Positions 1 through 64,000 of a stretch of 64,000 nucleotides of DNA are shown piece by piece (position 1 is the first letter of the stretch; each line of letters starts with the position of its first letter). A model generated the notes under the pieces. The model saw only the letters and a list, made by a program, of their open reading frames with translations. It did no database searches and was not told the origin of the DNA. Position numbers and translations under genes: made by a program. The DNA comes from Cyclobacterium xiamenense (lineage in GTDB: Bacteria; Bacteroidota; Bacteroidia; Cytophagales; Cyclobacteriaceae): contig NZ_WIOK01000015.1 in the NCBI RefSeq assembly GCF_009467825.1, forward strand, positions 1 to 64,000. Reading direction: 5' to 3'.

Positions 1-297
1 TCAGAAAAAAACTGCCATTCAATTTTGTAGCGGGCCTGTGAGAAGGCACTTCCGGTGACTTCCTGTTTCCCCAGCTTGGAAAGGACATCTTCGGTGACAT
101 AATCGGCGGATTCCTTGAACAGCTGGAGCACCGAAAGTACTACAGCCTGAAAGTCGAGTGGGGAAGATCTGGAAAAATGAGCGGGGTCCGAGCAGTAAGT
201 AGCCTGATTTTCAGGTGATTGTATTTTTTCAAAGATTTTTTTTCGGACAATCGCAAGATATATCCGTCGTGGTTTGGTTGGTATTTTGTACCTTCAT
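1..297 (-). pseudogene. IS4-like transposase, N-terminal fragment, frameshifted and cut by the window edge
   Basis: Read on the minus strand, the first ~240 bases encode a continuous peptide with segments such as RSSPLDFQAVVLSVLQLFK and VTGSAFSQARYKIEWQFF. These look like the N-terminal region of IS4-family DDE transposases (a pattern known to me, not searched). The frame runs off the window at base 1. It has no in-frame ATG. The only nearby ATG (295-297) opens a different frame, MKVQNTNQ..., which stops after 22 codons at 229-231. The two frames meet at a run of eight T (236-243, A8 on the coding strand), so one indel or slip there would join them. This is either a real pseudogene or a homopolymer sequencing error. 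The catalytic region lies outside the window. Confidence 0.5.
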
Positions 298-314
298 AGC
301 TATATGTTTTAGAA

Positions 315-362
315 GCTTTAAGTTACTTAAAGCAAGCCGGTTTTCATAAGGAAAACCGGCTT
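315..362. repeat. Two adjoining perfect inverted repeats
   Basis: GCTTTAAGT (315-323) and ACTTAAAGC (325-333) form a 9-bp palindrome with a 1-nt centre. It abuts AAGCCGGTTTTC (334-345) and GAAAACCGGCTT (351-362), a 12-bp perfect stem with a 5-nt loop. The pair lies exactly between the two decayed transposase genes. The second hairpin could be a terminator (TTATTTT follows on the plus strand). Its function is not established. Confidence 0.6.
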
Positions 363-372
363 ATTTTGGCCT

Positions 373-708
373 CTAGAGCTGTTTTTTTCTTAACTTAATA
401 GCATTGGTGGTTACCTGATGCCGTTTTCGTCTCCGCACCAGCAGTCCCCCGCTTCTTAGCAGATCAAAGAAGGCATCCCTTCCCATTTTTATTTGATGCT
501 CGTACACAAACTCCTCAAGTTTACCGAACAGTTTTCTGCCTCCCAAACACTTGTGTTTCTTACGGATACCCCGTATTTCCAGAATCAGTATCTCTTCTTC
601 TATGGCTGTTTTTAAGATACGGCGTTTATTTTGGTAATATGCTTGTCTTGTCAGGCCAAACCATGAACATAAGTCGACTAAACTTATGCCCTTGAAGTTA
701 TACTTCAT
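373..708 (-). pseudogene. IS3-family transposase OrfB, truncated
   Basis: A 111-residue protein that begins like the helix-turn-helix/HTH_21 part of IS3-type OrfB (GLTRQAYYQNKRR..., MGRDAFFDLLRSGGLLVRRR). Full OrfB proteins are about 270-290 residues and carry the DDE rve integrase domain. Here the reading frame ends in IKLRKKQL shortly after the VTTN segment, so the whole catalytic domain is gone. Its ATG overlaps the orfA stop as ATGA (705-708), the usual orfA/orfB coupling. It cannot transpose by itself. Confidence 0.8.
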
Positions 709-1136
709 CTCTTCGATGGTTTGGTACTGTACTTTTTTCTTATAGAGATGTTAAACTCCTTTTCGGCAAAATCAACCATCGTGGAGAAGGCAACAGCCTT
801 CATCTCCGCTGTCTGAACTTGCTTTTCAAGGTCTTCAATGCGTTTCTTTAGCTTGAGAATTTCAAATTCCTCAGAACCGGTCCCATCTTCTTTTTTCCTG
901 TTGGGCATAGACTCTAAGTTAGCGGTTTTGATGAATTTATCATTAATGCCTAATTTCCGCATCCACATAGCAATCTTACCATTTTCGGTTTTATATCCGG
1001 TATACCTGTTATAAACAGCCTTTTTTGTTTCATTGCCGGACAAGTAGTCATGAATAATTAGCTTCTTTTCATGATCTGAAAAATACAGCCGATTTCCAAA
1101 CCATTGTCCTAAATTAGGTTTACTCTCCTTTTTCAT
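705..1136 (-). CDS. IS3-family transposase OrfA (helix-turn-helix)
   Basis: A 143-residue protein. The N-terminal half looks like an HTH_Tnp_1/transposase_8 domain (FSDHEKKLIIHDYLSGNETKKAVYNRYTG), and residues ~90-125 form a leucine-zipper-like coiled coil (EILKLKKRIEDLEKQVQTAEM), as is usual for IS3 OrfA. In intact elements OrfA binds DNA and is fused to OrfB by frameshifting. It appears intact, but its partner OrfB is truncated, so the element is presumably dead. It begins 40 bp inside the element end at 1176. Confidence 0.8.
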   Translation of the reverse strand: MKKESKPNLGQWFGNRLYFSDHEKKLIIHDYLSGNETKKAVYNRYTGYKTENGKIAMWMRKLGINDKFIKTANLESMPNRKKEDGTGSEEFEILKLKKRIEDLEKQVQTAEMKAVAFSTMVDFAEKEFNISIRKKYSTKPSKR

Positions 1137-1176
1137 TTACCTCATTTTTTGCGTAAACCTATTTCAGGACGAGTCA

Positions 1177-1277
1177 TTGGGGTTTTCCCAACCCCGAAGG
1201 TCTTTCCGCAGAACGTGCACGAAAAAAACTTCGAGGTCCCAAAGACCTCAAAGGTTAAATCGGATTGCGACCTTTGG
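1177..1277. repeat. Double-hairpin repeat unit, interrupted by the IS3 element
   Basis: A diverged copy of the unit tandemly repeated at 3503-3983. It starts at TTGGGG (1177), right at the IS end; the expected first bases (GACCT) are missing. It continues through both stems to CAAAGGTT (~1255). The opening GACCTTTGG of a further unit follows at 1269-1277, in the expected ~98-bp register, and then homology stops. This suggests a formerly longer array here. Confidence 0.75.
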
Positions 1278-1334
1278 TTTCAAATTCTTCATTTATCAAT
1301 GCACCCTATAGGCCCTACCATTTGGATCGACTGA

Positions 1335-1607
1335 TTAAATGGTGGGTAATTTCATAAACAATAGGGGTTTTCCCTCCCCGGCGAAAATAGCAATTGAAAA
1401 ACTTTTTGATGGATCAAATTTGGTTGGCTTTTTGATTCCTTTATACAATTGGACAGGATCAATAACCCTCAACTGGTGAAAAATGGATGCTTCATAATTT
1501 TCAGGAAATAGATTACTAGTTTGACCATCCTTTGTTTCCTTGATTTGTGGCCAATAGGGTACCTGTACTTTGCAACTTTCCGAATATATGGCTTGAATGG
1601 CCTCTAT
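1335..1607 (-). other. Open -1-frame extension of the M56 gene (90 codons)
   Basis: Directly beyond the M56 stop codon (1604-1606) the -1 frame is open for 90 codons, ending with TAA at 1335-1337. It encodes protein-like sequence (for example YWPQIKETKDG, FHQLRVIDPVQLYKG, FSIAIFAGEGKPLLF) but has no start codon of its own at the junction. The M56 gene ends GTA AAA AAA TAG, so the codons hold an A AAA AAA slippery heptamer (1607-1613). A -1 slip would fuse the two frames into a protein of about 565 residues. Alternatives are a genuine frameshift mutation or a homopolymer error. The reading was done by hand. Confidence 0.6.
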
Positions 1608-3031
1608 TTTTTTACTGGTTTAACATATTTCTCATCATAATAGGTTTGAGTCATTAAGCCAACACTATAGGCAGGTTTCTTGAACAAACCTCCCGCTTCG
1701 GTTTCCCGTACTGTAAACCTGGCAAAATCGGCTGGCTGATAGTTTTCTATTTCAGCTTTTTCAATTGCCCTATTATCAATGGTGAATGAGATGTTCCTGG
1801 TTTTTATCCATCGTTCGAAAACATCCTTTTCAATTTCTTTTTTAGCAGGAGGCTTTTCAAAATGAATACTTGATTTCACTTCCGGATGGGCTTGCTGCAA
1901 GGCAAGCAATTTCTCAAATGCCAAATCATCAAAAAAAGGAAATGGCGTACTTTCTGCCTTTTCTTTTTCATTTAAGCCAAGGAAAGCACTTCTAAGTCTT
2001 GGCAGGTCCAGTTTATTCAAATCCACTTCAAAGGGATTTCCATCCTTGAACGCGCTGGCAAGGATTTGCTCATAATCGTTTGCTGTATGGTTTTGTTGGA
2101 TCCTTTCGAGGGAGGTTTGGCCGGAGGACAAAAAAACCATCAGGAATCCTGCCACAATAACGCCGATTGATTTGAACAGCATGGTCTTAAGAAAGGAGCT
2201 GGATTGGCCCATCATGATTAACCTTCTTTTGGTGGCGGAGAAATTGAACGGACTACTGATCGATATAGCAGCTTCATTCCCTGAAATTTTATGGATTAAA
2301 AGCCACTGGTAGGCAGCTTTGTTGCGGTATTTGGCAATTACAGCTGCATCGGCCAGAAATTCATGATTCAGCTGCATCGCTTTTTTGTAAAGCAAGAAAA
2401 CCGGGTTAAACCAAAAGACAACTTTTAGCACCTCCACAAACAATATGTCCCAACTGTGCCGCTGCCGAATATGGGTCAATTCATGAAATAAAATCTCATT
2501 TTCTATGGTCTTATTCTGGAAGGATACTTTATCGACAAATAGAAAATGTAAAAAGGTAAAAGGCAGGGTGTCTTTCCTTAGTAAAACATAAGTACAATCC
2601 TTTTCCCTGAGGGTCAAATTATCTCGGATCAGTCGCCTGATTTGTACCAACTGAATAATAAACCGGACTAAAAAAAAGAAAAGGCCAGACAAATAAATCC
2701 CCATCAATAGGGTATTCCAGGGGACAGCAATATCCGATTGTACAGGAAGGGGAGCTTCCACTTCAGCCTGTAGCCCTCCTTGCGTTGGGAATGTATTGTT
2801 ATCTGAACTTATTTCACTGCTGTATGCGGCAGGCACCTTTTCTGGAAATAAATCTTCCCCGATTTGAAAGCTTAAGGGTACCTGAAGAAAGGGCACCATC
2901 AGGGAAAAACAAAGCGCAAAAATCAGGAAAAAACGGTTGAAGCCAAACATGCTCTCTTTCACCAAAAAGAGTCGATAAAAAGCATAAAAGATAAGCAAAG
3001 CAATCGTGGCCTTTAGGATAAATGTGATCAT
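1604..3031 (-). CDS. M56-family membrane metallopeptidase (BlaR1/MecR1-like)
   Basis: A 475-residue integral membrane protein. Hydrophobic segments lie near residues 4-24, 33-50 and 105-130, and HELTH (183-187) provides the zinc-binding HExxH motif of M56 antirepressor peptidases. A further hydrophobic stretch (~283-305) precedes a long C-terminal region predicted to lie outside the cytoplasm. In the family, the peptidase senses a signal and inactivates the partner BlaI repressor. The ATG overlaps the BlaI stop by 4 bp (3028-3031), so the two are co-translated. There is no penicillin-binding SxxK sensor domain, so the signal is not necessarily a beta-lactam; Bacteroidota have many such orphan pairs. 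The C-terminus is odd: the -1 frame stays open beyond the stop. Confidence 0.85.
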   Translation of the reverse strand: MITFILKATIALLIFYAFYRLFLVKESMFGFNRFFLIFALCFSLMVPFLQVPLSFQIGEDLFPEKVPAAYSSEISSDNNTFPTQGGLQAEVEAPLPVQSDIAVPWNTLLMGIYLSGLFFFLVRFIIQLVQIRRLIRDNLTLREKDCTYVLLRKDTLPFTFLHFLFVDKVSFQNKTIENEILFHELTHIRQRHSWDILFVEVLKVVFWFNPVFLLYKKAMQLNHEFLADAAVIAKYRNKAAYQWLLIHKISGNEAAISISSPFNFSATKRRLIMMGQSSSFLKTMLFKSIGVIVAGFLMVFLSSGQTSLERIQQNHTANDYEQILASAFKDGNPFEVDLNKLDLPRLRSAFLGLNEKEKAESTPFPFFDDLAFEKLLALQQAHPEVKSSIHFEKPPAKKEIEKDVFERWIKTRNISFTIDNRAIEKAEIENYQPADFARFTVRETEAGGLFKKPAYSVGLMTQTYYDEKYVKPVKK

Positions 3032-3399
3032 GGCTTCTGGGATTTTATTTGTTCTTCAATAATTTTTTTCAGCTCCTCCAGTTCCTTTGTGTCCAATTCC
3101 GTCTCTTTGGTAAAAAAGGAAGCAAATTGGGCTGGAGAATCATTAAAGAATTTTTTGATCATGGTGTTAACTTTTCTGGAGAAATAGTCATTCTTGTCCA
3201 CTACGGGGAAGTAGGCCCGGGAGTTGCCGTATAACTCAAAACGGATGGCCCCTTTTTCCTGCAATCTTTTGAGCAGGGTAGCCACCGTTGTATTTGCCGG
3301 CTTGGGCTCCGGATAGGAGGCCAGTATGTCCTTCATAAAAGCCCTTCCTTTTTCCCAAATCAAATTCATAAGTTGCTCTTCAGCATTTGAAAGCTTCAT
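3028..3399 (-). CDS. BlaI/MecI/CopY-family transcriptional repressor
   Basis: A 123-residue winged-helix protein of normal length for the family. The N-terminal part (LSNAEEQLMNLIWEKG, then NTTVATLLKRLQEKGA) matches the BlaI DNA-binding domain. The C-terminal helices (FFNDSPAQFASFFTKETEL...) are the dimerisation region. It is first in an operon with the M56 peptidase. A palindromic TCTA...TAGA sequence overlaps the upstream -7 box, consistent with autorepression. Confidence 0.9.
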   Translation of the reverse strand: MKLSNAEEQLMNLIWEKGRAFMKDILASYPEPKPANTTVATLLKRLQEKGAIRFELYGNSRAYFPVVDKNDYFSRKVNTMIKKFFNDSPAQFASFFTKETELDTKELEELKKIIEEQIKSQKP

Positions 3400-3421
3400 G
3401 TTCTATTTTTTTAGATTCTAC

Positions 3422-3457
3422 TCTACAAATATAGAATATAAATTTTATCTCTCAAAA
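3422..3457 (-). promoter_or_regulatory. Promoter and likely BlaI operator of the blaI-M56 operon
   Basis: On the minus strand, TTTTG (3453-3457), 19 bases, then TATATTTG (3426-3433) match the Bacteroidota -33/-7 pattern (TTTG...TAnnTTTG). The -7 box lies inside the near-palindrome TCTACAAATATAGA (3422-3435), which resembles the TACA/TGTA-type sites of BlaI proteins. Binding by BlaI is inference. Confidence 0.65.
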
Positions 3458-3502
3458 GGTATTTGTAATTTATTATTATAGTTAAAATAAAAAACAGAAG
3501 CT

Positions 3503-3983
3503 GACCTTTGGGGTTTTTCCAACCCAGACGGTCTTTTAACGGAACGCGCACGTATAAAACCGTCGAGGTCTCAAAGACCTCAAAGGTTGAGAGCAAACCT
3601 AGACCTTTGGGGTTTTTCCAACCCCGAAGGTCTTTCCGCAGAACGTACACGAACAAAACCTTCGAGGTCCCAAAGACCTCAAAGGTTATAGCAGAATCCT
3701 GACCTTTGGGGTTTTCCAACCCCGAAGGTCTTTTCACGGAACGTACACGAACAAAACCTTCGAGGTCCCAAAGACCTCAAAGGTTATAGCAGAATCCTGA
3801 CCTTTGGGGTTTCCCCAACCCCGAAGGTCTTTCCGCAGAACGTACACGAAAAAAACCTTCGAGGTCTCAAAGACATCAAAGGTTATAGCAGAATCCTGAC
3901 CTTTGGGGTTTTTCCAACCCCGAAGCTCTCTTCCGGAACGTACACGAAAAAAACCGTCGAGGTCCCAAAGACCTCAACGGTTG
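3503..3983. repeat. Tandem array of five ~98-bp double-hairpin units
   Basis: Units start at GACCTTTGGGG at 3503, 3602, 3701, 3799 and 3898 (periods 99, 99, 98, 99). Each unit holds hairpin A (GACCTT-t-GGGGTT, TTTCC-type loop, AACCCC-g-AAGGTC), a ~25-nt linker with CGCAGAACGTACACGAA, hairpin B (AACCTT-c-GAGGTC, CCAAA loop, GACCTC-a-AAGGTT) and a short spacer (TATAGCAGAATCCT in the middle units). A further copy lies at 1177. The array sits between blaI (minus) and the 3' end of the regulator gene (minus), so it would be transcribed as the tail of the regulator mRNA. Short ORFs inside it are artefacts of the repeat. Confidence 0.95.
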
Positions 3984-5212
3984 AGGATGTCGCCCCCCGG
4001 ATCCACCCAAAAAGTGGCAGGTTCATCCAGCGGAAATACATGGATCAGCTTGGTGCTGAGCTCGGTGCGGTCAATACCTGAAACTTCAAAAAGTACTTCA
4101 AAATAGGGTGGTACTTCCCCCAATTGCCCGGCGATCTCACTTTTGATAGCTTGCCGCAGAGAGGTATCCGTGAAGTTTTTAAGGCTCTGCGTGGCTCCGG
4201 TATCCCAAAGACCACAGAAAAGGTAAACCGTGTTTTGGTTTGGGCCAGGAAATTTGGCCATAAAGCCGTAATCGGTATGGTAGCCATCCGGATCGCCCGT
4301 TGGAGAAAAAACATGCCTTTCAGCAATACCCTCCCTTTCCAAAATCAATGCTTCTCCTGCCTCGTCATAGGCAAAATGGGAGTAATTGAAATAATCCCTG
4401 AACAAACCCAATGTTTTGATCATCCCCACTACCACAAAATTCTGATCCTGCAATTCCTTGGGATTGAAGCGGGAAATGGTTCGAATTGAAAAAAAATGTC
4501 CCGAGGCATCAAACATGCGGGTAAGGTCTTTGATCCATTGCAGGCTGCCCCGAATAAGCAAGCCATAGGAAATAGGTGCGGTAAAAACTCCCTCCCGCTT
4601 GTCTGAATTCCGGAAAGACTCAAACTCGGAAAAGCTGTTGATATGTGGATCCCGAATGGTTCTGTCCATTCCGTTTAGGCTGTCCTGTTCCAGATAAATA
4701 AACAAGTCTCCCAGAAAAACCGATGTGGGATAACCATTCGTAACCAGATCTGACCATATGGTTGCATGAAGTAAATTTCGGCTTTGTCGTCCTATCTGAA
4801 ACCAGGCCAGCAGCAGCAATAAACATGATATCCCTAAAATCAACGGTATCCGGATCCATTTTTTTTCTGCCCATTGAAAAATAGCCAATTGGCGCTTCCT
4901 TTTCTCAAAAACAATTCCGTAGCTACCTTTGGGCATGCTCATCCGGAAAGGGTCGTTGCTTCCTTCATTGGCGTAATAATTCCCTAACTTCTCCCGCAGT
5001 TTATAGGCATAGACCCGAATCAAGGTGCTCTCAGATGGATCAAAATCGGGCTTGCCAAAAACCTCCGCTGCAATAACGGTCTCTTTGGGTGCATCCTCCT
5101 CCAAGGAGCAACGTACCAGAAACCGCAACAAATTGGCATAGGTAGTGGATCGCCCAAAGCCCTTGCTCTTGATGATCTTTTCCGTAAGCTCCAGAAAAAC
5201 AGCCTTCTCCAT
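3974..5212 (-). CDS. Membrane-anchored DNA-binding regulator (ToxR-like layout)
   Basis: A 412-residue protein. Residues ~1-105 resemble the winged-helix-type domain found at the N-terminus of some TolB-like/adenylate-cyclase-like regulators (KETVIAAEVFGK, DFDPSESTLIRVYAYKLREKL, NDPFRMSMPKGSYGIVF). One transmembrane helix follows at ~121-140 (RIPLILGISCLLLLLAWFQI). The remaining ~265 residues, predicted to be periplasmic, match no domain I recognise. The layout suggests a one-component regulator that senses outside and binds DNA inside. It is divergent from the cytochrome/DUF1501 genes across a 144-bp gap, so it probably controls them (inference). The last codons, Asn-Arg-stop, lie inside the final unit of the repeat array, so the natural C-terminus may have been altered. 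Confidence 0.7.
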   Translation of the reverse strand: MEKAVFLELTEKIIKSKGFGRSTTYANLLRFLVRCSLEEDAPKETVIAAEVFGKPDFDPSESTLIRVYAYKLREKLGNYYANEGSNDPFRMSMPKGSYGIVFEKRKRQLAIFQWAEKKWIRIPLILGISCLLLLLAWFQIGRQSRNLLHATIWSDLVTNGYPTSVFLGDLFIYLEQDSLNGMDRTIRDPHINSFSEFESFRNSDKREGVFTAPISYGLLIRGSLQWIKDLTRMFDASGHFFSIRTISRFNPKELQDQNFVVVGMIKTLGLFRDYFNYSHFAYDEAGEALILEREGIAERHVFSPTGDPDGYHTDYGFMAKFPGPNQNTVYLFCGLWDTGATQSLKNFTDTSLRQAIKSEIAGQLGEVPPYFEVLFEVSGIDRTELSTKLIHVFPLDEPATFWVDPGGDILNR

Positions 5213-5234
5213 CCCGTACTTTTCTTTTATTTCT

Positions 5235-5312
5235 TAAAGATAATCAATAACTTTAACAGTTAACAAAACGGTTTTTTGCCTTGCATTGCCCGGATTTTTC
5301 CAAGTATATTTG
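5235..5312. promoter_or_regulatory. Back-to-back divergent promoters with a central palindrome
   Basis: Minus strand: TTTTG (5264-5268), 21 bases, TATCTTTA (5235-5242). Plus strand: TTG (5281-5283), 21 bases, TATATTTG (5305-5312). Both fit the Bacteroidota -33/-7 pattern. The palindrome TTAACAGTTAA (5253-5263) lies between the minus-strand boxes and is a candidate operator. The plus-strand -7 box shows that the cytochrome gene must start at 5357, not at the upstream in-frame ATG at 5276. Confidence 0.6.
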
Positions 5313-5356
5313 GAAAATACCCAAAAGTCAAAAAATCAGTCAAATTCCCAATAGCC

Positions 5357-8300
5357 ATGAAAAGTCGCCGCTTCAATCATCTTTTACCGCTCATTGCATT
5401 GTCCCTGGGCTGGGTCGGTTGCGGCTGGGAAACGCCGGAGAAAATCAAGCAGGCATACCAGGAACTGCCCGAAGCCATCGACTTCAATTACCATGTCAAG
5501 CCCATTCTTTCCGACAAATGCTTTGCCTGTCATGGTCCCGACGCGGCCAATCAGGAAGCAGACCTCCGACTAGATCAGGAAGAATTTGCCTTTGCTGCAC
5601 TGAAAAGCAACGCCGGCAATCATGCCATCGTGCCCGGAAAACCGGGCAAAAGTGAGCTGGTAAACCGCATTCTATCGGAAGACAAGGAATTGCTCATGCC
5701 TCCCCCGGAGTCCAACCTTAGTCTTAGCACGGAGGAAATTGCCATCCTCACCAAGTGGGTCGAGCAGGGTGCCGAATACAAGCCCCACTGGTCCTTTATC
5801 CCACCGGAAATAGCGGAGCAGCCAAATCCCGAAACCAATGATTGGACACGGAATGAAATCGACGCTTTTGTGGTCGAAAAGCTGCAGGCCTCCGGCTTGC
5901 AACCCGCCGAGGAAGCCAGTAAAGAGCTTTTGATCCGCCGGTTGAGCTTTGACCTAACAGGGCTTCCACCCAGCCTGGAGGAAATCCGGCAATTCGTTTC
6001 GGATACTTCCGAAGATGCCTACGAAAAACTAGTGGACCGGCTGCTCGCCTCCCCGGCCTACGGTGAACGCATGGCGGCGGACTGGATGGACGTGGCACGG
6101 TATGCCGATTCCGACGGCTACCTGGACGACAAACACCGGGATTTCAGCCCCTACCGCGATTGGGTGATCGAAGCCTTTAATCAAAACATGCCCTACGATC
6201 AGTTTATTACCTGGCAAATTGCCGGAGACCTGATCGAAAATCCCAGCCAGGAGAGCGTACTCGCTACCGCCTTTAACCGGCTACATAAACGAAATTCCGA
6301 AGCGGGCATCGTCTTTGAAGAATACCGGGCCGAGTACGTGGCTGACCGTACCAATACCGTTGGGAAAGCCATACTGGGACTGAGCATGGAGTGCGCCCGT
6401 TGCCACGACCACAAATACGATCCCATCAGCCAGAAAGATTATTACGAGTTTTCGGCCTACTTCAATAGCACCAACGAACTGGGAACAGCCGTTTACGGCC
6501 CTGGACAGGTACCCGGTCCTTCCTTGCTGTTGACCAATGAAGAGCAGGATAAACTTTTGGACTACCTGGACAAGCAAATTCACGCCACACAATCCCAGCT
6601 GCGGGAATTGGCTGAAACGGGCCCGGATAACGGGCAGCCCGATCCCGAATCCCTGCATGCGGGTCTAAAGCAGCTGCAAACCCAGGGACTGGTGGCTTCC
6701 TACGATTTTGATAAATTAACACCCCAGCCAGGTGGCAAGGCCTTTAAAAATCCCGGCTGGTCCGGAAACTCCGGTCCGGCACTTATACGGGAACCCGATA
6801 TTGCGGAAGGAGTACGCGGAAAAGGCATCTTTATCAACGACTTTACCACCCTTTCCCTTCCCGAAAAAGTAGGCTGGTTTGACCAAACGGATCCCTTTTC
6901 CGTTTCCCTCTCCGTCTTTCCGGATACCCTTTACAAAGAAGCCGTCTTGTTTACCCACTGCGAGGATATCCGGCTGGGGCTGAAAGGGTACTCGCTGTTC
7001 CTGGAAGACAACCGCCTCAATTTCATCATGGCCTACAGCTGGCCCACCAATGCCCTGCAGGTAAAGACGCTGGAACCCATCCCCCCAAAAGAATGGTCCA
7101 ATATCAGCATTACCTACGATGGCATGGGAAAGGCTTCCGGTATCGGCGTTTACCTGAATGGAGAAAAAGTACCGGTAGAAGTAGAAGCGGATCACATTTA
7201 CAAGTCCATCCTGTTTGAACCGGATATCCATACCTATGGCTTTAGAGGCTTTGTACTGGGTGTGCGGGACAAGATGAAAACCTTTCTTAACGGTGGTCTG
7301 GACGAATTGAAGGTTTACAACCGGGAGCTAACTGCCCTGGAGGTGCAATTTGCCAACGACCCGGAAAAAGCGAAAACCCTGATCGAAAACCCGCAAAATG
7401 CCGGCGAGCGGGAACTCATCCGGCAGCATGTGTTTAAATCGGCCAACGAGCAGGCCAAAAAGTTGCAAAAATCGGTATGGGAATACCGAAAGCAACGGGC
7501 GGCGCACACCAACGACATCCCGGAAATCATGGTGATGGGCGACCTGCCGGAACCCAGACCCACCTACATTCTGGACCGGGGCCTGTACAGTGCCCCCACC
7601 GAACAGGTCTACCCCAACGTTCCGGAGGCGGTCATCCCGGGGGAAACGACCAACTACCCGCAAAACCGATTGGGCCTGGCCCAATGGCTGGTGGATTCGA
7701 AAAATCCGCTGACCGCCCGGGTATTTGTAAACCGGCTCTGGCAGATGCATTTCGGTAATGGACTGGTAAAAACCTCGGATGATTTTGGCAGCCAGGGCAG
7801 CCTGCCCAGCCATCCCGAGCTGTTGGATTGGCTGGCGGTGACTTTCCGCGAATCCGGCTGGGATATCAAAAAAATGCACAAGTTGATAGCGATGTCGGCC
7901 ACCTACCGGCAAACCTCCGGAACCAGTGCTGAATTGCAGGAGAAAGATCCTGAAAACGTTTTGTTGGCCCGGGGGCCCAGCTTTCGCATGACTGCGGAGA
8001 TGATCCGGGACAATGCCCTGGCCATAAGCGGGCTTCTGGCCCCCAAAATTGGAGGGGAAAGTGCCTACCCCTACCAGCCAGAAGGGCTATGGGACGAAAT
8101 CAGCACCAAATCCTGGCGCTACCGCTACCTGCAGGAACCGGGGGAAGGGCTGTACCGAAGAAGCGTTTACACCATTTGGAAAAGAACTTCCGGTCCTCCT
8201 TCCATGATGATTTTTGATGTGGGAGACCGAGCCGAATGCACCGTAAAGCGCACCGAAACCAGCACGCCTCTGCAGGCCTTGGTGCTGCTGAATGATCCTC

Positions 8301-8605
8301 AGTTTGTGGAAGCAGCCCGGGTGACGGCAGAAAAGCTGATGGCAAAATACGAACCCGAACAGCGTCTGGAAAACGCATTTCAATTGAGTACCGGCCGACA
8401 GCCGAACGCCAAAGAAAAGGAAATTTTACACCAGTTTTATACCGAGGAGACCGAACGGTTTTCCCAAAATAAAAACGAAGCGCTGGCCTATTTGAGTACT
8501 GGGAGCAATCCGCGTGATGCAGATCTGGACCCCGTGCAGGTAGCCGCCCTGGCTACTGTTATCAACGGCATCATGAATACAAGCGACGGATACACCATTA
8601 GATAA
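5357..8605 (+). CDS. Planctomycete-type cytochrome c / DUF1549 / LamG / DUF1553 lipoprotein
   Basis: 1082 residues from the chosen start. It opens with a signal peptide and lipobox-like LGWVGC (Cys22), so it is probably a surface or periplasmic lipoprotein. A haem-binding CFACH motif lies at 55-59 within a PSCyt1-type domain (FNYHVKPILSDKCFACHGPDA). Next comes DUF1549 (ERMAADWMDVARYADSDGY), which contains a second CARCHDHKYDP motif. A LamG/concanavalin-like insert follows at ~440-660, then DUF1553 (NRLWQMHFGNGLVKTSDDFG, RPLQALVLLNDP-like segment TPLQALVLLNDPQF). This family is common in Planctomycetes and Verrucomicrobia and is usually paired with DUF1501 proteins; the reaction is unknown. 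It is first in a three-gene operon, 11 bp from the next gene. Confidence 0.85.
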   Translation: MKSRRFNHLLPLIALSLGWVGCGWETPEKIKQAYQELPEAIDFNYHVKPILSDKCFACHGPDAANQEADLRLDQEEFAFAALKSNAGNHAIVPGKPGKSELVNRILSEDKELLMPPPESNLSLSTEEIAILTKWVEQGAEYKPHWSFIPPEIAEQPNPETNDWTRNEIDAFVVEKLQASGLQPAEEASKELLIRRLSFDLTGLPPSLEEIRQFVSDTSEDAYEKLVDRLLASPAYGERMAADWMDVARYADSDGYLDDKHRDFSPYRDWVIEAFNQNMPYDQFITWQIAGDLIENPSQESVLATAFNRLHKRNSEAGIVFEEYRAEYVADRTNTVGKAILGLSMECARCHDHKYDPISQKDYYEFSAYFNSTNELGTAVYGPGQVPGPSLLLTNEEQDKLLDYLDKQIHATQSQLRELAETGPDNGQPDPESLHAGLKQLQTQGLVASYDFDKLTPQPGGKAFKNPGWSGNSGPALIREPDIAEGVRGKGIFINDFTTLSLPEKVGWFDQTDPFSVSLSVFPDTLYKEAVLFTHCEDIRLGLKGYSLFLEDNRLNFIMAYSWPTNALQVKTLEPIPPKEWSNISITYDGMGKASGIGVYLNGEKVPVEVEADHIYKSILFEPDIHTYGFRGFVLGVRDKMKTFLNGGLDELKVYNRELTALEVQFANDPEKAKTLIENPQNAGERELIRQHVFKSANEQAKKLQKSVWEYRKQRAAHTNDIPEIMVMGDLPEPRPTYILDRGLYSAPTEQVYPNVPEAVIPGETTNYPQNRLGLAQWLVDSKNPLTARVFVNRLWQMHFGNGLVKTSDDFGSQGSLPSHPELLDWLAVTFRESGWDIKKMHKLIAMSATYRQTSGTSAELQEKDPENVLLARGPSFRMTAEMIRDNALAISGLLAPKIGGESAYPYQPEGLWDEISTKSWRYRYLQEPGEGLYRRSVYTIWKRTSGPPSMMIFDVGDRAECTVKRTETSTPLQALVLLNDPQFVEAARVTAEKLMAKYEPEQRLENAFQLSTGRQPNAKEKEILHQFYTEETERFSQNKNEALAYLSTGSNPRDADLDPVQVAALATVINGIMNTSDGYTIR

Positions 8606-8616
8606 ACACAAAGACA

Positions 8617-10071
8617 ATGAGTCGACACGATCATACCGAATTTGGAGAGAGCAGAAGAGGGTTTTTGAAAAAAGCCTCGCTGGGTTTTGGATCCATCGCC
8701 CTTTCCAGTCTCTTGGGACAAACGGGAGCCTGGGGTGGAAGCCTGGGCGATCCGGGACGGGGAGGCATTTTTAATGGCACCCATTTTCCCGCCAAAGCAA
8801 AACGCGTAATCTACCTTTTTCAATCCGGGGGGCCCTCGCAGATTGAAACCTTTGATTACAAGCCCTCCCTGGCCAAATGGCACGGAAAAGAAATCCCCCC
8901 TTCCGTGCAGGGCACCCAGCGAAATTCTGGAATGGTGGCCGATCAATCCACCTTTCCCCTGGTGAAGTCCATCTATGATTTTAAGCAATACGGACAATCC
9001 GGCGCCTGGGTAAGCGATTTGTTTCCGTACACCGCACAGGTGGTGGACGAGCTCTGCATCGTCAAATCCATGATCACCGATGCCATCAACCACGAACCCG
9101 CCGTCATGTTTATGCAGACGGGCTCTCAGCTAAGCGGCAGGCCTTCCATCGGTTCCTGGCTGAGCTACGGACTGGGCAGTGACAACGAAAACCTGCCCAA
9201 CTTTGTCGTATTGCTTTCGAAAAGTTCGGGTGCCCAACCCCTGAACTCCACTGCCTGGAGCAATGGATTCCTGCCATCCCACCATCAAGGCATCCAATTC
9301 CGCTCGGGAAAAGACCCGGTGCTGTACCTCAACAATCCCCACGGCGTACACGACCATGACCGGCGACGGGCCCTGGACCATATCCGGCAGTTGAACGAGC
9401 AGCAATTTGACATCTGGCAAGACCCGGAGATCCAATCCAAAATCAGCCAGTACGAAATGGCCTACAAAATGCAGAATTCGGTTCCGGATGCGGTGGACAC
9501 CTCCAACGAACCGGATTACATCTACGAATTGTACGGAGAAGATGCGCGAACCCCCGGCACCTATGCTTCCAATTGCCTACAGGCGAGAAGGCTGGCCGAA
9601 CGGGACGTAAAATTTATTCAGCTGTACCACATGGGCTGGGATCAGCACGGCAGTTTACCCAAAGGCATCAAAAGGCAGGCGCTCAGCACCGATCAGGCAA
9701 CAGCCGGACTCATCCAGGATCTGAAACAACGGGGGCTGCTGGAAGATACCCTGGTGGTCTGGGGCGGAGAGTTTGGGCGTACCAGTTTCTCCCAGGGCAG
9801 GCTAACTGCCGACAACTACGGACGAGACCACCATCCCGGCTGTTTTACCATGTGGATGGCCGGAGCCGGGGTGAAAAAGGGCACGGTCTATGGGGAAACG
9901 GACGAATTCAGCTACAACGTAGCCCAAAACCCCGTCCACGTGCATGATTTTCAGGCCACCCTGCTGCACCTGATGGGGATTGACCACGAAAAACTCACCT
10001 TCAAACACCAAGGCAGGCGCTTCCGGCTGACGGACGTTCACGGCCAGGTGGTAAAAGATATATTGGCCTGA
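8617..10071 (+). CDS. DUF1501 family protein, Tat-exported
   Basis: 484 residues. The N-terminus carries a twin-arginine signal (SRRGFLKKASLGFGSIALSS), which indicates export of a folded protein. The body fits the DUF1501 family, related to the alkaline phosphatase/sulfatase superfamily: AKRVIYLFQSGGPSQIETFDYKP at the front, VVWGGEFGRTSFSQG near the middle and GRDHHPGCFTMWMAGAGV towards the end supply likely metal-ligand residues. DUF1501 genes nearly always follow DUF1553 genes, as here. The substrate is unknown; a role with the upstream cytochrome in polysaccharide or sugar turnover is inference from context. Confidence 0.9.
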   Translation: MSRHDHTEFGESRRGFLKKASLGFGSIALSSLLGQTGAWGGSLGDPGRGGIFNGTHFPAKAKRVIYLFQSGGPSQIETFDYKPSLAKWHGKEIPPSVQGTQRNSGMVADQSTFPLVKSIYDFKQYGQSGAWVSDLFPYTAQVVDELCIVKSMITDAINHEPAVMFMQTGSQLSGRPSIGSWLSYGLGSDNENLPNFVVLLSKSSGAQPLNSTAWSNGFLPSHHQGIQFRSGKDPVLYLNNPHGVHDHDRRRALDHIRQLNEQQFDIWQDPEIQSKISQYEMAYKMQNSVPDAVDTSNEPDYIYELYGEDARTPGTYASNCLQARRLAERDVKFIQLYHMGWDQHGSLPKGIKRQALSTDQATAGLIQDLKQRGLLEDTLVVWGGEFGRTSFSQGRLTADNYGRDHHPGCFTMWMAGAGVKKGTVYGETDEFSYNVAQNPVHVHDFQATLLHLMGIDHEKLTFKHQGRRFRLTDVHGQVVKDILA

Positions 10072-10090
10072 GATAATCCCCAAACGGGTA

Positions 10091-11164
10091 ATGGACATGA
10101 ATGAAAGAAGAAAATTCTTGAAAAACACAGTTTTGACTGGAGGCGCACTGTCCGTAACCGGCTTTTCCGCTTTTCACATAAAACCGGCTGCCCCAAAGCT
10201 GGAGGAAACCATCTTGGGTCATGGCGATTTCAGATACCGGGTAGAGAAAGGCTGGGGGGACCTGGACCCCAAAAAACACCCCGTCAAAAACTGCCATGAA
10301 ATGGTGATGGACAAAATGGGAAGGCTTCTGATGTTGACCGACCATCCCCAAAACAATGTCATTATTTACGATACTTCCGGCAAGTTGCTGGACTCCTGGA
10401 CCCTTTCCTTTCCGGGTGCCCATGGGCTGAGCATCCATGATGAGGGAGATGCCCAATACCTGTATATCACCGATCCGGGTTTGGGCAGGGTAGTCAAGTG
10501 CAGCCTGGATGGAAAAATCCTTTTGGAATTGGAACATCCGGCCAAACTGGGCGCTTATGATGAAACATCCGCGTACAGGCCGACCGAAACCGCCATCGGG
10601 CCCAATGGGGATATTTATGTGGCAGACGGCTACGGCTCGCAGTTTATATTGCAATACGATGCCAAAGGTCAATTCATTAGAAAGTTTGGTGGGGACAGCT
10701 TTCTGCAACCCAACAAATTCAAACAGGCCCATGGGGTAGCCCTGGACTACAGGGATTCCGCCAACCCTACCCTGCTTTGTACGGCCCGTATCAAAAACTC
10801 CTTCAAGCGATTTACCCTTGATGGGGCGTACATCGAAGAATACTACCTACCGGGTGCCTTTGTCAGCCGTCCGGTAGTGGATGGAGAAAACATCTATTCA
10901 GGCGTCTGCTTTGGCATGACGGAGGGCAATTATAATATGCAACTGAACAAAGGCTTCGTCACCATTCTGGACGAGGAAAATCGGGTAGTCTCCAATCCGG
11001 GAGGTACCGAGCCTCAGTATGAAAATGGAAAATTAACACTCATGCTACAGGAACAACCGGTATTCCGGCATTGCCACGATGTCTGCCTGGACCGGGACAA
11101 AAACCTGTATGTCTGTCAGTGGAATGCCGATGGGGTGTATCCGTACAAGTTGCACCGGGTTTAA
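10091..11164 (+). CDS. Secreted NHL-repeat protein (peptidyl-amidating-lyase-like fold)
   Basis: 357 residues, third gene of the cytochrome/DUF1501 operon, starting 19 bp after it. The N-terminus MNERRKFLKNTVLTGGALSV looks like a Tat-type signal; MNERR at 10097 is an alternative start. The rest is a beta-propeller of NHL-like repeats (MVMDKMGRLLMLTDHPQNN, LYITDPGLGRVVKCSLDGK, AIGPNGDIYVADGYGSQFI, HDVCLDRDKNLYVCQWNADG). The closest fold is that of peptidyl-alpha-hydroxyglycine lyase-like NHL proteins. I cannot assign a reaction; it may bind or act on the same extracytoplasmic substrate as its neighbours. Confidence 0.8.
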   Translation: MDMNERRKFLKNTVLTGGALSVTGFSAFHIKPAAPKLEETILGHGDFRYRVEKGWGDLDPKKHPVKNCHEMVMDKMGRLLMLTDHPQNNVIIYDTSGKLLDSWTLSFPGAHGLSIHDEGDAQYLYITDPGLGRVVKCSLDGKILLELEHPAKLGAYDETSAYRPTETAIGPNGDIYVADGYGSQFILQYDAKGQFIRKFGGDSFLQPNKFKQAHGVALDYRDSANPTLLCTARIKNSFKRFTLDGAYIEEYYLPGAFVSRPVVDGENIYSGVCFGMTEGNYNMQLNKGFVTILDEENRVVSNPGGTEPQYENGKLTLMLQEQPVFRHCHDVCLDRDKNLYVCQWNADGVYPYKLHRV

Positions 11165-11878
11165 TTTTTAACCTTTGGCAGGAACAACGTTTTCCTGCGG
11201 AATTTCACATAAGGTACCGGCGTTGGTTGCAAACGTGGATTCGACCTGTTTTCAAAATAAATCCTCATTCCCAGGCTCTTGGCGTGAAAATGCGCGGAGG
11301 AAGCCGCGGAAATCTTTCGCAAACCGGGACTGCCACATCGTAGTGCCTTAAAAAAGGGTTCGCCGTGACGATAATGCTGGATTTTACGTAGGTTTTTGAT
11401 TCGAACTTGTGTTACAAGGAACATCCTCTACTGGTTGGATACCTTGTCTGGGGTGCCTGAGCGGAGTCGGGCCTCGGTAGGGGCAGCCTAAAAAAGCGGA
11501 AGCTGATCATCCGATGGATTGGTGGCAGGTGTTCATCGAGCATCCCAATGGCGCTGGATTGTATACCAGATACCTTATCCTGTCGAAGGCACGATGGGTT
11601 GACGCGTTGATTTCTAACCTATCACAGCGAACAAAATCCGCTCCTTCATAGCTGTTTACGATTTCACCATATCGCTGCAATGGCACAATCTCCAAAACAG
11701 ACTGCTTCATGTAAACACAGCCTATCTCGCATGAAGTCCGAGCAGGCACTACAATCCCATTGCATAATTCTACCTATTTGAGTTCGCGATAGTAGGATTC
11801 ACCCATCAAACCTTAATTTTTCCAAAGTCGGCAATTCTGGATTTAAACTACCTTATTTTATAAAAATTATATTTATTT
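11165..11878. other. Gap without a supported gene
   Basis: 714 bases. An 80-codon open frame on the minus strand (11507-11749) has no recognisable motif and no clear ribosome-binding site, and I do not call it. The DNA turns sharply AT-rich towards 11850. No convincing terminator or repeat was seen. Confidence 0.5.
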
Positions 11879-13345
11879 TTAGAATTCACCTAGCAATCTT
11901 AACTTTAAACCAACATGCCTAAATGTGTTGTATAGATTCATTTTGAATAATAGTGTGTAAAACTTTGTTAGTGGGGTAGGATTAATAGGTAATTTTGTTA
12001 CTTGCCTATTATTCTCTGACATAACAGCAATAATTGTTTTCTGTAATGCATTATGGTGCAACCCCCTATACTTTTTATTAACAGAAAGTAACATTTCAAT
12101 AAGTTGTCTTGAATTGTATGGAGATTTAATAATTTTATTTAATGCCAGTTGTTCGGTCCGACCCTTGCTAAGCCAAATTCCCATCCGATCTTCCCAATAC
12201 AAGAAATCCATAAAATCATAACCTATCTTTTTAAAGCCGGACGTACTCTTCAGCCATTCCTTGTAAACTAATGTAGGGAATTTCAATTTCCGATACCCTG
12301 TAAGAAATGTCAAATCCTCAGCGGTAACATTTTTTGCATATCCAAAAACACTCCTTGCAATTTCGAAAACATTCCCATTGATGTACACTTGGCCCTTAAA
12401 AGCATCTTCAAATACATCATTTGGAGGAAAATCAAGACTTTTTTTCACGGCTAATACATCCTTCATTTTTGGAATTTTAGAAGCATCTAAAACAACGCGT
12501 TTTTTACCATAAGCACGAGTTAATTTTCCGGATAGAATAATATCATGATGATTATCAGGCATGTTTAACCGCTTTAAGACGTAATAGGTGCATTTTTCTT
12601 CAGGAATTTCTAAACTTGCCAAAAATAATATTCTACTGTCATAGCCTCCGGTAACTGCCAAGGCAATTTTATGGTGTCTATTGGAGATTGCTTTTAAATA
12701 GCCTTTAATCATGGTCGCTGCTTTCCTCCCCGCATCATTCATAGACCTTTCAGGCAAATTTTTATTGGGATAAAACCTTGTAACTTTTCCTCTTTTAAGA
12801 TCAATAAAATGGTTGCAATTTAAATGCTTAACATTCTTAACTTGTGTTGAATCACCAAGGAGTAGTTTTCGTTTCTTAAATACGTCTGAATTATAAAATT
12901 CAATCGCATGTTTATTATCATGAGGAATCAATTCAATTCCCTGGGCAAGCAAGGAAACCTGTGAGGCAACATTATCAAACGATAAATCATAATAGATTTC
13001 TCTTTGACCAGTCGCATCATTAAAAATAATTAATGATTCATCCGAATAAAAAATAATGATAAACTCTCCGGTATATTTTGAAACTCTATCAAACAATGTT
13101 GACGCTGAACCTTGTGACAATTCGTCGATGATTTCTTGGTCAGTTAATTCAGGGAATTCCCAATCATATAGAGACCCAATTAAATATAAACTTGGATTCC
13201 CTGTGGAGTTTTTAACCAAGTTGATGGTTGGATGGCAAAAAAGGGTAAAATCTTCATTTCCAATAGATTCCTTTTTCCAATTTAATTGGTTCCATTTTTC
13301 TTTAAAACTATGAGATCTGGTCAGTAAGAATTGATTTAGAAACAT
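11879..13345 (-). CDS. Asparagine-synthase-like protein, orphan and AT-rich
   Basis: 488 residues. The N-terminal half has the layout of a class II glutamine-amidotransferase fold (YTGEFIIIFYSDESLIIFNDATGQREIYY) but starts MFLNQFLL, so the catalytic Cys2 is absent. The C-terminal half has the PP-loop ATP-pyrophosphatase signature VTGGYDSR (231-238; usual SGGxDSS). Such proteins adenylate a carboxylate and may use free ammonia or another nucleophile. They occur in asparagine synthesis, surface polysaccharide loci and peptide modification. The gene is clearly more AT-rich than its neighbours and stands alone between long non-coding gaps, which suggests transfer. A specific product cannot be named. 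Confidence 0.75.
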   Translation of the reverse strand: MFLNQFLLTRSHSFKEKWNQLNWKKESIGNEDFTLFCHPTINLVKNSTGNPSLYLIGSLYDWEFPELTDQEIIDELSQGSASTLFDRVSKYTGEFIIIFYSDESLIIFNDATGQREIYYDLSFDNVASQVSLLAQGIELIPHDNKHAIEFYNSDVFKKRKLLLGDSTQVKNVKHLNCNHFIDLKRGKVTRFYPNKNLPERSMNDAGRKAATMIKGYLKAISNRHHKIALAVTGGYDSRILFLASLEIPEEKCTYYVLKRLNMPDNHHDIILSGKLTRAYGKKRVVLDASKIPKMKDVLAVKKSLDFPPNDVFEDAFKGQVYINGNVFEIARSVFGYAKNVTAEDLTFLTGYRKLKFPTLVYKEWLKSTSGFKKIGYDFMDFLYWEDRMGIWLSKGRTEQLALNKIIKSPYNSRQLIEMLLSVNKKYRGLHHNALQKTIIAVMSENNRQVTKLPINPTPLTKFYTLLFKMNLYNTFRHVGLKLRLLGEF

Positions 13346-14146
13346 ATTTAAGTCATATTTTTATTAACGCCGGATAATACGATGAATTATCTATAACTTG
13401 GTAGAACCGATTCAAAATCAATAAATTACTTGCTATTATCTACTTCATTATAAACTGGCTACGCCTTAGTCTCAAACTAGCTTAATTTTCTTGGGATTAC
13501 ACCACTTCCTGAAAAAACGGACAGGCGCTACGAATCCTATACTAATCCGGAATAAAGATATTGAAAAAAATTATACTATTACTGCAATATTAATAAAAAA
13601 ATTAGCCTATCATTTTTGAAATATGGGTAAATGTCTTCCTGAAGATTTTTTACGGATGGTTTTCCTATGCGCTATTCTTTTTTCAAAACCTCCGCGATTC
13701 CAAAACGACACAGCACTATAGCGGTGGATGTTGCCAACTTTTGAATTTCCCCTTTTGTTAGTGAATTTATACTTTTGCCACTAACCTACATCCTGGAAAT
13801 CGCTGTTCTCATATAGATCCAACGTCCAAAAAAACACGAACCTTGAAATTATCGAGTTTTGGATTTTCAAGCATATGCTCAAATTATATACGATACTCCC
13901 CCTTAGGTAATGGCACATTCCCTGGATAGCTCAGGTACCCCAGGTACCTTCGGTTTTTGCGAAGTCTCCTAACCATGTAACCCTAATGACAACCTCCTCA
14001 CCGGGTGCGAGCGTTCGGCCCAGACCTAAATCGAAACCGATTAATTTTGGATTAAGGCAAAAAATCCTGAATAACGCTACCCGGATAGGAAAGGCCAGGA
14101 CCAAATGCCTAAACCGGAATATCATATCCTTGTTTTAACCCTGGCA
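13346..14146. other. Gap without a supported gene
   Basis: About 800 bases, AT-rich up to 13620. A 64-codon minus-strand frame at 13931-14125 is the only open stretch and has no recognisable features. Bases 14068-14172 share short blocks with the region before the second Uma2 gene (18740-18914), so part of this gap belongs to the duplication. Confidence 0.5.
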
Positions 14147-14172
14147 GTTTTGCCCAAATCTTTTTATCTTTA
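14147..14172 (+). promoter_or_regulatory. Conserved element upstream of Uma2 copy 1
   Basis: A 26-bp block beginning GTTTTGCCCAAATCT and ending TTATCTTTA. It is nearly identical to 18889-18914 upstream of the second Uma2 gene. It contains a TATCTTTA sequence similar to a -7 box and probably holds the shared promoter. Confidence 0.5.
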
Positions 14173-14191
14173 GAAACAGTTCTTAATTGGT

Positions 14192-14800
14192 ATGGCAACT
14201 ATGGAAAAGCCCCAAGATAAAGTCAAAGAACCCATTGCCGGTTATGGACACCATTCTTATGCCGATTACCTTTCCTGGCAGCTGGACGAAATGGTGGAGT
14301 TGATCAGGGGAAAGGTGTTCCGACAGGCAGCAGCGCCCAGGCTTATTCATCAACGAATCTCTGGGAAAATTTTTAACCCCATTTGTAATTTCCTTCAGGG
14401 AAAAAGCTGCGAAGTATTTTCTGCTCCTTTTGATGTGCGTTTACCCGTTTCCTCCAGGGACCCTGACAAAATCGATACCGTGGTGCAGCCGGATCTTTGT
14501 GTGGTCTGTGATCCGGAGAAACTGGATGAGCTGGGCTGTGTGGGTGCACCGGACCTGATCGTGGAGATCCTCTCTCCGGGAAATAACAAGAAAGAGATTC
14601 AACTAAAATACGAAGTGTACGAAACCTCCGGTGTGAAGGAATACTGGATGGTACATCCCGACGAACGTACCTTGCTGATCTATACCCTGGAAACCGGAAA
14701 ATACCGCCCCTCCCGGCTGTTTACTTTTGGGGATCGGGTAAGGTCACAGGTTCTTCCTGGTTTTGAATTGGATCTGGATGACGTGTTTGGGGGATTGTAG
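14192..14800 (+). CDS. Uma2-family (DUF820) putative nuclease, copy 1
   Basis: 202 residues. It fits the Uma2/DUF820 family, which has a PD-(D/E)xK nuclease-like fold: VQPDLCVVCDPEKLDELG, then GAPDLIVEILSPGN, then KYEVYETSGVKEYWMV give the D...ExL...K arrangement. The start could be ATG 14192 (MATMEKP) or 14201 (MEKP); the second copy starts at the equivalent of 14201. The C-terminal ~110 residues are nearly identical to the gene at 18941, while the N-terminal half is clearly diverged, so the pair is mosaic. The family is common in accessory DNA of cyanobacteria and Bacteroidota; its biological role is unknown. Confidence 0.85.
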   Translation: MATMEKPQDKVKEPIAGYGHHSYADYLSWQLDEMVELIRGKVFRQAAAPRLIHQRISGKIFNPICNFLQGKSCEVFSAPFDVRLPVSSRDPDKIDTVVQPDLCVVCDPEKLDELGCVGAPDLIVEILSPGNNKKEIQLKYEVYETSGVKEYWMVHPDERTLLIYTLETGKYRPSRLFTFGDRVRSQVLPGFELDLDDVFGGL

Positions 14801-14889
14801 GTTCCGCCAAGAAAGTTTTATTCAAGTTTAGTAAATGAGATAACTTCTAAACCGCCCTAATCCTGAAAAAAGGCAACCTGATCGTATAT

Positions 14890-14944
14890 TTGTCACCAAT
14901 TATTGACAATTATTGATTACTTTTGTCAGGTAGAGATGACAAAA
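14890..14944 (+). promoter_or_regulatory. Two inverted repeats over the ATPase leader
   Basis: TTGTCA (14890-14895) pairs with TGACAA (14904-14909). TTTTGTCA (14921-14928) pairs perfectly with TGACAAAA (14937-14944), ending two bases before the ATG at 14947. The loop of the second stem, GGTAGAGA, holds the only Shine-Dalgarno-like sequence, so as RNA it could gate translation and as DNA it could be an operator. Confidence 0.6.
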
Positions 14945-14946
14945 TT

Positions 14947-16143
14947 ATGGAGGTTTTGTATGCTTTTCATGACAATCTTATTAAACAGATAAATAATGGC
15001 TTCTTTCGTTTTCTAATGCAAACCATTAATTGGGAGCAACGGATGCTTGCCATTAAGGGTCCCCGTGGCTCAGGGAAAACCACCTTGATCTTGCAATATA
15101 TCCGTTACCATCTGAAACAACCTCGCGAAAAGGTTTTGTATGTAACAGCGGACCATTATTGGTTTTACACCCACAACCTGGTAGAAACAGCGGATGAATT
15201 CTATAAAAATGGAGGCAGGTTCTTATTTATTGATGAGGTACATAAATATCCAAATTGGTCCAGGGAATTAAAGAATATCTACGATGGGTATCCAGATTTA
15301 AGGGTTGTTTTTTCCTCTTCTTCTGCACTGGATATTTACAGGGGTGAGGCTGATTTAAGTCGACGGGTGATCTCCTATGATTTGCCGGGTTTATCATTTC
15401 GGGAATTTTTAAATTTGGAGGCAAACCTGAAAATTTCAGCAATCCCCTGGAACGATCTGATAAGCAGACCGAATGAACTTGCCAGGGATATTGTCAATGC
15501 TATACAGCCATTGCCTTTTTTTAAGCAATACCTACGGCATGGCTATTTTCCGTACTTTAAAGAGAGTATCCCAGAAGAACTCCCTGTACGGTTAAACCAG
15601 ACAATAAATACCGTGGTGGAAACAGATTTGGCATTTATACAAGGATATAGCCAAGGGACTGCATTCAAGGTTAAAAAACTTTTAGGGGTGCTGGCTGAGT
15701 CAGTTCCGTTCAAACCCAATATCTCCGCATTGGCCAGGAAGTTGGATGTAAGCAGAGAAACCGTTTACGCATGGCTTGTCCACTTGAACAAAGCCCGGAT
15801 GCTAAATCTGCTTTTATCCAAGGGGAAAGGAGTCTCAACCTTACAAAAGCCAGAAAAAGTTTACCTGGAAAACACCAATTTGGCTTTTGCCATGAAAACC
15901 CACCCAGACCTGGGAGCAATCAGAGAAACCTTTTTGCTTAACCAATTAATCAATGCAAACCTACCTGTCACCTTGCCCCAATCGGGTGATTTTTTTGCGT
16001 CTGGAATCCATATTGAAGTAGGGGGCAAAAATAAAAAAGCCACCCAGGTAAAAATGGAACCGTCATTCCTGGTTGCAGCAGACGACATAGAAATTGGGTT
16101 TGGCACGAAGGTTCCTTTATGGCTTTTTGGTTTTCTATATTGA
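14947..16143 (+). CDS. AAA-family ATPase with DUF4143-type C-terminus
   Basis: 398 residues from ATG 14947; an in-frame TTG at 14923 lies inside the upstream inverted repeat and is rejected as the start. Walker A is GPRGSGKTT (38-46) and Walker B is FLFIDEVHKYPNW (~87-99), the AAA_14 pattern. The C-terminal half (LGVLAESVPFKPNISALARKL, then KVYLENTNLAFAM) resembles DUF4143. These ATPases are widespread in bacteria, often as isolated variable genes, and their function is not settled. The terminal segment that usually carries nuclease-like residues reads FFASGIHIEVGGKNKKATQV, consistent with the family. Confidence 0.85.
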   Translation: MEVLYAFHDNLIKQINNGFFRFLMQTINWEQRMLAIKGPRGSGKTTLILQYIRYHLKQPREKVLYVTADHYWFYTHNLVETADEFYKNGGRFLFIDEVHKYPNWSRELKNIYDGYPDLRVVFSSSSALDIYRGEADLSRRVISYDLPGLSFREFLNLEANLKISAIPWNDLISRPNELARDIVNAIQPLPFFKQYLRHGYFPYFKESIPEELPVRLNQTINTVVETDLAFIQGYSQGTAFKVKKLLGVLAESVPFKPNISALARKLDVSRETVYAWLVHLNKARMLNLLLSKGKGVSTLQKPEKVYLENTNLAFAMKTHPDLGAIRETFLLNQLINANLPVTLPQSGDFFASGIHIEVGGKNKKATQVKMEPSFLVAADDIEIGFGTKVPLWLFGFLY

Positions 16144-16321
16144 AACTTAGATCGCCACTACTGCTTCAGGAATTAGTTTTTTCGATTTGTAAATCCTAAT
16201 TTTCATATACTCAATATGAGTAATAATCCTGCTGTCAGTTGATGGAACCACTACGAGCCCTTTTGGATAATCTGGGTTTAATGGTATAATTGCGTATCGA
16301 ATGACTAGTAATTCACCCGAA

Positions 16322-17560
16322 ATGAACAAATCCCCCCTTATTTTAGCTTTTCTCAGCATTTTAATCGTTGCTGCCGCTTGCTCTGAGCGTAAAAAACAGA
16401 ATCAAACCTTAGAAAATGTACCAACTAACTTCTTGCAGGATAAAACGTTTTTGGAAAAATACGATCCGGAACTTATCGAGCTGCGTACGGAGGACAAACA
16501 GGCCAGGGTACTGGTATCCCCCAACTACCAGGGCAAGGTGTTCACCTCCACCGCAGCAGGAGACGATGGAGAAAGCTTTGGCTGGATAAACTACGAGGCA
16601 TTTGAAGCCCCCCTGGACAAGCACATGAATGCCTATGGTGGCGAAAGCCGCCTATGGCTGGGACCGGAAGGAAACACCTTCTCTTTGTTCTTTGGACCAG
16701 GGAAAAAAATGGCATTTGAAAACTGGCATACGCCTGCGGCCATCGACCACGAGGCCTGGGAAAAAATCGCGGCGGGCCCGAAAGAAGTATCCCTGGCCAA
16801 ATCCACATCCATTACCAACTATCAGGGAACGGAGTTTTCCTTAAAAATATACCGGACCATTACCCTTCTGGAACCGGAAGGTATTTTAGCAAACACCGGA
16901 TTAACGGCCGATGACTCCTCCATCAACATGGTAGGATACGAAACCATCAATTCCATTCAAAATACCGGAGACTTTCCATGGACCCGAGAAACCGGAGCTC
17001 CCTGCATCTGGGTCTTGGATATGTTCAAACCCAGCCCGGAAACCACCATTGTGCTACCTCTCCAACCAAATGAAACAAAAGCAGGCCTCACCACCAACTA
17101 TTTCGGAACGATTCCGGAGGAAAGAATAGCCATCACCAACAACCACCTGTTCCTAAAGGCCGATGGCCAAAGCAGAGGGAAAGTAGGTGTCTCGCCCGAA
17201 AGAGCCCTTCCTATGGCCGGCAGCTACGATCCCCTCCAAAAAGTGTTGACGATTACTACCTTCGATATCGCTTCTGAATTGCCCTACCTCAATCAGGAAT
17301 GGAACACCGAAGCCGATCCTTTCAAAGGGGATGCCGTCAACGCCTACAACGACGGACCATTGGAGGATGGTAGCCAGATGGGGCCGTTTTACGAATTAGA
17401 GAGTGTTTCTCCTGCTGCCTTTCTTTCTCCGGGCGAAAGCATGGAGCATTTCCACCATGTTTACCACTTTACCGGAGAGGAAAGCACACTGGATGAAATC
17501 GCCCGGCAATTATTGGGAATTTCCATCGCTGAGATAAATGAGGTGTTTAATTCGAAATAG
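16322..17560 (+). CDS. Lipoprotein of unknown function (DUF6786-like)
   Basis: 412 residues from ATG 16322; an in-frame ATG at 16301 would add MTSNSPE ahead of the signal peptide. The signal peptide ends with a lipobox (IVAAAC, Cys near 20). The mature protein has conserved-looking segments LVSPNYQGKVFTSTA, GESRLWLGPEGNTFSLFFGPG and FYELESVSPAAFLSPGESMEHFHHVYHF, with a galactose-mutarotase-like beta-sandwich feel. I believe it belongs to DUF6786 but cannot confirm this. It is probably anchored to the outer membrane. No operon partner is evident. Confidence 0.7.
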   Translation: MNKSPLILAFLSILIVAAACSERKKQNQTLENVPTNFLQDKTFLEKYDPELIELRTEDKQARVLVSPNYQGKVFTSTAAGDDGESFGWINYEAFEAPLDKHMNAYGGESRLWLGPEGNTFSLFFGPGKKMAFENWHTPAAIDHEAWEKIAAGPKEVSLAKSTSITNYQGTEFSLKIYRTITLLEPEGILANTGLTADDSSINMVGYETINSIQNTGDFPWTRETGAPCIWVLDMFKPSPETTIVLPLQPNETKAGLTTNYFGTIPEERIAITNNHLFLKADGQSRGKVGVSPERALPMAGSYDPLQKVLTITTFDIASELPYLNQEWNTEADPFKGDAVNAYNDGPLEDGSQMGPFYELESVSPAAFLSPGESMEHFHHVYHFTGEESTLDEIARQLLGISIAEINEVFNSK

Positions 17561-17639
17561 GCTATTACTTTCAAGCTGATCCGCCCTGTAGCAAAATTTC
17601 ATCCTTACAGGTTACCTATTCAGGACTTCAAATCCAAGC

Positions 17640-18116
17640 TTAATTGATTTTTTCTGCCTTCAAAACTATATATTCTGGATCCAGATAGCGCAATATACGC
17701 CCTGGAAAATAACCATTACAATGGTATCGTGAACCAATGTTTTCCTCCGATATCTGATAGGAAAATTTCATTTTGAACATATCACGACTCTCTTCTGCCA
17801 GAAAACTGTGCCACTCCTGGGGAATAGCAAACATATCGGTTGGCACACCAAAAAGCATCAGGGTGTCGGGATTGGCACCAGTAGTAGCCACCAGATAGCC
17901 TTTGCCTTCTCCTTTGCTTGTTGTTACTGTAGCATCGCGAACGCAGGGGTGGTGCCCAATCAGGTACCCTTCGGCCTGAAAAACGGGTGTTTCATCATTG
18001 TCCTGGCATCCGCCAAGAATCGGTAAAAGAAAAACCATTCCTACCCAAATCAACCAATTGCCTGTAAAAACTGCATTAGGCTTGATCGTGAAAAGTCTAA
18101 TTTTCGGAATGGTCAT
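17640..18116 (-). CDS. Small lipoprotein of unknown function
   Basis: 158 residues. After a long N-terminus (~17 residues of charge and sequence before the hydrophobic core), the segment WLIWVGMVFLLPILGGC ends in a typical lipobox. The mature part (~120 residues) has three cysteines and a KGYLVATTG core, and matches no family I recognise. It overlaps the upstream lipoprotein gene by 20 bp, so the two are co-expressed. A start further in is possible. Confidence 0.6.
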   Translation of the reverse strand: MTIPKIRLFTIKPNAVFTGNWLIWVGMVFLLPILGGCQDNDETPVFQAEGYLIGHHPCVRDATVTTSKGEGKGYLVATTGANPDTLMLFGVPTDMFAIPQEWHSFLAEESRDMFKMKFSYQISEENIGSRYHCNGYFPGRILRYLDPEYIVLKAEKIN

Positions 18117-18525
18117 GACACCTGGTTTTAAAGATAGTTGAAATGGTAATAAACGGGGATGGTTCGCAAATGCTGTACTGTTTTCTGGGATACCCCCCGA
18201 TTCTGTATTGAAAATAGAAACTATTTCCAGCTAGAATATACTCCTCAAGTTCCATTCTATCAGGCAACTGGGAGAGAAAAAGGGTATCTACGCTGGCAAC
18301 TATGGAATTGGCGTAGGTCTCGGAATTGAACATTCCTTCCCAATTCATTGCGATATCACTTTCTCCCAAAATCTCAACGACCATACCCTCGCAATACGCC
18401 CCTGTATACCTCCCTTGAAGACAGACTTCTTCCAATTCTTTTTCCAAACAACCTCCAGCGCAAAAACCGACCAGAGCGAGCAGGATCAAAAGAACATAGC
18501 TATTCCCAATCGACTCCTTGTTCAT
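18097..18525 (-). CDS. Small lipoprotein of unknown function
   Basis: 142 residues with a clear signal peptide and lipobox (LVGFCAGGC). The mature domain begins LEKELEEVCLQGRYTGAYCEGMVVEILG and contains several cysteines. The 3' end overlaps the next gene by 20 bp, marking a two-gene unit. The gene pair resembles the small tandem lipoproteins frequent in Cyclobacteriaceae; no function can be assigned. Confidence 0.6.
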   Translation of the reverse strand: MNKESIGNSYVLLILLALVGFCAGGCLEKELEEVCLQGRYTGAYCEGMVVEILGESDIAMNWEGMFNSETYANSIVASVDTLFLSQLPDRMELEEYILAGNSFYFQYRIGGYPRKQYSICEPSPFITISTIFKTRCHDHSEN

Positions 18526-18888
18526 TTTTTTATCTGCTTAAAAACATCATTCGAATAAAATAGAAGAGCCTGATAAAGATCTGAATCAATGTACTAAATT
18601 TCACGCCCAATAAAGCCATTACGCATCAAGCGGTGAAAACGCTACATCTAAACCTTAATTACCCATCCATAAGAAATCAAGCCACAGGCTTAAATCGGAC
18701 TCTCGTTGTTGGTTTCCTAATCGCCAGGGCTGCCTATTTTTAGGATGGAAAATCTTAAGATCGCTACCCGAAAAAGTAGGCCCAATCCCGCTGTCGGTAG
18801 TTTCGATGCTAAGCCATAAAAAGCAGATGAGGTGGTAAGGGGGAATCGTGTACGTTCAAATAGCTTATCAGAGTTTGTAATTATGGCG
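18526..18888. other. Gap without a supported gene
   Basis: About 360 bases. It contains a short minus-strand frame (18717-18899) that I regard as noise, and scattered similarity (CGCTACCCG) to the region before the first Uma2 gene. Nothing else was recognised. Confidence 0.5.
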
Positions 18889-18914
18889 GTTTTGCCCAAA
18901 TCTATTTATCTTTA
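18889..18914 (+). promoter_or_regulatory. Conserved element upstream of Uma2 copy 2
   Basis: Nearly identical to 14147-14172. It ends 26 bp before the Uma2 ATG at 18941, a position compatible with a core promoter, as for copy 1. Confidence 0.5.
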
Positions 18915-18940
18915 TTAATCATCTTCGGTTTGCGCAAAAT

Positions 18941-19543
18941 ATGGAAAAGCCACCAGATAAAGTCAAAGAACCTTTTTCCGCATATGGTCACTATACCTAT
19001 GCGGATTACCTTTCCTGGCAGCTGGACGAGAGGATAGAGTTGATCCGGGGAGAGGTTTTTAAACAGGCAACGGCTGCTCCTAGAAGGGTGCATCAGGAAA
19101 TTTCTATGGTCCTTTCAAATAAACTGTATGAATTCCTAAAAGGAAAGACCTGCAAAGTGTACGTCGCCCCATTTGACGTGCGCCTTCCGGTTTCCTCCAG
19201 AAAGCATGAAGACATCGATACCCTGGTGCAGCCGGATCTTTGTGTGGTCTGCGATCCGGAGAAACTGGATGAGCTGGGCTGCGTGGGTGCCCCGGACCTG
19301 ATCGTTGAGATCCTCTCTCCGGGAAATAACAAGAAAGAGATTCAACTAAAATACGAAGTGTACGAAACCTCCGGTGTGAAGGAATACTGGGTGGTACATC
19401 CCGACGAACGTACCTTGCTGATCTATACCCTGGAAACCGGAAAATACCGTCCCTCCCGGCTGTTTACCCCGGGCGATCGGGTAAGTTCCCAGGCACTTCC
19501 GGGTTTTGAATTGGATCTGGATGAGGCGTTTGGCGAGTTGTAA
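18941..19543 (+). CDS. Uma2-family (DUF820) putative nuclease, copy 2
   Basis: 200 residues, paralogue of the gene at 14192. It shares the first ~15 residues (MEKPPDKVKEP), a diverged middle (RGEVFKQATAAPRRVHQEISM) and a nearly identical C-terminal half from DTLVQPDLCVVCDPEK to the end, with the same D, ExL and K catalytic positions. The near-identity of the distal half at DNA level suggests recent duplication or gene conversion limited to that half. Confidence 0.85.
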   Translation: MEKPPDKVKEPFSAYGHYTYADYLSWQLDERIELIRGEVFKQATAAPRRVHQEISMVLSNKLYEFLKGKTCKVYVAPFDVRLPVSSRKHEDIDTLVQPDLCVVCDPEKLDELGCVGAPDLIVEILSPGNNKKEIQLKYEVYETSGVKEYWVVHPDERTLLIYTLETGKYRPSRLFTPGDRVSSQALPGFELDLDEAFGEL

Positions 19544-19703
19544 ACCCGATTTCGGGTTGACAACTTTTGGCTTTACAGACAGCGTAGAAAAAGCCCCATA
19601 CCACTCGGTTCCTACCACGTGCGACCCTCGGCATTTTCCGAAATAACGGCTATCGTTATAACAATTTGAAAAAATTACGTAACTTTTTACATCTAAATAG
19701 CGG

Positions 19704-19711
19704 TATATTTG
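19704..19711 (+). promoter_or_regulatory. -7 box of the copper-efflux operon
   Basis: TATATTTG matches the Bacteroidota TAnnTTTG consensus, 65 bp before the first gene of the operon. No clear -33 TTTG was seen. A metal-responsive operator was not identified. Confidence 0.5.
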
Positions 19712-19776
19712 CTTACACCAGTAACTAAATCACCCGAAAATCAAAAATAGTGTTCATTTGTTGATCGGGTAATTGC

Positions 19777-20190
19777 ATGAAGGTCTTGAAAAACATAGCG
19801 TCCATTTTCCTTTCCCTATTGGTCGTACTCAGTTCCATGAGTTTTACGGTCAACGTACACCTGTGTATGGGAAAGGTGGAAAGCGTACGCGTACTGACCG
19901 ATGCGCCCGCCTGCGACATGCACCGCAAGTCCTGCCACGCACCGGAGCCGGACAAAAGTAGCAAGGAAGATTGCTGCGAGGATGAGCAACGAATCCTCCA
20001 CGGACAAGACGAGTTGAGCAAAGCCCCTGTTTTCCAGAAAACCCAACCCGAGCTTGTCGCTGTTCTGTCCCTGCTTGTTTCCTACGTTACTGCCGATACT
20101 GAACTACCGCTTTTTGAGGCAATGGAGGTCTACATCCCTCCACTCCTTCCCCGGGACATCCCGGTCCTCATTCAATCCTTCCTTATTTGA
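19777..20190 (+). CDS. HYC_CC_PP-type cysteine-rich protein
   Basis: 137 residues with an N-terminal signal or membrane segment (IASIFLSLLVVLSSMSF). The mature part has HLCMGK, CDM, SCH and DCCEDE and ends with IPPLLPRDIPVLIQSFLI. The H-x-C, CC and PP features are those of the Bacteroidota HYC_CC_PP family, usually found next to heavy-metal efflux genes. The cysteines and histidines suggest periplasmic metal binding or sensing (inference). It is first in the efflux operon, 126 bp before cusA. Confidence 0.7.
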   Translation: MKVLKNIASIFLSLLVVLSSMSFTVNVHLCMGKVESVRVLTDAPACDMHRKSCHAPEPDKSSKEDCCEDEQRILHGQDELSKAPVFQKTQPELVAVLSLLVSYVTADTELPLFEAMEVYIPPLLPRDIPVLIQSFLI

Positions 20191-20315
20191 TCCATTGATG
20201 TAAGTGGAATCCAGTCTGGATGTTTCCATCCTGACTGCCTGATTTCCCACGCCGTTCCTCTTCCAATCCGGGGAACCTTTTCGGCCATTTCCAACGATCA
20301 TCAACTAAGCGAAAA

Positions 20316-23300
20316 ATGCTCAATCGAATTATCAGGTTCTTTTTGGAGAACAAACTGGTTACCGTACTACTCCTGCTACTTATCATTGGCTGGGGGATCG
20401 CTACGGCACCCTTCAACTGGCAGATCGACTTCCTGCCCCGGGACCCCGTCCCGGTAGATGCCATTCCCGATATTGGCGAAAACCAACAAATCGTCTTTTC
20501 CGAATGGATGGGTCGCAGCCCGCAGGATGTGGAAGACCAGATCACCTATCCCTTGACCACCACCCTCTTGGGTTTGCCTGGTGTAAAAACCGTGCGCAGC
20601 AGCTCCGCGTTTGGGTTTTCCAGCATTTATATCCTCTTCGAGGAAGACATTGAATTCTACTGGAGCCGCTCCCGCATCCTGGAAAAACTAAATGCCCTAC
20701 CCGCCGGTCTTTTACCTGAAGGGGTGCAACCCCGGCTGGGTCCGGATGCCACGGCTCTGGGGCAGGTGTATTGGTACACCCTGGAGGGCAGGGATAAAGC
20801 CGGCAATCCGGCTGGCGGATGGGATCTGCATGAACTACGGGCCGTTCAGGATTTTACGATTCGCTACGCACTCAGCAGCGTTTCGGGGGTGGCAGAGGTG
20901 GCTTCGGTGGGAGGCTACATCAAGGAATACCAGGTAGATGTGGACCCTGCTGCGCTGAAAGCGCACAACATCGCCTTGACGGATGTGGTACAGGCGGTAA
21001 AAAACAGCAACCTGGACGTAGGTGCCAATACGATTGAAATCAACAAAGTGGATTATTTTGTCCGTGGCCTGGGCTATGTAGAACAACTCAGCGACCTGGA
21101 TGCCACCGTAGTGAAAGTCAGCGATAACGTACCCATACGGATTCAGGATGTGGCCCGGGTGACCATCGGTCCCCAACCACGAAACATGACCGGCATCCTG
21201 GACAAAGCAGGTGCCGAAGCAGTGGGCGGCGTGGTCATCGCCCGCTACGGAGAAAACCCACTCGCGGTCATACAGGGGGTAAAGGAAAAAATTGAACAAC
21301 TTTCCGAAAGCCTACCCAGCAAGACGCTGGAAGACGGCAGGGTTTCCCAGTTGACGATTGTCCCGTTTTACGACCGGACCGGACTCATTTACGAAACCCT
21401 GGGCACGCTCTATCAGGCCATCAGCTTGCAGGTTTTGATTTCTATTTTGGTGATCATGGTCATGGTGTACAATCTCCGGGCCTCGCTGTTGATTTCGGCC
21501 CTGCTACCCCTTTCGGTCCTGATGTGCTTTATCTTTATGAAATACCTGAACGTCGACGCGAATATAGTCGCCCTTTCCGGTATTGCCATTGCCATTGGCA
21601 CCATGGTGGACCTGGGGATCATTTTGAATGAAAACATCCTGCGCCACCTCAACGAATCCGATCCTGCCGAATCCAAACTAAAGATCATCTATACCGCCAC
21701 CACCGAGGTAGCCTCTGCCATACTGACGGCGGTAAGTACGACCATTATCAGTTTTCTTCCGGTTTTCACGCTAGAAGCAGCTGAAGGAAAACTATTTGGC
21801 CCCCTTGCCTATACCAAGACTTTTGCGCTGATCGCTGCCGTTATTTTTACCTTACTTATCATGCCGGCTTTTAGCCATTGGGTATTTTCCATACGCAAAG
21901 GATCCGGAAAATCCGCCCGGATAGTCAATGGTATTCTGCTGATTTCAGGGATTCTCACCTGGATATTTGTCTGGTCCTGGGCGGGATGGGTGCTTATTGG
22001 TTTTGGACTAATCAACCTGGCCCTTCATTATTTCCCGGAAAAGGTGGAACCCTGGCGGAATTTCCTAAAGGTGGGCTTCACCTTGCTTTCCATCGCCTGG
22101 CTTCTTGCCGGAGAATGGATGCCCCTGGGCGTATTGCGCAGCCAATTGACCAATTTTCTGTTTATCTCCGTTATTATCGGTCTGGTGCTGGGTGCCTTCC
22201 TGCTGTTCCTGCACTACTACTCCCGCATCCTGAGCTGGTGTCTGGACAACAAAGGAAAATTTATAGCAGGTCCCCTGCTGGTTTTATTGACCGGAATTAC
22301 CATTTGGCTGGGTTTTGACCGCACCTTTTCCCTGGTACCAACGGCCCTGGAAAAAATTGGCTTGGATATTCGGGACGGTTCCGCTTGGAAAAACATGACG
22401 GCTACTTTCCCCGGCCTGGGGGAGGAGTTTATGCCCAGCCTGGACGAAGGCACCTTTCTCCTAATGCCGACCTCCATGCCCCATGCCGGGGTGGAAGCCA
22501 ACCGGGAAATCCTTCAAAAACTGGACATGCTGGTCAACGCCATCCCGGAGGTGGAAATGGTGGTAGGAAAAGCAGGTCGGGCAGAAACGGCCATTGACCC
22601 CGCTCCCATGACCATGTTTGAAAACACCATCCAATACAAAAGCGAATACGCTAGCGATGAAAATGGCGAACGACTCCGATTCAAGGTGGACGATGAAAAT
22701 CGCTTCCTCCTGGAAAACGGAGAAACCTACGACCCGGAATCCAATCAGCCGGAAAACGTTTCGCTTTCCCAGCTGATTCCGGATCCGAAAGGAGCTTATT
22801 TCAGGCAATGGCGGGCGCACATTCAGCGTCCGGATGATATCTGGGATGAAATCGTAGCAAGGATTACGATACCAGGCGTCACGTCCTCTCCCAAGCTTCA
22901 GCCCATCGAGACCCGGCTGATCATGCTGCAAACCGGCATGCGGGCACCCATGGGAATCAAGGTGTACGGTCCCGATCTGGAGACCATTGAAGCCTTTGGT
23001 TTTGAACTGGAAAAATACCTAAAGGAGGTCCCTTCGGTCAAAAAAGAGGCGGTCTTTGCCGATCGGGTGGTGGGCAAACCCTACCTGGAAATTGACATTG
23101 ACCGGGAGAAAATCAGCCGGTACGGATTGACGGTTGGCGAGATGCAGGATTTTATTCAGACCGCCATTGGAGGCATGCAAATCAGCACTACCGTGGAAGG
23201 CAGGGAGCGCTACCCAATCCGGGTGCGCTATGCCCGGGAGTACCGGGACGATCCCACGGCTATCGAAAACCTGCAGGTACCCACGCCTGGAGGCGCCTAC

Positions 23301-24134
23301 CTTCCCCTGAGTCAGCTGGCTTCCATAAGCTACCGTCCCGGACCGGGGATGATCAAAAGCGAGGATAGCTTTTTGGTAGGGTATGTTTTACTGGATAAAA
23401 TGCCCGGCTTCGCCGAAGTGACGGTGGTGGAAGATGCGCAGAACCACCTGCGGGAAAAAATCGATAAGGATGAGCTGAAAGTCCCTTCCGGTGTGCGGTA
23501 TGAATTTTCCGGCAATTACGAAAACCAGATCCGGGCAGAGAAGCGGCTGTCCCTGGTCATTCCCCTGTCCCTGATCATCATCTTTCTGATCCTGTATTTC
23601 CAGTTCCGCTCCGCTTTCACCTCGCTGTTTGTATTTGCCGGCATCGCCCTGGCCTTTGCCGGGGGATTTCTGATGCTGTGGCTGTACGGGCAAGGTTGGT
23701 TTATGGACGTGGACATCCTGGGCACCTCCATGCGGGAGCTGTTCCAGATGAAGACCTACAACTTAAGCGTAGCGGTATGGGTCGGTTTTATTGCCTTGTT
23801 TGGGATTGCTACGGATGATGGGGTGGTCATGGCTACCTACCTGGACCAGAGCTTTAAAAAGTACCAGCCGGATACCATTAGGGAAGTCCGGAAAGCGGTC
23901 ATGGAAGCCGGACAGAAACGCATTCTGCCCTGCCTGATGACCAGTTCCACTACACTGTTGGCCCTCTTGCCCATACTCAGCTCTTCCGGCCGGGGGTCCG
24001 ATATCATGATTCCCATGGCCCTTCCCGCATTTGGGGGCATGTCCATCGCCCTGCTGACGCTGTTTTTGGTTCCCGTGCTGTATTGCTGGAGAGCGGAGAG
24101 CAAGGTCAGTCAGGAAGGAGTTACAAAGGCTTGA
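20316..24134 (+). CDS. cusA: CusA/CzcA-family heavy-metal RND efflux pump
   Basis: 1272 residues, longer than the usual ~1040 because of an insertion of extra hydrophobic and linker sequence near the middle (~530-680). It begins MLNRIIRFFLENKLVTVLLLLL and follows the RND layout: TM1, periplasmic porter domain, TM2-6, a second porter domain and TM8-12. The proton-relay region GIAIAIGTMVDLGIILNEN keeps the Asp of heavy-metal pumps. MPTSMPHAGVEANREILQKLD and METIQY-like segments match CusA. It exports Cu(I)/Ag(I) across the outer membrane together with the CusB and TolC-type proteins encoded downstream. The cusA symbol rests on family and neighbours; related CzcA/SilA assignments remain possible. 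Confidence 0.9.
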   Translation: MLNRIIRFFLENKLVTVLLLLLIIGWGIATAPFNWQIDFLPRDPVPVDAIPDIGENQQIVFSEWMGRSPQDVEDQITYPLTTTLLGLPGVKTVRSSSAFGFSSIYILFEEDIEFYWSRSRILEKLNALPAGLLPEGVQPRLGPDATALGQVYWYTLEGRDKAGNPAGGWDLHELRAVQDFTIRYALSSVSGVAEVASVGGYIKEYQVDVDPAALKAHNIALTDVVQAVKNSNLDVGANTIEINKVDYFVRGLGYVEQLSDLDATVVKVSDNVPIRIQDVARVTIGPQPRNMTGILDKAGAEAVGGVVIARYGENPLAVIQGVKEKIEQLSESLPSKTLEDGRVSQLTIVPFYDRTGLIYETLGTLYQAISLQVLISILVIMVMVYNLRASLLISALLPLSVLMCFIFMKYLNVDANIVALSGIAIAIGTMVDLGIILNENILRHLNESDPAESKLKIIYTATTEVASAILTAVSTTIISFLPVFTLEAAEGKLFGPLAYTKTFALIAAVIFTLLIMPAFSHWVFSIRKGSGKSARIVNGILLISGILTWIFVWSWAGWVLIGFGLINLALHYFPEKVEPWRNFLKVGFTLLSIAWLLAGEWMPLGVLRSQLTNFLFISVIIGLVLGAFLLFLHYYSRILSWCLDNKGKFIAGPLLVLLTGITIWLGFDRTFSLVPTALEKIGLDIRDGSAWKNMTATFPGLGEEFMPSLDEGTFLLMPTSMPHAGVEANREILQKLDMLVNAIPEVEMVVGKAGRAETAIDPAPMTMFENTIQYKSEYASDENGERLRFKVDDENRFLLENGETYDPESNQPENVSLSQLIPDPKGAYFRQWRAHIQRPDDIWDEIVARITIPGVTSSPKLQPIETRLIMLQTGMRAPMGIKVYGPDLETIEAFGFELEKYLKEVPSVKKEAVFADRVVGKPYLEIDIDREKISRYGLTVGEMQDFIQTAIGGMQISTTVEGRERYPIRVRYAREYRDDPTAIENLQVPTPGGAYLPLSQLASISYRPGPGMIKSEDSFLVGYVLLDKMPGFAEVTVVEDAQNHLREKIDKDELKVPSGVRYEFSGNYENQIRAEKRLSLVIPLSLIIIFLILYFQFRSAFTSLFVFAGIALAFAGGFLMLWLYGQGWFMDVDILGTSMRELFQMKTYNLSVAVWVGFIALFGIATDDGVVMATYLDQSFKKYQPDTIREVRKAVMEAGQKRILPCLMTSSTTLLALLPILSSSGRGSDIMIPMALPAFGGMSIALLTLFLVPVLYCWRAESKVSQEGVTKA

Positions 24135-24179
24135 TTGGAAATTGAAGGTGAGATATGTGACACTGTAAAAAGAATACCA

Positions 24180-24293
24180 ATGATACAAAAACTGAAAGAT
24201 TTAGAGGTGTTTGAATGGAGCCGATCTTTTCCTAAGGAAGAAGTTTATACATCGCAACTAATAGGTGAAATGATCAAAAACCAGCAGAAATAA
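24180..24293 (+). pseudogene. Remnant of a four-helix-bundle (S23-like) gene
   Basis: A 37-codon frame beginning MIQKLKDLEVFEWSR, then SFPKEEVYTSQLIGEM. These match the first helix (LEVFxWSRxFPKEE) and the start of the second in the standalone four-helix-bundle family; the remaining ~75 residues are gone. It ends TAATG, overlapping the ATG of the TolC-type gene by one base, so it may still couple translation to that gene. It is too short for the standard length cut-off, and I regard it as a decayed copy. Confidence 0.55.
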
Positions 24294-25621
24294 TGGAAAA
24301 GCGCATAAAATTTAGTGAAAGGAAGGTGTCGGATAGCAACTGGCAGCGCCTGCTGAAGCGGTTCGGTAGCCTGGTGTTTTTGGCATGGGTCGTCGGGCAC
24401 ACACTCCAGGGGCAGACGCTGGAGGAGTACGTGCAGCTCGCCCTGGAAAACAACCTCGAACTTAAGGCTTACGACCGGGACTACCAGGCCAGCCTGGAGA
24501 CGGTTTCCCAGTCGGGTGTCCTGCCCGATCCGGAATTCAGTGCGGGGGTTTTTCCGGCTCCCATGGATCGGCTAATGGGCCGGCAGCACGCCGACCTGCA
24601 GCTCATGCAGTCCTTTCCCTGGTTTGGAACCCTGGGTACCCAAAAAGAGGTGGCCAACCAACAGGCACTTGCCACTTTTCAGGAATTCCGGGGAGCTAGA
24701 AACCAATTGATCTACCGGGTAAAATCGGCATGGTACCAACTCTACCGGCGCCAGGAAGAAATTCGGATTACCGAGGCGCATGCTGCCATTCTGAATCGAT
24801 TGGAACGCCTGGCATTGGTCCGCTTCCAATCTCAGGGGGCTACGGTAAACCCCGCTCCGGGATCCGGAAGGTCCGCCGGCATGAGCGGCGTGTTACGGCT
24901 AAAAATGGAAATCAACGAACTTGAAACCAGCCTGGCCAATCTCAAAAGCACGCAGCAGGGCTTGATCGAAGCCTTTAACCAGTTACTCAACCGGGACCCG
25001 GGAGAAGCGGTATCCCTACCCGATACCTTACCCGCGACAAATCTCCCCGAAGAACTCACGGAAAATCCAGAAATCCTTACCGGAGCGCATCCCCGGCTGA
25101 AACAACTGGAAGCCACCGAGTCCGCCCTGCAGTACCAAACGGAACTACGGGGATTGAAGGGAAAACCCATGATGGGCGCAGGGATTAGTTACATGCCCTT
25201 TAGCCCAAGGCTGGAAAACGGAATGCCCATGGGCGGACGGGACATGGTCATGCCCATGGTCAAAATCAGCCTTCCTATTTACCGAAAAAAATACCAGGCA
25301 TTGCAGCAAGAAAGCAAATACCGGGAAGAGGCGATCCGTCAACGTAAAGAAAATACGGGCAACGAATTACTCGCTCAGTGGAGTCAAACGCGTAGCGACT
25401 GGGAAAATGCGGAACGCTCGGTAGCCCTCTATCAGGAACAGATTCGCCTGGCGAACCAAACCCTGGAATTGCTGACCAATGCCTATGCAAACAACGAAGG
25501 TGATTTTGAGGCCCTACTGGAAACCCAGCGAAAAGTACTGGATTACCGGTTCAAGTTGCTCGCCACCATCGTCGACCTGCACCTGCTGGAAGCACGGTTT
25601 GAAAATTTGGCCGGCTTGTAA
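24293..25621 (+). CDS. TolC-family outer-membrane efflux protein
   Basis: 442 residues with a hydrophobic N-terminal signal (LVFLAWVVGHTLQGQ). The TolC repeats follow: TLEEYVQLALENNLELKAYDRDY, then a helical hairpin, and a second LKQLEATESALQYQTELRGL half. LPDPEFSAGVFPAPM and FPWFGTLGTQKEVANQQALA are typical of CusC/CzcC-like proteins of Bacteroidota. It forms the outer-membrane channel for CusA/CusB. The start shares a base with the stop of the preceding remnant. Confidence 0.85.
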   Translation: MEKRIKFSERKVSDSNWQRLLKRFGSLVFLAWVVGHTLQGQTLEEYVQLALENNLELKAYDRDYQASLETVSQSGVLPDPEFSAGVFPAPMDRLMGRQHADLQLMQSFPWFGTLGTQKEVANQQALATFQEFRGARNQLIYRVKSAWYQLYRRQEEIRITEAHAAILNRLERLALVRFQSQGATVNPAPGSGRSAGMSGVLRLKMEINELETSLANLKSTQQGLIEAFNQLLNRDPGEAVSLPDTLPATNLPEELTENPEILTGAHPRLKQLEATESALQYQTELRGLKGKPMMGAGISYMPFSPRLENGMPMGGRDMVMPMVKISLPIYRKKYQALQQESKYREEAIRQRKENTGNELLAQWSQTRSDWENAERSVALYQEQIRLANQTLELLTNAYANNEGDFEALLETQRKVLDYRFKLLATIVDLHLLEARFENLAGL

Positions 25622-25658
25622 TAATGGTTTAATGATAGAATGATTTGATTATCTGATT

Positions 25659-26012
25659 ATGGAAAAAAGAAATGAAATACTGGAGCTGAGTTTTGATTTT
25701 GCATTAAAAATCATTGAATACACGGAGATCCTTGAAGAAAAGAGAAAGTATGTGATTGCCCGACAGTTGCTAAAAAGCGGCACTTCCATTGGAGCCAATA
25801 TTAGGGAAGCACAAAATGCACATAGTCGTAAAGATTTTGTAGCTAAATGCATCATCGCCATAAAGGAAGCAGATGAAACAGAATATTGGCTATTGCTTTG
25901 TTCTCGGAGTAAAAATTACCCGGACCCTGAAACTCTTCTTGTGGAAATAGTATCTCTGAAAAAAATCCTGTCAAAGATTATTTCTTCCACCATTAAAAAC
26001 ATGAAATCATGA
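25659..26012 (+). CDS. Four-helix-bundle protein (S23/IVS family)
   Basis: 117 residues, the normal length for the family. Signature segments are LSFDFALKIIEYTEIL, IARQLLKSGTSIGANIREAQNA and FVAKCIIAIKEADETEYWLLL. Known relatives occur inside 23S rRNA intervening sequences and as solo genes; their function is unknown. Its stop overlaps the cusB ATG as ATGA (26009-26012), so it is built into the efflux operon. Base composition is more AT-rich than in the flanking genes, consistent with insertion. Confidence 0.85.
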   Translation: MEKRNEILELSFDFALKIIEYTEILEEKRKYVIARQLLKSGTSIGANIREAQNAHSRKDFVAKCIIAIKEADETEYWLLLCSRSKNYPDPETLLVEIVSLKKILSKIISSTIKNMKS

Positions 26013-27814
26013 AAAGGATCACTAAGACTAATTTAATGGTTTTATTATTCTCATTGCTAATTGGAGGAATGTTAGGTTGGCTAATCAAACCATCCGATGA
26101 TCAAACCATCAACACATCAACACATCAACACACCAGCGCATCAGACCACCAAACCGCCGGATCATCAGATCATCAAACTTGGACCTGCTCCATGCATCCT
26201 CAGGTACGGCAGCCGGAACCGGGGCAATGTCCCATCTGTGGTATGGACCTGATCCCTGCATCCACCGCTGGAGGCAATGGCAATTCCTCACCTGCTGTCC
26301 TGGAAATGAGTGAGGCGGCCATTGCTATGGCCGAGGTTCAAACGTTTACTGTAAAGGAAAATGAAACCGGGAAAGAGATAACCACTACTGGTAAAGTCCA
26401 GCCCAATGAACAAAGCCGTTCTACCATCGCTGCCAACTTTCCCGGAAGGATCGAGCAGCTCTACGTAAATTTCACCGGACAAGCCGTGCAAAAAGGCGAA
26501 AAATTGGCGGATATCTATTCCCCCGAATTGGCAAATGCCCAAAAAGAATTGTTGGAAGCTGCGAAAACCAAATCCAATTTTCCCGACTTGTACGCGGCCG
26601 CCCGACAAAAACTCCAATCCTGGAAAATCACTTCAGAGCAAATCGAGTCCATTGAATCCGGAGAAACTTTGCTGGACCGGTTTGCTATTTTAGCCGACCG
26701 ATCCGGCATTGTCAGCCAACGAAACGTGGCGCAAGGGGACTATGTAGGTACCGGAACGCCTCTTTTTGACCTGGTAGACCTAAGCTCAGTATGGGTCATG
26801 CTGGACATTTACGAAACGCAACTTCCTTTCGTTCGGAACGGTGATTTGGTCTCGCTGACCGTAGAAGGAATTCCGGGCGAAACCTTTGAAGCCCCGATTT
26901 CCTACCTGGATCCGTTCATAAATTCGGATACCCGAGCTGCTCAGGCAAGACTTTTGCTGAATAATCCGGGGGACCGCTTGAAGCCGGAGATGTTTGTAAC
27001 CGCCCAGATACAAACGCAGGCAAACCGGAAAAAAGGGATCCTCCGCATACCGCGGACGGCATTGCTCTGGTCCGGGAAGCGATCCGTCGTGTATGTGCAA
27101 GTGCCGGATTCCGAATACCCGGCCTACGAAATGAGGGAAGTAAGCATCGGTCCCAGAAACGGGGAAACCTACCCGGTATTGGCCGGGCTGCAGGCGGGAG
27201 AAGAAGTGGTGAGCAATGGGGTTTTTTCCATTGATGCCGCGGCACAGCTGGCCGGTAAATACAGCCTGTTAAACCGACCGGAAAGCAAGACCATGGAGGT
27301 CTCCTCCACCTTTCAAGAACAGCTTACCGTTTTGGCAGAGGCCTATTTTGCGCTTAAAAATGGGCTGGTAGCCGACGATGCCAAAGCAGCACGAAACGCC
27401 GGCAACGAGGTTGGAGAAGCGTTGAATCAGGTGGATATGGAATTGGTAGAGGGAGCGGCGCACGCACACTGGATGGAATTAAAAGCGGAAGCCGAAAAGG
27501 CCTTGGAAGGCATTGCGGAAGCTGATGGTCTTCAGCCGGTCCGTAAGCAATTCATGCTGCTTTCGGAAAGCATGCTCGAGATAACCGAATCGTTTGGCCT
27601 GGAAAAAGACAAGGTATACCGGCAATATTGCCCCATGGCTTTTGGTGACGAGGGCGCCTATTGGCTGAGCGAGACCGAAGAAATCCGCAATCCCTATTTT
27701 GGTGCCGATATGTTGCGCTGTGGGGAAGTACGGGAAACCTACGAAAAAGGGAAACCGGTAATGGAGAAAAGCCCCAACACCGGCAGCCCGGGCGGGGGCG
27801 GTCACAACCACTAA
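26009..27814 (+). CDS. cusB: CusB-type RND adaptor with heavy-metal-binding and DUF3347 domains
   Basis: 601 residues. An N-terminal anchor (VLLFSLLIGGMLGWLIK) is followed by a His/Thr/Ser-rich linker encoded by degenerate ATCA-type repeats. Next is a heavy-metal-binding domain WTCSMHPQVRQPEPGQCPICGMDL (~60-82), with C, H and the CPICGM motif. The membrane-fusion core (~100-400) has lipoyl-like and beta-barrel segments. The C-terminal ~150 residues (EAYFALKNGLVADDAKAA to YFGADMLRCGEV) form a DUF3347 domain with a conserved CPMAFG segment. It delivers Cu/Ag to CusA. Confidence 0.9.
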   Translation: MKRITKTNLMVLLFSLLIGGMLGWLIKPSDDQTINTSTHQHTSASDHQTAGSSDHQTWTCSMHPQVRQPEPGQCPICGMDLIPASTAGGNGNSSPAVLEMSEAAIAMAEVQTFTVKENETGKEITTTGKVQPNEQSRSTIAANFPGRIEQLYVNFTGQAVQKGEKLADIYSPELANAQKELLEAAKTKSNFPDLYAAARQKLQSWKITSEQIESIESGETLLDRFAILADRSGIVSQRNVAQGDYVGTGTPLFDLVDLSSVWVMLDIYETQLPFVRNGDLVSLTVEGIPGETFEAPISYLDPFINSDTRAAQARLLLNNPGDRLKPEMFVTAQIQTQANRKKGILRIPRTALLWSGKRSVVYVQVPDSEYPAYEMREVSIGPRNGETYPVLAGLQAGEEVVSNGVFSIDAAAQLAGKYSLLNRPESKTMEVSSTFQEQLTVLAEAYFALKNGLVADDAKAARNAGNEVGEALNQVDMELVEGAAHAHWMELKAEAEKALEGIAEADGLQPVRKQFMLLSESMLEITESFGLEKDKVYRQYCPMAFGDEGAYWLSETEEIRNPYFGADMLRCGEVRETYEKGKPVMEKSPNTGSPGGGGHNH

Positions 27815-27865
27815 ACGCATCGGCCCAGCGAGTTGAATAAACCAGTAATAAACCAAAAAGTGATC

Positions 27866-29866
27866 ATGAACGAAGAAAAGCACGAACACGAGCAACACGA
27901 AAACCACCACAATAACCACTCCCACCACGATCACCACGCCCTGATGATCGAAGACTTCAAAAGACGTTTTTGGATCTCTCTGGTGCTGACCCTTCCGATT
28001 CTGGTGCTGTCCGAAATGATCCAGCAATGGCTGGGGTTCGCCATCTCCTTCGAGGGAGACAAATACGTCCTTTTTGGCTTGTCCACCATCTTGTTTTTTT
28101 ACGGGGGATGGCCGTTTTTGAAAGGCCTTTTTGACGAACTCCGGGAACAAAATCCTGGGATGATGACCCTGATAGCTGTGGCCATCATCGTGGCCTACGG
28201 TTACAGCAGTGCTGTGGTCTTTGGGCTGGATGGCACGGACTTTTACTGGGAGTTAGCCACCCTGATCGTGGTGATGCTTCTGGGACACTGGATAGAAATG
28301 AAGTCGGTGATGGGAGCTTCGCGCTCACTGGAATTACTCGTACAACTAATGCCTGCGGAAGCGCACCTAATGGATGGGAAGGATGTCAAGGAGGTGAAGG
28401 TAAGCGAATTAAAAAAAGGAGACCGGATTCTGGTAAAGGCCAACGAAAAAATCCCCGCGGACGGAGTCATTGAGAAAGGAGAAAGCCATCTGGACGAAAG
28501 CATGATTTCCGGTGAAAGCAAACCCGTAAAGCGCTCCAAGGGAGATGAGGTAGTCGGAGGTTCTGTAAACGGCAACCAATCCCTGGAGGTGAAAGTCCAG
28601 AAAACGGGGGAGGAGAGTTACCTAAACAAGGTAATCGGCCTTGTAAAGGAAGCGCAATCCAGCAAGTCCAAAACCCAACACCTGGCGGATCAGGCAGCCA
28701 AATGGCTTACCTTTATCGCGCTGGGTGCTGGAACAACCACACTGGTGGTCTGGCTGTTGATGGGCAAGCCCTGGGATTATGCCCTGGAACGAATGGTTAC
28801 CGTAATGGTCATTTCCTGCCCCCACGCACTTGGCTTGGCAATCCCCCTGGTAGTGGCCATTTCCACCTCGGTATCGGCCGGAAAGGGCCTGTTGATCCGA
28901 AACCGAACCGCTTTCGAAAATGCTCGAAAAATAACGGCCATGGTATTTGACAAAACCGGCACACTGACTGAGGGCAACTTCGGTGTGTCCCGGTACGAAA
29001 GCCTGTCGGAATCGCTTAGCGAAAAGCAAGTATTGGCTTTTGCCGCCTCGCTGGAACAGGGATCGGAACATCCCATCGCCCAGGGAATCGTGAAAAAGGC
29101 AAAGGAAGAAAAACTGGATCTTCACGAAGTGAACCAGTTTGAAGGCCTTACCGGAAAAGGAGTACAGGGAGAAGTGAATGGCGAATCCTGGAAAGTGGTG
29201 AGCCCCGGCTACCTGGACGAAAAAAACATATCCCTTCCCGAAAAATCCCAGTCCGAAAAAGCGGAAACCATCGTTTTTATACTCAAAGGACAGGACCTGG
29301 TAGGCTTTGTGGCACTGGCAGACACGGTCAGGGAAGACAGCTTACCGGCCATCAAGTCGCTTAAGGAAGCCGGAATGAAGGTATTTATGGCCACAGGGGA
29401 CAACGAAAAAACCGCCAAAGCGGTGAGTGAGGAATTGGGTTTGGATGACTACTACAGCGGAGTGCTGCCGGATGAGAAAGTCGAACTAATTAAAAAACTG
29501 CAAAAGGAAGGCTATTTTGTAGCCATGACGGGAGACGGAGTAAACGATGCGCCAGCCCTGGCCCAGGCCAATGTAGGCATCGCAGTAGGTTCGGGTACAG
29601 ATGTGGCCGCAGAAACAGCAGACATTATCCTGGTCAACAGCAATCCCAAGGACATTGCGCAATTGGTCCGATTCGGCACGGCTACCTACAAAAAGATGAT
29701 CCAGAACCTGGTATGGGCCACCGGCTATAATGCCGTTGCGATGCCCCTTGCCACCGGGTTTATCCCCGGCCTGCTGATCAATCCGGCCATCGGTGCGATC
29801 TTTATGAGTTTGAGCACCATCATTGTGGCCGCCAACGCACAACTATTGCGCAAGCAGATGGACTAA
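27866..29866 (+). CDS. copB: CopB-type copper/silver P-type ATPase
   Basis: 666 residues from ATG 27866; a TTG at 27833 in frame is less likely. The N-terminus is His-rich (EQHENHHNNHSHHDHH) in place of a CxxC HMA domain. The ion-binding motif is CPH (VISCPHALGLAIPLVV), typical of CopB (P1B-3) pumps. The phosphorylation site is DKTGTLTEG, the actuator is SMISGES and the hinge is TGDGVNDAPALAQANVG. It pumps Cu+/Ag+ into the periplasm, where CusAB exports it. Its stop overlaps that of the convergent DUF6340 gene by 4 bp. Confidence 0.9.
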   Translation: MNEEKHEHEQHENHHNNHSHHDHHALMIEDFKRRFWISLVLTLPILVLSEMIQQWLGFAISFEGDKYVLFGLSTILFFYGGWPFLKGLFDELREQNPGMMTLIAVAIIVAYGYSSAVVFGLDGTDFYWELATLIVVMLLGHWIEMKSVMGASRSLELLVQLMPAEAHLMDGKDVKEVKVSELKKGDRILVKANEKIPADGVIEKGESHLDESMISGESKPVKRSKGDEVVGGSVNGNQSLEVKVQKTGEESYLNKVIGLVKEAQSSKSKTQHLADQAAKWLTFIALGAGTTTLVVWLLMGKPWDYALERMVTVMVISCPHALGLAIPLVVAISTSVSAGKGLLIRNRTAFENARKITAMVFDKTGTLTEGNFGVSRYESLSESLSEKQVLAFAASLEQGSEHPIAQGIVKKAKEEKLDLHEVNQFEGLTGKGVQGEVNGESWKVVSPGYLDEKNISLPEKSQSEKAETIVFILKGQDLVGFVALADTVREDSLPAIKSLKEAGMKVFMATGDNEKTAKAVSEELGLDDYYSGVLPDEKVELIKKLQKEGYFVAMTGDGVNDAPALAQANVGIAVGSGTDVAAETADIILVNSNPKDIAQLVRFGTATYKKMIQNLVWATGYNAVAMPLATGFIPGLLINPAIGAIFMSLSTIIVAANAQLLRKQMD

Positions 29867-30939
29867 TTCGGGTTCGGCAGGGACAATTGCTCACGTAGCA
29901 GTTCCTCCTCCATCATTCGCTGTTCCAATTCCCGCGCATAGGTTCGGCCCTTTTTGAATCCAAACTGGGTGTAGGCTCTTCCTGCCCAGCTTTTTGCTGT
30001 GGTCAGGTCTCCCAGCACTTCGTGGGCCAGGGCCAAATTAAAGCAAAATTTCCCTTGGGTTTTGGGGTCGGAAACCGATGACAAGCCATTTTCCCAGGCA
30101 ACAATCGCTTCCTCCCACTGATCTACTTCTGCATGGCGTGCGCCCTGGCTTAATGCCGGGTGGTCCTTCGGCTTGCCGTAATAATTGCGCCGAATAGCCA
30201 CATACATGGGCGCTACCCTTCGGGCGTAGGAAGCACCGGCCATTTGCCCCACTTCTCGGGTAGCAAGGGATTTGTCGATCAGTAAGGCCAATGCCTGGGT
30301 ACGGGTTTCCGCTTCGGCTGTCCAGACATTGTTGGTACCAAAGTCTGCCTGATCCACCAAGGTGCCCGTGAGGGGGTCGTACAGGCGGAATCCTACCTGC
30401 ACGGAGGCGAGGCCTTCCGTCAAAATTCCCGGCACTTCGATGATGCGGGCATCTTTCCCCGAGCCTACTTCCTTTTTGATCGTTATCTTTTTCTCAGTAA
30501 TCACAAAATCCGAGTCGAATTTCTCAAGCGTGAGCACCCCGTCGGCCTGATATTTTTCGCAGAGGGACTCGATCTGCTCCCAGCTAAGGGGCTTTGGAAA
30601 GACCTGCCCAAATAGCCCACCCTTGAGCCGTTCGGTTGCCCGGATGATTTCGTAGCGGGGCGAGGTGGACAGTTCCTGCTGTATCGTGGCCATGGTGGCA
30701 TCAATCGCATTCCTCACTTCAAAAGGAGCCTCTCCACTAAGTATCCCTTCCACAATGGATACCCCCTGACTCTCGGGCAGGGTGCGATCCACCAGCAACA
30801 GGCGCTGAACGTGATTGGGCACCGGAATCTCTGCCGGCATCAGACGCGTGAGGGAAACATTTTTTGAACAGGAGGCCAAGAAAATGGCGAGTGCAAAGCA
30901 ACTCAGGCTGACTAACATGGTTTTTTTCGAAATACCCAT
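29863..30939 (-). CDS. DUF6340-like lipoprotein with tetratricopeptide-like tail
   Basis: 358 residues with a signal peptide and lipobox (AIFLASC). The front half (VQRLLLVDRTLPESQG, ILSGEAPFEVRNAIDATMATIQQEL, YQADGVLTLEKFDSD) resembles DUF6340. The C-terminal ~90 residues (HPALSQGARHAEVDQWEEAIVAWE, FNLALAHEVLGDLTTAKSWAGRAY) contain a TPR-like repeat. Function is unknown; it is probably an outer-membrane lipoprotein. Convergent with copB, stops overlapping. Confidence 0.65.
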   Translation of the reverse strand: MGISKKTMLVSLSCFALAIFLASCSKNVSLTRLMPAEIPVPNHVQRLLLVDRTLPESQGVSIVEGILSGEAPFEVRNAIDATMATIQQELSTSPRYEIIRATERLKGGLFGQVFPKPLSWEQIESLCEKYQADGVLTLEKFDSDFVITEKKITIKKEVGSGKDARIIEVPGILTEGLASVQVGFRLYDPLTGTLVDQADFGTNNVWTAEAETRTQALALLIDKSLATREVGQMAGASYARRVAPMYVAIRRNYYGKPKDHPALSQGARHAEVDQWEEAIVAWENGLSSVSDPKTQGKFCFNLALAHEVLGDLTTAKSWAGRAYTQFGFKKGRTYARELEQRMMEEELLREQLSLPNPN

Positions 30940-31000
30940 AACGATAACTATACGATCAACGCAAATTTAGAAATTTGCAGGTGGCAACGGATAGGTTCGA

Positions 31001-31036
31001 TAAAAAAAAATCGAGACACCCCGAAAGCGAGGTGTC
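31001..31036 (-). terminator. Rho-independent terminator of the susCD operon
   Basis: On the minus strand the stem GACACC...GGTGTC (31015-31036) is followed by a run of nine T (31002-31010). It lies 30 bp past the SusD stop. Confidence 0.8.
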
Positions 31037-31065
31037 CCGTGTTTTCGATTTCCTTTTCCAAAGGG

Positions 31066-32724
31066 TTACCAGGGTTTTCCGGTTCCCTGGATTACCCAGG
31101 GTTTTGACCAGGCACTGTTTTGGCCATCTATTTCCGAGAAGTTGGTTTCTTCGAGCCGTGACATGGCTCGTTCCGTTTCTGTAGCATTTAGGTTTCGCTC
31201 CTCGATCATGTAGTAAAACCGTACGGGTAAAGCAGAACGAATCGCAAAGGGACCGGCTTCCAGTGCCGGAAAGCCAGTGCGCCTGTAGTCAAACCAGGAT
31301 TCAGCAGCAGCCGTCCAGGAGGCGATCCATTTCTGTTCCATCAGCTGTTCCAACGTTCCGTCGAAGCGAACATCTATCTCTTCCAGATAGCTTGATGCCT
31401 GATCGCCAAGCCCCCAGGTGGTAAAAGATGCCTGAATCGCCGTATTGTAGTAATTTTCAGCAGTATTCCCCACATTCCATCCTTTCAATGCTGCCTCAGC
31501 CAAGATAAAATTCACTTCCGAAGCAGAAATAATTCGTGCGCGCAATAAGGGACCCGTTGCCTGCCGGTACCGATCGTTTAACCAGGAAACGTGTGGATTA
31601 AACGAAGCTTGATTGGCATCCGGACTGAGGTTGTACACCTGTGGTCCGGGGATTGCCGGCGGAATCCCCACGTAGTCGGGGTTTTGGCTGATGTCTTCGA
31701 GCGCCACATTCCGTTCTGCCAACACATCCGGCGAAAGCAGACGTCTGCCGTTTTCAACACGGTCGGTGCCGGGTGGCAGGCTTTCGTCCACCACCAAAGG
31801 GATTTGCACCGGGTTGGCCCATACAGTTAGGCGGGGATCGTTTTTGGAGCGCATGGCCTCTACCAGTGTCTGGCACATTTTTAATCGGCGGTAATTGCTG
31901 GCATCGGCATCGTATCGGGTATTGGCCGGCCAGGAGGTGTCGTTACTGATACCGGCAAATCCCATACTGGCATCGTCCGTGGGATTCACGATTAAGGGAT
32001 TTGACGTTGGGTCTGCTAGCAAGGCTTCAATACCTTGCCTGGCAAATTCAGGAAGCTTTTCCGATACCCGCATGTAGTAGCGTAGCCTTAGGGAATTGGC
32101 CATCTTCCTCCATTTTGCCGGATCCCCGTTGTAATATACATCTACGCCGTCCAGGCTGCTGTTATAAGCAGCTCGTGGCTGAGAAAGGAGTTCATTGGCT
32201 GTTTCCAGGTCCGACAAAATTCCGCGATAGATTTCCTCCTGGGTATCGAATGCGGGAAAAGTAGCCTCAGGGGTACCCTCCGCTCCCCGAAGTGCCTGAC
32301 TGTAGGGGGCATCTCCCCAAAGATCCGTAATCAAACCAAACATCATGGATTTTATGACCAACGTCACCCCCATGTGTAGCTCCTGATCCAATTCAATGGC
32401 TTTGTCGTAGACAAATTGATTGTTGCGTAGAATGGCGTAATACCCAGCCCAGCTATTGCTCCGGTTCCAGGCGTACTGGTTATGTGCCCCGGACCATCCA
32501 TCTTTTTGCGTGTGTTGCATTACCCCCGCAATGTCCTGATATCCCAGGTTAACGATGGTTTTACCTGCCTCGGTCAGTACCGTAGATAGTACCAGATTTG
32601 GATTGGCCGTTTCCGGGTTGGCCCCATTTGGGTTGATATTCATTTCTACCAACTCTTCCGTACAAGAAACGGTCAACAAACAAGTCAGTACAAATCCGAA
32701 AATAAGCTTATTATTGAATTTCAT
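31066..32724 (-). CDS. SusD/RagB-family nutrient-binding lipoprotein
   Basis: 552 residues. The signal peptide and lipobox (CLLTVSC) anchor it at the cell surface. The N-terminus (NINPNGANPETANPNLVLSTVLTEAGK) and segments YAILRNNQFVYDKA, LWGDAPYSQALRG and ASEVNFILAEAALKGWN are those of the SusD_2-type (SusD-like) family. It caps the SusC channel and binds its ligand. It lies 29 bp downstream of susC in the same operon; no glycosidase or sulfatase is adjacent, so the substrate is unknown (an oligosaccharide or peptide is possible). Confidence 0.9.
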   Translation of the reverse strand: MKFNNKLIFGFVLTCLLTVSCTEELVEMNINPNGANPETANPNLVLSTVLTEAGKTIVNLGYQDIAGVMQHTQKDGWSGAHNQYAWNRSNSWAGYYAILRNNQFVYDKAIELDQELHMGVTLVIKSMMFGLITDLWGDAPYSQALRGAEGTPEATFPAFDTQEEIYRGILSDLETANELLSQPRAAYNSSLDGVDVYYNGDPAKWRKMANSLRLRYYMRVSEKLPEFARQGIEALLADPTSNPLIVNPTDDASMGFAGISNDTSWPANTRYDADASNYRRLKMCQTLVEAMRSKNDPRLTVWANPVQIPLVVDESLPPGTDRVENGRRLLSPDVLAERNVALEDISQNPDYVGIPPAIPGPQVYNLSPDANQASFNPHVSWLNDRYRQATGPLLRARIISASEVNFILAEAALKGWNVGNTAENYYNTAIQASFTTWGLGDQASSYLEEIDVRFDGTLEQLMEQKWIASWTAAAESWFDYRRTGFPALEAGPFAIRSALPVRFYYMIEERNLNATETERAMSRLEETNFSEIDGQNSAWSKPWVIQGTGKPW

Positions 32725-32753
32725 AACGATTTTTTTTGATCACCGAATCTTGA

Positions 32754-35700
32754 TTAAAAGGTTGCGTTTACTTTAAAACCAATGGGCATTACCCAGGGCA
32801 TCACGTTCCATCGTTCAATACCTTGTTTAAACTGGGATCCTGCCTGCACGCCTGCCTGGGGCTGAAAAGCCATTTCCGGATCAACATTGATCTTCGCAGC
32901 AGTCCACAGGATAATATTTCGGCTGTAGACCGAAAAATTTATTTGTTGCATGCGCAGTGCCTGGGCGAATTTCTGCGGTGCATCGTACCCAAAAGAGACC
33001 TCCCTCAATTTCACAAAGGAGGCGTCATACAGAAAGGCTCTGGCAAAACTCCATGCCGTACTGCCGGCATAGGGAAGCGTGAGGGTACCGCCTGGCTGCC
33101 CGATATTCTCCCCGAGGTTTTCGGCAAACTCCGTTGGATTTCCATTTTCATCGAAGGCCGTAGCGTAAACACCTGGAATAAAAACCCCTCCGTAGGGCAG
33201 TGTGAATGGTCCGAAGGTGAACGGGTACCCGCCATAATCAGGGGTAGGCCCGCCTACAAGGGGAAAGTTATTCCCGTTGATCAGAATCATGGACTCCCTA
33301 TTTTCCAGCAAGTACTCTTTCAAGGCCGCTCCTGATCGGTCACCCGGGTGAATTAACTTGTCTAAAAAAATCTGTGACCTGCCGTGCTCTTCTCCGAAAC
33401 GGTAGGTTTGAGACACAAAATCACCTCCATTTCTCCAGTCAAAGGTCAGGTTGAGGTGAAAATTTTTGTAGGAAAGGGAGGTTTGCATACCCAAAATAAA
33501 ATCCGGATTGAAATTTCCAATTTTATTGCGGCTGTTTACCGCATCCACATCCTGCCATTTTCCTGTCTGATCCAGTATTGGAAAGCCGAAATACGGAGAT
33601 TCCGGATCTTCTACGGTCACCACTTTGGCATCGTAAATATCGCCGATTTCTTCTCCCACATAAGTCCAGGCCCCACCTCTGGCGTCTGTCCACAAGGTGT
33701 AATAGGGGAGTTCATCAGCAAGCTCCACTATACGGGTACGATTTCGGGTTAGGTTAAAGTTTGTAGTCCAGTTCCAATTTGGGCTCTGCACCAGGTCTGC
33801 CCCCAGGGTTAGTTCTATGCCTTTACTGCGCAGGAGTCCGGCATTGATATTTTTAGCCGAATAACCGGTAGAAGGTGGGAGTCCGGTGCTGAAAATTTGA
33901 TTGCGGTTTTCTACCATGTAATAGGTGCCGCTAAACCTGATGCGATTGTTAAACAGATGCAGATCCATTCCCCCTTCGTAAGAAGTAGCAATTTCGGGCT
34001 TCAGCGAGGGGTTTAGCAGGGTCCCCGGCAGAGAAAGTCGGGGAATATTGCCCCATGCGCCTGCATTGGACAAGGCAGCAATGAGGCGGTATGGGTCGGC
34101 ATCGTTCCCAACGGAAGCGTAGCCGCCGCGAATTTTTACCAGGCTAAACGGCTCGGAAAAGTCCAGGATTTCGTTAACCAGAAGACTTAGCGAGGCAGAT
34201 GGATAAAAATAAGGTGCCGCATCCGGAAGGGTACTTGACCAATCGTTTCGCGCCGTCAGGTCCAGGTAAATCATGTCCTTGTACCCAAGATTTGCCAATG
34301 CGTACAAACTGTGTATGCCCCGCTCAAACCGGCTATTGGCGTACTGTATGTTGTCCGGGGCAATATTCTGAACGGTATATACCCCGGGTGTAATTAATCC
34401 TGCGCCTGGCTTGGAACCGGCGAACAAATTACTCCCGTTTTGGTACCGGATATTGCCTCCTCCGGAGAGCGATACGCTGTAGGGACCAAAATCTTTCGCA
34501 TAGGTCAACAAAAAATCAGCATTGGATTCAAAGCCTTGCAGTTCGGTAATGCCGTAGGCTCCCTCGGGCTCCTGACTGTAACTTCGTGCTATTTTACTTT
34601 CCCGCGTCTCTCGGTACAAATCAAGTGCGTACCGGGCAAACAAACTAAACGAGGGAGATAGCTGCCAATCCGCTTTTATGTTCCCAAATACCCGATCGCG
34701 TATAAAACTATTATTTACCTCATTGGCCAAAAAATAGGGATTATTTGTTACCCGAACGGGCTGGTCCGCATCCACCGTCTTTTGTTCCAACCCTTCCTGA
34801 CCGGGTAGCCAGTAGTCTTTCAGGTCCAGTATATTCACATGAGGAGACGTTTCGTATACCCATTGAAGTGGATTGGTTCCGCGCTCTCCAGCTGGTCGGT
34901 TGTTGGAATTGTTTCGGCTCACGTCCAGATTGGTACTTACATTCAGCCGACTGCTGACTGCTACGGAAGAATTGATATTCAGGGTATTGCGAAACAAATC
35001 CGCATTGGGAATAATGCCCTTGTTGCGCATGTTGGAATAGGAAATGCGGTAATTCATCGCATTGGTGCTGTTTGCGATGGAAAAACTGTTGGCCGAAGTG
35101 ATGCCTGTTTGCATAAAATTCCGCACGTTGTCCGGGTAAGATACCAGAGGTATCGGAATGCGGTTCCCATTTTCATCCAACGGGCTGTTCCATTGTACCT
35201 CCTCGTATCCCTTATCCAGGGCCGCACCAAAGGCTGCATTCACGTTTTCCTGTACCAGGCTTCCAAAGGGATTGGATAAGGGCGTCCCACTAATATCGGC
35301 AGGTATGGCTGAAAACTGACCGGACCCGAATTCGCTGTGCCACTTCAAGAACTTAAAGGGTACATCAAATACCGTATTCGAAGTCACACTGACCGTAAGT
35401 CGATCTACATTTCCCCGCTTGGTAGTAATGAGTACTACGCCATTACCCGCTCTAGAACCATACAAAGCCGCTGCACTTGGCCCTTTCAAGATGGAGATTT
35501 CTGCAATATCATCCGGATTGAGACCCGAGATGGCATTCCCGTAATCTACCCTGTTTTCGGTCCCTACGGAAGAAACATTATTTAGGGTATTGGCGATGGG
35601 CACTCCATCCACGACGAATAGCGGCTGATTGTCCGAACTCAGCGAGGTAGCGCCACGGATGACCATGCTTACTGACGAACCGGTGGCACCCGTTGAACTG

Positions 35701-36185
35701 ATCGTGGCTCCTGCCACTTTTCCGGCCATGGCATTTAAGAAGCTTTCCTGCGCTACGCGTGTCATTTCCTCCCCGTCCACCCGCTCAATCGAGTATCCCA
35801 GGGATATTTCTTCACGCCGAATCCCCAATGCCGTTACCACCACTTCCCCCAGGTCGGAAGCGTCGGGAATCATTTCGATGCTGAGGACCGACCGGTTGCC
35901 CACCGTTTCCTCGACCGGCTGGAAACCAATGTAAGAAAAAACGAGCACAGTGCCGGCACCCGGAACCTCCAGCGAAAAATTGCCGTCAGCGTCTGTCGCC
36001 GTACCGGCTTGAGAACCTTGAATCAAAACGTTAACCCCGGGAATTCCCAGGCCGTCTTCGGATGACCGAACGGTACCTCGCACCTGCCGACTTTGCGCCA
36101 GCGCATCCAAATAGCAGGTTCCAGTAAGGAACCAAAACAAGATCAGAACCACGCCGAGCCTGTTCGCATGTGACTGTTTTCCCAT
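32754..36185 (-). CDS. SusC/RagA-family TonB-linked outer-membrane protein
   Basis: 1143 residues from ATG 36185, which begins MGKQSHANRLGVVLILFWFL, a signal peptide ending near DALAQ. An in-frame ATG at 36278 would add 31 residues with no signal character. A carboxypeptidase-D-like repeat follows (VRGTVRSSEDGLGIPGVNVL). Then come a TonB plug (SLSSDNQPLFVVDGVPI) and a long beta-barrel ending in KVNATF, with the terminal aromatic residue of outer-membrane proteins. It imports bound ligand with SusD, powered by TonB. Confidence 0.9.
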   Translation of the reverse strand: MGKQSHANRLGVVLILFWFLTGTCYLDALAQSRQVRGTVRSSEDGLGIPGVNVLIQGSQAGTATDADGNFSLEVPGAGTVLVFSYIGFQPVEETVGNRSVLSIEMIPDASDLGEVVVTALGIRREEISLGYSIERVDGEEMTRVAQESFLNAMAGKVAGATISSTGATGSSVSMVIRGATSLSSDNQPLFVVDGVPIANTLNNVSSVGTENRVDYGNAISGLNPDDIAEISILKGPSAAALYGSRAGNGVVLITTKRGNVDRLTVSVTSNTVFDVPFKFLKWHSEFGSGQFSAIPADISGTPLSNPFGSLVQENVNAAFGAALDKGYEEVQWNSPLDENGNRIPIPLVSYPDNVRNFMQTGITSANSFSIANSTNAMNYRISYSNMRNKGIIPNADLFRNTLNINSSVAVSSRLNVSTNLDVSRNNSNNRPAGERGTNPLQWVYETSPHVNILDLKDYWLPGQEGLEQKTVDADQPVRVTNNPYFLANEVNNSFIRDRVFGNIKADWQLSPSFSLFARYALDLYRETRESKIARSYSQEPEGAYGITELQGFESNADFLLTYAKDFGPYSVSLSGGGNIRYQNGSNLFAGSKPGAGLITPGVYTVQNIAPDNIQYANSRFERGIHSLYALANLGYKDMIYLDLTARNDWSSTLPDAAPYFYPSASLSLLVNEILDFSEPFSLVKIRGGYASVGNDADPYRLIAALSNAGAWGNIPRLSLPGTLLNPSLKPEIATSYEGGMDLHLFNNRIRFSGTYYMVENRNQIFSTGLPPSTGYSAKNINAGLLRSKGIELTLGADLVQSPNWNWTTNFNLTRNRTRIVELADELPYYTLWTDARGGAWTYVGEEIGDIYDAKVVTVEDPESPYFGFPILDQTGKWQDVDAVNSRNKIGNFNPDFILGMQTSLSYKNFHLNLTFDWRNGGDFVSQTYRFGEEHGRSQIFLDKLIHPGDRSGAALKEYLLENRESMILINGNNFPLVGGPTPDYGGYPFTFGPFTLPYGGVFIPGVYATAFDENGNPTEFAENLGENIGQPGGTLTLPYAGSTAWSFARAFLYDASFVKLREVSFGYDAPQKFAQALRMQQINFSVYSRNIILWTAAKINVDPEMAFQPQAGVQAGSQFKQGIERWNVMPWVMPIGFKVNATF

Positions 36186-36407
36186 AAACTTGCCTTTAAA
36201 GTTGCTGTACTTTATTTGTAGTACGCTACTAATCAAAAACATACCCCTATGACAGCATATTTTCACAGCAAATAGCAAAATATTCCCATATACCTCCCAA
36301 GCGAAAGCGTTAAGAATGCATATCCTTATTGTTAAATTCGTATTAGCAAAAGGAAATTCGGAAAAACTAGCAGCTCTGGCTCACCCTCCGTGGGAATAAC
36401 AAACCCC

Positions 36408-37427
36408 TTACCGTCCGAGCAACTTCTTTTTTGTACGATCGATCCAATCCAATTTTTTGGCGAGTTTCGGCCCGGGAGCAAAGCGATAGATCAGATTAAA
36501 CCGGTAATTTCCCGTCCCTACATGTATACGGTGGCCAGCAACTGGCGCCAGATTTACCTGATTGTACACGTAATTGACGTTTACCGACCATCGGTCGGAA
36601 TTGTACCCTGTAAATCCGCGCAAAAAATAATTTGGTCGTACCGCCCAATTGCGTTCCTCCGCTCCGGTTGCATCGTGCAGAGAGGTACGCCCGACCGAGA
36701 ATCCCGAGGCAGCCGACAGGGTAAGGAAGAAATGCTTTTTCACGACCAATGAATACGCATAGCCAATTGTGGGACTCCATTCCATAAATTTAACCTGCCG
36801 AAGGTCGAACTCCCTTGCCAGCGAAGTGGGCAGGATCCCATATTGGTTTCGCACTTGCCCGCCGTATACTTCCATACCCGCCAAAAAAGAACCCGCCGAA
36901 CGTTGTTGCCATTCGTTTTGCAAAAAAGCAGCCCGGTAGGAAAATTTATCCCCATTAAATAAGTACTGAACCGAGGCTCCTACCTTCCGTAACTTCATGT
37001 CTGGAAACAGCCTGTCCTCCCCATCAGCAAGCTGCAAGTTATCCCCGCTTAGGAAATACCCGTTATAAAATTGCCCAAATAGGTCGATGACCCAGTTTTT
37101 GGGATACGCATGTGCCTGCAGATCCAGGTAGTTGGTCTCTCCTCTGCCCCTTTCTGGGTTGATGAAGCCAAACCCATAGGCCAGATTTAGTGTCAGGTTT
37201 TGGTAGGTAAGCCCAAACCCCGTGTTCAACGTAGAATTAGGCATGTACCAAAGTCTCTCTCCACCCTTTTCCAGGCCCATTCCGCTGAACTTTCTGGACA
37301 AATAGTACCTCCCGACCAGTTTTGAAGGGTAGGTTTGGTAGTAAAGAGTATCGTCCTTTGTTTGTTGCCCTTGCGAATTATCCACCGAAACCATCCAAAC
37401 ACACACACACAACAGGAAAAACTTCAT
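36408..37427 (-). CDS. DUF4421-family outer-membrane protein
   Basis: 339 residues with a signal peptide (FFLLCVCVWMVSVDNSQGQ). The alternating aromatic-rich strands (LNTGFGLTYQNLTLNLAYGFGF, NYLDLQAHAYPKNWVIDLFGQFYNGYF, VNVNYVYNQVNLAPVAGHRIHVG) suggest a beta-barrel of the DUF4421 type. Function is unknown. It is transcribed in the same direction as susC but separated by 222 bp, so it is likely independent. Confidence 0.8.
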   Translation of the reverse strand: MKFFLLCVCVWMVSVDNSQGQQTKDDTLYYQTYPSKLVGRYYLSRKFSGMGLEKGGERLWYMPNSTLNTGFGLTYQNLTLNLAYGFGFINPERGRGETNYLDLQAHAYPKNWVIDLFGQFYNGYFLSGDNLQLADGEDRLFPDMKLRKVGASVQYLFNGDKFSYRAAFLQNEWQQRSAGSFLAGMEVYGGQVRNQYGILPTSLAREFDLRQVKFMEWSPTIGYAYSLVVKKHFFLTLSAASGFSVGRTSLHDATGAEERNWAVRPNYFLRGFTGYNSDRWSVNVNYVYNQVNLAPVAGHRIHVGTGNYRFNLIYRFAPGPKLAKKLDWIDRTKKKLLGR

Positions 37428-38208
37428 GATTACAAATTAAAACCAATAACCCTACCAAACAACAAAACCCCAAAACAACGCGAGCAGTGGAGGGACAAAT
37501 AGAAAGAGGAGGTCAGTAAAAATAATTTCGAAATAACCTCCTTTTTAATCGTGAGAAAAAGATAAGTATAAAAAGTTGCTTAATCACCCGCGACAAAGGT
37601 AAGGAAATTTCTCGCAATAACGCAATAAAAAATTCTTCGTAAGTTTCGATAATTTAAAGAAATAATTACAATCAACTTCTCACGGCTAAACGCCTTTTTT
37701 TGAGGATATTGAACCTATCCACCGGTGCCCGATCAAAAATTTCATCTGCGTAGCCTCCAGATTTGAATAGGTTTTGCACCTGTAAAAGCAAATAAATAAT
37801 ATTTTTAGTAGTTTACTTTGTCTTTTACTGGTTTTTATCGGCTTTAATACTTCATTATTCTAAGATAGGCATAGATAGAAGCGAATAGCTGTACTATTGC
37901 ACACACGAAAAAAACGCATTGATTAAAATAACCGAATAAAAAAATAATTATTAAAATAATTCAATTATACATAAAGCCTTTGAAGGGGGTAATTGTGGCC
38001 ACTTAACGCTGACCATAGTGGCAAGAAGTCCGTACAACGCAACCAATAGAAAGAATCGGAGACGACGGTCCTAGAATGGATCGGTCTTGCACTTCCATCC
38101 CATCGATTCACCATTCCAGCGGGAACCGAGTCCCGATAGGAAGGGGCAGTAGCGGGCACGATCAATCAAGGCTGCAGCAGGGACAAGCGAAAAACTGATA
38201 CGAATTTG
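37428..38208. other. AT-rich gap without a supported gene
   Basis: About 780 bases. 37500-37970 is strongly AT-rich and holds no open frame of note. A 66-codon minus-strand frame at 37965-38165 lacks any recognisable feature. No tRNA, terminator or repeat was identified. Confidence 0.5.
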
Positions 38209-38919
38209 CTAAATTTTATCCTTGCCAGAAAACCATTTCTTAAAGTAGTAAACGAGGGGATTGGTGTATTTCAGTTGTTTCCAGGGCCTGCTTCCGTGTG
38301 GCCGGTGCAAAACGGGCAGGTCCATGAGAATGTAATTATCAAAGCCCAACTCTCGGGCTTTATGACTGATGTGGGTATCGTACCAGTCCTTGTCCAGGTC
38401 CAGATTGGAAAAGTCATAGGCGGATAAGAATGGATTACTTAGCAGGGTGCAGCAGAAGCTGAGACTCCGCTGGGTCTGCAGGGCTCCTGTTCGTTTTTCC
38501 TGTTTAAATTTCAGGTAAGGAAAATTGACCTTACCCCGCTCATCCTGCGTAATGGCCCCCACCAATCCGGTAGTTGGATTGGCTGCCGCGAAAGAAACCA
38601 GCCGCGCGAAGGTATCCGACTGAACCGTCACGTCGGATTCGACGATGATGAGTGGCAGCCCGGTTTTAAGGGCCTCTTTCTGCGCGCACACCAGTACCTT
38701 GTCGTAATTCGGGGAGGGATCCGCCGTAAGGTCTTCGAGGTGTACCAGTTCAAAGTCCATATCCTTTTGGGCTGCCTGTAGGCCCGCTCTGGTGGTCTCT
38801 GTAGAAAAATCATCAAACACCCAATAAGAAAACGTTCCTTGCGCCTGCTTTACGGCCCGGATTGTCTCCAGGGAAGCTTCCAGGGCATCTTTTACGGGTG
38901 TCACTACGATTGCTTGCAT
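38209..38919 (-). CDS. Family 2 glycosyltransferase-like protein
   Basis: 236 residues. MQAIVVTPVKDALEASLETIRAV starts a GT-A fold, followed by VFDDFSTE (DD motif) and IIVESDVTVQSDTFARLVSF (the DxD-like ESDV). No membrane segment is seen, so the protein probably acts in the cytoplasm in surface glycan synthesis. Nothing upstream or downstream hints at the acceptor. It lies 56 bp beyond the aminotransferase, behind that gene's terminator. Confidence 0.75.
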   Translation of the reverse strand: MQAIVVTPVKDALEASLETIRAVKQAQGTFSYWVFDDFSTETTRAGLQAAQKDMDFELVHLEDLTADPSPNYDKVLVCAQKEALKTGLPLIIVESDVTVQSDTFARLVSFAAANPTTGLVGAITQDERGKVNFPYLKFKQEKRTGALQTQRSLSFCCTLLSNPFLSAYDFSNLDLDKDWYDTHISHKARELGFDNYILMDLPVLHRPHGSRPWKQLKYTNPLVYYFKKWFSGKDKI

Positions 38920-38935
38920 CGGTCAGGAGCGAATT

Positions 38936-38966
38936 AAAAAAGCCCCGGATAAGCATCCAGGGCTTT
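38936..38966 (-). terminator. Terminator after the aminotransferase gene
   Basis: On the minus strand AAAGCCC-TGGAT, loop GCTT, ATCC-GGGGCTTT, followed by T6 (38936-38941). Confidence 0.75.
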
Positions 38967-38975
38967 GGAGAAAAC

Positions 38976-40181
38976 TCAGTTTAATTTAGCCAGGGCCTCC
39001 TTGATTCGCTTCAGGGCTTCCTTCAATTCTGCTTCCGAAGCGGCATAGGATAAGCGAACGGATTTGGGGGCACCAAAGGCCGCTCCCGTCACCAGAGAGA
39101 CATGGGCTTCGTTTAGTAGGTACAGGCAAAAATCATCGGCACTTTCGATGACTTGCTTCCCGGGGGTAGTTTTTCCAAAGAATTCAGATATATCCGGGAA
39201 AAAGTAAAACGCACCTTCGGGAACATGGGTTTTAATCCCCGGGATTTCCCGCAGCAAGCCCAGCACCAGGTCTCTTCGCTTGAGGTAGGCCGCAGCCATT
39301 TCCTCCGTAGGCCGCTGATCACCAACCAGTCCTGCCAAAGCAGCTCGCTGCGCGATGCCGGTACCTCCGGAGGTAAACTGCCCCTGGATTTTTTCACAGG
39401 CTTTGGCAATGGCTACCGGCGCACAGATGTACCCGACCCGCCACCCGGTCATGGCATAGCCTTTGGAAAAACCGTTGACCGTGATCGTCCGCTCGAACAT
39501 CCCCGGAAAGGAGGCGATGCTGGCATGTTGTCCAGTAAAATTAATCAATTCGTAAATTTCATCAGCGATCACCACCAGGTCTTCGGTGGATTTCACTACT
39601 TCGGCAATGGCCTCTAATTCTTCTTTACTAAATACCGAACCCGATGGATTGCAGGGAGAAGAATAAATCACCGCCTTGGTCTTGTCGGTAATGGCTTCCT
39701 TCAACTGAGCAGCCGTGGCTTTGAAATTATTTTCCAAATTTCCCTCAATCAATACCGGCACCCCCCCGGCGAGTTTGATGATTTCGGAATAGGACACCCA
39801 ATAGGGCGAGAAAATGACTACCTCGTCTCCCTCGTTGATCAAACACATGAACACATTGGCAATGGAGTGTTTCGCTCCCGTGGAGACCACGATGTTTTCT
39901 GCTTTTGCTTCCGCTATGTGGTTTTGTTCACGAAGTTTCCTGGCAATCGCCTCCCGAAGATCCTGATAGCCGGCTACGGGAGGATAGGAAAAGTATTTGC
40001 CTTCATCGATGGCAGCTTTCGCTGCTTCCTGTATGTGTTTCGGAGTCTTGAAGTCCGGCTCGCCCAAACTAAGCCCTATGATATCGATGCCCTGGCTTTT
40101 AAGTTCCCTGGCTGTTTTTGCCATCGCAAGCGTGGCTGACTCTTCCATATTGATGATGCGATCGGATAGGATGGAATTCAT
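38976..40181 (-). CDS. PLP-dependent aminotransferase, aspartate aminotransferase type
   Basis: 401 residues, the standard size for class I/II (subgroup Ib) enzymes. Seen are GLSLGEPDFKTPKHI near the N-terminus, ADEIYELINF, and the PLP lysine in NGFSKGYAMTGWRVGYI. It would transfer the amino group between aspartate (or a related amino acid) and 2-oxoglutarate in the cytoplasm. Substrate specificity cannot be read from sequence alone. A TATTTTTG box at 40286-40293 (minus strand) is a possible promoter element. Confidence 0.9.
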   Translation of the reverse strand: MNSILSDRIINMEESATLAMAKTARELKSQGIDIIGLSLGEPDFKTPKHIQEAAKAAIDEGKYFSYPPVAGYQDLREAIARKLREQNHIAEAKAENIVVSTGAKHSIANVFMCLINEGDEVVIFSPYWVSYSEIIKLAGGVPVLIEGNLENNFKATAAQLKEAITDKTKAVIYSSPCNPSGSVFSKEELEAIAEVVKSTEDLVVIADEIYELINFTGQHASIASFPGMFERTITVNGFSKGYAMTGWRVGYICAPVAIAKACEKIQGQFTSGGTGIAQRAALAGLVGDQRPTEEMAAAYLKRRDLVLGLLREIPGIKTHVPEGAFYFFPDISEFFGKTTPGKQVIESADDFCLYLLNEAHVSLVTGAAFGAPKSVRLSYAASEAELKEALKRIKEALAKLN

Positions 40182-40426
40182 GTATGCGTTGTTTTTAATA
40201 AATGAGATTCAGTAGTGTATGCCTGTGCCTTGGGGGAAATTGCAAACAAAATCGTGTGGCCTTTCCGACACATTTTTTAATTTTGCAAAAATAAGGATAT
40301 TGCCAACGATTCCTAAATCTTTGATCAGTTTTGAACGAACCCTGCCTGGCCTATCCTTGTTGGAATAATACCTGCAGCCCGCCTGCATTCATACTAAAAG
40401 CCGCTTGAAGCCGTTACTCCTATACC

Positions 40427-41278
40427 ATGAAAAAGTCGCTATACCTTCCTGGCCTCCTGCTCTTTACCTTCGTCGTGCTTCCGGGTTTCGCACAAGAATC
40501 CGATGCGGTTGCCGATCCGGATTCCTCTGGCGTAGAAAAGAGTCGGCTGCTCCCTACTTCTACCCCGGTATTGTTATTCTCTGCCGTGGAAGATGAAGAG
40601 AAAGAAGATAAAAAAAAGAAAAAGCGTAAAAAAAACGTGTACTTTGGAGAAAAGACCAAAAAAGCCCTGATCAAAAGTAGTTTCCGGGAACAGGTTACCT
40701 ATCAGGTCTTCCACTTTACCCTGAATCACCGCCAACCCGACCCGTACATCCGGGACATCTATTGGTACGACTCCCGAAACAAAGCCATAAAGAATTCCGG
40801 CTACCAGCCCGCTGCCGGTTACCTGCTACACGGCCCCTACGAAAGGCGCATCGGCGAAAACGTGGTAGAAAGCGGCATGTACTATTACGGTACCAAACAC
40901 GGACGTTGGATGTCGTACGATGGCAAAAACATTTTACTTGACAAGCGCCATTACGCCGAAGGCTGGCCAAAAGACTCCCGAATCACCTATTACAACCGGG
41001 GAGAACGAAAGATTGAGAAACTTACCCCCATCGAATACGAACTGGAAGAGGGAAATTTCTATCATTTTTATCCGGATGGGCAGGTAGCGGTCACCGGAGA
41101 ATATCGGTATGGAGAAAAAGTCGGCTTATGGACCGCCTATTGGCCTGCCCAGAAAGATAGAACCATAAAAAAACGGGAAATCCAATACCAATCGGAAGCC
41201 TTTACCGCCGATTTTAAACCTTACATCCGGGCGGAATGGGACAGGGAAGGAAATCTGATCTACCGAACTCCCAATTAG
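40427..41278 (+). CDS. Secreted MORN-like (YwqK-type) repeat protein
   Basis: 283 residues with a signal peptide (LPGLLLFTFVVLPGFAQ), then a very basic stretch EKEDKKKKKRKKN. The remainder has repeated GxYxxGxxxGxW motifs (HGPYERR, ESGMYYYGTKHGRWMSY, TGEYRYGEKVGLWTAYW) as in MORN/YwqK proteins. Its role is unknown. Its stop overlaps that of the convergent yraN gene by 4 bp. Confidence 0.7.
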   Translation: MKKSLYLPGLLLFTFVVLPGFAQESDAVADPDSSGVEKSRLLPTSTPVLLFSAVEDEEKEDKKKKKRKKNVYFGEKTKKALIKSSFREQVTYQVFHFTLNHRQPDPYIRDIYWYDSRNKAIKNSGYQPAAGYLLHGPYERRIGENVVESGMYYYGTKHGRWMSYDGKNILLDKRHYAEGWPKDSRITYYNRGERKIEKLTPIEYELEEGNFYHFYPDGQVAVTGEYRYGEKVGLWTAYWPAQKDRTIKKREIQYQSEAFTADFKPYIRAEWDREGNLIYRTPN

Positions 41279-41631
41279 TAAAACGCATCTTCAAAATGTT
41301 TGAAGGCCACCCGGCCGTGAGTGTCCCGGTACACCCCCACAATGTCAAAGCGGATATCCCGGTGCCAGTCGATCTCGTAGATGTAATGGTCCGCCGCACG
41401 GATAATTAATTGGCGTTTTTTGTAGTCCACAAACTCCTCTGCGTAGCCATAGCCCGTACCGGTCCGGAATTTCACTTCCACAAACACGAGCAGCTCGCGG
41501 TGGGTCATGATCAGGTCAATTTCGGCATGCTTGTAACGGTAATTTTCCGCAACAAAAACATAGCCTTTACCTTCCAGCCATTCCCTGGCCAGTTGCTCGG
41601 CTTCTCTTCCCCGATCGTTATGTTCCGCCAT
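41275..41631 (-). CDS. YraN/UPF0102-family endonuclease-like protein
   Basis: 118 residues, normal length. The core reads GREAEQLAREWLEGKGYVFVAENYRYKHAEIDLIM, then LVFVEVKFRTG, giving the E, D and ExK residues of the Holliday-junction resolvase-like fold. The biological role in most bacteria is unknown. Convergent overlap with the MORN-like gene. Confidence 0.9.
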   Translation of the reverse strand: MAEHNDRGREAEQLAREWLEGKGYVFVAENYRYKHAEIDLIMTHRELLVFVEVKFRTGTGYGYAEEFVDYKKRQLIIRAADHYIYEIDWHRDIRFDIVGVYRDTHGRVAFKHFEDAFY

Positions 41632-41672
41632 TCTGTGATATTGACTATATTTGAAAAAACTATCCGATACGC

Positions 41673-42434
41673 GTGAATCAATTTATCAATAAAAAAGTAA
41701 TTTTTCAGGATTTGGGGAGGAAAGATTACCGGGAAACCTGGGATTACCAGGAACAGCTATTCGCAGCCATCGTTTCCGCGAAAATCGCTAATCGCCAGCA
41801 GGAACCTACGCTGCAGCAAATCACGGAAAATTACCTGCTGTTTGTTGAGCACCCCCATGTCTACACCCTGGGAAAAAGCGGAAAACCCGAAAACTTGCTC
41901 CTGGATGAAGCAGGCTTAAAAAAACACCAGGCGAGCTTCTACCCCATCAACCGGGGCGGCGACATCACCTACCACGGTCCAGGCCAATTGGTCGGCTATC
42001 CCATTCTGGATCTGGACAATTTTTTTACCGATATCCACCGTTACCTGCGGTACCTGGAGGAGGCTGTCATCGCCACGATTGGGGATTATGGCCTCGAGGC
42101 TGGCAGGATTGAGGGGCTAACCGGCGTTTGGTTGGACCATGTGCGCCAGCAAAATCCCCGTAAAATCTGCGCATTGGGGGTGAAATCCAGTCGATGGGTG
42201 ACCATGCATGGCTTTGCATTCAATGTAAATGTGGACCTGAGGTACTTTGAGCATATCGTCCCCTGCGGTATCCGGGACAAGGCCGTCACCTCCCTGCACG
42301 TAGAACTAGGCCGGGCTGTTGACGCGTCCGAAGTAAAGACCCGTCTGAAGGGACATTTGGCACGAATTTTCGAGATGGAACTGCTGGACATAGCGGTCCC
42401 ACAGGAAAAGCGCGAGAGGTCTTCCGATTTTTAA
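41673..42434 (+). CDS. lipB: Lipoyl(octanoyl) transferase LipB
   Basis: 253 residues starting with GTG. It shows HPHVYTLGKSG, the RGGDITYHGPGQLVGYP motif and GVKSSRWVTMHGFAFNV with the catalytic lysine, then FEHIVPCGI with the catalytic cysteine. It transfers octanoyl from acyl carrier protein to lipoyl domains, the first step of lipoate assembly in the cytoplasm. Only 41 bp separate its start from that of the divergent yraN gene. Confidence 0.95.
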   Translation: MNQFINKKVIFQDLGRKDYRETWDYQEQLFAAIVSAKIANRQQEPTLQQITENYLLFVEHPHVYTLGKSGKPENLLLDEAGLKKHQASFYPINRGGDITYHGPGQLVGYPILDLDNFFTDIHRYLRYLEEAVIATIGDYGLEAGRIEGLTGVWLDHVRQQNPRKICALGVKSSRWVTMHGFAFNVNVDLRYFEHIVPCGIRDKAVTSLHVELGRAVDASEVKTRLKGHLARIFEMELLDIAVPQEKRERSSDF

Positions 42435-42443
42435 CAAAACGTT

Positions 42444-42451
42444 TATCTTTG
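42444..42451 (+). promoter_or_regulatory. -7 box before the exonuclease gene
   Basis: TATCTTTG matches TAnnTTTG, 82 bp before ATG 42533, and supports a start downstream of the in-frame TTG at 42482. Confidence 0.4.
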
Positions 42452-42532
42452 TAACAGGCACAGTGTCCGGAGATAGCCCTATTGTTACATTCCCAAACCG
42501 GAACGGCCTGCTCGTGTACCTACCTGATGCCT

Positions 42533-43288
42533 ATGACTGGTTTTTTTGAACAGCTGAGTGATATCCTTTTTCTGGATATCGAAACCATCTCCGGAACCAA
42601 AAGTCTGGAGGAACTCCCGCCAAGGATGCAGGAGGAATGGAAGAAGAAGGCCCAACACCTCCCCCAGCGGGAAGACAAGGAACCCGCGGAATTGTATTTC
42701 GAAAAAGCGGGTATTTACGCCGAGTTTGGCAGAATTATCTGTGTCGGTGTAGGCTACTTCACCTACCGAAAAGAGGAAGACCTGCTGCAATACCGCACCA
42801 AGTCCTTTGCCGCTGAAACGGAACACGAGCTGCTTTGGACCTTTCGGGAGCTATTGGGTAAGCGCGATTGGACCCTTTGTGCCCACAATGGCAAAGAATT
42901 TGATATACCTTACCTGTGTCGGCGCATGCTAGCAAATCAGATTCCCCTACCGGAGGTACTTCAACTGGCCGGTAAACGACCCTGGGAAATCCGCCATTTG
43001 GACACCCTGGAGTTATGGAAATTTGGGGATTACAAGCATTACACGCGCCTGGACCTATTGGCCGCCCTGTTTGACATCCCCAGTTCAAAGGATGGCATCG
43101 ATGGGTCCGAGGTAAATGCCCGGTACTACCATGCAAATGGACTGGATACCATCCGGGACTATTGCCTGCGGGATGTAGAGGTGACGGCTCGGATTTACCT
43201 GGCCTATCAAGGCCTTCCGGGAAATCTGGAATTTGACCGAATCAATCTGGACGAAGACGCGTCGTCGGATACCCCGGCACCGGAATGA
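42533..43288 (+). CDS. Predicted 3'-5' exonuclease (PolB-like DEDD)
   Basis: 251 residues from ATG 42533; ATG 42527 is also possible. The DEDD motifs are LFLDIETI, CAHNGKEFDIPYLCRRM and YCLRDVEVTARIYL. Relatives are the standalone ribonuclease H-like exonucleases near PolB. The nucleic-acid substrate is unknown. It is close to rnr (43 bp) and could be co-transcribed with it. Confidence 0.85.
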   Translation: MTGFFEQLSDILFLDIETISGTKSLEELPPRMQEEWKKKAQHLPQREDKEPAELYFEKAGIYAEFGRIICVGVGYFTYRKEEDLLQYRTKSFAAETEHELLWTFRELLGKRDWTLCAHNGKEFDIPYLCRRMLANQIPLPEVLQLAGKRPWEIRHLDTLELWKFGDYKHYTRLDLLAALFDIPSSKDGIDGSEVNARYYHANGLDTIRDYCLRDVEVTARIYLAYQGLPGNLEFDRINLDEDASSDTPAPE

Positions 43289-43331
43289 TTTCAAATAAAT
43301 ATGCGTACCTTTAGTGTTCTAAATCATTTTT

Positions 43332-45509
43332 ATGGGAAGAAAATCAGGAAGAAAAAAATCGGGATTCAGAAACAAGGAGGGAAAAGCCTCTGGATTGTCA
43401 CAGATAAAACACCAGTTAACGCAATTTTTAGACAGTAATTTCGGTGAGGAATTTGCTGAAAAACAACTGATAAAAAAACTGGCCCTGCGGGATGCCCCCT
43501 CCAAGAAATTACTTGACGATGCCCTGCAAGACCTTTTGGCAAGCGGAAGCATCTCCAAAAGCCCCCGAAACCTTTATTCTTCCGCGGCAGATCCCGAATT
43601 TATTACCGGAGAGGTAGACTTTGTAAACGCCCGGTTTGCCTTTATCATTCCCGAAGATCAGGAAAAAAAAGAGAACGATATCCTGGTGAAGGAAGCCGAT
43701 CTCAAAACAGCCCTGGACGGAGATAAGGTACGCATTCTGGTCTTGCCGCACAAAGGAAAAGGCGGCAAACGGGAAGGCAAAGTGCTGGAAATCCTCGAAC
43801 GCTGCCGGGATGAATTTGTGGGGCGGGTGGAAATATCCCCGCGATTCGCCTTTGTGGTTCCTGATTTCAAAAAAATGCACCAGGACATCTTCGTAAAGAA
43901 AGCAGACCTGGTCGGTGCCCAGCACAACCAAAAAGTGATCGTCAAACTTACCGAATGGAAGGAAGGTGATAAGAGTCCGACCGGTAAAATTATCCGGGTA
44001 TTGGGCGAGGCTGGAGACCACGAAGTGGAAATTCACTCCATCATGGCGGAATTCGGACTGCCCTTTGAGTACCCCGAAGACGCCATGGCCGAAGCGGATA
44101 CCATCCCCGAGACCATTCCCTCCGAAGAACTGAAAAAAAGAAGGGATTTCCGATCCATCGATACCTTTACCATTGACCCGGCGGATGCCAAGGATTTTGA
44201 CGACGCCATCTCCTTCCGGTATTTGGAAAACGGAAACATGGAAATCGGCGTCCATATTGCCGACGTGAGCCATTACGTCACCCCGAGGTCCATCATGGAA
44301 AAAGAAGCCTACGACCGGGCTACTTCCGTATACCTCGTTGACCGGACCATCCCCATGCTGCCCGAAAGGCTGAGCAATGGGCTTTGCTCGCTTCGACCCA
44401 ATGAGGACAAGCTTACCTTTTCTTGTGTCTTTGAGATGGACGAGGAAGCACAGGTGCGGGATTTTTGGATCGGGCGAACGGTGATTCATTCCAACCGACG
44501 GTTTAGTTACGAAGAGGCGCAGGAAAACATGGATCAGGCGGCAGGAGCATATGCAAAAGAACTACTAACCATTAACGGTCTGGCAAAAAAACTCCGCCGG
44601 GCTCGGTTTAAAAAAGGCGCCATTAATTTCGAGACCGTCGAGGTAAAATTCAAGTTGGACGAAAAAGGCACGCCAGTAGGCCTGCTAATCAAGGAACGAA
44701 AAGACGTGCACAAGCTCATCGAAGAGTTTATGCTGCTGGCAAACAAGACGGTTGCGCAATACATTTACGACAAAAACAAGGGGAAGAGTACCTTTGTCTA
44801 CCGCATACACGACTATCCTGATCTGGAAAAACTCAGCACCTTTGCCAATTTCGCCAGAAAATTCGGACACGATTTGCAAATCAGCGACGAAAAAAAAGTG
44901 GCCAACAGCTTAAACAAGCTGATGGATGAGATTGTTGGTAAGCCGGAACAGAACGTACTGGAGCAATTGGCCATTCGCAGCATGGCGAAAGCCAAGTATA
45001 CCACCGAACCAAAACTCCATTTCGGACTTGCTTTTGCGCATTACACCCACTTTACCTCTCCGATTAGAAGGTATCCGGATCTGATGGTGCACCGACTGTT
45101 GCAGCATTACCTGGATGGGGGCAAACCGCCCGAAAATCAGGCCTGGGAAGAAAAATGCGTTCACTCCTCCGAGCGGGAAAAGCGGGCCGCAGATGCCGAG
45201 CGCGCCAGCATTAAGTACAAGCAGGTGGAGTACATGAAACTTGCAGAAGAAAAGGACTATGCGGGCATGGTCACCGGTATTACGGAATGGGGCGTTTATG
45301 TGGAAATTACAGAAACCAAATGCGAGGGCATGGTCCGGGTACAGGACATGACAGACGATTATTACGATTTTGACGAGAAAAACATGCGGCTGATCGGTTC
45401 CAAAAACAAGAAAATCATCACACTTGGAGACAAGGTCATGGTTCGCGTAACCCGAACCGACATTGACCGGAGAACCATAGACCTGGAATTTGTTAACGAT
45501 GATAAATGA
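43332..45509 (+). CDS. rnr: Ribonuclease R
   Basis: 725 residues. A basic N-terminus (RKSGRKKSGFRNKEGK), cold-shock-type domains, the RNB catalytic domain with TIDPADAKDFDDAISF, GVHIADVSHYV and FTSPIRRYPDLMVHRLL, then a C-terminal S1 domain (AGMVTGITEWGVYVEI). It degrades structured RNA 3'-5'. The stop lies inside the next gene's start region. Confidence 0.95.
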   Translation: MGRKSGRKKSGFRNKEGKASGLSQIKHQLTQFLDSNFGEEFAEKQLIKKLALRDAPSKKLLDDALQDLLASGSISKSPRNLYSSAADPEFITGEVDFVNARFAFIIPEDQEKKENDILVKEADLKTALDGDKVRILVLPHKGKGGKREGKVLEILERCRDEFVGRVEISPRFAFVVPDFKKMHQDIFVKKADLVGAQHNQKVIVKLTEWKEGDKSPTGKIIRVLGEAGDHEVEIHSIMAEFGLPFEYPEDAMAEADTIPETIPSEELKKRRDFRSIDTFTIDPADAKDFDDAISFRYLENGNMEIGVHIADVSHYVTPRSIMEKEAYDRATSVYLVDRTIPMLPERLSNGLCSLRPNEDKLTFSCVFEMDEEAQVRDFWIGRTVIHSNRRFSYEEAQENMDQAAGAYAKELLTINGLAKKLRRARFKKGAINFETVEVKFKLDEKGTPVGLLIKERKDVHKLIEEFMLLANKTVAQYIYDKNKGKSTFVYRIHDYPDLEKLSTFANFARKFGHDLQISDEKKVANSLNKLMDEIVGKPEQNVLEQLAIRSMAKAKYTTEPKLHFGLAFAHYTHFTSPIRRYPDLMVHRLLQHYLDGGKPPENQAWEEKCVHSSEREKRAADAERASIKYKQVEYMKLAEEKDYAGMVTGITEWGVYVEITETKCEGMVRVQDMTDDYYDFDEKNMRLIGSKNKKIITLGDKVMVRVTRTDIDRRTIDLEFVNDDK

Positions 45510-46485
45510 TAAGGTACTCGGGGAAATACGAGATTCCCTGGAAAAACACATCCTGCAGCTGCAACTAGGAGGCAATCCTCCCGAACTATACGACCCAATC
45601 ACGTATCTGATGGGATTGGGAGGCAAACGGATCCGCCCCTTGCTCGCAATTCTTTCCTATGGCTTGTATAAAGAGGACTACCAACGGGTAGTAACACCTG
45701 CCGCCGCCATCGAGGTCTTTCACAATTTCACCCTGATGCACGATGACATCATGGACAAGGCACCCATCCGCCGGGGCATGCCCACGGTGCACGAAAAGTG
45801 GAACGCCAATACGGCAATCCTCTCCGGTGATGTGATGCTGGTCAAAGCCTACGAATTGCTGTTGGAAGTAGCACCGGAACACCTGCGAGAAAGCATTGCG
45901 CTGTTTAGCAGAACAGCCGCCGAAGTCTGCGAAGGGCAGCAATTGGACATGAATTTTGAAGGGGTGGAGCAGGTGTCGGAGCCGGATTACTTAAACATGA
46001 TCCGGTTAAAAACGGCGGTACTGCTGGGGTTTTCGCTTCAACTGGGAGCCGTACTGGCCGGGGCCAGAGCCGAAGATGGACGTCGCCTTTACGATTTTGG
46101 CGTAAACATCGGCATGGGTTTTCAATTAAAAGATGACTTGTTGGATGTCTACGCAGACAAAGAAAAGTTTGGCAAGCAGGTAGGCGGAGACATTCTGGCC
46201 AATAAAAAAACCTACCTCCTGATCAAGGCCAGGGAACTGGCCCAGGGAGCAGACAAAGCTACCCTCGAATACTGGCTACAAACAGCGGAACCCGATCCCG
46301 AACAAAAGGTGCGGGAAGTGCGGGCGGTCTACGACCGGCTGAAAATAGAGGCGCATACACTGGAACTCATGGGAAATTTTTTTGAAAAAGGATTCGAGCA
46401 GCTCAGTCGCCTGCACGTCAAAAGACCGGAAGGGCTACAACTCTTATGGAACCTCACGCATAACCTCGCCAACCGGGAAAAATAA
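45499..46485 (+). CDS. Polyprenyl (trans-isoprenyl) diphosphate synthase
   Basis: 328 residues from ATG 45499, which overlaps the rnr end by 11 bp; a TTG at 45490 is possible. GGKRIRPLLA, the first Asp-rich motif HDDIMDKAPIRRG and the second KDDLLD identify the family. It elongates isoprenyl diphosphates for quinones or undecaprenyl-type lipids; product length is not readable here. It is translationally coupled to rnr. Confidence 0.9.
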   Translation: MINDKVLGEIRDSLEKHILQLQLGGNPPELYDPITYLMGLGGKRIRPLLAILSYGLYKEDYQRVVTPAAAIEVFHNFTLMHDDIMDKAPIRRGMPTVHEKWNANTAILSGDVMLVKAYELLLEVAPEHLRESIALFSRTAAEVCEGQQLDMNFEGVEQVSEPDYLNMIRLKTAVLLGFSLQLGAVLAGARAEDGRRLYDFGVNIGMGFQLKDDLLDVYADKEKFGKQVGGDILANKKTYLLIKARELAQGADKATLEYWLQTAEPDPEQKVREVRAVYDRLKIEAHTLELMGNFFEKGFEQLSRLHVKRPEGLQLLWNLTHNLANREK

Positions 46486-46490
46486 CTTGT

Positions 46491-47120
46491 ATGGAACTAT
46501 CTCTAACGCTGATTACCATCGGCATTACCTGCCTGATTTCGTATTACGGATGGAAAAATCCTGAAGTTATGGAACGGCAACTATTCGTCCCCTACCTGAT
46601 CCAGCGAAACAACTCCTACGGGCGATTCATCACCTCAGGCTTCATCCATAAAGACGGCACCCACCTGCTTTTCAACATGTTCACCTTCTATTTCTTCGGA
46701 AGCGTGGTGGAACAATACCTGATGTATCAATTCGGCGCCAGTCTGGGCGCCCTGGCATTTGTTGTGTTTTACCTGGCGGCGATTGTCGTGGCCGATATTC
46801 CGACCTACCTGAAAGAAAAAGACAATCCTTCTTACCGGGCGCTGGGTGCTTCCGGTGGTACGGCTGCCACGGTGTTTGCTAGTATCGTACTCATGCCTTT
46901 ATCAGACATCTGTATTTTTGGAATCTTTTGTCTTCCGGGCTTTATCCTGGGGCTGCTGTTTTTGGGATACGCCTTTTACAAAGGCAAACAGGGGGATGAC
47001 GCCATCAATCACGACGCCCATTTCTATGGAGCGGTTTTTGGCATCGCGGTCATCGTCCTGATTTCCCCGCAAAATGCCCTGTATTTCTGGGACGAAATAA
47101 AAAGCTTCCGTTTGTTCTAA
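46491..47120 (+). CDS. Rhomboid-family intramembrane serine protease
   Basis: 209 residues with about six transmembrane segments. HLLFNMFTFYFFG carries the conserved HxxxN, GASGGTAATV the catalytic serine (GxSG) and HDAHFYGAVFGIAV the catalytic histidine. It cleaves membrane proteins within the bilayer; substrates are unknown. It lies 5 bp after the prenyl synthase gene, in one operon with it. Its last codons form part of the terminator of the convergent hpf gene. Confidence 0.9.
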   Translation: MELSLTLITIGITCLISYYGWKNPEVMERQLFVPYLIQRNNSYGRFITSGFIHKDGTHLLFNMFTFYFFGSVVEQYLMYQFGASLGALAFVVFYLAAIVVADIPTYLKEKDNPSYRALGASGGTAATVFASIVLMPLSDICIFGIFCLPGFILGLLFLGYAFYKGKQGDDAINHDAHFYGAVFGIAVIVLISPQNALYFWDEIKSFRLF

Positions 47121-47129
47121 CGGAAGCTT
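47094..47129 (-). terminator. Terminator of hpf overlapping the rhomboid stop
   Basis: AAGCTTCCGTT (47102-47112) pairs with AACGGAAGCTT (47119-47129) across the rhomboid stop. On the minus strand a T5-rich tail (TTTTTATTTC) follows. Confidence 0.7.
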
Positions 47130-47140
47130 CTGGAATCGAA

Positions 47141-47449
47141 TTATTTATTCTTTTTTAATTGCCGAACCAATTTATCAACGACATCCTTCACCAGGGGGAT
47201 CCAATGCTCTCCCTTTTCTTCTGCGAAAACGTCAGGGCCCGGGATGCCTACCCGCATGCCAACCACGCTTTTGGCAGTACCACCGTGGCCTTCGGTTTTG
47301 AAGTAAATGTCTACGGCATTGATATCCGGAGTGAACTTGGATAATTTATCGATGGAAGATCTGATTTCTTCCTGCACGGCGGCATTGATATCGAGATTAA
47401 CCGACTGTACATCAATTTTGATTCCTCTGTAATTTTCAGTATAATTCAT
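47141..47449 (-). CDS. hpf: Ribosome hibernation promoting factor/RaiA family
   Basis: 102 residues, a short-form HPF. It starts MNYTENYRGIKIDVQSVNLDI and follows the beta-alpha-beta-beta-beta-alpha pattern (DKLSKFTPDINAVDIYFKTEG, VVGMRVGIPGPDVFAEEKGEHW). It binds the small ribosomal subunit in stationary phase. No long C-terminal dimerisation domain. Confidence 0.85.
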   Translation of the reverse strand: MNYTENYRGIKIDVQSVNLDINAAVQEEIRSSIDKLSKFTPDINAVDIYFKTEGHGGTAKSVVGMRVGIPGPDVFAEEKGEHWIPLVKDVVDKLVRQLKKNK

Positions 47450-47534
47450 GAAGGCAACAAGATTTAGACCCGGTAAAAACCGGGGATGGGACTATTTGTT
47501 AACGAAGGTTCCTGCCGGCAGAAAGCCGGCAATA

Positions 47535-47568
47535 GAAAAAAAAAGGCCCTTTTACGCAAAGGCCTTTT
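47535..47568 (-). terminator. Terminator of the rplU-rpmA operon
   Basis: On the minus strand AAGGCC (47561-47566) pairs with GGCCTT (about 47543-47548), followed by a run of nine T (47536-47544). Confidence 0.75.
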
Positions 47569-47589
47569 GGTTATCCCTGAGGAGGGTTC

Positions 47590-47850
47590 TTATGCTTCGG
47601 TTGGAAGTACACTTACGTACGACCTTCCGTCATGCTTTTTGCTGAACGCAACTTTCCCTGGAGTCAATGCAAACAGGGTATGATCCTTACCCAAACCCAC
47701 ATTCAATCCGGGATGATGCTTGGTCCCCCGCTGTCTGACGATGATGTTACCGGCGATAACCGCCTCTCCACCAAATTTTTTCACTCCAAGACGCTTGCTT
47801 TCTGATTCTCTGCCGTTTTTGGAACTACCTACACCTTTTTTATGTGCCAT
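47590..47850 (-). CDS. rpmA: 50S ribosomal protein L27
   Basis: 86 residues beginning [21 protein letters not shown], then [15 protein letters not shown] and [12 protein letters not shown]27 reaches the peptidyl-transferase centre. It follows rplU by 36 bp, the conserved order. Confidence 0.97.
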
Positions 47851-47886
47851 AACTTTAGTTGTTTTTCGTGTGTCCTGATCGGATCC

Positions 47887-48198
47887 TTACAGTACGATAT
47901 CTTCAATTAAAATCTTCGTGTATTGCTGACGGTGACCGTTTTTCTTTTTGTATCCCTTTCGCCGCTTCTTCTTGAAAACAATCACTTTGTCTCCTTTTAC
48001 GTGATCGAGGATTTTCCCCGATACCTTGGCTCCTTCCAATAAAGGTGCGCCTACCGATACGGTACCGTTGTCGTCTGCCAAAAGCACCTGATCGAATTCT
48101 ACGGAAGCGTCAACCTCACCTTGCATTTTTGGTGCAAAGATCTGCTGCTCTTTTGTTACTTTGAACTGCTTACCGGATATGTTTACTATTGCGTACAT
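47887..48198 (-). CDS. rplU: 50S ribosomal protein L21
   Basis: 103 residues from ATG 48198 (MYAIVNISGKQFKVTKEQQ); the upstream ATG would add nine residues not found in L21. Core LEGAKVSGKILDHVKGDKVI and KKRRKGYKKKNGHRQQYTKI are typical. It binds 23S rRNA. It is the first gene of the L21-L27 operon. Confidence 0.97.
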   Translation of the reverse strand: MYAIVNISGKQFKVTKEQQIFAPKMQGEVDASVEFDQVLLADDNGTVSVGAPLLEGAKVSGKILDHVKGDKVIVFKKKRRKGYKKKNGHRQQYTKILIEDIVL

Positions 48199-48235
48199 AA
48201 TGGTTTGATAGATTACAATTATCAAAATTGAGGTG

Positions 48236-48243
48236 CAAATATA
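48236..48243 (-). promoter_or_regulatory. -7 box of rplU
   Basis: TATATTTG on the minus strand, followed by CA, fits the Bacteroidota consensus TAnnTTTGCA, 37 bp before the rplU ATG. The -33 region is T-rich without a clear TTTG. Confidence 0.6.
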
Positions 48244-48451
48244 CGAAAAAAATACATATAGATAAAAAAGTAGGCAAGTATTAATTTACGAATCGGTCCG
48301 AAGGCAGCCGATCATCCCAAAAATAAGGAAACAGATGCATTTTTTGGGGTATGTTTTCCGAATTTTCTTCTATAAAGAAACTAAATAGACGCTATTAAAT
48401 TGATTTTCAATATCTTGGAAGCACACAAAGCGGAAAAACGGAAACTATTTC

Positions 48452-48466
48452 TTGACCAATGGTCAA
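48452..48466. promoter_or_regulatory. Palindrome TTGACCAATGGTCAA
   Basis: A perfect 6-bp inverted repeat (TTGACC/GGTCAA) around AAT. It matches the palindrome at 48608 and is a candidate dimeric repressor site. Confidence 0.5.
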
Positions 48467-48607
48467 AAAACCGACTTCTTTTGGGCTTTTCTGCGGGGAA
48501 TCAAATTAATTCAAAAAAGTTACATCGCCCTATCCGGCCATTATTAATTAAAGTTATTATTTATATTTAGTAACTTATTTTACGATATTATAGGTATTTA
48601 TGACCCT

Positions 48608-48622
48608 TTGACCGACGGTCAA
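48608..48622. promoter_or_regulatory. Palindrome TTGACCGACGGTCAA
   Basis: The same inverted repeat around GAC, 164 bp before the nrdB ATG and 156 bp from the first copy. It resembles TetR-type operators in layout; the binding protein is not known. Confidence 0.5.
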
Positions 48623-48785
48623 TTTATTAAGCTTTCCGAGGAATTTGGGCTTTACTTTTTCGAATTTCTTGCCCATATTTGTTAAGGTATTGTTACCAAA
48701 CCCAACGAAGCAAACCGAAACGTGAAGAAAAGGCCGCGAAGCCATTTGTATAAAATTTATTCAATTTATTAAACCATTTGGACTA

Positions 48786-49769
48786 ATGAAGTCAGAACCT
48801 ATTTTAGAACAGGGAGATAACAGCCGATTTGTCCTATTCCCCATTCAGCATGATGACATTTGGGAATACTACAAAAAGGCGGAAGCCAGCTTCTGGACTG
48901 CAGAGGAGATCGATCTGGGTCAAGACCTCAACGACTGGAAAAACCTTAGCGATAGCGAACGCCATTTTATTTCCCATGTACTCGCTTTTTTTGCTGCCAG
49001 TGACGGGATAGTGAACGAAAACCTTGCCGAGCATTTTGTATCCGAAGTACAATATACGGAAGCAAAATTTTTCTATGGCTTTCAAATTGCCATGGAGAAC
49101 ATCCACAGCGAGACGTATAGCCTACTTATCGACACCTATATCAAAAATCCGGAGGAACGGGACCGGCTTTTCAATGCCATCGAGCACCTGGATTGTGTGA
49201 AAAAGAAAGCCGAATGGGCCCTTCGATGGATCGATCAGGGGGACTTTCACGAGCGCCTGATTGCCTTTGCCGCAGTGGAAGGAATTTTCTTCTCCGGCTC
49301 ATTTTGTTCCATTTTTTGGTTGAAAAAAAGAGGCCTGATGCCCGGTCTGACCTTTTCAAACGAATTGATCTCCCGGGACGAAGGACTGCATTGTGACTTT
49401 GCCTGTCATCTGTACACCCGCCACGTGGTAAACCGCTTGCCGGAGGAGACAATCATTGGCATCATCAAAGATGCGGTTGAAATCGAAAAAGAATTTGTGA
49501 CCGACGCGTTACCGGTACGGTTAATCGGTATGAATGCCGAACTGATGTGTCAATACATCGAGTTCGTTGCCGACCGGTTGTTGCAGGAATTGGGATGTTC
49601 CAAGGTTTGGAATAGTACCAATCCGTTTGATTTCATGGACATGATATCCCTACAGGGAAAAACCAATTTCTTCGAAAAAAGGGTTGGGGATTATCAAAAA
49701 GCAGGCGTTATGAAAAACAAAGACGTCGCCAACGGTTCAGGGAAATTTTCTGTAGAAGAGGATTTTTAA
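48786..49769 (+). CDS. nrdB: Ribonucleoside-diphosphate reductase, beta subunit
   Basis: 327 residues of the ferritin-like R2 fold. Iron and radical-site segments are [32 protein letters not shown] and [21 protein letters not shown]. It supplies the radical to NrdA for dNTP synthesis in the cytoplasm. It is followed by nrdA 31 bp later. The C-terminus ([11 protein letters not shown]) carries the NrdA-binding tail. Confidence 0.95.
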
Positions 49770-49800
49770 CCATTTTTTCACCAGTAAATAACCAATCAAT

Positions 49801-52200
49801 ATGTTAGTAATCAAAAGAGACGGGAGAAGAGAATCCGTGCGGTTTGATAAAATCACCACCCGGATAGAGAATCTTTGCTATGGCCTGGACGGCCGCTACA
49901 TTCAGCCCATTGAAGTGGCTAAAAAAGTGATCGATGGGCTGTACGATGGGGTGACCACCACCGAATTGGACAACCTCGCTGCGGAGGTATGTGCCTCATT
50001 GACCGTCAAGCATCCGGAATACGCCGTTCTGGCCGCCAGAATCGCCATTTCCAATCTGCACAAAACCACCAGTCAGTCCTTCTCCAACACCATGAAGCGG
50101 CTGTATACCTACATCAATCCCAAAACCGATGAGAATGCTGCGCTGATTGCGCCCGACGTGTATGGAATTGTAAAAAAGCATGCCGCCAAACTGGACGAAG
50201 TAATCGACTACAGCCGGGATTTTGATTACGATTTTTTTGGTTTTAAGACCCTCGAACGAAGCTACCTGATCAAACTCGACGGGAAAGTGGTGGAACGACC
50301 CCAACACATGTTGATGCGGGTGTCCATTGGTATCCACAAAGAGGACATTGATGCGGCCATCGAAACCTACCACCTGCTTTCGCAGAAATGGTTTACCCAT
50401 GCCACGCCAACCCTCTTTAATGCCGGTACACCCAAGCCGCAGCTGTCTTCCTGCTTTCTGTTGACCATGAAAGACGACAGCATTGACGGTATCTACGATA
50501 CCCTGAAACAGTGTGCAAAAATCTCCCAGTCGGCCGGTGGTATCGGGCTTTCCATTCACAATGTACGGGCCAAAGGATCTTACATCCGAGGTACCAATGG
50601 CGTCTCCAATGGAATTGTACCCATGCTGCGAAATTTTGATATGACGGCGCGGTACGTGGACCAGGGCGGTGGAAAAAGGAAGGGTAGTTTTGCCATTTAC
50701 CTGGAACCCTGGCATGCCGATATCAAGGATTTCCTCGACCTGAAGAAAAACCACGGCAAAGAAGAGCTCCGTGCCAGGGATTTGTTTTACGCCGTTTGGG
50801 TGTCGGACTTATTCATGAAACGCGTGGAAGCCAACGAAGACTGGTCGCTCTTTTGTCCGCATGAGGCCCCCGGTCTCGCCGAATGCCATGGGGAGGAATT
50901 TGAGAGGCTCTACGAAAAATACGAGAAAGAAGGCCGAGCCCGGGAAACCATCAAGGCCCAGGAGCTTTGGTTTGAAATCCTGGAGTCCCAAATCGAAACG
51001 GGAACTCCGTACATTCTTTACAAGGATGCAGCCAATGGAAAATCGAACCAGAAAAATCTGGGGACGATCAAATCTTCCAACCTGTGTACCGAAATCATGG
51101 AGTACACCTCCCCCGATGAAGTGGCCGTGTGCAACCTCGCCTCCATTGCTCTTCCTAAGTTTGTACGCATTGGAAAGGACGGTAAAAAATACTTCGACCA
51201 CCAGAAGCTCTATGAGGTAACCAAGGTAGTGACTCGAAACCTAAATAAGGTAATCGACGTGAACTACTACCCGGTTCCGGAAGCCCGTAAATCCAATTTT
51301 AGGCACCGCCCCGTCGGGTTGGGTATTCAAGGACTGGCAGATGCATTTATTCTATTGCGCATGCCGTTCGATTCCGAAGAAGCGAAAGGCCTAAATGAAG
51401 ATATTTTCGAAACCATCTACTTTGCCGCCATGGAAACCTCCATGGAACTGGCCAAACTCAATGGAACCTACGAGACCTACGAGGGATCCCCGGTTTCCCA
51501 AGGCTTGTTTCAGTTTGACCTTTGGGGCGTGACGCCAAAATCCGGCAGGTGGAACTGGGCGGAATTGAAACAGAAAGTGAACAAGTATGGCGTGCGCAAT
51601 TCCCTCTTGGTAGCACCCATGCCTACGGCCTCCACTTCGCAGATTTTGGGCAACAACGAATGCTTTGAACCTTACACCTCCAATATCTACACCCGCCGTA
51701 CACTCTCGGGTGAGTTTGTGGTGGTCAACAAACACTTGATGAAAGACCTGATCCGTCTCGGCCTGTGGAACGACAGCATGAAAAACCGGCTAATCGGTGC
51801 CAACGGATCCGTTCAACATATTCCGGAAATCCCACAACACCTCAAAGACCTGTACAAGACCGTCTGGGAAATTTCTCAGAAAGTCATCATTGACATGGCG
51901 GCTGACCGGGGAGCCTATGTCTGCCAGTCGCAGAGCATGAACCTGTTCCTTCAGGAACCCAACTTTGGGAAGTTGACATCCATGCATTTTTATGCCTGGA
52001 AAAAGGGACTAAAAACCGGCATCTATTACCTGCGGTCCAAAGCCGCCAGTAGTGCCATACAGTTTACCGTGGACAAATCCCAGCTGGATAAAAAGCCAGT
52101 AGATGCGGCGGAAGCGGCCCCCGATGCCAAAAAGCAGCAACAGGACGCCATCGCCTGTTCGCTTGACAATCCGGACGATTGTGAAATGTGCGGGAGCTAA
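49801..52200 (+). CDS. nrdA: Ribonucleoside-diphosphate reductase, alpha subunit
   Basis: 799 residues. An ATP-cone comes first ([19 protein letters not shown]). Next are the R1 barrel ([44 protein letters not shown]) and [19 protein letters not shown]. The C-terminal CEMCGS pair is the redox-active cysteine tail. It reduces NDPs with NrdB. A strong terminator ends the operon. Confidence 0.95.
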
Positions 52201-52226
52201 ACACCCCTTCCTCTGCCACTACAAAG

Positions 52227-52259
52227 AGCAACCGTTGCGATGCATCGGTTGCTTTTTTT
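52227..52259 (+). terminator. Terminator of nrdBA
   Basis: AGCAACCG (52227-52234) and CGGTTGCT (52246-52253), then a T7 run. Confidence 0.9.
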
Positions 52260-52448
52260 ACCCCAATTTTTAGCACCACCTCCCGTCGCCCCTCTGTAGC
52301 AAACCCAGGGAGTTCGCGTTCATTCCTGCGAGCGATTCCCCACCCGATTCGGAACATTATCGAAATTCCGTAAGAGCCATAGATTTTTTCAATGGGAATA
52401 AATTTTTCATAATTACTAAAATTGGTATCTTGGATGTGTAAAGAGTGA

Positions 52449-54710
<2,262 letters not shown>

Positions 54711-54741
54711 CCCTCTTTTGATACCGTTTTTTTACAAGTAA

Positions 54742-54771
54742 AGGTGACCTGAATTCAGGTCACTTTTTTTT
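54742..54771 (+). terminator. Terminator of katG
   Basis: A perfect 20-bp palindrome GTGACCTGAATTCAGGTCAC (54744-54763) followed by T8. Confidence 0.9.
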
Positions 54772-54806
54772 AGGCCAATGCCTTGCTGGCAAGAAGGGTT
54801 TTTCGT

Positions 54807-56891
54807 CTAGTAGCTCAACCCTTCCTGGTAGTGAAACAAGGCATACCCTTCGCCCTCCAGAAAGCCCGGTACATCCTCGAGGTTGTCTGTTACCGCCTGA
54901 TTGGAAACAGGGGTGGAAAAAGGCATTTTACCTGCCGGAGCAAAAGCCCCGGTAATCACCTCAAATAGTGCCTGAGGAGTCGTTCCGAAGGTAGCTAAAA
55001 CGGCGAGGGTATTTCCTTTATCCGCATCGTCGTAGATTTCATCGATCACCCAGGGATTGGAATAATCCATCACCAGAATGGTGGGTACCTGGGAGGCTAT
55101 ACTTCGCACATGTGCCACGTCGATATTGTTTTCAGATAGGGACAGCGAGATCGGTTCTCCCGTAGCATTGAACAGCGAGAGGGAGGGGATTACCCATTGC
55201 ACGGCCAGATCGGCTTCTTCCGGGCTTTGTACCAGCTCCAGATCTGGAATACCCGGCAGCTCTTTCCATACAAATTTATCTCCTCTCGGATCGCTCTGAG
55301 CACTTCCCTGGATGGTTTCAAAATAGATCTTTTTCCGGGCGTCCACTGGCAGGCTGTTTTCCTCGTTTCGCAGCAATACGATGGATTTCCTCAGCGCTTC
55401 GGCCGCCCTCGTTCGAAATTCCTCATTTCCAACGATTATGTCCGCTTCTTGCGGATCAACATAGGGATTTTCAAAAATCCCCAACTGGAATTTTTCGATC
55501 AGCAAGCGCAAGACCGATGCATCAATCAATGCAGGGTCTACCATCCCATTTTCCACCACGGCAATCAGGTCGGATGGGTCGGATATCCCGGAAATGATGT
55601 TCGAACCGGCTTCAAGTGCCTTCTTGTACCGCTCGTGCAGGGACAGGTCCTCCACTCCCCAAACCATGCGGGTGAGTGGCCCGGTATCGGTGTTGACGAT
55701 TCCGGAAAAGCCCAGCTCTCCCCGAAGCAAATCCGTAATTACGGCCTTATTGTACGAGTAGCCTACTTCTTCAAATTCCGTTCCCACTGGCATGGAGTAA
55801 TACGGCATGATCGCCGAGGTACCTGCATCAATGGCCGCGCGAAAAGGCAGTAGATTCTCGTAAAACCTTCCCCCCGGGAATACTTGTTCCTTTCCCCATT
55901 CAAAATGCGAATCCTGCCCGCCTTTTCCCGAACCTCCACCCGGAAAATGTTTCATGGTCAAAGCAATGGATTTAGTGTTCAGTTGCTCGCCCTGAAACCC
56001 GATGACCACTTCCCGAATGATTTCTGCCACCCATTCCGGGTCCTCTCCAAAGGTTCCATTTACGCGGGACCAGCGGGGTTCGGTTGCCAGATCGGCCATG
56101 TACATATACCCCTTCCGTATGCCGGCAGCACGCCATTCCTGCCGGGAAATATCGGCAAATTCCTTGATCAATTCCAGGTCGCGGGTGGCAGACAGTCCCA
56201 ATTCCCCAGGCCAGGCGGTAAAAACGGTCGCATTAAGCGCCGTACCTTCGGAGGCATTTCCCGAAATATGATTTCGGGGATTGGAAGTGATGATGGCCGG
56301 AATCCCCAAAGGTTCGGATTCACAAAGCTCCTGCAGGTGGTTGTTCCAGGTCGCAATAACCCCCGCAGGCTCGTTGAGACGCAGGATAAAATGACGGTTA
56401 TGGAACGTTTGAATCCGTTGACTGGTACTGGTGGACGCGTTCATGCCACCAATAAAATTCGGCCTTCTGGCTCTTTCTTCCTCAGACTCTTTCACCTGCC
56501 CCTCGTCCAGATCGCTGGCCTGGTAGGCTCCTCCGGAGGCAGCGGCCTTCCTACTCCCCAACATGTTTAGCGTGTTGATGGACATAAACCCGGCTTTTTG
56601 CTCCAGTGACATTTGGGAGAGCAGATCCTGGCTTCGCTCTTCGGGGCTTAGACGCCAGTCTTCGTAGGGATCCAGGGTTCCGTTTTTGTTTAGGTCCTTA
56701 AACCGGTAGCCGTCGACTTCGATTAGCTCGAGGCTACGAAAACCAAGATCAGGCTGGGTATACTCGATTTTTTGCCCGCAGCCTCCAAGCAGTGCCGAAA
56801 GCAGAAAGGGTCCCGATAACCTAACGAATCGGCTGTCTACGGGAAAAATGGTCAAATGGCTTTTCAAGAGACCATGCATGAATGAATTCAT
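54807..56891 (-). CDS. Glycoside hydrolase family 3 lipoprotein
   Basis: 694 residues from ATG 56891 (56939 and 56879 are alternatives). The signal ends in a lipobox (SALLGGC), so it is likely exposed outside the cytoplasm. A short calcium-like DLNKNGTLDPYEDW motif precedes the GH3 N-terminal barrel, with AGFMSINTLNML, the KHFPGGGSGKGGQDSH substrate-binding motif and FSGIVNTDTGP with the likely nucleophile Asp. The GH3 C-terminal domain follows (RKSIVLLRNEENSLP). It cleaves terminal beta-linked sugars; the exact glycan is unknown. An AraC-type regulator lies upstream. Confidence 0.85.
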   Translation of the reverse strand: MNSFMHGLLKSHLTIFPVDSRFVRLSGPFLLSALLGGCGQKIEYTQPDLGFRSLELIEVDGYRFKDLNKNGTLDPYEDWRLSPEERSQDLLSQMSLEQKAGFMSINTLNMLGSRKAAASGGAYQASDLDEGQVKESEEERARRPNFIGGMNASTSTSQRIQTFHNRHFILRLNEPAGVIATWNNHLQELCESEPLGIPAIITSNPRNHISGNASEGTALNATVFTAWPGELGLSATRDLELIKEFADISRQEWRAAGIRKGYMYMADLATEPRWSRVNGTFGEDPEWVAEIIREVVIGFQGEQLNTKSIALTMKHFPGGGSGKGGQDSHFEWGKEQVFPGGRFYENLLPFRAAIDAGTSAIMPYYSMPVGTEFEEVGYSYNKAVITDLLRGELGFSGIVNTDTGPLTRMVWGVEDLSLHERYKKALEAGSNIISGISDPSDLIAVVENGMVDPALIDASVLRLLIEKFQLGIFENPYVDPQEADIIVGNEEFRTRAAEALRKSIVLLRNEENSLPVDARKKIYFETIQGSAQSDPRGDKFVWKELPGIPDLELVQSPEEADLAVQWVIPSLSLFNATGEPISLSLSENNIDVAHVRSIASQVPTILVMDYSNPWVIDEIYDDADKGNTLAVLATFGTTPQALFEVITGAFAPAGKMPFSTPVSNQAVTDNLEDVPGFLEGEGYALFHYQEGLSY

Positions 56892-56972
56892 AGGAATGGT
56901 GTTTGGTGATACGGTGGCAAAAATACCCCGTAACCACATCGCAGGCGTACCAACCGATAAGCTGGCACCTGT

Positions 56973-58079
56973 TTAGGACCTGATTTCTTGCTTGAATTCG
57001 CTCGGCGTGCAACCGGTTTCTTCCTTGAATAGCCGATTAAATGACGATTTGGAATTGAAGCCACAGGCGTAGCCAATGCCCAATATGGAATAATGGTCGT
57101 ATGCCGGGTTCAACAACATCTTTTTGGCTTCCCGAATCCGATATTCGTTTACCAGTTTAAAAAAGTTTTTATTTTGGCCGCTGTTGATTACCTGAGACAA
57201 CTTGTGCCGGGAAATATTCAGATCCGACGCCATTTGTTGGAGGCTGTACTCGGGGTTGAGGTAGGGTTTCGCTTCGGTCAGATATGCGAGCATGGCTTGG
57301 GTGACCTTTTCGATTTCCTCGCCAGTAATGGAAGACCCCGTGTATTTTTTACCTCCAAGAGGGGCTCCATTCGTTTCCGGCCGGATTGCGCCTTCCTCCG
57401 GCGTATAGATAACCGATTGATTGATCCCAAAAAAAACCATGATAAATACGAAAATGGTCAGGTTTACAGGAAGTAGGAAAAGGGAAGGAACTTCCAACTG
57501 CCACACTTTATGAAAAAAGAAGCGTGTGAAATCCACCATAAACAAGACAAGAAACAGGGAGAGCACCAACGCAAGCCAGCTCATGGAATTTGCCCGGGTA
57601 TAGTTGGAAAAATGAAGGCGAATGTTTTTACGGTGTTTCAAAACCAACTTCAAACCAGATAGCCAATAATAGAACAGGGAGAGAATTAAGATCGCATAGT
57701 ATACCTTATTGTAGACGTAAAGCGGGTTTTCCGATGAACTGGTAATGGGTACGGCTGGGGTTACCGACCGGTGAAGGGATACCAGTAAAAGCGGCAGCAG
57801 GTGAAGCAGTTGCCGGGGTTTAAGTCGAAAATCTTCTATGGTCAATGATTGCAAGTAAAAATAAAGTAGCGGACCAAACAGTAATAATACCGGGAAAATA
57901 CCCGGTTTAAAATGGGTTACCACCTCAAAAGGAAGTAAAAGTGCCCCCAGAAACACGGCAATGATACCGAACCAAACTACTAAAAAAACAAAACTTACGT
58001 GCCTGGGGCGCTTGCTGATAAAAAGAAGCATCCCAAAAAGGGCTTGCACCAATCCGACTAAGGTAATACTTGTATACAC
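56973..58079 (-). CDS. AraC-type regulator with multi-pass membrane domain
   Basis: 368 residues. The N-terminal ~230 residues contain about seven transmembrane segments (LVGLVQALFGMLLF, VVWFGIIAVFLGALLLP, VLLLFGPLLYFYLQ and others). The C-terminus is an AraC helix-turn-helix (PEYSLQQMASDLNISRHKLSQVIN, YSILGIGYACGFNSKSSFNRLF). This 7TM-AraC layout is frequent in Bacteroidota and links an envelope signal to transcription. It precedes the GH3 gene by 81 bp on the same strand and may control it. Confidence 0.85.
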   Translation of the reverse strand: MYTSITLVGLVQALFGMLLFISKRPRHVSFVFLVVWFGIIAVFLGALLLPFEVVTHFKPGIFPVLLLFGPLLYFYLQSLTIEDFRLKPRQLLHLLPLLLVSLHRSVTPAVPITSSSENPLYVYNKVYYAILILSLFYYWLSGLKLVLKHRKNIRLHFSNYTRANSMSWLALVLSLFLVLFMVDFTRFFFHKVWQLEVPSLFLLPVNLTIFVFIMVFFGINQSVIYTPEEGAIRPETNGAPLGGKKYTGSSITGEEIEKVTQAMLAYLTEAKPYLNPEYSLQQMASDLNISRHKLSQVINSGQNKNFFKLVNEYRIREAKKMLLNPAYDHYSILGIGYACGFNSKSSFNRLFKEETGCTPSEFKQEIRS

Positions 58080-58140
58080 GTTTTTTTTGCGGTAGTATGG
58101 CGGGAAAATGCAAAAAAGCAGTCTCTTAACCTCGTTTCGT

Positions 58141-59262
58141 CTAGACCTGCCAATTTTTTTGACCGGTGATTTTTTCTTTTTTCTTTTGGTAAATCTCGTT
58201 CAATTGCTTGGTGAATTCCTCCATCTCCTCTGCAACGGTTTGAATGTATCCAGAGTACTCTCTTAAATTGATTTCGTCAATTTTTTCTTCATTGCTGATA
58301 AGCTTTGTAAGTCCCAGCAGGTTGGTGACCGGCCTTCGCAAAATATGCGAAATATCGAACAGAATTTGCTCCATTGCCAACTCGTACTCGATATGACTGG
58401 TGATATCCTGGAAGCTGCCATACCATACCACGGTTCCATCAGCCTTTTTTTCAGGTCTTCCTTTTACCATGTGCCACCGGTGACCATCCGCCGCAGCCAC
58501 ACGGAATTCATGGTACCACAGTGAAAGGGATTCATAGGATTTCTCGTGGCTTTCTTTAAACGATCGAACATCATCCGGATGAATGACGCGGTAACCTGCA
58601 TTGGGATCTTTCAACCATTCTTCCGGATCGATGGAGGGATAGAGCCGTTGGATACCTTCACTGATAAACTCAAATTTTTTTTTGCCAGAAGGTTTTCGAA
58701 TCAACTGAAAAATCCCTCCAGGGATGTTGTCTGTTATTTTTTTTAGCTTTTCCGCGCTCAAGGCAATTTTACTTCGTTGCTGCAACATTTTTTTCCGCGT
58801 ATTCAAAAAATCCATCGCTTTCTTCGCGAGAAGTTGCAGTGCCTTTTCCTGATTACTTGTAAGCTTTCTGGGTTTACTATCCAATACACATAAGGTTCCC
58901 AATACATTGCCACTTGGCGTTTCCAGCGGAGCGCCTGCATAAAACCGGATATTTGGATCTCCTGTTACGTACGGGTTGTCCCTGAAACGGGCGTCCTTTA
59001 GCGAATCGTTTACAACCAAGATTTCTTTTGGCTTGTGAAGCGCATGCTGGCAAAACGAATCTTCCCGGGCGGACTCCCGCTCTTCAAGTCCTTTGTTTGC
59101 TTTAAACCACTGACGTTTCTGATCGATCAGAGTAATCAGCGAAATCGGTGTGTCGCAAACCAGGGATGCGATTTCTGCCAATTCGTCTAACTCTTTCTCT
59201 GGTGGAGTATCAAGAATCTCGTACGCTTGTAATTCAGCCAACCTTTCTTCTTCCATGCTCAT
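58141..59262 (-). CDS. GAF-PAS protein with histidine-kinase dimerisation segment but no ATPase domain
   Basis: 373 residues. GAF domain at ~20-160 (ASLVCDTPISLITLIDQKRQWFKANKGL, FYAGAPLETPSGNVLGTLCVLD), PAS/PAC at ~175-300 (GYRVIHPDDVRSFKESHEKSY, WYGSFQDITSHIEYE), then an H-box (ILFDISHILRRPVTNLLGLTKLI) with the expected histidine. The HATPase domain is absent; the protein ends ~55 residues after the H-box. Such proteins may act as phosphotransfer or signal-adaptor partners. Cytoplasmic. Confidence 0.75.
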   Translation of the reverse strand: MSMEEERLAELQAYEILDTPPEKELDELAEIASLVCDTPISLITLIDQKRQWFKANKGLEERESAREDSFCQHALHKPKEILVVNDSLKDARFRDNPYVTGDPNIRFYAGAPLETPSGNVLGTLCVLDSKPRKLTSNQEKALQLLAKKAMDFLNTRKKMLQQRSKIALSAEKLKKITDNIPGGIFQLIRKPSGKKKFEFISEGIQRLYPSIDPEEWLKDPNAGYRVIHPDDVRSFKESHEKSYESLSLWYHEFRVAAADGHRWHMVKGRPEKKADGTVVWYGSFQDITSHIEYELAMEQILFDISHILRRPVTNLLGLTKLISNEEKIDEINLREYSGYIQTVAEEMEEFTKQLNEIYQKKKEKITGQKNWQV

Positions 59263-59678
59263 TCCTGCACATCATTTCTAGCTAGGGTAAAAGTTTAATC
59301 AGGTACTTCCGCTTAAAGCCGTGTTAATTCAATCCCCCACCTTTCCCAGGAAAAAGAGTAAACGTATGAAAACCTCGCATACCGGCCAGGCCACAGGGCT
59401 ATGGGCTGCACCTAAGGAATAAAGGTATCAAATTTTGTTTAAATGGAGAAATCACCCGGTTTTATTGCATCGTCGTGTGCCTGATCCATTTTCCAGCGAG
59501 AACTTTGTTTTCTCAACCGCAGAAAGTGATTGCAAATGGGTTCAAATGCCCGGTGCCTTCCCATCATCCCTCTGCGTTAGCGGTAGCGCCACCACCTGCC
59601 GGCAAGCAGAACGGATTCGATCGCACTCCACCACTGCTCCATTGCAAGTGAGCGCGAGAGGTACTGTACCCCGCAGGT
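59263..59678. other. Gap without a supported gene
   Basis: 416 bases between two minus-strand genes. No gene, clear terminator or RNA was recognised. Confidence 0.5.
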
Positions 59679-60527
59679 TTACGGATTGCAATAATCACAA
59701 TACATGGGGTCCTCTGCATCCTTGTCGCATATTTTTTCCGTTTTGCTAAAGCCACATTTGACGCAGCCGTAAACCCTTGCCTGTGGCGAGCGGGTGGGTC
59801 TACCGCAGAGGGAACAGGGCATCCCCGGTTGCACCCCCCTGATTCCAAACCCCGGGCTGTTGCATTTTTCGCATTGCACCAGGACTCTTTTTAACAGCTC
59901 GTCCGTGGCTTCGCCGATAACCTTCATGCGCATGGGGTTGTACAAGGCGCGCATATCGGTTTCCACAAAGGCCTGTCCAGAGCGAGCCAAAAACATCCGG
60001 AATGTTGCCAGCAATTCCTGCTGCTCGCAAATCCCCTTGCAAACCGTATCGATCGCTCCCCGACGCTCCCGCAGGATCAGCCCATGAGAGGGGAAATGCG
60101 CCTCCCGGGCAAATTCAAGGAGTTCCGCCTCCGTTTTACAGTATCGGGAACCGAAATTCGTTTCCGCACTCAATTTCCTACCCACGATCTCAAGCCCCTG
60201 TCGTTTGTCGAGCAACATAATAAGCTCCTCGTTGCCCGGTAGAAAATAATAAGTCGGGTGCGCTCCAAATGAACCCTCACTGGCGATCGCAAGATCTACA
60301 CCCGAGTAACTCATGGCCAACTCACATTTCTTTCGTGCGGTCGCGAGGGGGCCTTCCTTTCGCTCCACTTCTCCGGAAAACGTTCCCAGCAAGTCGGTGT
60401 CTAATTCCAAACAAACAAAAGGTAGCACCCCCAGTTGGGAGGCTACCTTTGGCCCAATCAGGGTTTCTTTCCCGTGCTTCGTAGCAATGACCAGCCGTCT
60501 ACCCGCAAAAAAATCCCTGGCATTCAT
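59679..60527 (-). CDS. DUF6671-like protein with zinc-ribbon C-terminus, in the DAB operon
   Basis: 282 residues. The front part (FFAGRRLVIATKHGKETLIGP, DTDLLGTFSGEVERKEGPL, LAIASEGSFGAHPTYYFLPG) resembles DUF6671. The C-terminal ~75 residues carry four CxxC pairs (CEKC, CSLC, CVKC, CDYC), probably zinc-binding ribbons. Function is unknown. It lies 21 bp downstream of dabA on the same strand, so it is very likely co-transcribed with the bicarbonate transporter; a regulatory or assembly role is inference. Confidence 0.6.
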   Translation of the reverse strand: MNARDFFAGRRLVIATKHGKETLIGPKVASQLGVLPFVCLELDTDLLGTFSGEVERKEGPLATARKKCELAMSYSGVDLAIASEGSFGAHPTYYFLPGNEELIMLLDKRQGLEIVGRKLSAETNFGSRYCKTEAELLEFAREAHFPSHGLILRERRGAIDTVCKGICEQQELLATFRMFLARSGQAFVETDMRALYNPMRMKVIGEATDELLKRVLVQCEKCNSPGFGIRGVQPGMPCSLCGRPTRSPQARVYGCVKCGFSKTEKICDKDAEDPMYCDYCNP

Positions 60528-60548
60528 TTTTCAGTATAGCTACCGCAA

Positions 60549-63026
60549 TCACAGGGCTTCCCATTGTAGGTTGCCCCGATACCGGTGGGTAACCTTACCT
60601 CCATTGTCCAGGGCCAACAGGAATATCCAAGTGTTGTCACAAAGATCTCGTACGGCGCGGTGTTTTTCCAGAATGGCATTCATGGCCTCAATCGGAGCCT
60701 CGATCACCACATTGAGGCGTAGCGGTTCGTGCTGGTACCGGGTGCCATCGTGTACCGACTGCATGGGCAGTCCCACCCGCAAATCGCCGGAATACCCTTC
60801 CAGCACACCCAATCCAGCAGTGACGTTGTGCAGGGTTTTGTTTCCGGACCCGAAATTCAGGTTGTCGACCGTTGAGCCGTAATATTGCAGGTTTATCCAG
60901 CTGGTAACCACCATGGGCGCTGTCATGATCAATTCAAGTATCGAAAAATCAGCATCTTTTTTCCAATCGTACGAATGCAGGAACGATTGTCCACCAAAAT
61001 TCAGCTTTTTAGTCCGCTCGCGGGGTGCTACCACAAAGGCCGAACAGCCCGCAAGTCCCCATTCCGGGCGAACCTGGGACCAGTCCTTACTGCGCGAAAT
61101 AAGGGCCTGATCCTGGTTTTCCGTAATGGCCATTCTCAGTGCTCGCTCTGCACGCGCTCCCCGAGCAGCTTTTGCCAGTGAACGCTTGAGGTCCCCAAAT
61201 TCTCCGATATGAGAGAGGGGTACCTCCTGCTCATTGAATATGCGAACCTCATCGGTGGTGGTATCGTGCAGGCAGGCCAGAAATACCGTATCCTCCGGGA
61301 TGGATAGGTTCGCCTCGACTAGCTGCTTGCGAACTTCTTTATCGTTTAGCACGGCAGCAGCCACCTTGGCATTTGCTTCTCCGGAATGCCCTCCACAGGC
61401 GCCGCAGTCAAGCCCGGTGGCATGGGGATTATTCACGGATGTCGACCCATGCCCAACAATCAGCACGAAAGGGGCAAAATTTTCGGTGAGCGACATGGCG
61501 TTCAGCGCGTTTTTCGCCAGTTGAGTGCGTTGTTCCAGCGGTATTCCGACCGATAGGTCGGCATGATTGCCTACCTCCAGGGAAATGCTCTTTTGCTTCG
61601 CTTCCTTCCGGTCCAATCCGGCCCCATCGGGGTGGGGAACGGGTCGGGTAATACCGAAGGAGTCGGTAAATAGCTTGGGCAGGTAGGACAGACCCATGGG
61701 GCTGACAAAGCTAAAACAGGTAATAGCGCCGGATTTAAAGGATTTCCATACCTGCTTTAACTGATGGCGTAGCACCCGATTGCTGTGGGCCCGCTTGTTC
61801 GTAGCTGCATCCGGAATTTCTTCCAAAATAGTCGGCCCTGTGGGAATCAGTACCGGACATTGCGCTTCACCTGTGCTGTGAGCGAGCGGCACAAATTGGA
61901 TCGGAAACGCAAAAAACCCTGCAAATCCAATCGTTTCTACCTCCGAATCTGTCTGCTCCAGATTGCGCCGATATACTTCCGAACGTACGTCAATACAAAA
62001 TATGGCCTGCGCTTTCGGACGGGTTGGTTTTGCCATTTCGTTCGCCGGTGCCCGCTGAAATTTTTCGATGAGTGCCCGTTGGGCAGCCAGATCAAAGGCT
62101 TCCTGCAAAACAAGCAGGTCAGAAAGCTCCTCACTTAGCTCGGTATCTTGGTTTGCCTCGACAAGCCGTTTCTTTGCCGTCAGCCACGAAAAGCGGAGTT
62201 GCGGTCCATCCAGGCATTCGAGCAAGCAGGCTTCCCAGCAAAGGAGCACCGATAAAAATTCCAGGGATACGGCTCCTTTTTTACCGTACAATTCCTTGTC
62301 CCAATCCAGCCGCGCCGCATAGGCCGACCAGCCGCCTACCCGAAGCAGCAGTCGATGCAGGTAAAGGGGAAGAGCGGACTCCGGCACATCGAGTACCTCC
62401 AATGCCTTTTGGGCTGCCTGCAGGCGGTCCGCTGGCAAGGCTTCGACCGCTTTTCGAAATCCTTTTAAACCGGTAATTTCAGTTGTTAAATCCACTGTGG
62501 CTTCTTCTCTCCAGGCTTTAAAGAGCCCGATTTGGGGGTTGGAAGCCTTCCACAGCGCCTGTCCTTTATCAAAATAGGAAGCAGCCCAGGTAGAAATTCT
62601 GCCCGTCACAAAACGGTTCCAATCTTGCTTTGTAACCTGGGTAGCTACATCGCTATACGTGGCAATGGTGGCCGTACCTACGCCTGCATCCTCCTTTGTC
62701 TCCAGGGACTGAATAAAGGCATCTACATCCCTGCCGTTACCGGCCTTTTTCATCAGTGCCTCTCCCAGGTCCTTCCGGGAAATGATTCCCTCCCGAATTT
62801 TGTTCCGATAAAACGAAACGGGAAGGGTCGTTTGAATGCCACCAACGGTAGCCAACTGCTGAGCCACCGTTTCAAAATTTTTATCGGTAAGTCCCAGGTA
62901 AGGGTTCACCGCAACAAAATTCTCCAGAGGCCATACCGGTGCAATTTTCTTGCAGGCCGTCTGCAGCGTGGTTGTAAGCGTGATCTTTTTTCTTTCCTTG
63001 GGTAGTAGTAATACTTGATCTTCCAT
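60549..63026 (-). CDS. dabA: DabA (DUF2309) inorganic-carbon transporter subunit
   Basis: 825 residues. The beta-carbonic-anhydrase-like zinc site is visible: Cys344 and Asp346 (IFCIDVRSE), His526 (IVGHGSTSV) and Cys541 (GLDCGACGG), close to the positions reported for Halothiobacillus DabA. With DabB it accumulates bicarbonate, driven by the proton gradient. It lies directly downstream of dabB (55 bp). Confidence 0.9.
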   Translation of the reverse strand: MEDQVLLLPKERKKITLTTTLQTACKKIAPVWPLENFVAVNPYLGLTDKNFETVAQQLATVGGIQTTLPVSFYRNKIREGIISRKDLGEALMKKAGNGRDVDAFIQSLETKEDAGVGTATIATYSDVATQVTKQDWNRFVTGRISTWAASYFDKGQALWKASNPQIGLFKAWREEATVDLTTEITGLKGFRKAVEALPADRLQAAQKALEVLDVPESALPLYLHRLLLRVGGWSAYAARLDWDKELYGKKGAVSLEFLSVLLCWEACLLECLDGPQLRFSWLTAKKRLVEANQDTELSEELSDLLVLQEAFDLAAQRALIEKFQRAPANEMAKPTRPKAQAIFCIDVRSEVYRRNLEQTDSEVETIGFAGFFAFPIQFVPLAHSTGEAQCPVLIPTGPTILEEIPDAATNKRAHSNRVLRHQLKQVWKSFKSGAITCFSFVSPMGLSYLPKLFTDSFGITRPVPHPDGAGLDRKEAKQKSISLEVGNHADLSVGIPLEQRTQLAKNALNAMSLTENFAPFVLIVGHGSTSVNNPHATGLDCGACGGHSGEANAKVAAAVLNDKEVRKQLVEANLSIPEDTVFLACLHDTTTDEVRIFNEQEVPLSHIGEFGDLKRSLAKAARGARAERALRMAITENQDQALISRSKDWSQVRPEWGLAGCSAFVVAPRERTKKLNFGGQSFLHSYDWKKDADFSILELIMTAPMVVTSWINLQYYGSTVDNLNFGSGNKTLHNVTAGLGVLEGYSGDLRVGLPMQSVHDGTRYQHEPLRLNVVIEAPIEAMNAILEKHRAVRDLCDNTWIFLLALDNGGKVTHRYRGNLQWEAL

Positions 63027-63081
63027 TTTTTTAATCAGCGATTGGTTGTTCCTGAAAATGTCTAAGGCTATTTGGGAGGGG

Positions 63082-64000
63082 TTAGTTATTGTTTTTTTTG
63101 TTGGCGGTTACCGATTGGGCATTTGCCGTGGCAGGTGCAGCGAGAACTTGCCTGCTTTGCGGGGAAAGTAAATGCAAGGCATGAATCATTCGGTCAAACC
63201 ATGCATTGGCGTAAAATCCGTTTCGGACGTGAACGGCCATGGCCTGGTATGAGGGCTTATTGGAAAGTTGGGGCGCTATCATCTGAAAAAAGACGACCAA
63301 AGCAAAGCCCGACAGCACCAGACCGGCAACCAGTAGCTTGCCGTATCCCAACACGGCCGTTTCCGGAACCTGCGTTCCAAGGAGGTAATGCGTAGCAGAT
63401 TCCAATGCAAAAAATGCCGTGGTAACCGTAAGCGCCATAAGGAACGCTTGTGCCAATAACCGCGTATCCCAGGCGCGGGCAATGGCAGCTGTGAAGAGGC
63501 GGGCCAGGCCCATGACGATGACTGCACCAATTAACACAAGCGCCAGGTCGTTTTGCGGATCAATTCCCCAAACAAATGCAAACCCGGCGTACAAAAGCAA
63601 TGCCGACACGATACCCGAAACCACCTTCAGTGGACTGAGCGGACTGGTTTGGTCGGCAACTTTCGCTGCACGGACCAGGTCAATCTGGCTTCCGGAAGAG
63701 AGAAATGCGTGCGCTTTGTAAAAAGAATGGGCTACCAGATGCAATAAGGCAGCTGGATAAACGCCCATTCCACAAACCATCAAACTAAATCCCATGTGTC
63801 CTACACTGGAGTAGCCCAGGGCCGTCTTAATGGACGGTTGGGTCAGGTAAGCAACCGAGGCAAAAAGTGCTGTAAATCCACCCAACCCCATGAGTAACAG
63901 GGGAGCGATCGTACCGGCATCCATCACAAAAGCCATGCGGATAATTAGGAACGGACCCGCATTTAACAGGCCTGCATGCAACAGAGCGGATACCGGAGTA
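63082..64000 (-). CDS. dabB: DabB, proton-conducting subunit (C-terminal part only)
   Basis: The reading frame continues past the window end (the last bases encode TPVSALLHAGLLNAG, mid-protein in this family), so the N-terminus is missing; the stop is at 63082. The visible ~300 residues are highly hydrophobic and match the NuoL/MrpA-like proton-translocating family (KTALGYSSVGHMGFSLMVCG, LLHLVAHSFYKAHAFLSSG). It feeds proton energy to DabA for bicarbonate uptake in the inner membrane. Confidence 0.9.
   Translation of the reverse strand, partial: TPVSALLHAGLLNAGPFLIIRMAFVMDAGTIAPLLLMGLGGFTALFASVAYLTQPSIKTALGYSSVGHMGFSLMVCGMGVYPAALLHLVAHSFYKAHAFLSSGSQIDLVRAAKVADQTSPLSPLKVVSGIVSALLLYAGFAFVWGIDPQNDLALVLIGAVIVMGLARLFTAAIARAWDTRLLAQAFLMALTVTTAFFALESATHYLLGTQVPETAVLGYGKLLVAGLVLSGFALVVFFQMIAPQLSNKPSYQAMAVHVRNGFYANAWFDRMIHALHLLSPQSRQVLAAPATANAQSVTANKKNNN

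Follow-up and report, generated by a model that had tools for sequence, protein, structure and literature searches.

The tandem double hairpins at 3503–3982 of the window, the 64,000-nucleotide stretch of DNA that was analyzed, are very probably REPINs of a Bacteroidota-type REP family that lacks the GTRG guide and is served by its own REP-associated tyrosine transposase (RAYT), and not a new RNA. The REP/BIME-like logic proposed for these repeats in the original prediction was right, and it can be made exact as an inverted REP doublet with a cognate RAYT.

Two inverted hairpins in each unit

Tandem Repeats Finder called a repeat at 3501–3982 with a period of 99, 4.9 copies and 89% matches, and we resolved the array at 3503–3982 into five units of 85–86 nt with 13-nt linkers between them, giving a unit-to-unit spacing of 98–99. 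The call and the folding of units 2 and 5 agree with the five tandem double-hairpin units described in the original prediction, whose quoted letters for units 1 and 5 are correct. A further copy that it had placed at 1177 is present, but without its first five bases. The array and its surroundings comprise the following features.

1177–1257, plus strand: sixth copy, its first five bases missing at the end of an IS3-type remnant
3028–3399, minus strand: BlaI/CopY-type repressor gene flanking the array (Pfam Penicillinase_R, 100.9 bits)
3503–3588, plus strand: REPIN unit 1 (hairpin A 3503–3533, spacer, hairpin B 3558–3588)
3589–3601, plus strand: linker between units 1 and 2 (other 13-nt linkers at 3688–3700, 3786–3798 and 3885–3897)
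3602–3687, plus strand: REPIN unit 2, the reference unit (hairpin A 3602–3632, spacer 3633–3656, hairpin B 3657–3687)
3701–3785, plus strand: REPIN unit 3
3799–3884, plus strand: REPIN unit 4
3898–3982, plus strand: REPIN unit 5 (pair 5 of the B stem is G-C)
3974–5212, minus strand: gene of 412 aa with no match in Pfam; its final codons and stop lie inside the outer arm of unit 5

Hairpin A of unit 2 reads GACCTTTGGGGTT, loop, AACCCCGAAGGTC and is followed by a 24-nt spacer and by hairpin B, which reads AACCTTCGAGGTC, loop, GACCTCAAAGGTT. Taken as its reverse complement, hairpin B becomes AACCTTTGAGGTC-loop-GACCTCGAAGGTT, which is element A with few changes. Each unit is two inverted copies of one 31-nt hairpin (REP), hairpin B repeating hairpin A in reverse complement, and the unit as a whole is therefore an inverted pair of REPs, known as a REPIN or BIME. 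The REP has a 13-bp stem, a small loop and a conserved T-G mismatch at pair 7 (3608/3626 in hairpin A of unit 2), and the two REPs are held apart in this array by a spacer of 23–24 nt with the core aaCGTnCACG. Unit 1 carries a G at pair 5 in the left arm of hairpin B, whose right arm is of the T-A type. Inspection by eye led us to set aside a CRISPR or an integron attC reading of the array.

The IS3-type remnant (window 373–1177) stops at the sixth copy, where GGACGAGTCA meets TTGGGG, and the same IS3-type end interrupts a unit on contig C18 (L038 1242–1264), where GACCTTTG meets TGACTCGTCC. Judged by their sequences, both ends fit one IS inserted into hairpin A with a 3-bp TTG duplication, and a single insertion could perhaps link the contig of the sixth copy to contig C18. 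We also observed a unit variant, recurring in several species, in which CCCCGTATTC replaces the right arm of hairpin A (L040 1322–1404 and similar units).

Pairing, mismatch and strand

Folded as single-stranded DNA, units 2 and 5 form both hairpins and unit 1 takes a central fold. On either strand of these three units the z-scores range from −3.5 to −5.5, and 0 of 200 shuffles fold as well in each of the six cases.

We analyzed covariation in units gathered from at least 172 places, of which 126 are full length and 125, drawn from nine genomes, are distinct; the 46 partial places were excluded, and one row that joins two single hairpins of the same orientation (L042) was retained. Pair 7 was omitted from the counts, and the shuffles ignore relatedness, which a set of one unit per locus (59 units) only partly removes. 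Hairpin A has 1378 of 1464 cells in Watson-Crick pairing against a shuffle mean of 1354.0, and hairpin B 1391 of 1487 against 1305.2, values that 0 of 1000 shuffles reach in either case. Cells in which both bases have changed number 12 in A against a shuffle mean of 0.9 (6 against 0.5 with one unit per locus) and 56 in B against 15.7 (30 against 10.8). Pair 5 of B, for example, is T-A in 63 units, G-C in 30 and C-G in 6, and pair 9 is A-T in 94 units and G-C in 15.

The helix between the right arm of A and the left arm of B gave a different result. Its 996 paired cells out of 1478 stand against a shuffle mean of 990.1 and are reached by 63 of 1000 shuffles; with one unit per locus the count is 475 against a mean of 472.9 (168 of 1000 shuffles). 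The outer helix reaches 1052 of 1474 cells (mean 1044.2), at 7 of 1000 shuffles for all units, 11 of 1000 for the 88 units with distinct arms and 208 of 1000 for one unit per locus, where A and B remain at 0. Each REP carries the pairing signal; the third helix shows none, and the outer arms a weak one at most. Selection for structure, as originally proposed from the covarying arms, is accordingly borne out for hairpins A and B taken separately and not for the third, central helix.

The original prediction had also raised the possibility of alternative folds, in which a selected central helix would compete with A and B as a switch. Unit 1 does fold with the central helix, its A right arm matching its B left arm, yet central pairing is not above shuffles over the 125 units and the unit-1 combination occurs in only one of them. 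A G in the left arm of B, as in unit 1, is frequent in the family (33 of 125 units), which leaves a single new base to be explained in hairpin A. Judging from these counts, this change in its right arm may be the sole new one, and templated quasi-palindrome repair could supply it in one step. We therefore regard a switch of this kind as very unlikely. An arm-internal dyad, with ACCT...AGGT folding on itself, was considered and rejected: in the left arm of B, positions 5 and 9 read T/A in 40 units and G/A in 32, and their pairing is not kept.

Within the REPs themselves, the T-G mismatch at pair 7 is conserved, for A in 117 of 123 hairpins and for B, read as the reverse complement, in 117 of 125; exceptions include T-A in five of each and A-T in one further B hairpin. 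Among the other single mismatches of hairpin A, G-T is found 22 times and A-C 15 times. On the plus strand of hairpin B the figures are 43 for A-C and 16 for G-T, and the reverse holds on the strand that carries T-G, although pair 5 by itself contributes 13 of the 43. This lean toward wobble pairs on one strand weakly suggests that a folded DNA strand is what is read. The partner enzyme described below and, weakly, this strand asymmetry point to single-stranded DNA over RNA as the recognized form. According to the available text of PMC8266576, the E. coli TnpA-REP reads the REP and not its complement, and needs a bulge in the stem.

The canonical GT[AG]G foot (GTAG or GTGG) is absent at the 5' foot in the flanks of the 125 units, where the only clear enrichment is T at −1 (86 of 125 and 82 of 125). 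One plausible but tentative reading is that the Cyclobacteriaceae-type RAYT lineage reads the folded hairpin without a GTRG guide, that the near-invariant T-G wobble at pair 7 is part of what it reads and also marks the strand, and that the hairpin has been kept through about 50% protein divergence.

The RAYT lineage and its hairpins across genomes

The genome that holds the window (5.78 Mb, 97 contigs) yielded 31 blast matches on nine contigs. The family hairpin pattern, ACCTTYGRGGTN{3,12}ACCYCRAAGGT, matches it 23 times, and the reversed pattern, which served as the control, has 0 matches in all 99 genomes searched, indicating that the copies are not due to chance. Twenty of the 99 genomes contain the pattern, the one with the window included, and a search of this marine genus at E 1e-6 found units in at least 9 of 12 genomes.

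A RAYT gene sits between repeat copies on contig C53 (G000:C53:23019-23573), preceded by two complete units and followed by a B hairpin and a clipped A. Its product scores 28.3 bits against Pfam Y1_Tnp (cut-off 23) and 70.9 bits (E 9.8e-20) against the NCBIfam model for REP-associated tyrosine transposases, NF047646, which is below the equivalog cut-off of 80; all 24 aligned relatives match the same model, with E-values of 0.001 or better. The protein carries the HuH motif NHFH and the tyrosine motif YIHLNP, and N54, H55, Y118, N122 and P123 are invariant in the 24-row alignment, H57 nearly so. From its AlphaFold model (pLDDT 92.4) the protein is predicted to have the TnpA-REP fold: the best PDB match is 4er8 (E 5.2e-9), a REP-associated tyrosine transposase in complex with a REP hairpin, which outranks every listed IS200/IS605 transposase. 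By sequence, 4er8 is also the sole phmmer match at E 0.001.

RAYT relatives at E 1e-8 occur in 40 of the 99 genomes of the first sample. The eight best, with at least 60% identity at E 1e-64 or better, come from G000 (the genome with the window), G001 (Cyclobacterium jeungdonense), G002, G003 (C. roseum), G005, G042, G050 and G054. All eight first-sample RAYTs at E 1e-55 or better have the family hairpin in their own locus, taken as the gene plus up to 1.5 kb on each side; there are 1 to 10 hairpins per locus against 0.003–0.022 expected by genome share, tandem copies not being independent. The pattern is present in 8 of 8 genomes with such a RAYT and in 12 of the 91 others (Fisher 7e-7, a value that ignores kinship).

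The rule was later tested on RAYTs that had not been used to make it. A search of 196 family genomes, cut at E 1e-55, yielded six new RAYTs of 50–64% identity, and all six have the strict motif alongside (7, 3, 5, 1, 2 and 1 copies) in genomes that carry 6–48 hairpin copies each. Taken together, every one of the 14 RAYTs that reach E 1e-55 has the hairpins next to it. The relative that ranks just below them in the first sample (G046, 45% identity, E 4e-50) has a different hairpin, and more distant RAYTs have other palindromes, often with 15-bp stems and 3-nt loops.

When hairpins of any sequence are counted, 82 lie in 101.8 kb near 30 RAYT-family loci, 28 of which are positive, compared with 9 in 103.2 kb around 32 other Y1_Tnp genes, 9 of which are positive; the 64-kb window contains 2. 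These control genes were taken as IS200-type, and the 27 that were scanned, the five from the genome with the window being left out, showed no RAYT-like ORF in their loci (phmmer 1e-3). Seven of the first eight RAYTs, the ACCTTTG-type, form one clade with support of 100/100 in a tree that leaves out the fused eighth RAYT (L053), three weak matches and the six later RAYTs. The remaining RAYT rows carry other hairpins or none, and 5 of the 30 rows are labelled as lacking such a hairpin.

The 12 hairpin-bearing genomes without a RAYT of at least 60% identity, five of them from the same genus, require RAYT loss or assembly gaps to be assumed. REPs lacking their transposase have been mentioned in print (available text of PMC6006769), and REPs without a RAYT of the lineage weaken a strict need for the enzyme. 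Two genomes of one genus (g2) bear on this: G012 has 56 hairpin copies and no lineage RAYT was found in it, and G133 has 48 copies and a lineage RAYT whose frame is broken by a stop codon. The REPs of both seem to outlive their transposase.

We also weighed the reading of the units as RNA elements, either riboregulators or double hairpins that stabilize or terminate mRNA, with a secondary link to the transposase. Both hairpins of unit 2 fold strongly as RNA, four of the five B hairpins were called terminator-like on the minus strand (that of unit 1 only as a shorter stem), and runs of T or A are conserved on the spacer side. The nine sites examined in the genome with the window, where at least two more exist, all fall in gaps between the main called genes, several directly after gene ends, and at two of them a small ORF of 94 or 102 aa overlaps the repeat. 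However, tandem and convergent gaps are both occupied, the terminator-like calls in the region are little above shuffles (5 against a mean of 3.2, sd 1.7), and the 64-kb window has no Rfam match at gathering score. The clustering of the copies at one transposase lineage and the conserved mismatch at pair 7 also speak against an RNA role, which we judge improbable. The REPIN reading accounts for a class of double hairpins that lie at the ends of genes in the genomes compared and might otherwise be taken for riboswitches or novel RNAs.

History of the site and relation to known systems

The orthologous site lies between the BlaI-type gene and the 412-aa gene. Among the matches listed, five species were compared: the site has a single unit in G003, G004 and G011 (whose flank is 98% identical), three units plus a partial one in G005, and five units in the window. 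The array is also a length-variable tandem repeat. Its right edge, CAACGGTT, is common to all five species' sites. The 412-aa gene takes its final residues and its stop codon from this edge (3974–3982), and the four other species are alike in this, with the frame read by eye. At the right edge, the genome with the window, G011 and G003 have G-C as pair 5 of B; G004 and the partial hairpin of G005 have A-C. Hairpin B of unit 5 does stay paired through its changes on both sides, as the original prediction had pointed out, but the G-C pair is probably the older state of the site, because the right-arm base is common to the site in four other species.

Such a history bears on whether the array is a minisatellite, an inert palindrome multiplied by passive tandem duplication with no enzyme involved. 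The original prediction had argued against passive duplication; duplication in fact explains much of the array, and what stands of that argument is that the changes are paired within hairpins. The unit numbers of 1, 1, 1, 3 and 5 at this one site and the 95–99% identity of unit 2 to five units on contig C18 are as a minisatellite would have them. Yet copies lie at many sites in many species and are concentrated at RAYT genes, and the absence of any enzyme is hard to credit on this evidence.

At another, putatively orthologous spacer, the REPIN is present in G003 and G004 and missing in G006, G001, G000, G010 and G002. A search of the genus with the C8 and C51 sites and the joined flanks of 7 loci gave no exact empty site; most of the sites looked at were shared and occupied, and this one polymorphic spacer was too diverged to place the junction.

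By analogy with the enzymes of E. coli and Stenotrophomonas, we infer that these REPINs are mobile. The RAYT would bind a REP that folds in one exposed DNA strand, as during replication, cleave at the REP foot through its tyrosine, and move or copy the doublet. Tandem arrays like that at 3503–3982 would then grow and shrink by recombination between units, and effects on neighboring genes, at their 3' ends or on termination, would be secondary.

We found no description of this repeat in Cyclobacterium in the literature searched. Its organization resembles that of the REPINs or BIMEs of Pseudomonas fluorescens SBW25 and E. coli (RAYT groups 3 and 2), in which inverted REPs with a spacer occupy intergenic positions singly or in clusters and copies flank the RAYT; E. 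coli REPs also have a conserved stem mismatch or bulge (available text of PMC8266576). In contrast to those systems, the REP here is 31 nt long with T-G at pair 7 and no GTAG or GTGG foot, the spacer is 23–24 nt with its aaCGTnCACG core, and the units form regular tandem arrays. Compensatory changes extend across the whole doublet in SBW25, as the available text of PMC3116915 describes, whereas here they are seen inside the individual REPs, with no clear sign of them over the doublet. The lack of a canonical GTRG and of clear doublet-wide covariation leads us to file the family as a variant of the REPIN–RAYT system.

Compared by published description, the nearest described group would be TnpA-Y1 subclass 2.6 (Bertels group 5), which the available text of PMC6006769 assigns to Bacteroidetes and credits with "atypical secondary structures"; by their sequences, the motifs here fall between those of subclasses 2.6 and 2.1. 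As far as that text goes, the lineage shares with subclass 2.6 its phylum, its protein length (about 185 aa here, median 179 there), SS in the tail, and flanking structures without GTRG that have copies elsewhere. The motifs NH[FY]H and Y[IL]H[LQ]NP found here are close to NH[LIV]H and YIH[QN]NP of subclass 2.6, but the HuH residue is F/Y and the tyrosine motif often has L, and the structures are strong here and called weaker there. The FQ motif is shared with subclass 2.1, for which the available text of PMC6006769 reports no REPs found.

Subclass 2.4 RAYTs have REPs inside the gene, and other RAYTs of the same order here have in-frame palindromes of about 33 nt. Such palindromes, with stems of about 15 bp, were seen in RAYTs of other lineages (L057, L060, L062, L063, L064, L066, L067, L069, L071, L073 and L074), some of them encoding peptides such as LTGFQNLSGL. 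Unlike subclass 2.4, the ACCTTTG-type RAYTs are without the insert that carries these palindromes and without in-gene hairpins of that kind, the sole exception in the lineage being one call of another sequence in L048.

RAYT–REP pairs belong to a small set of transposase systems that hosts seem to have retained. The rules by which a RAYT recognizes its REP come, in the available text of PMC8266576, from experiments on two proteobacterial groups that use the GTRG guide. A GTRG-less pair from Bacteroidota, with a conserved mismatch and a stem that covaries within each REP, lends itself to comparative testing of which features the enzyme recognizes.
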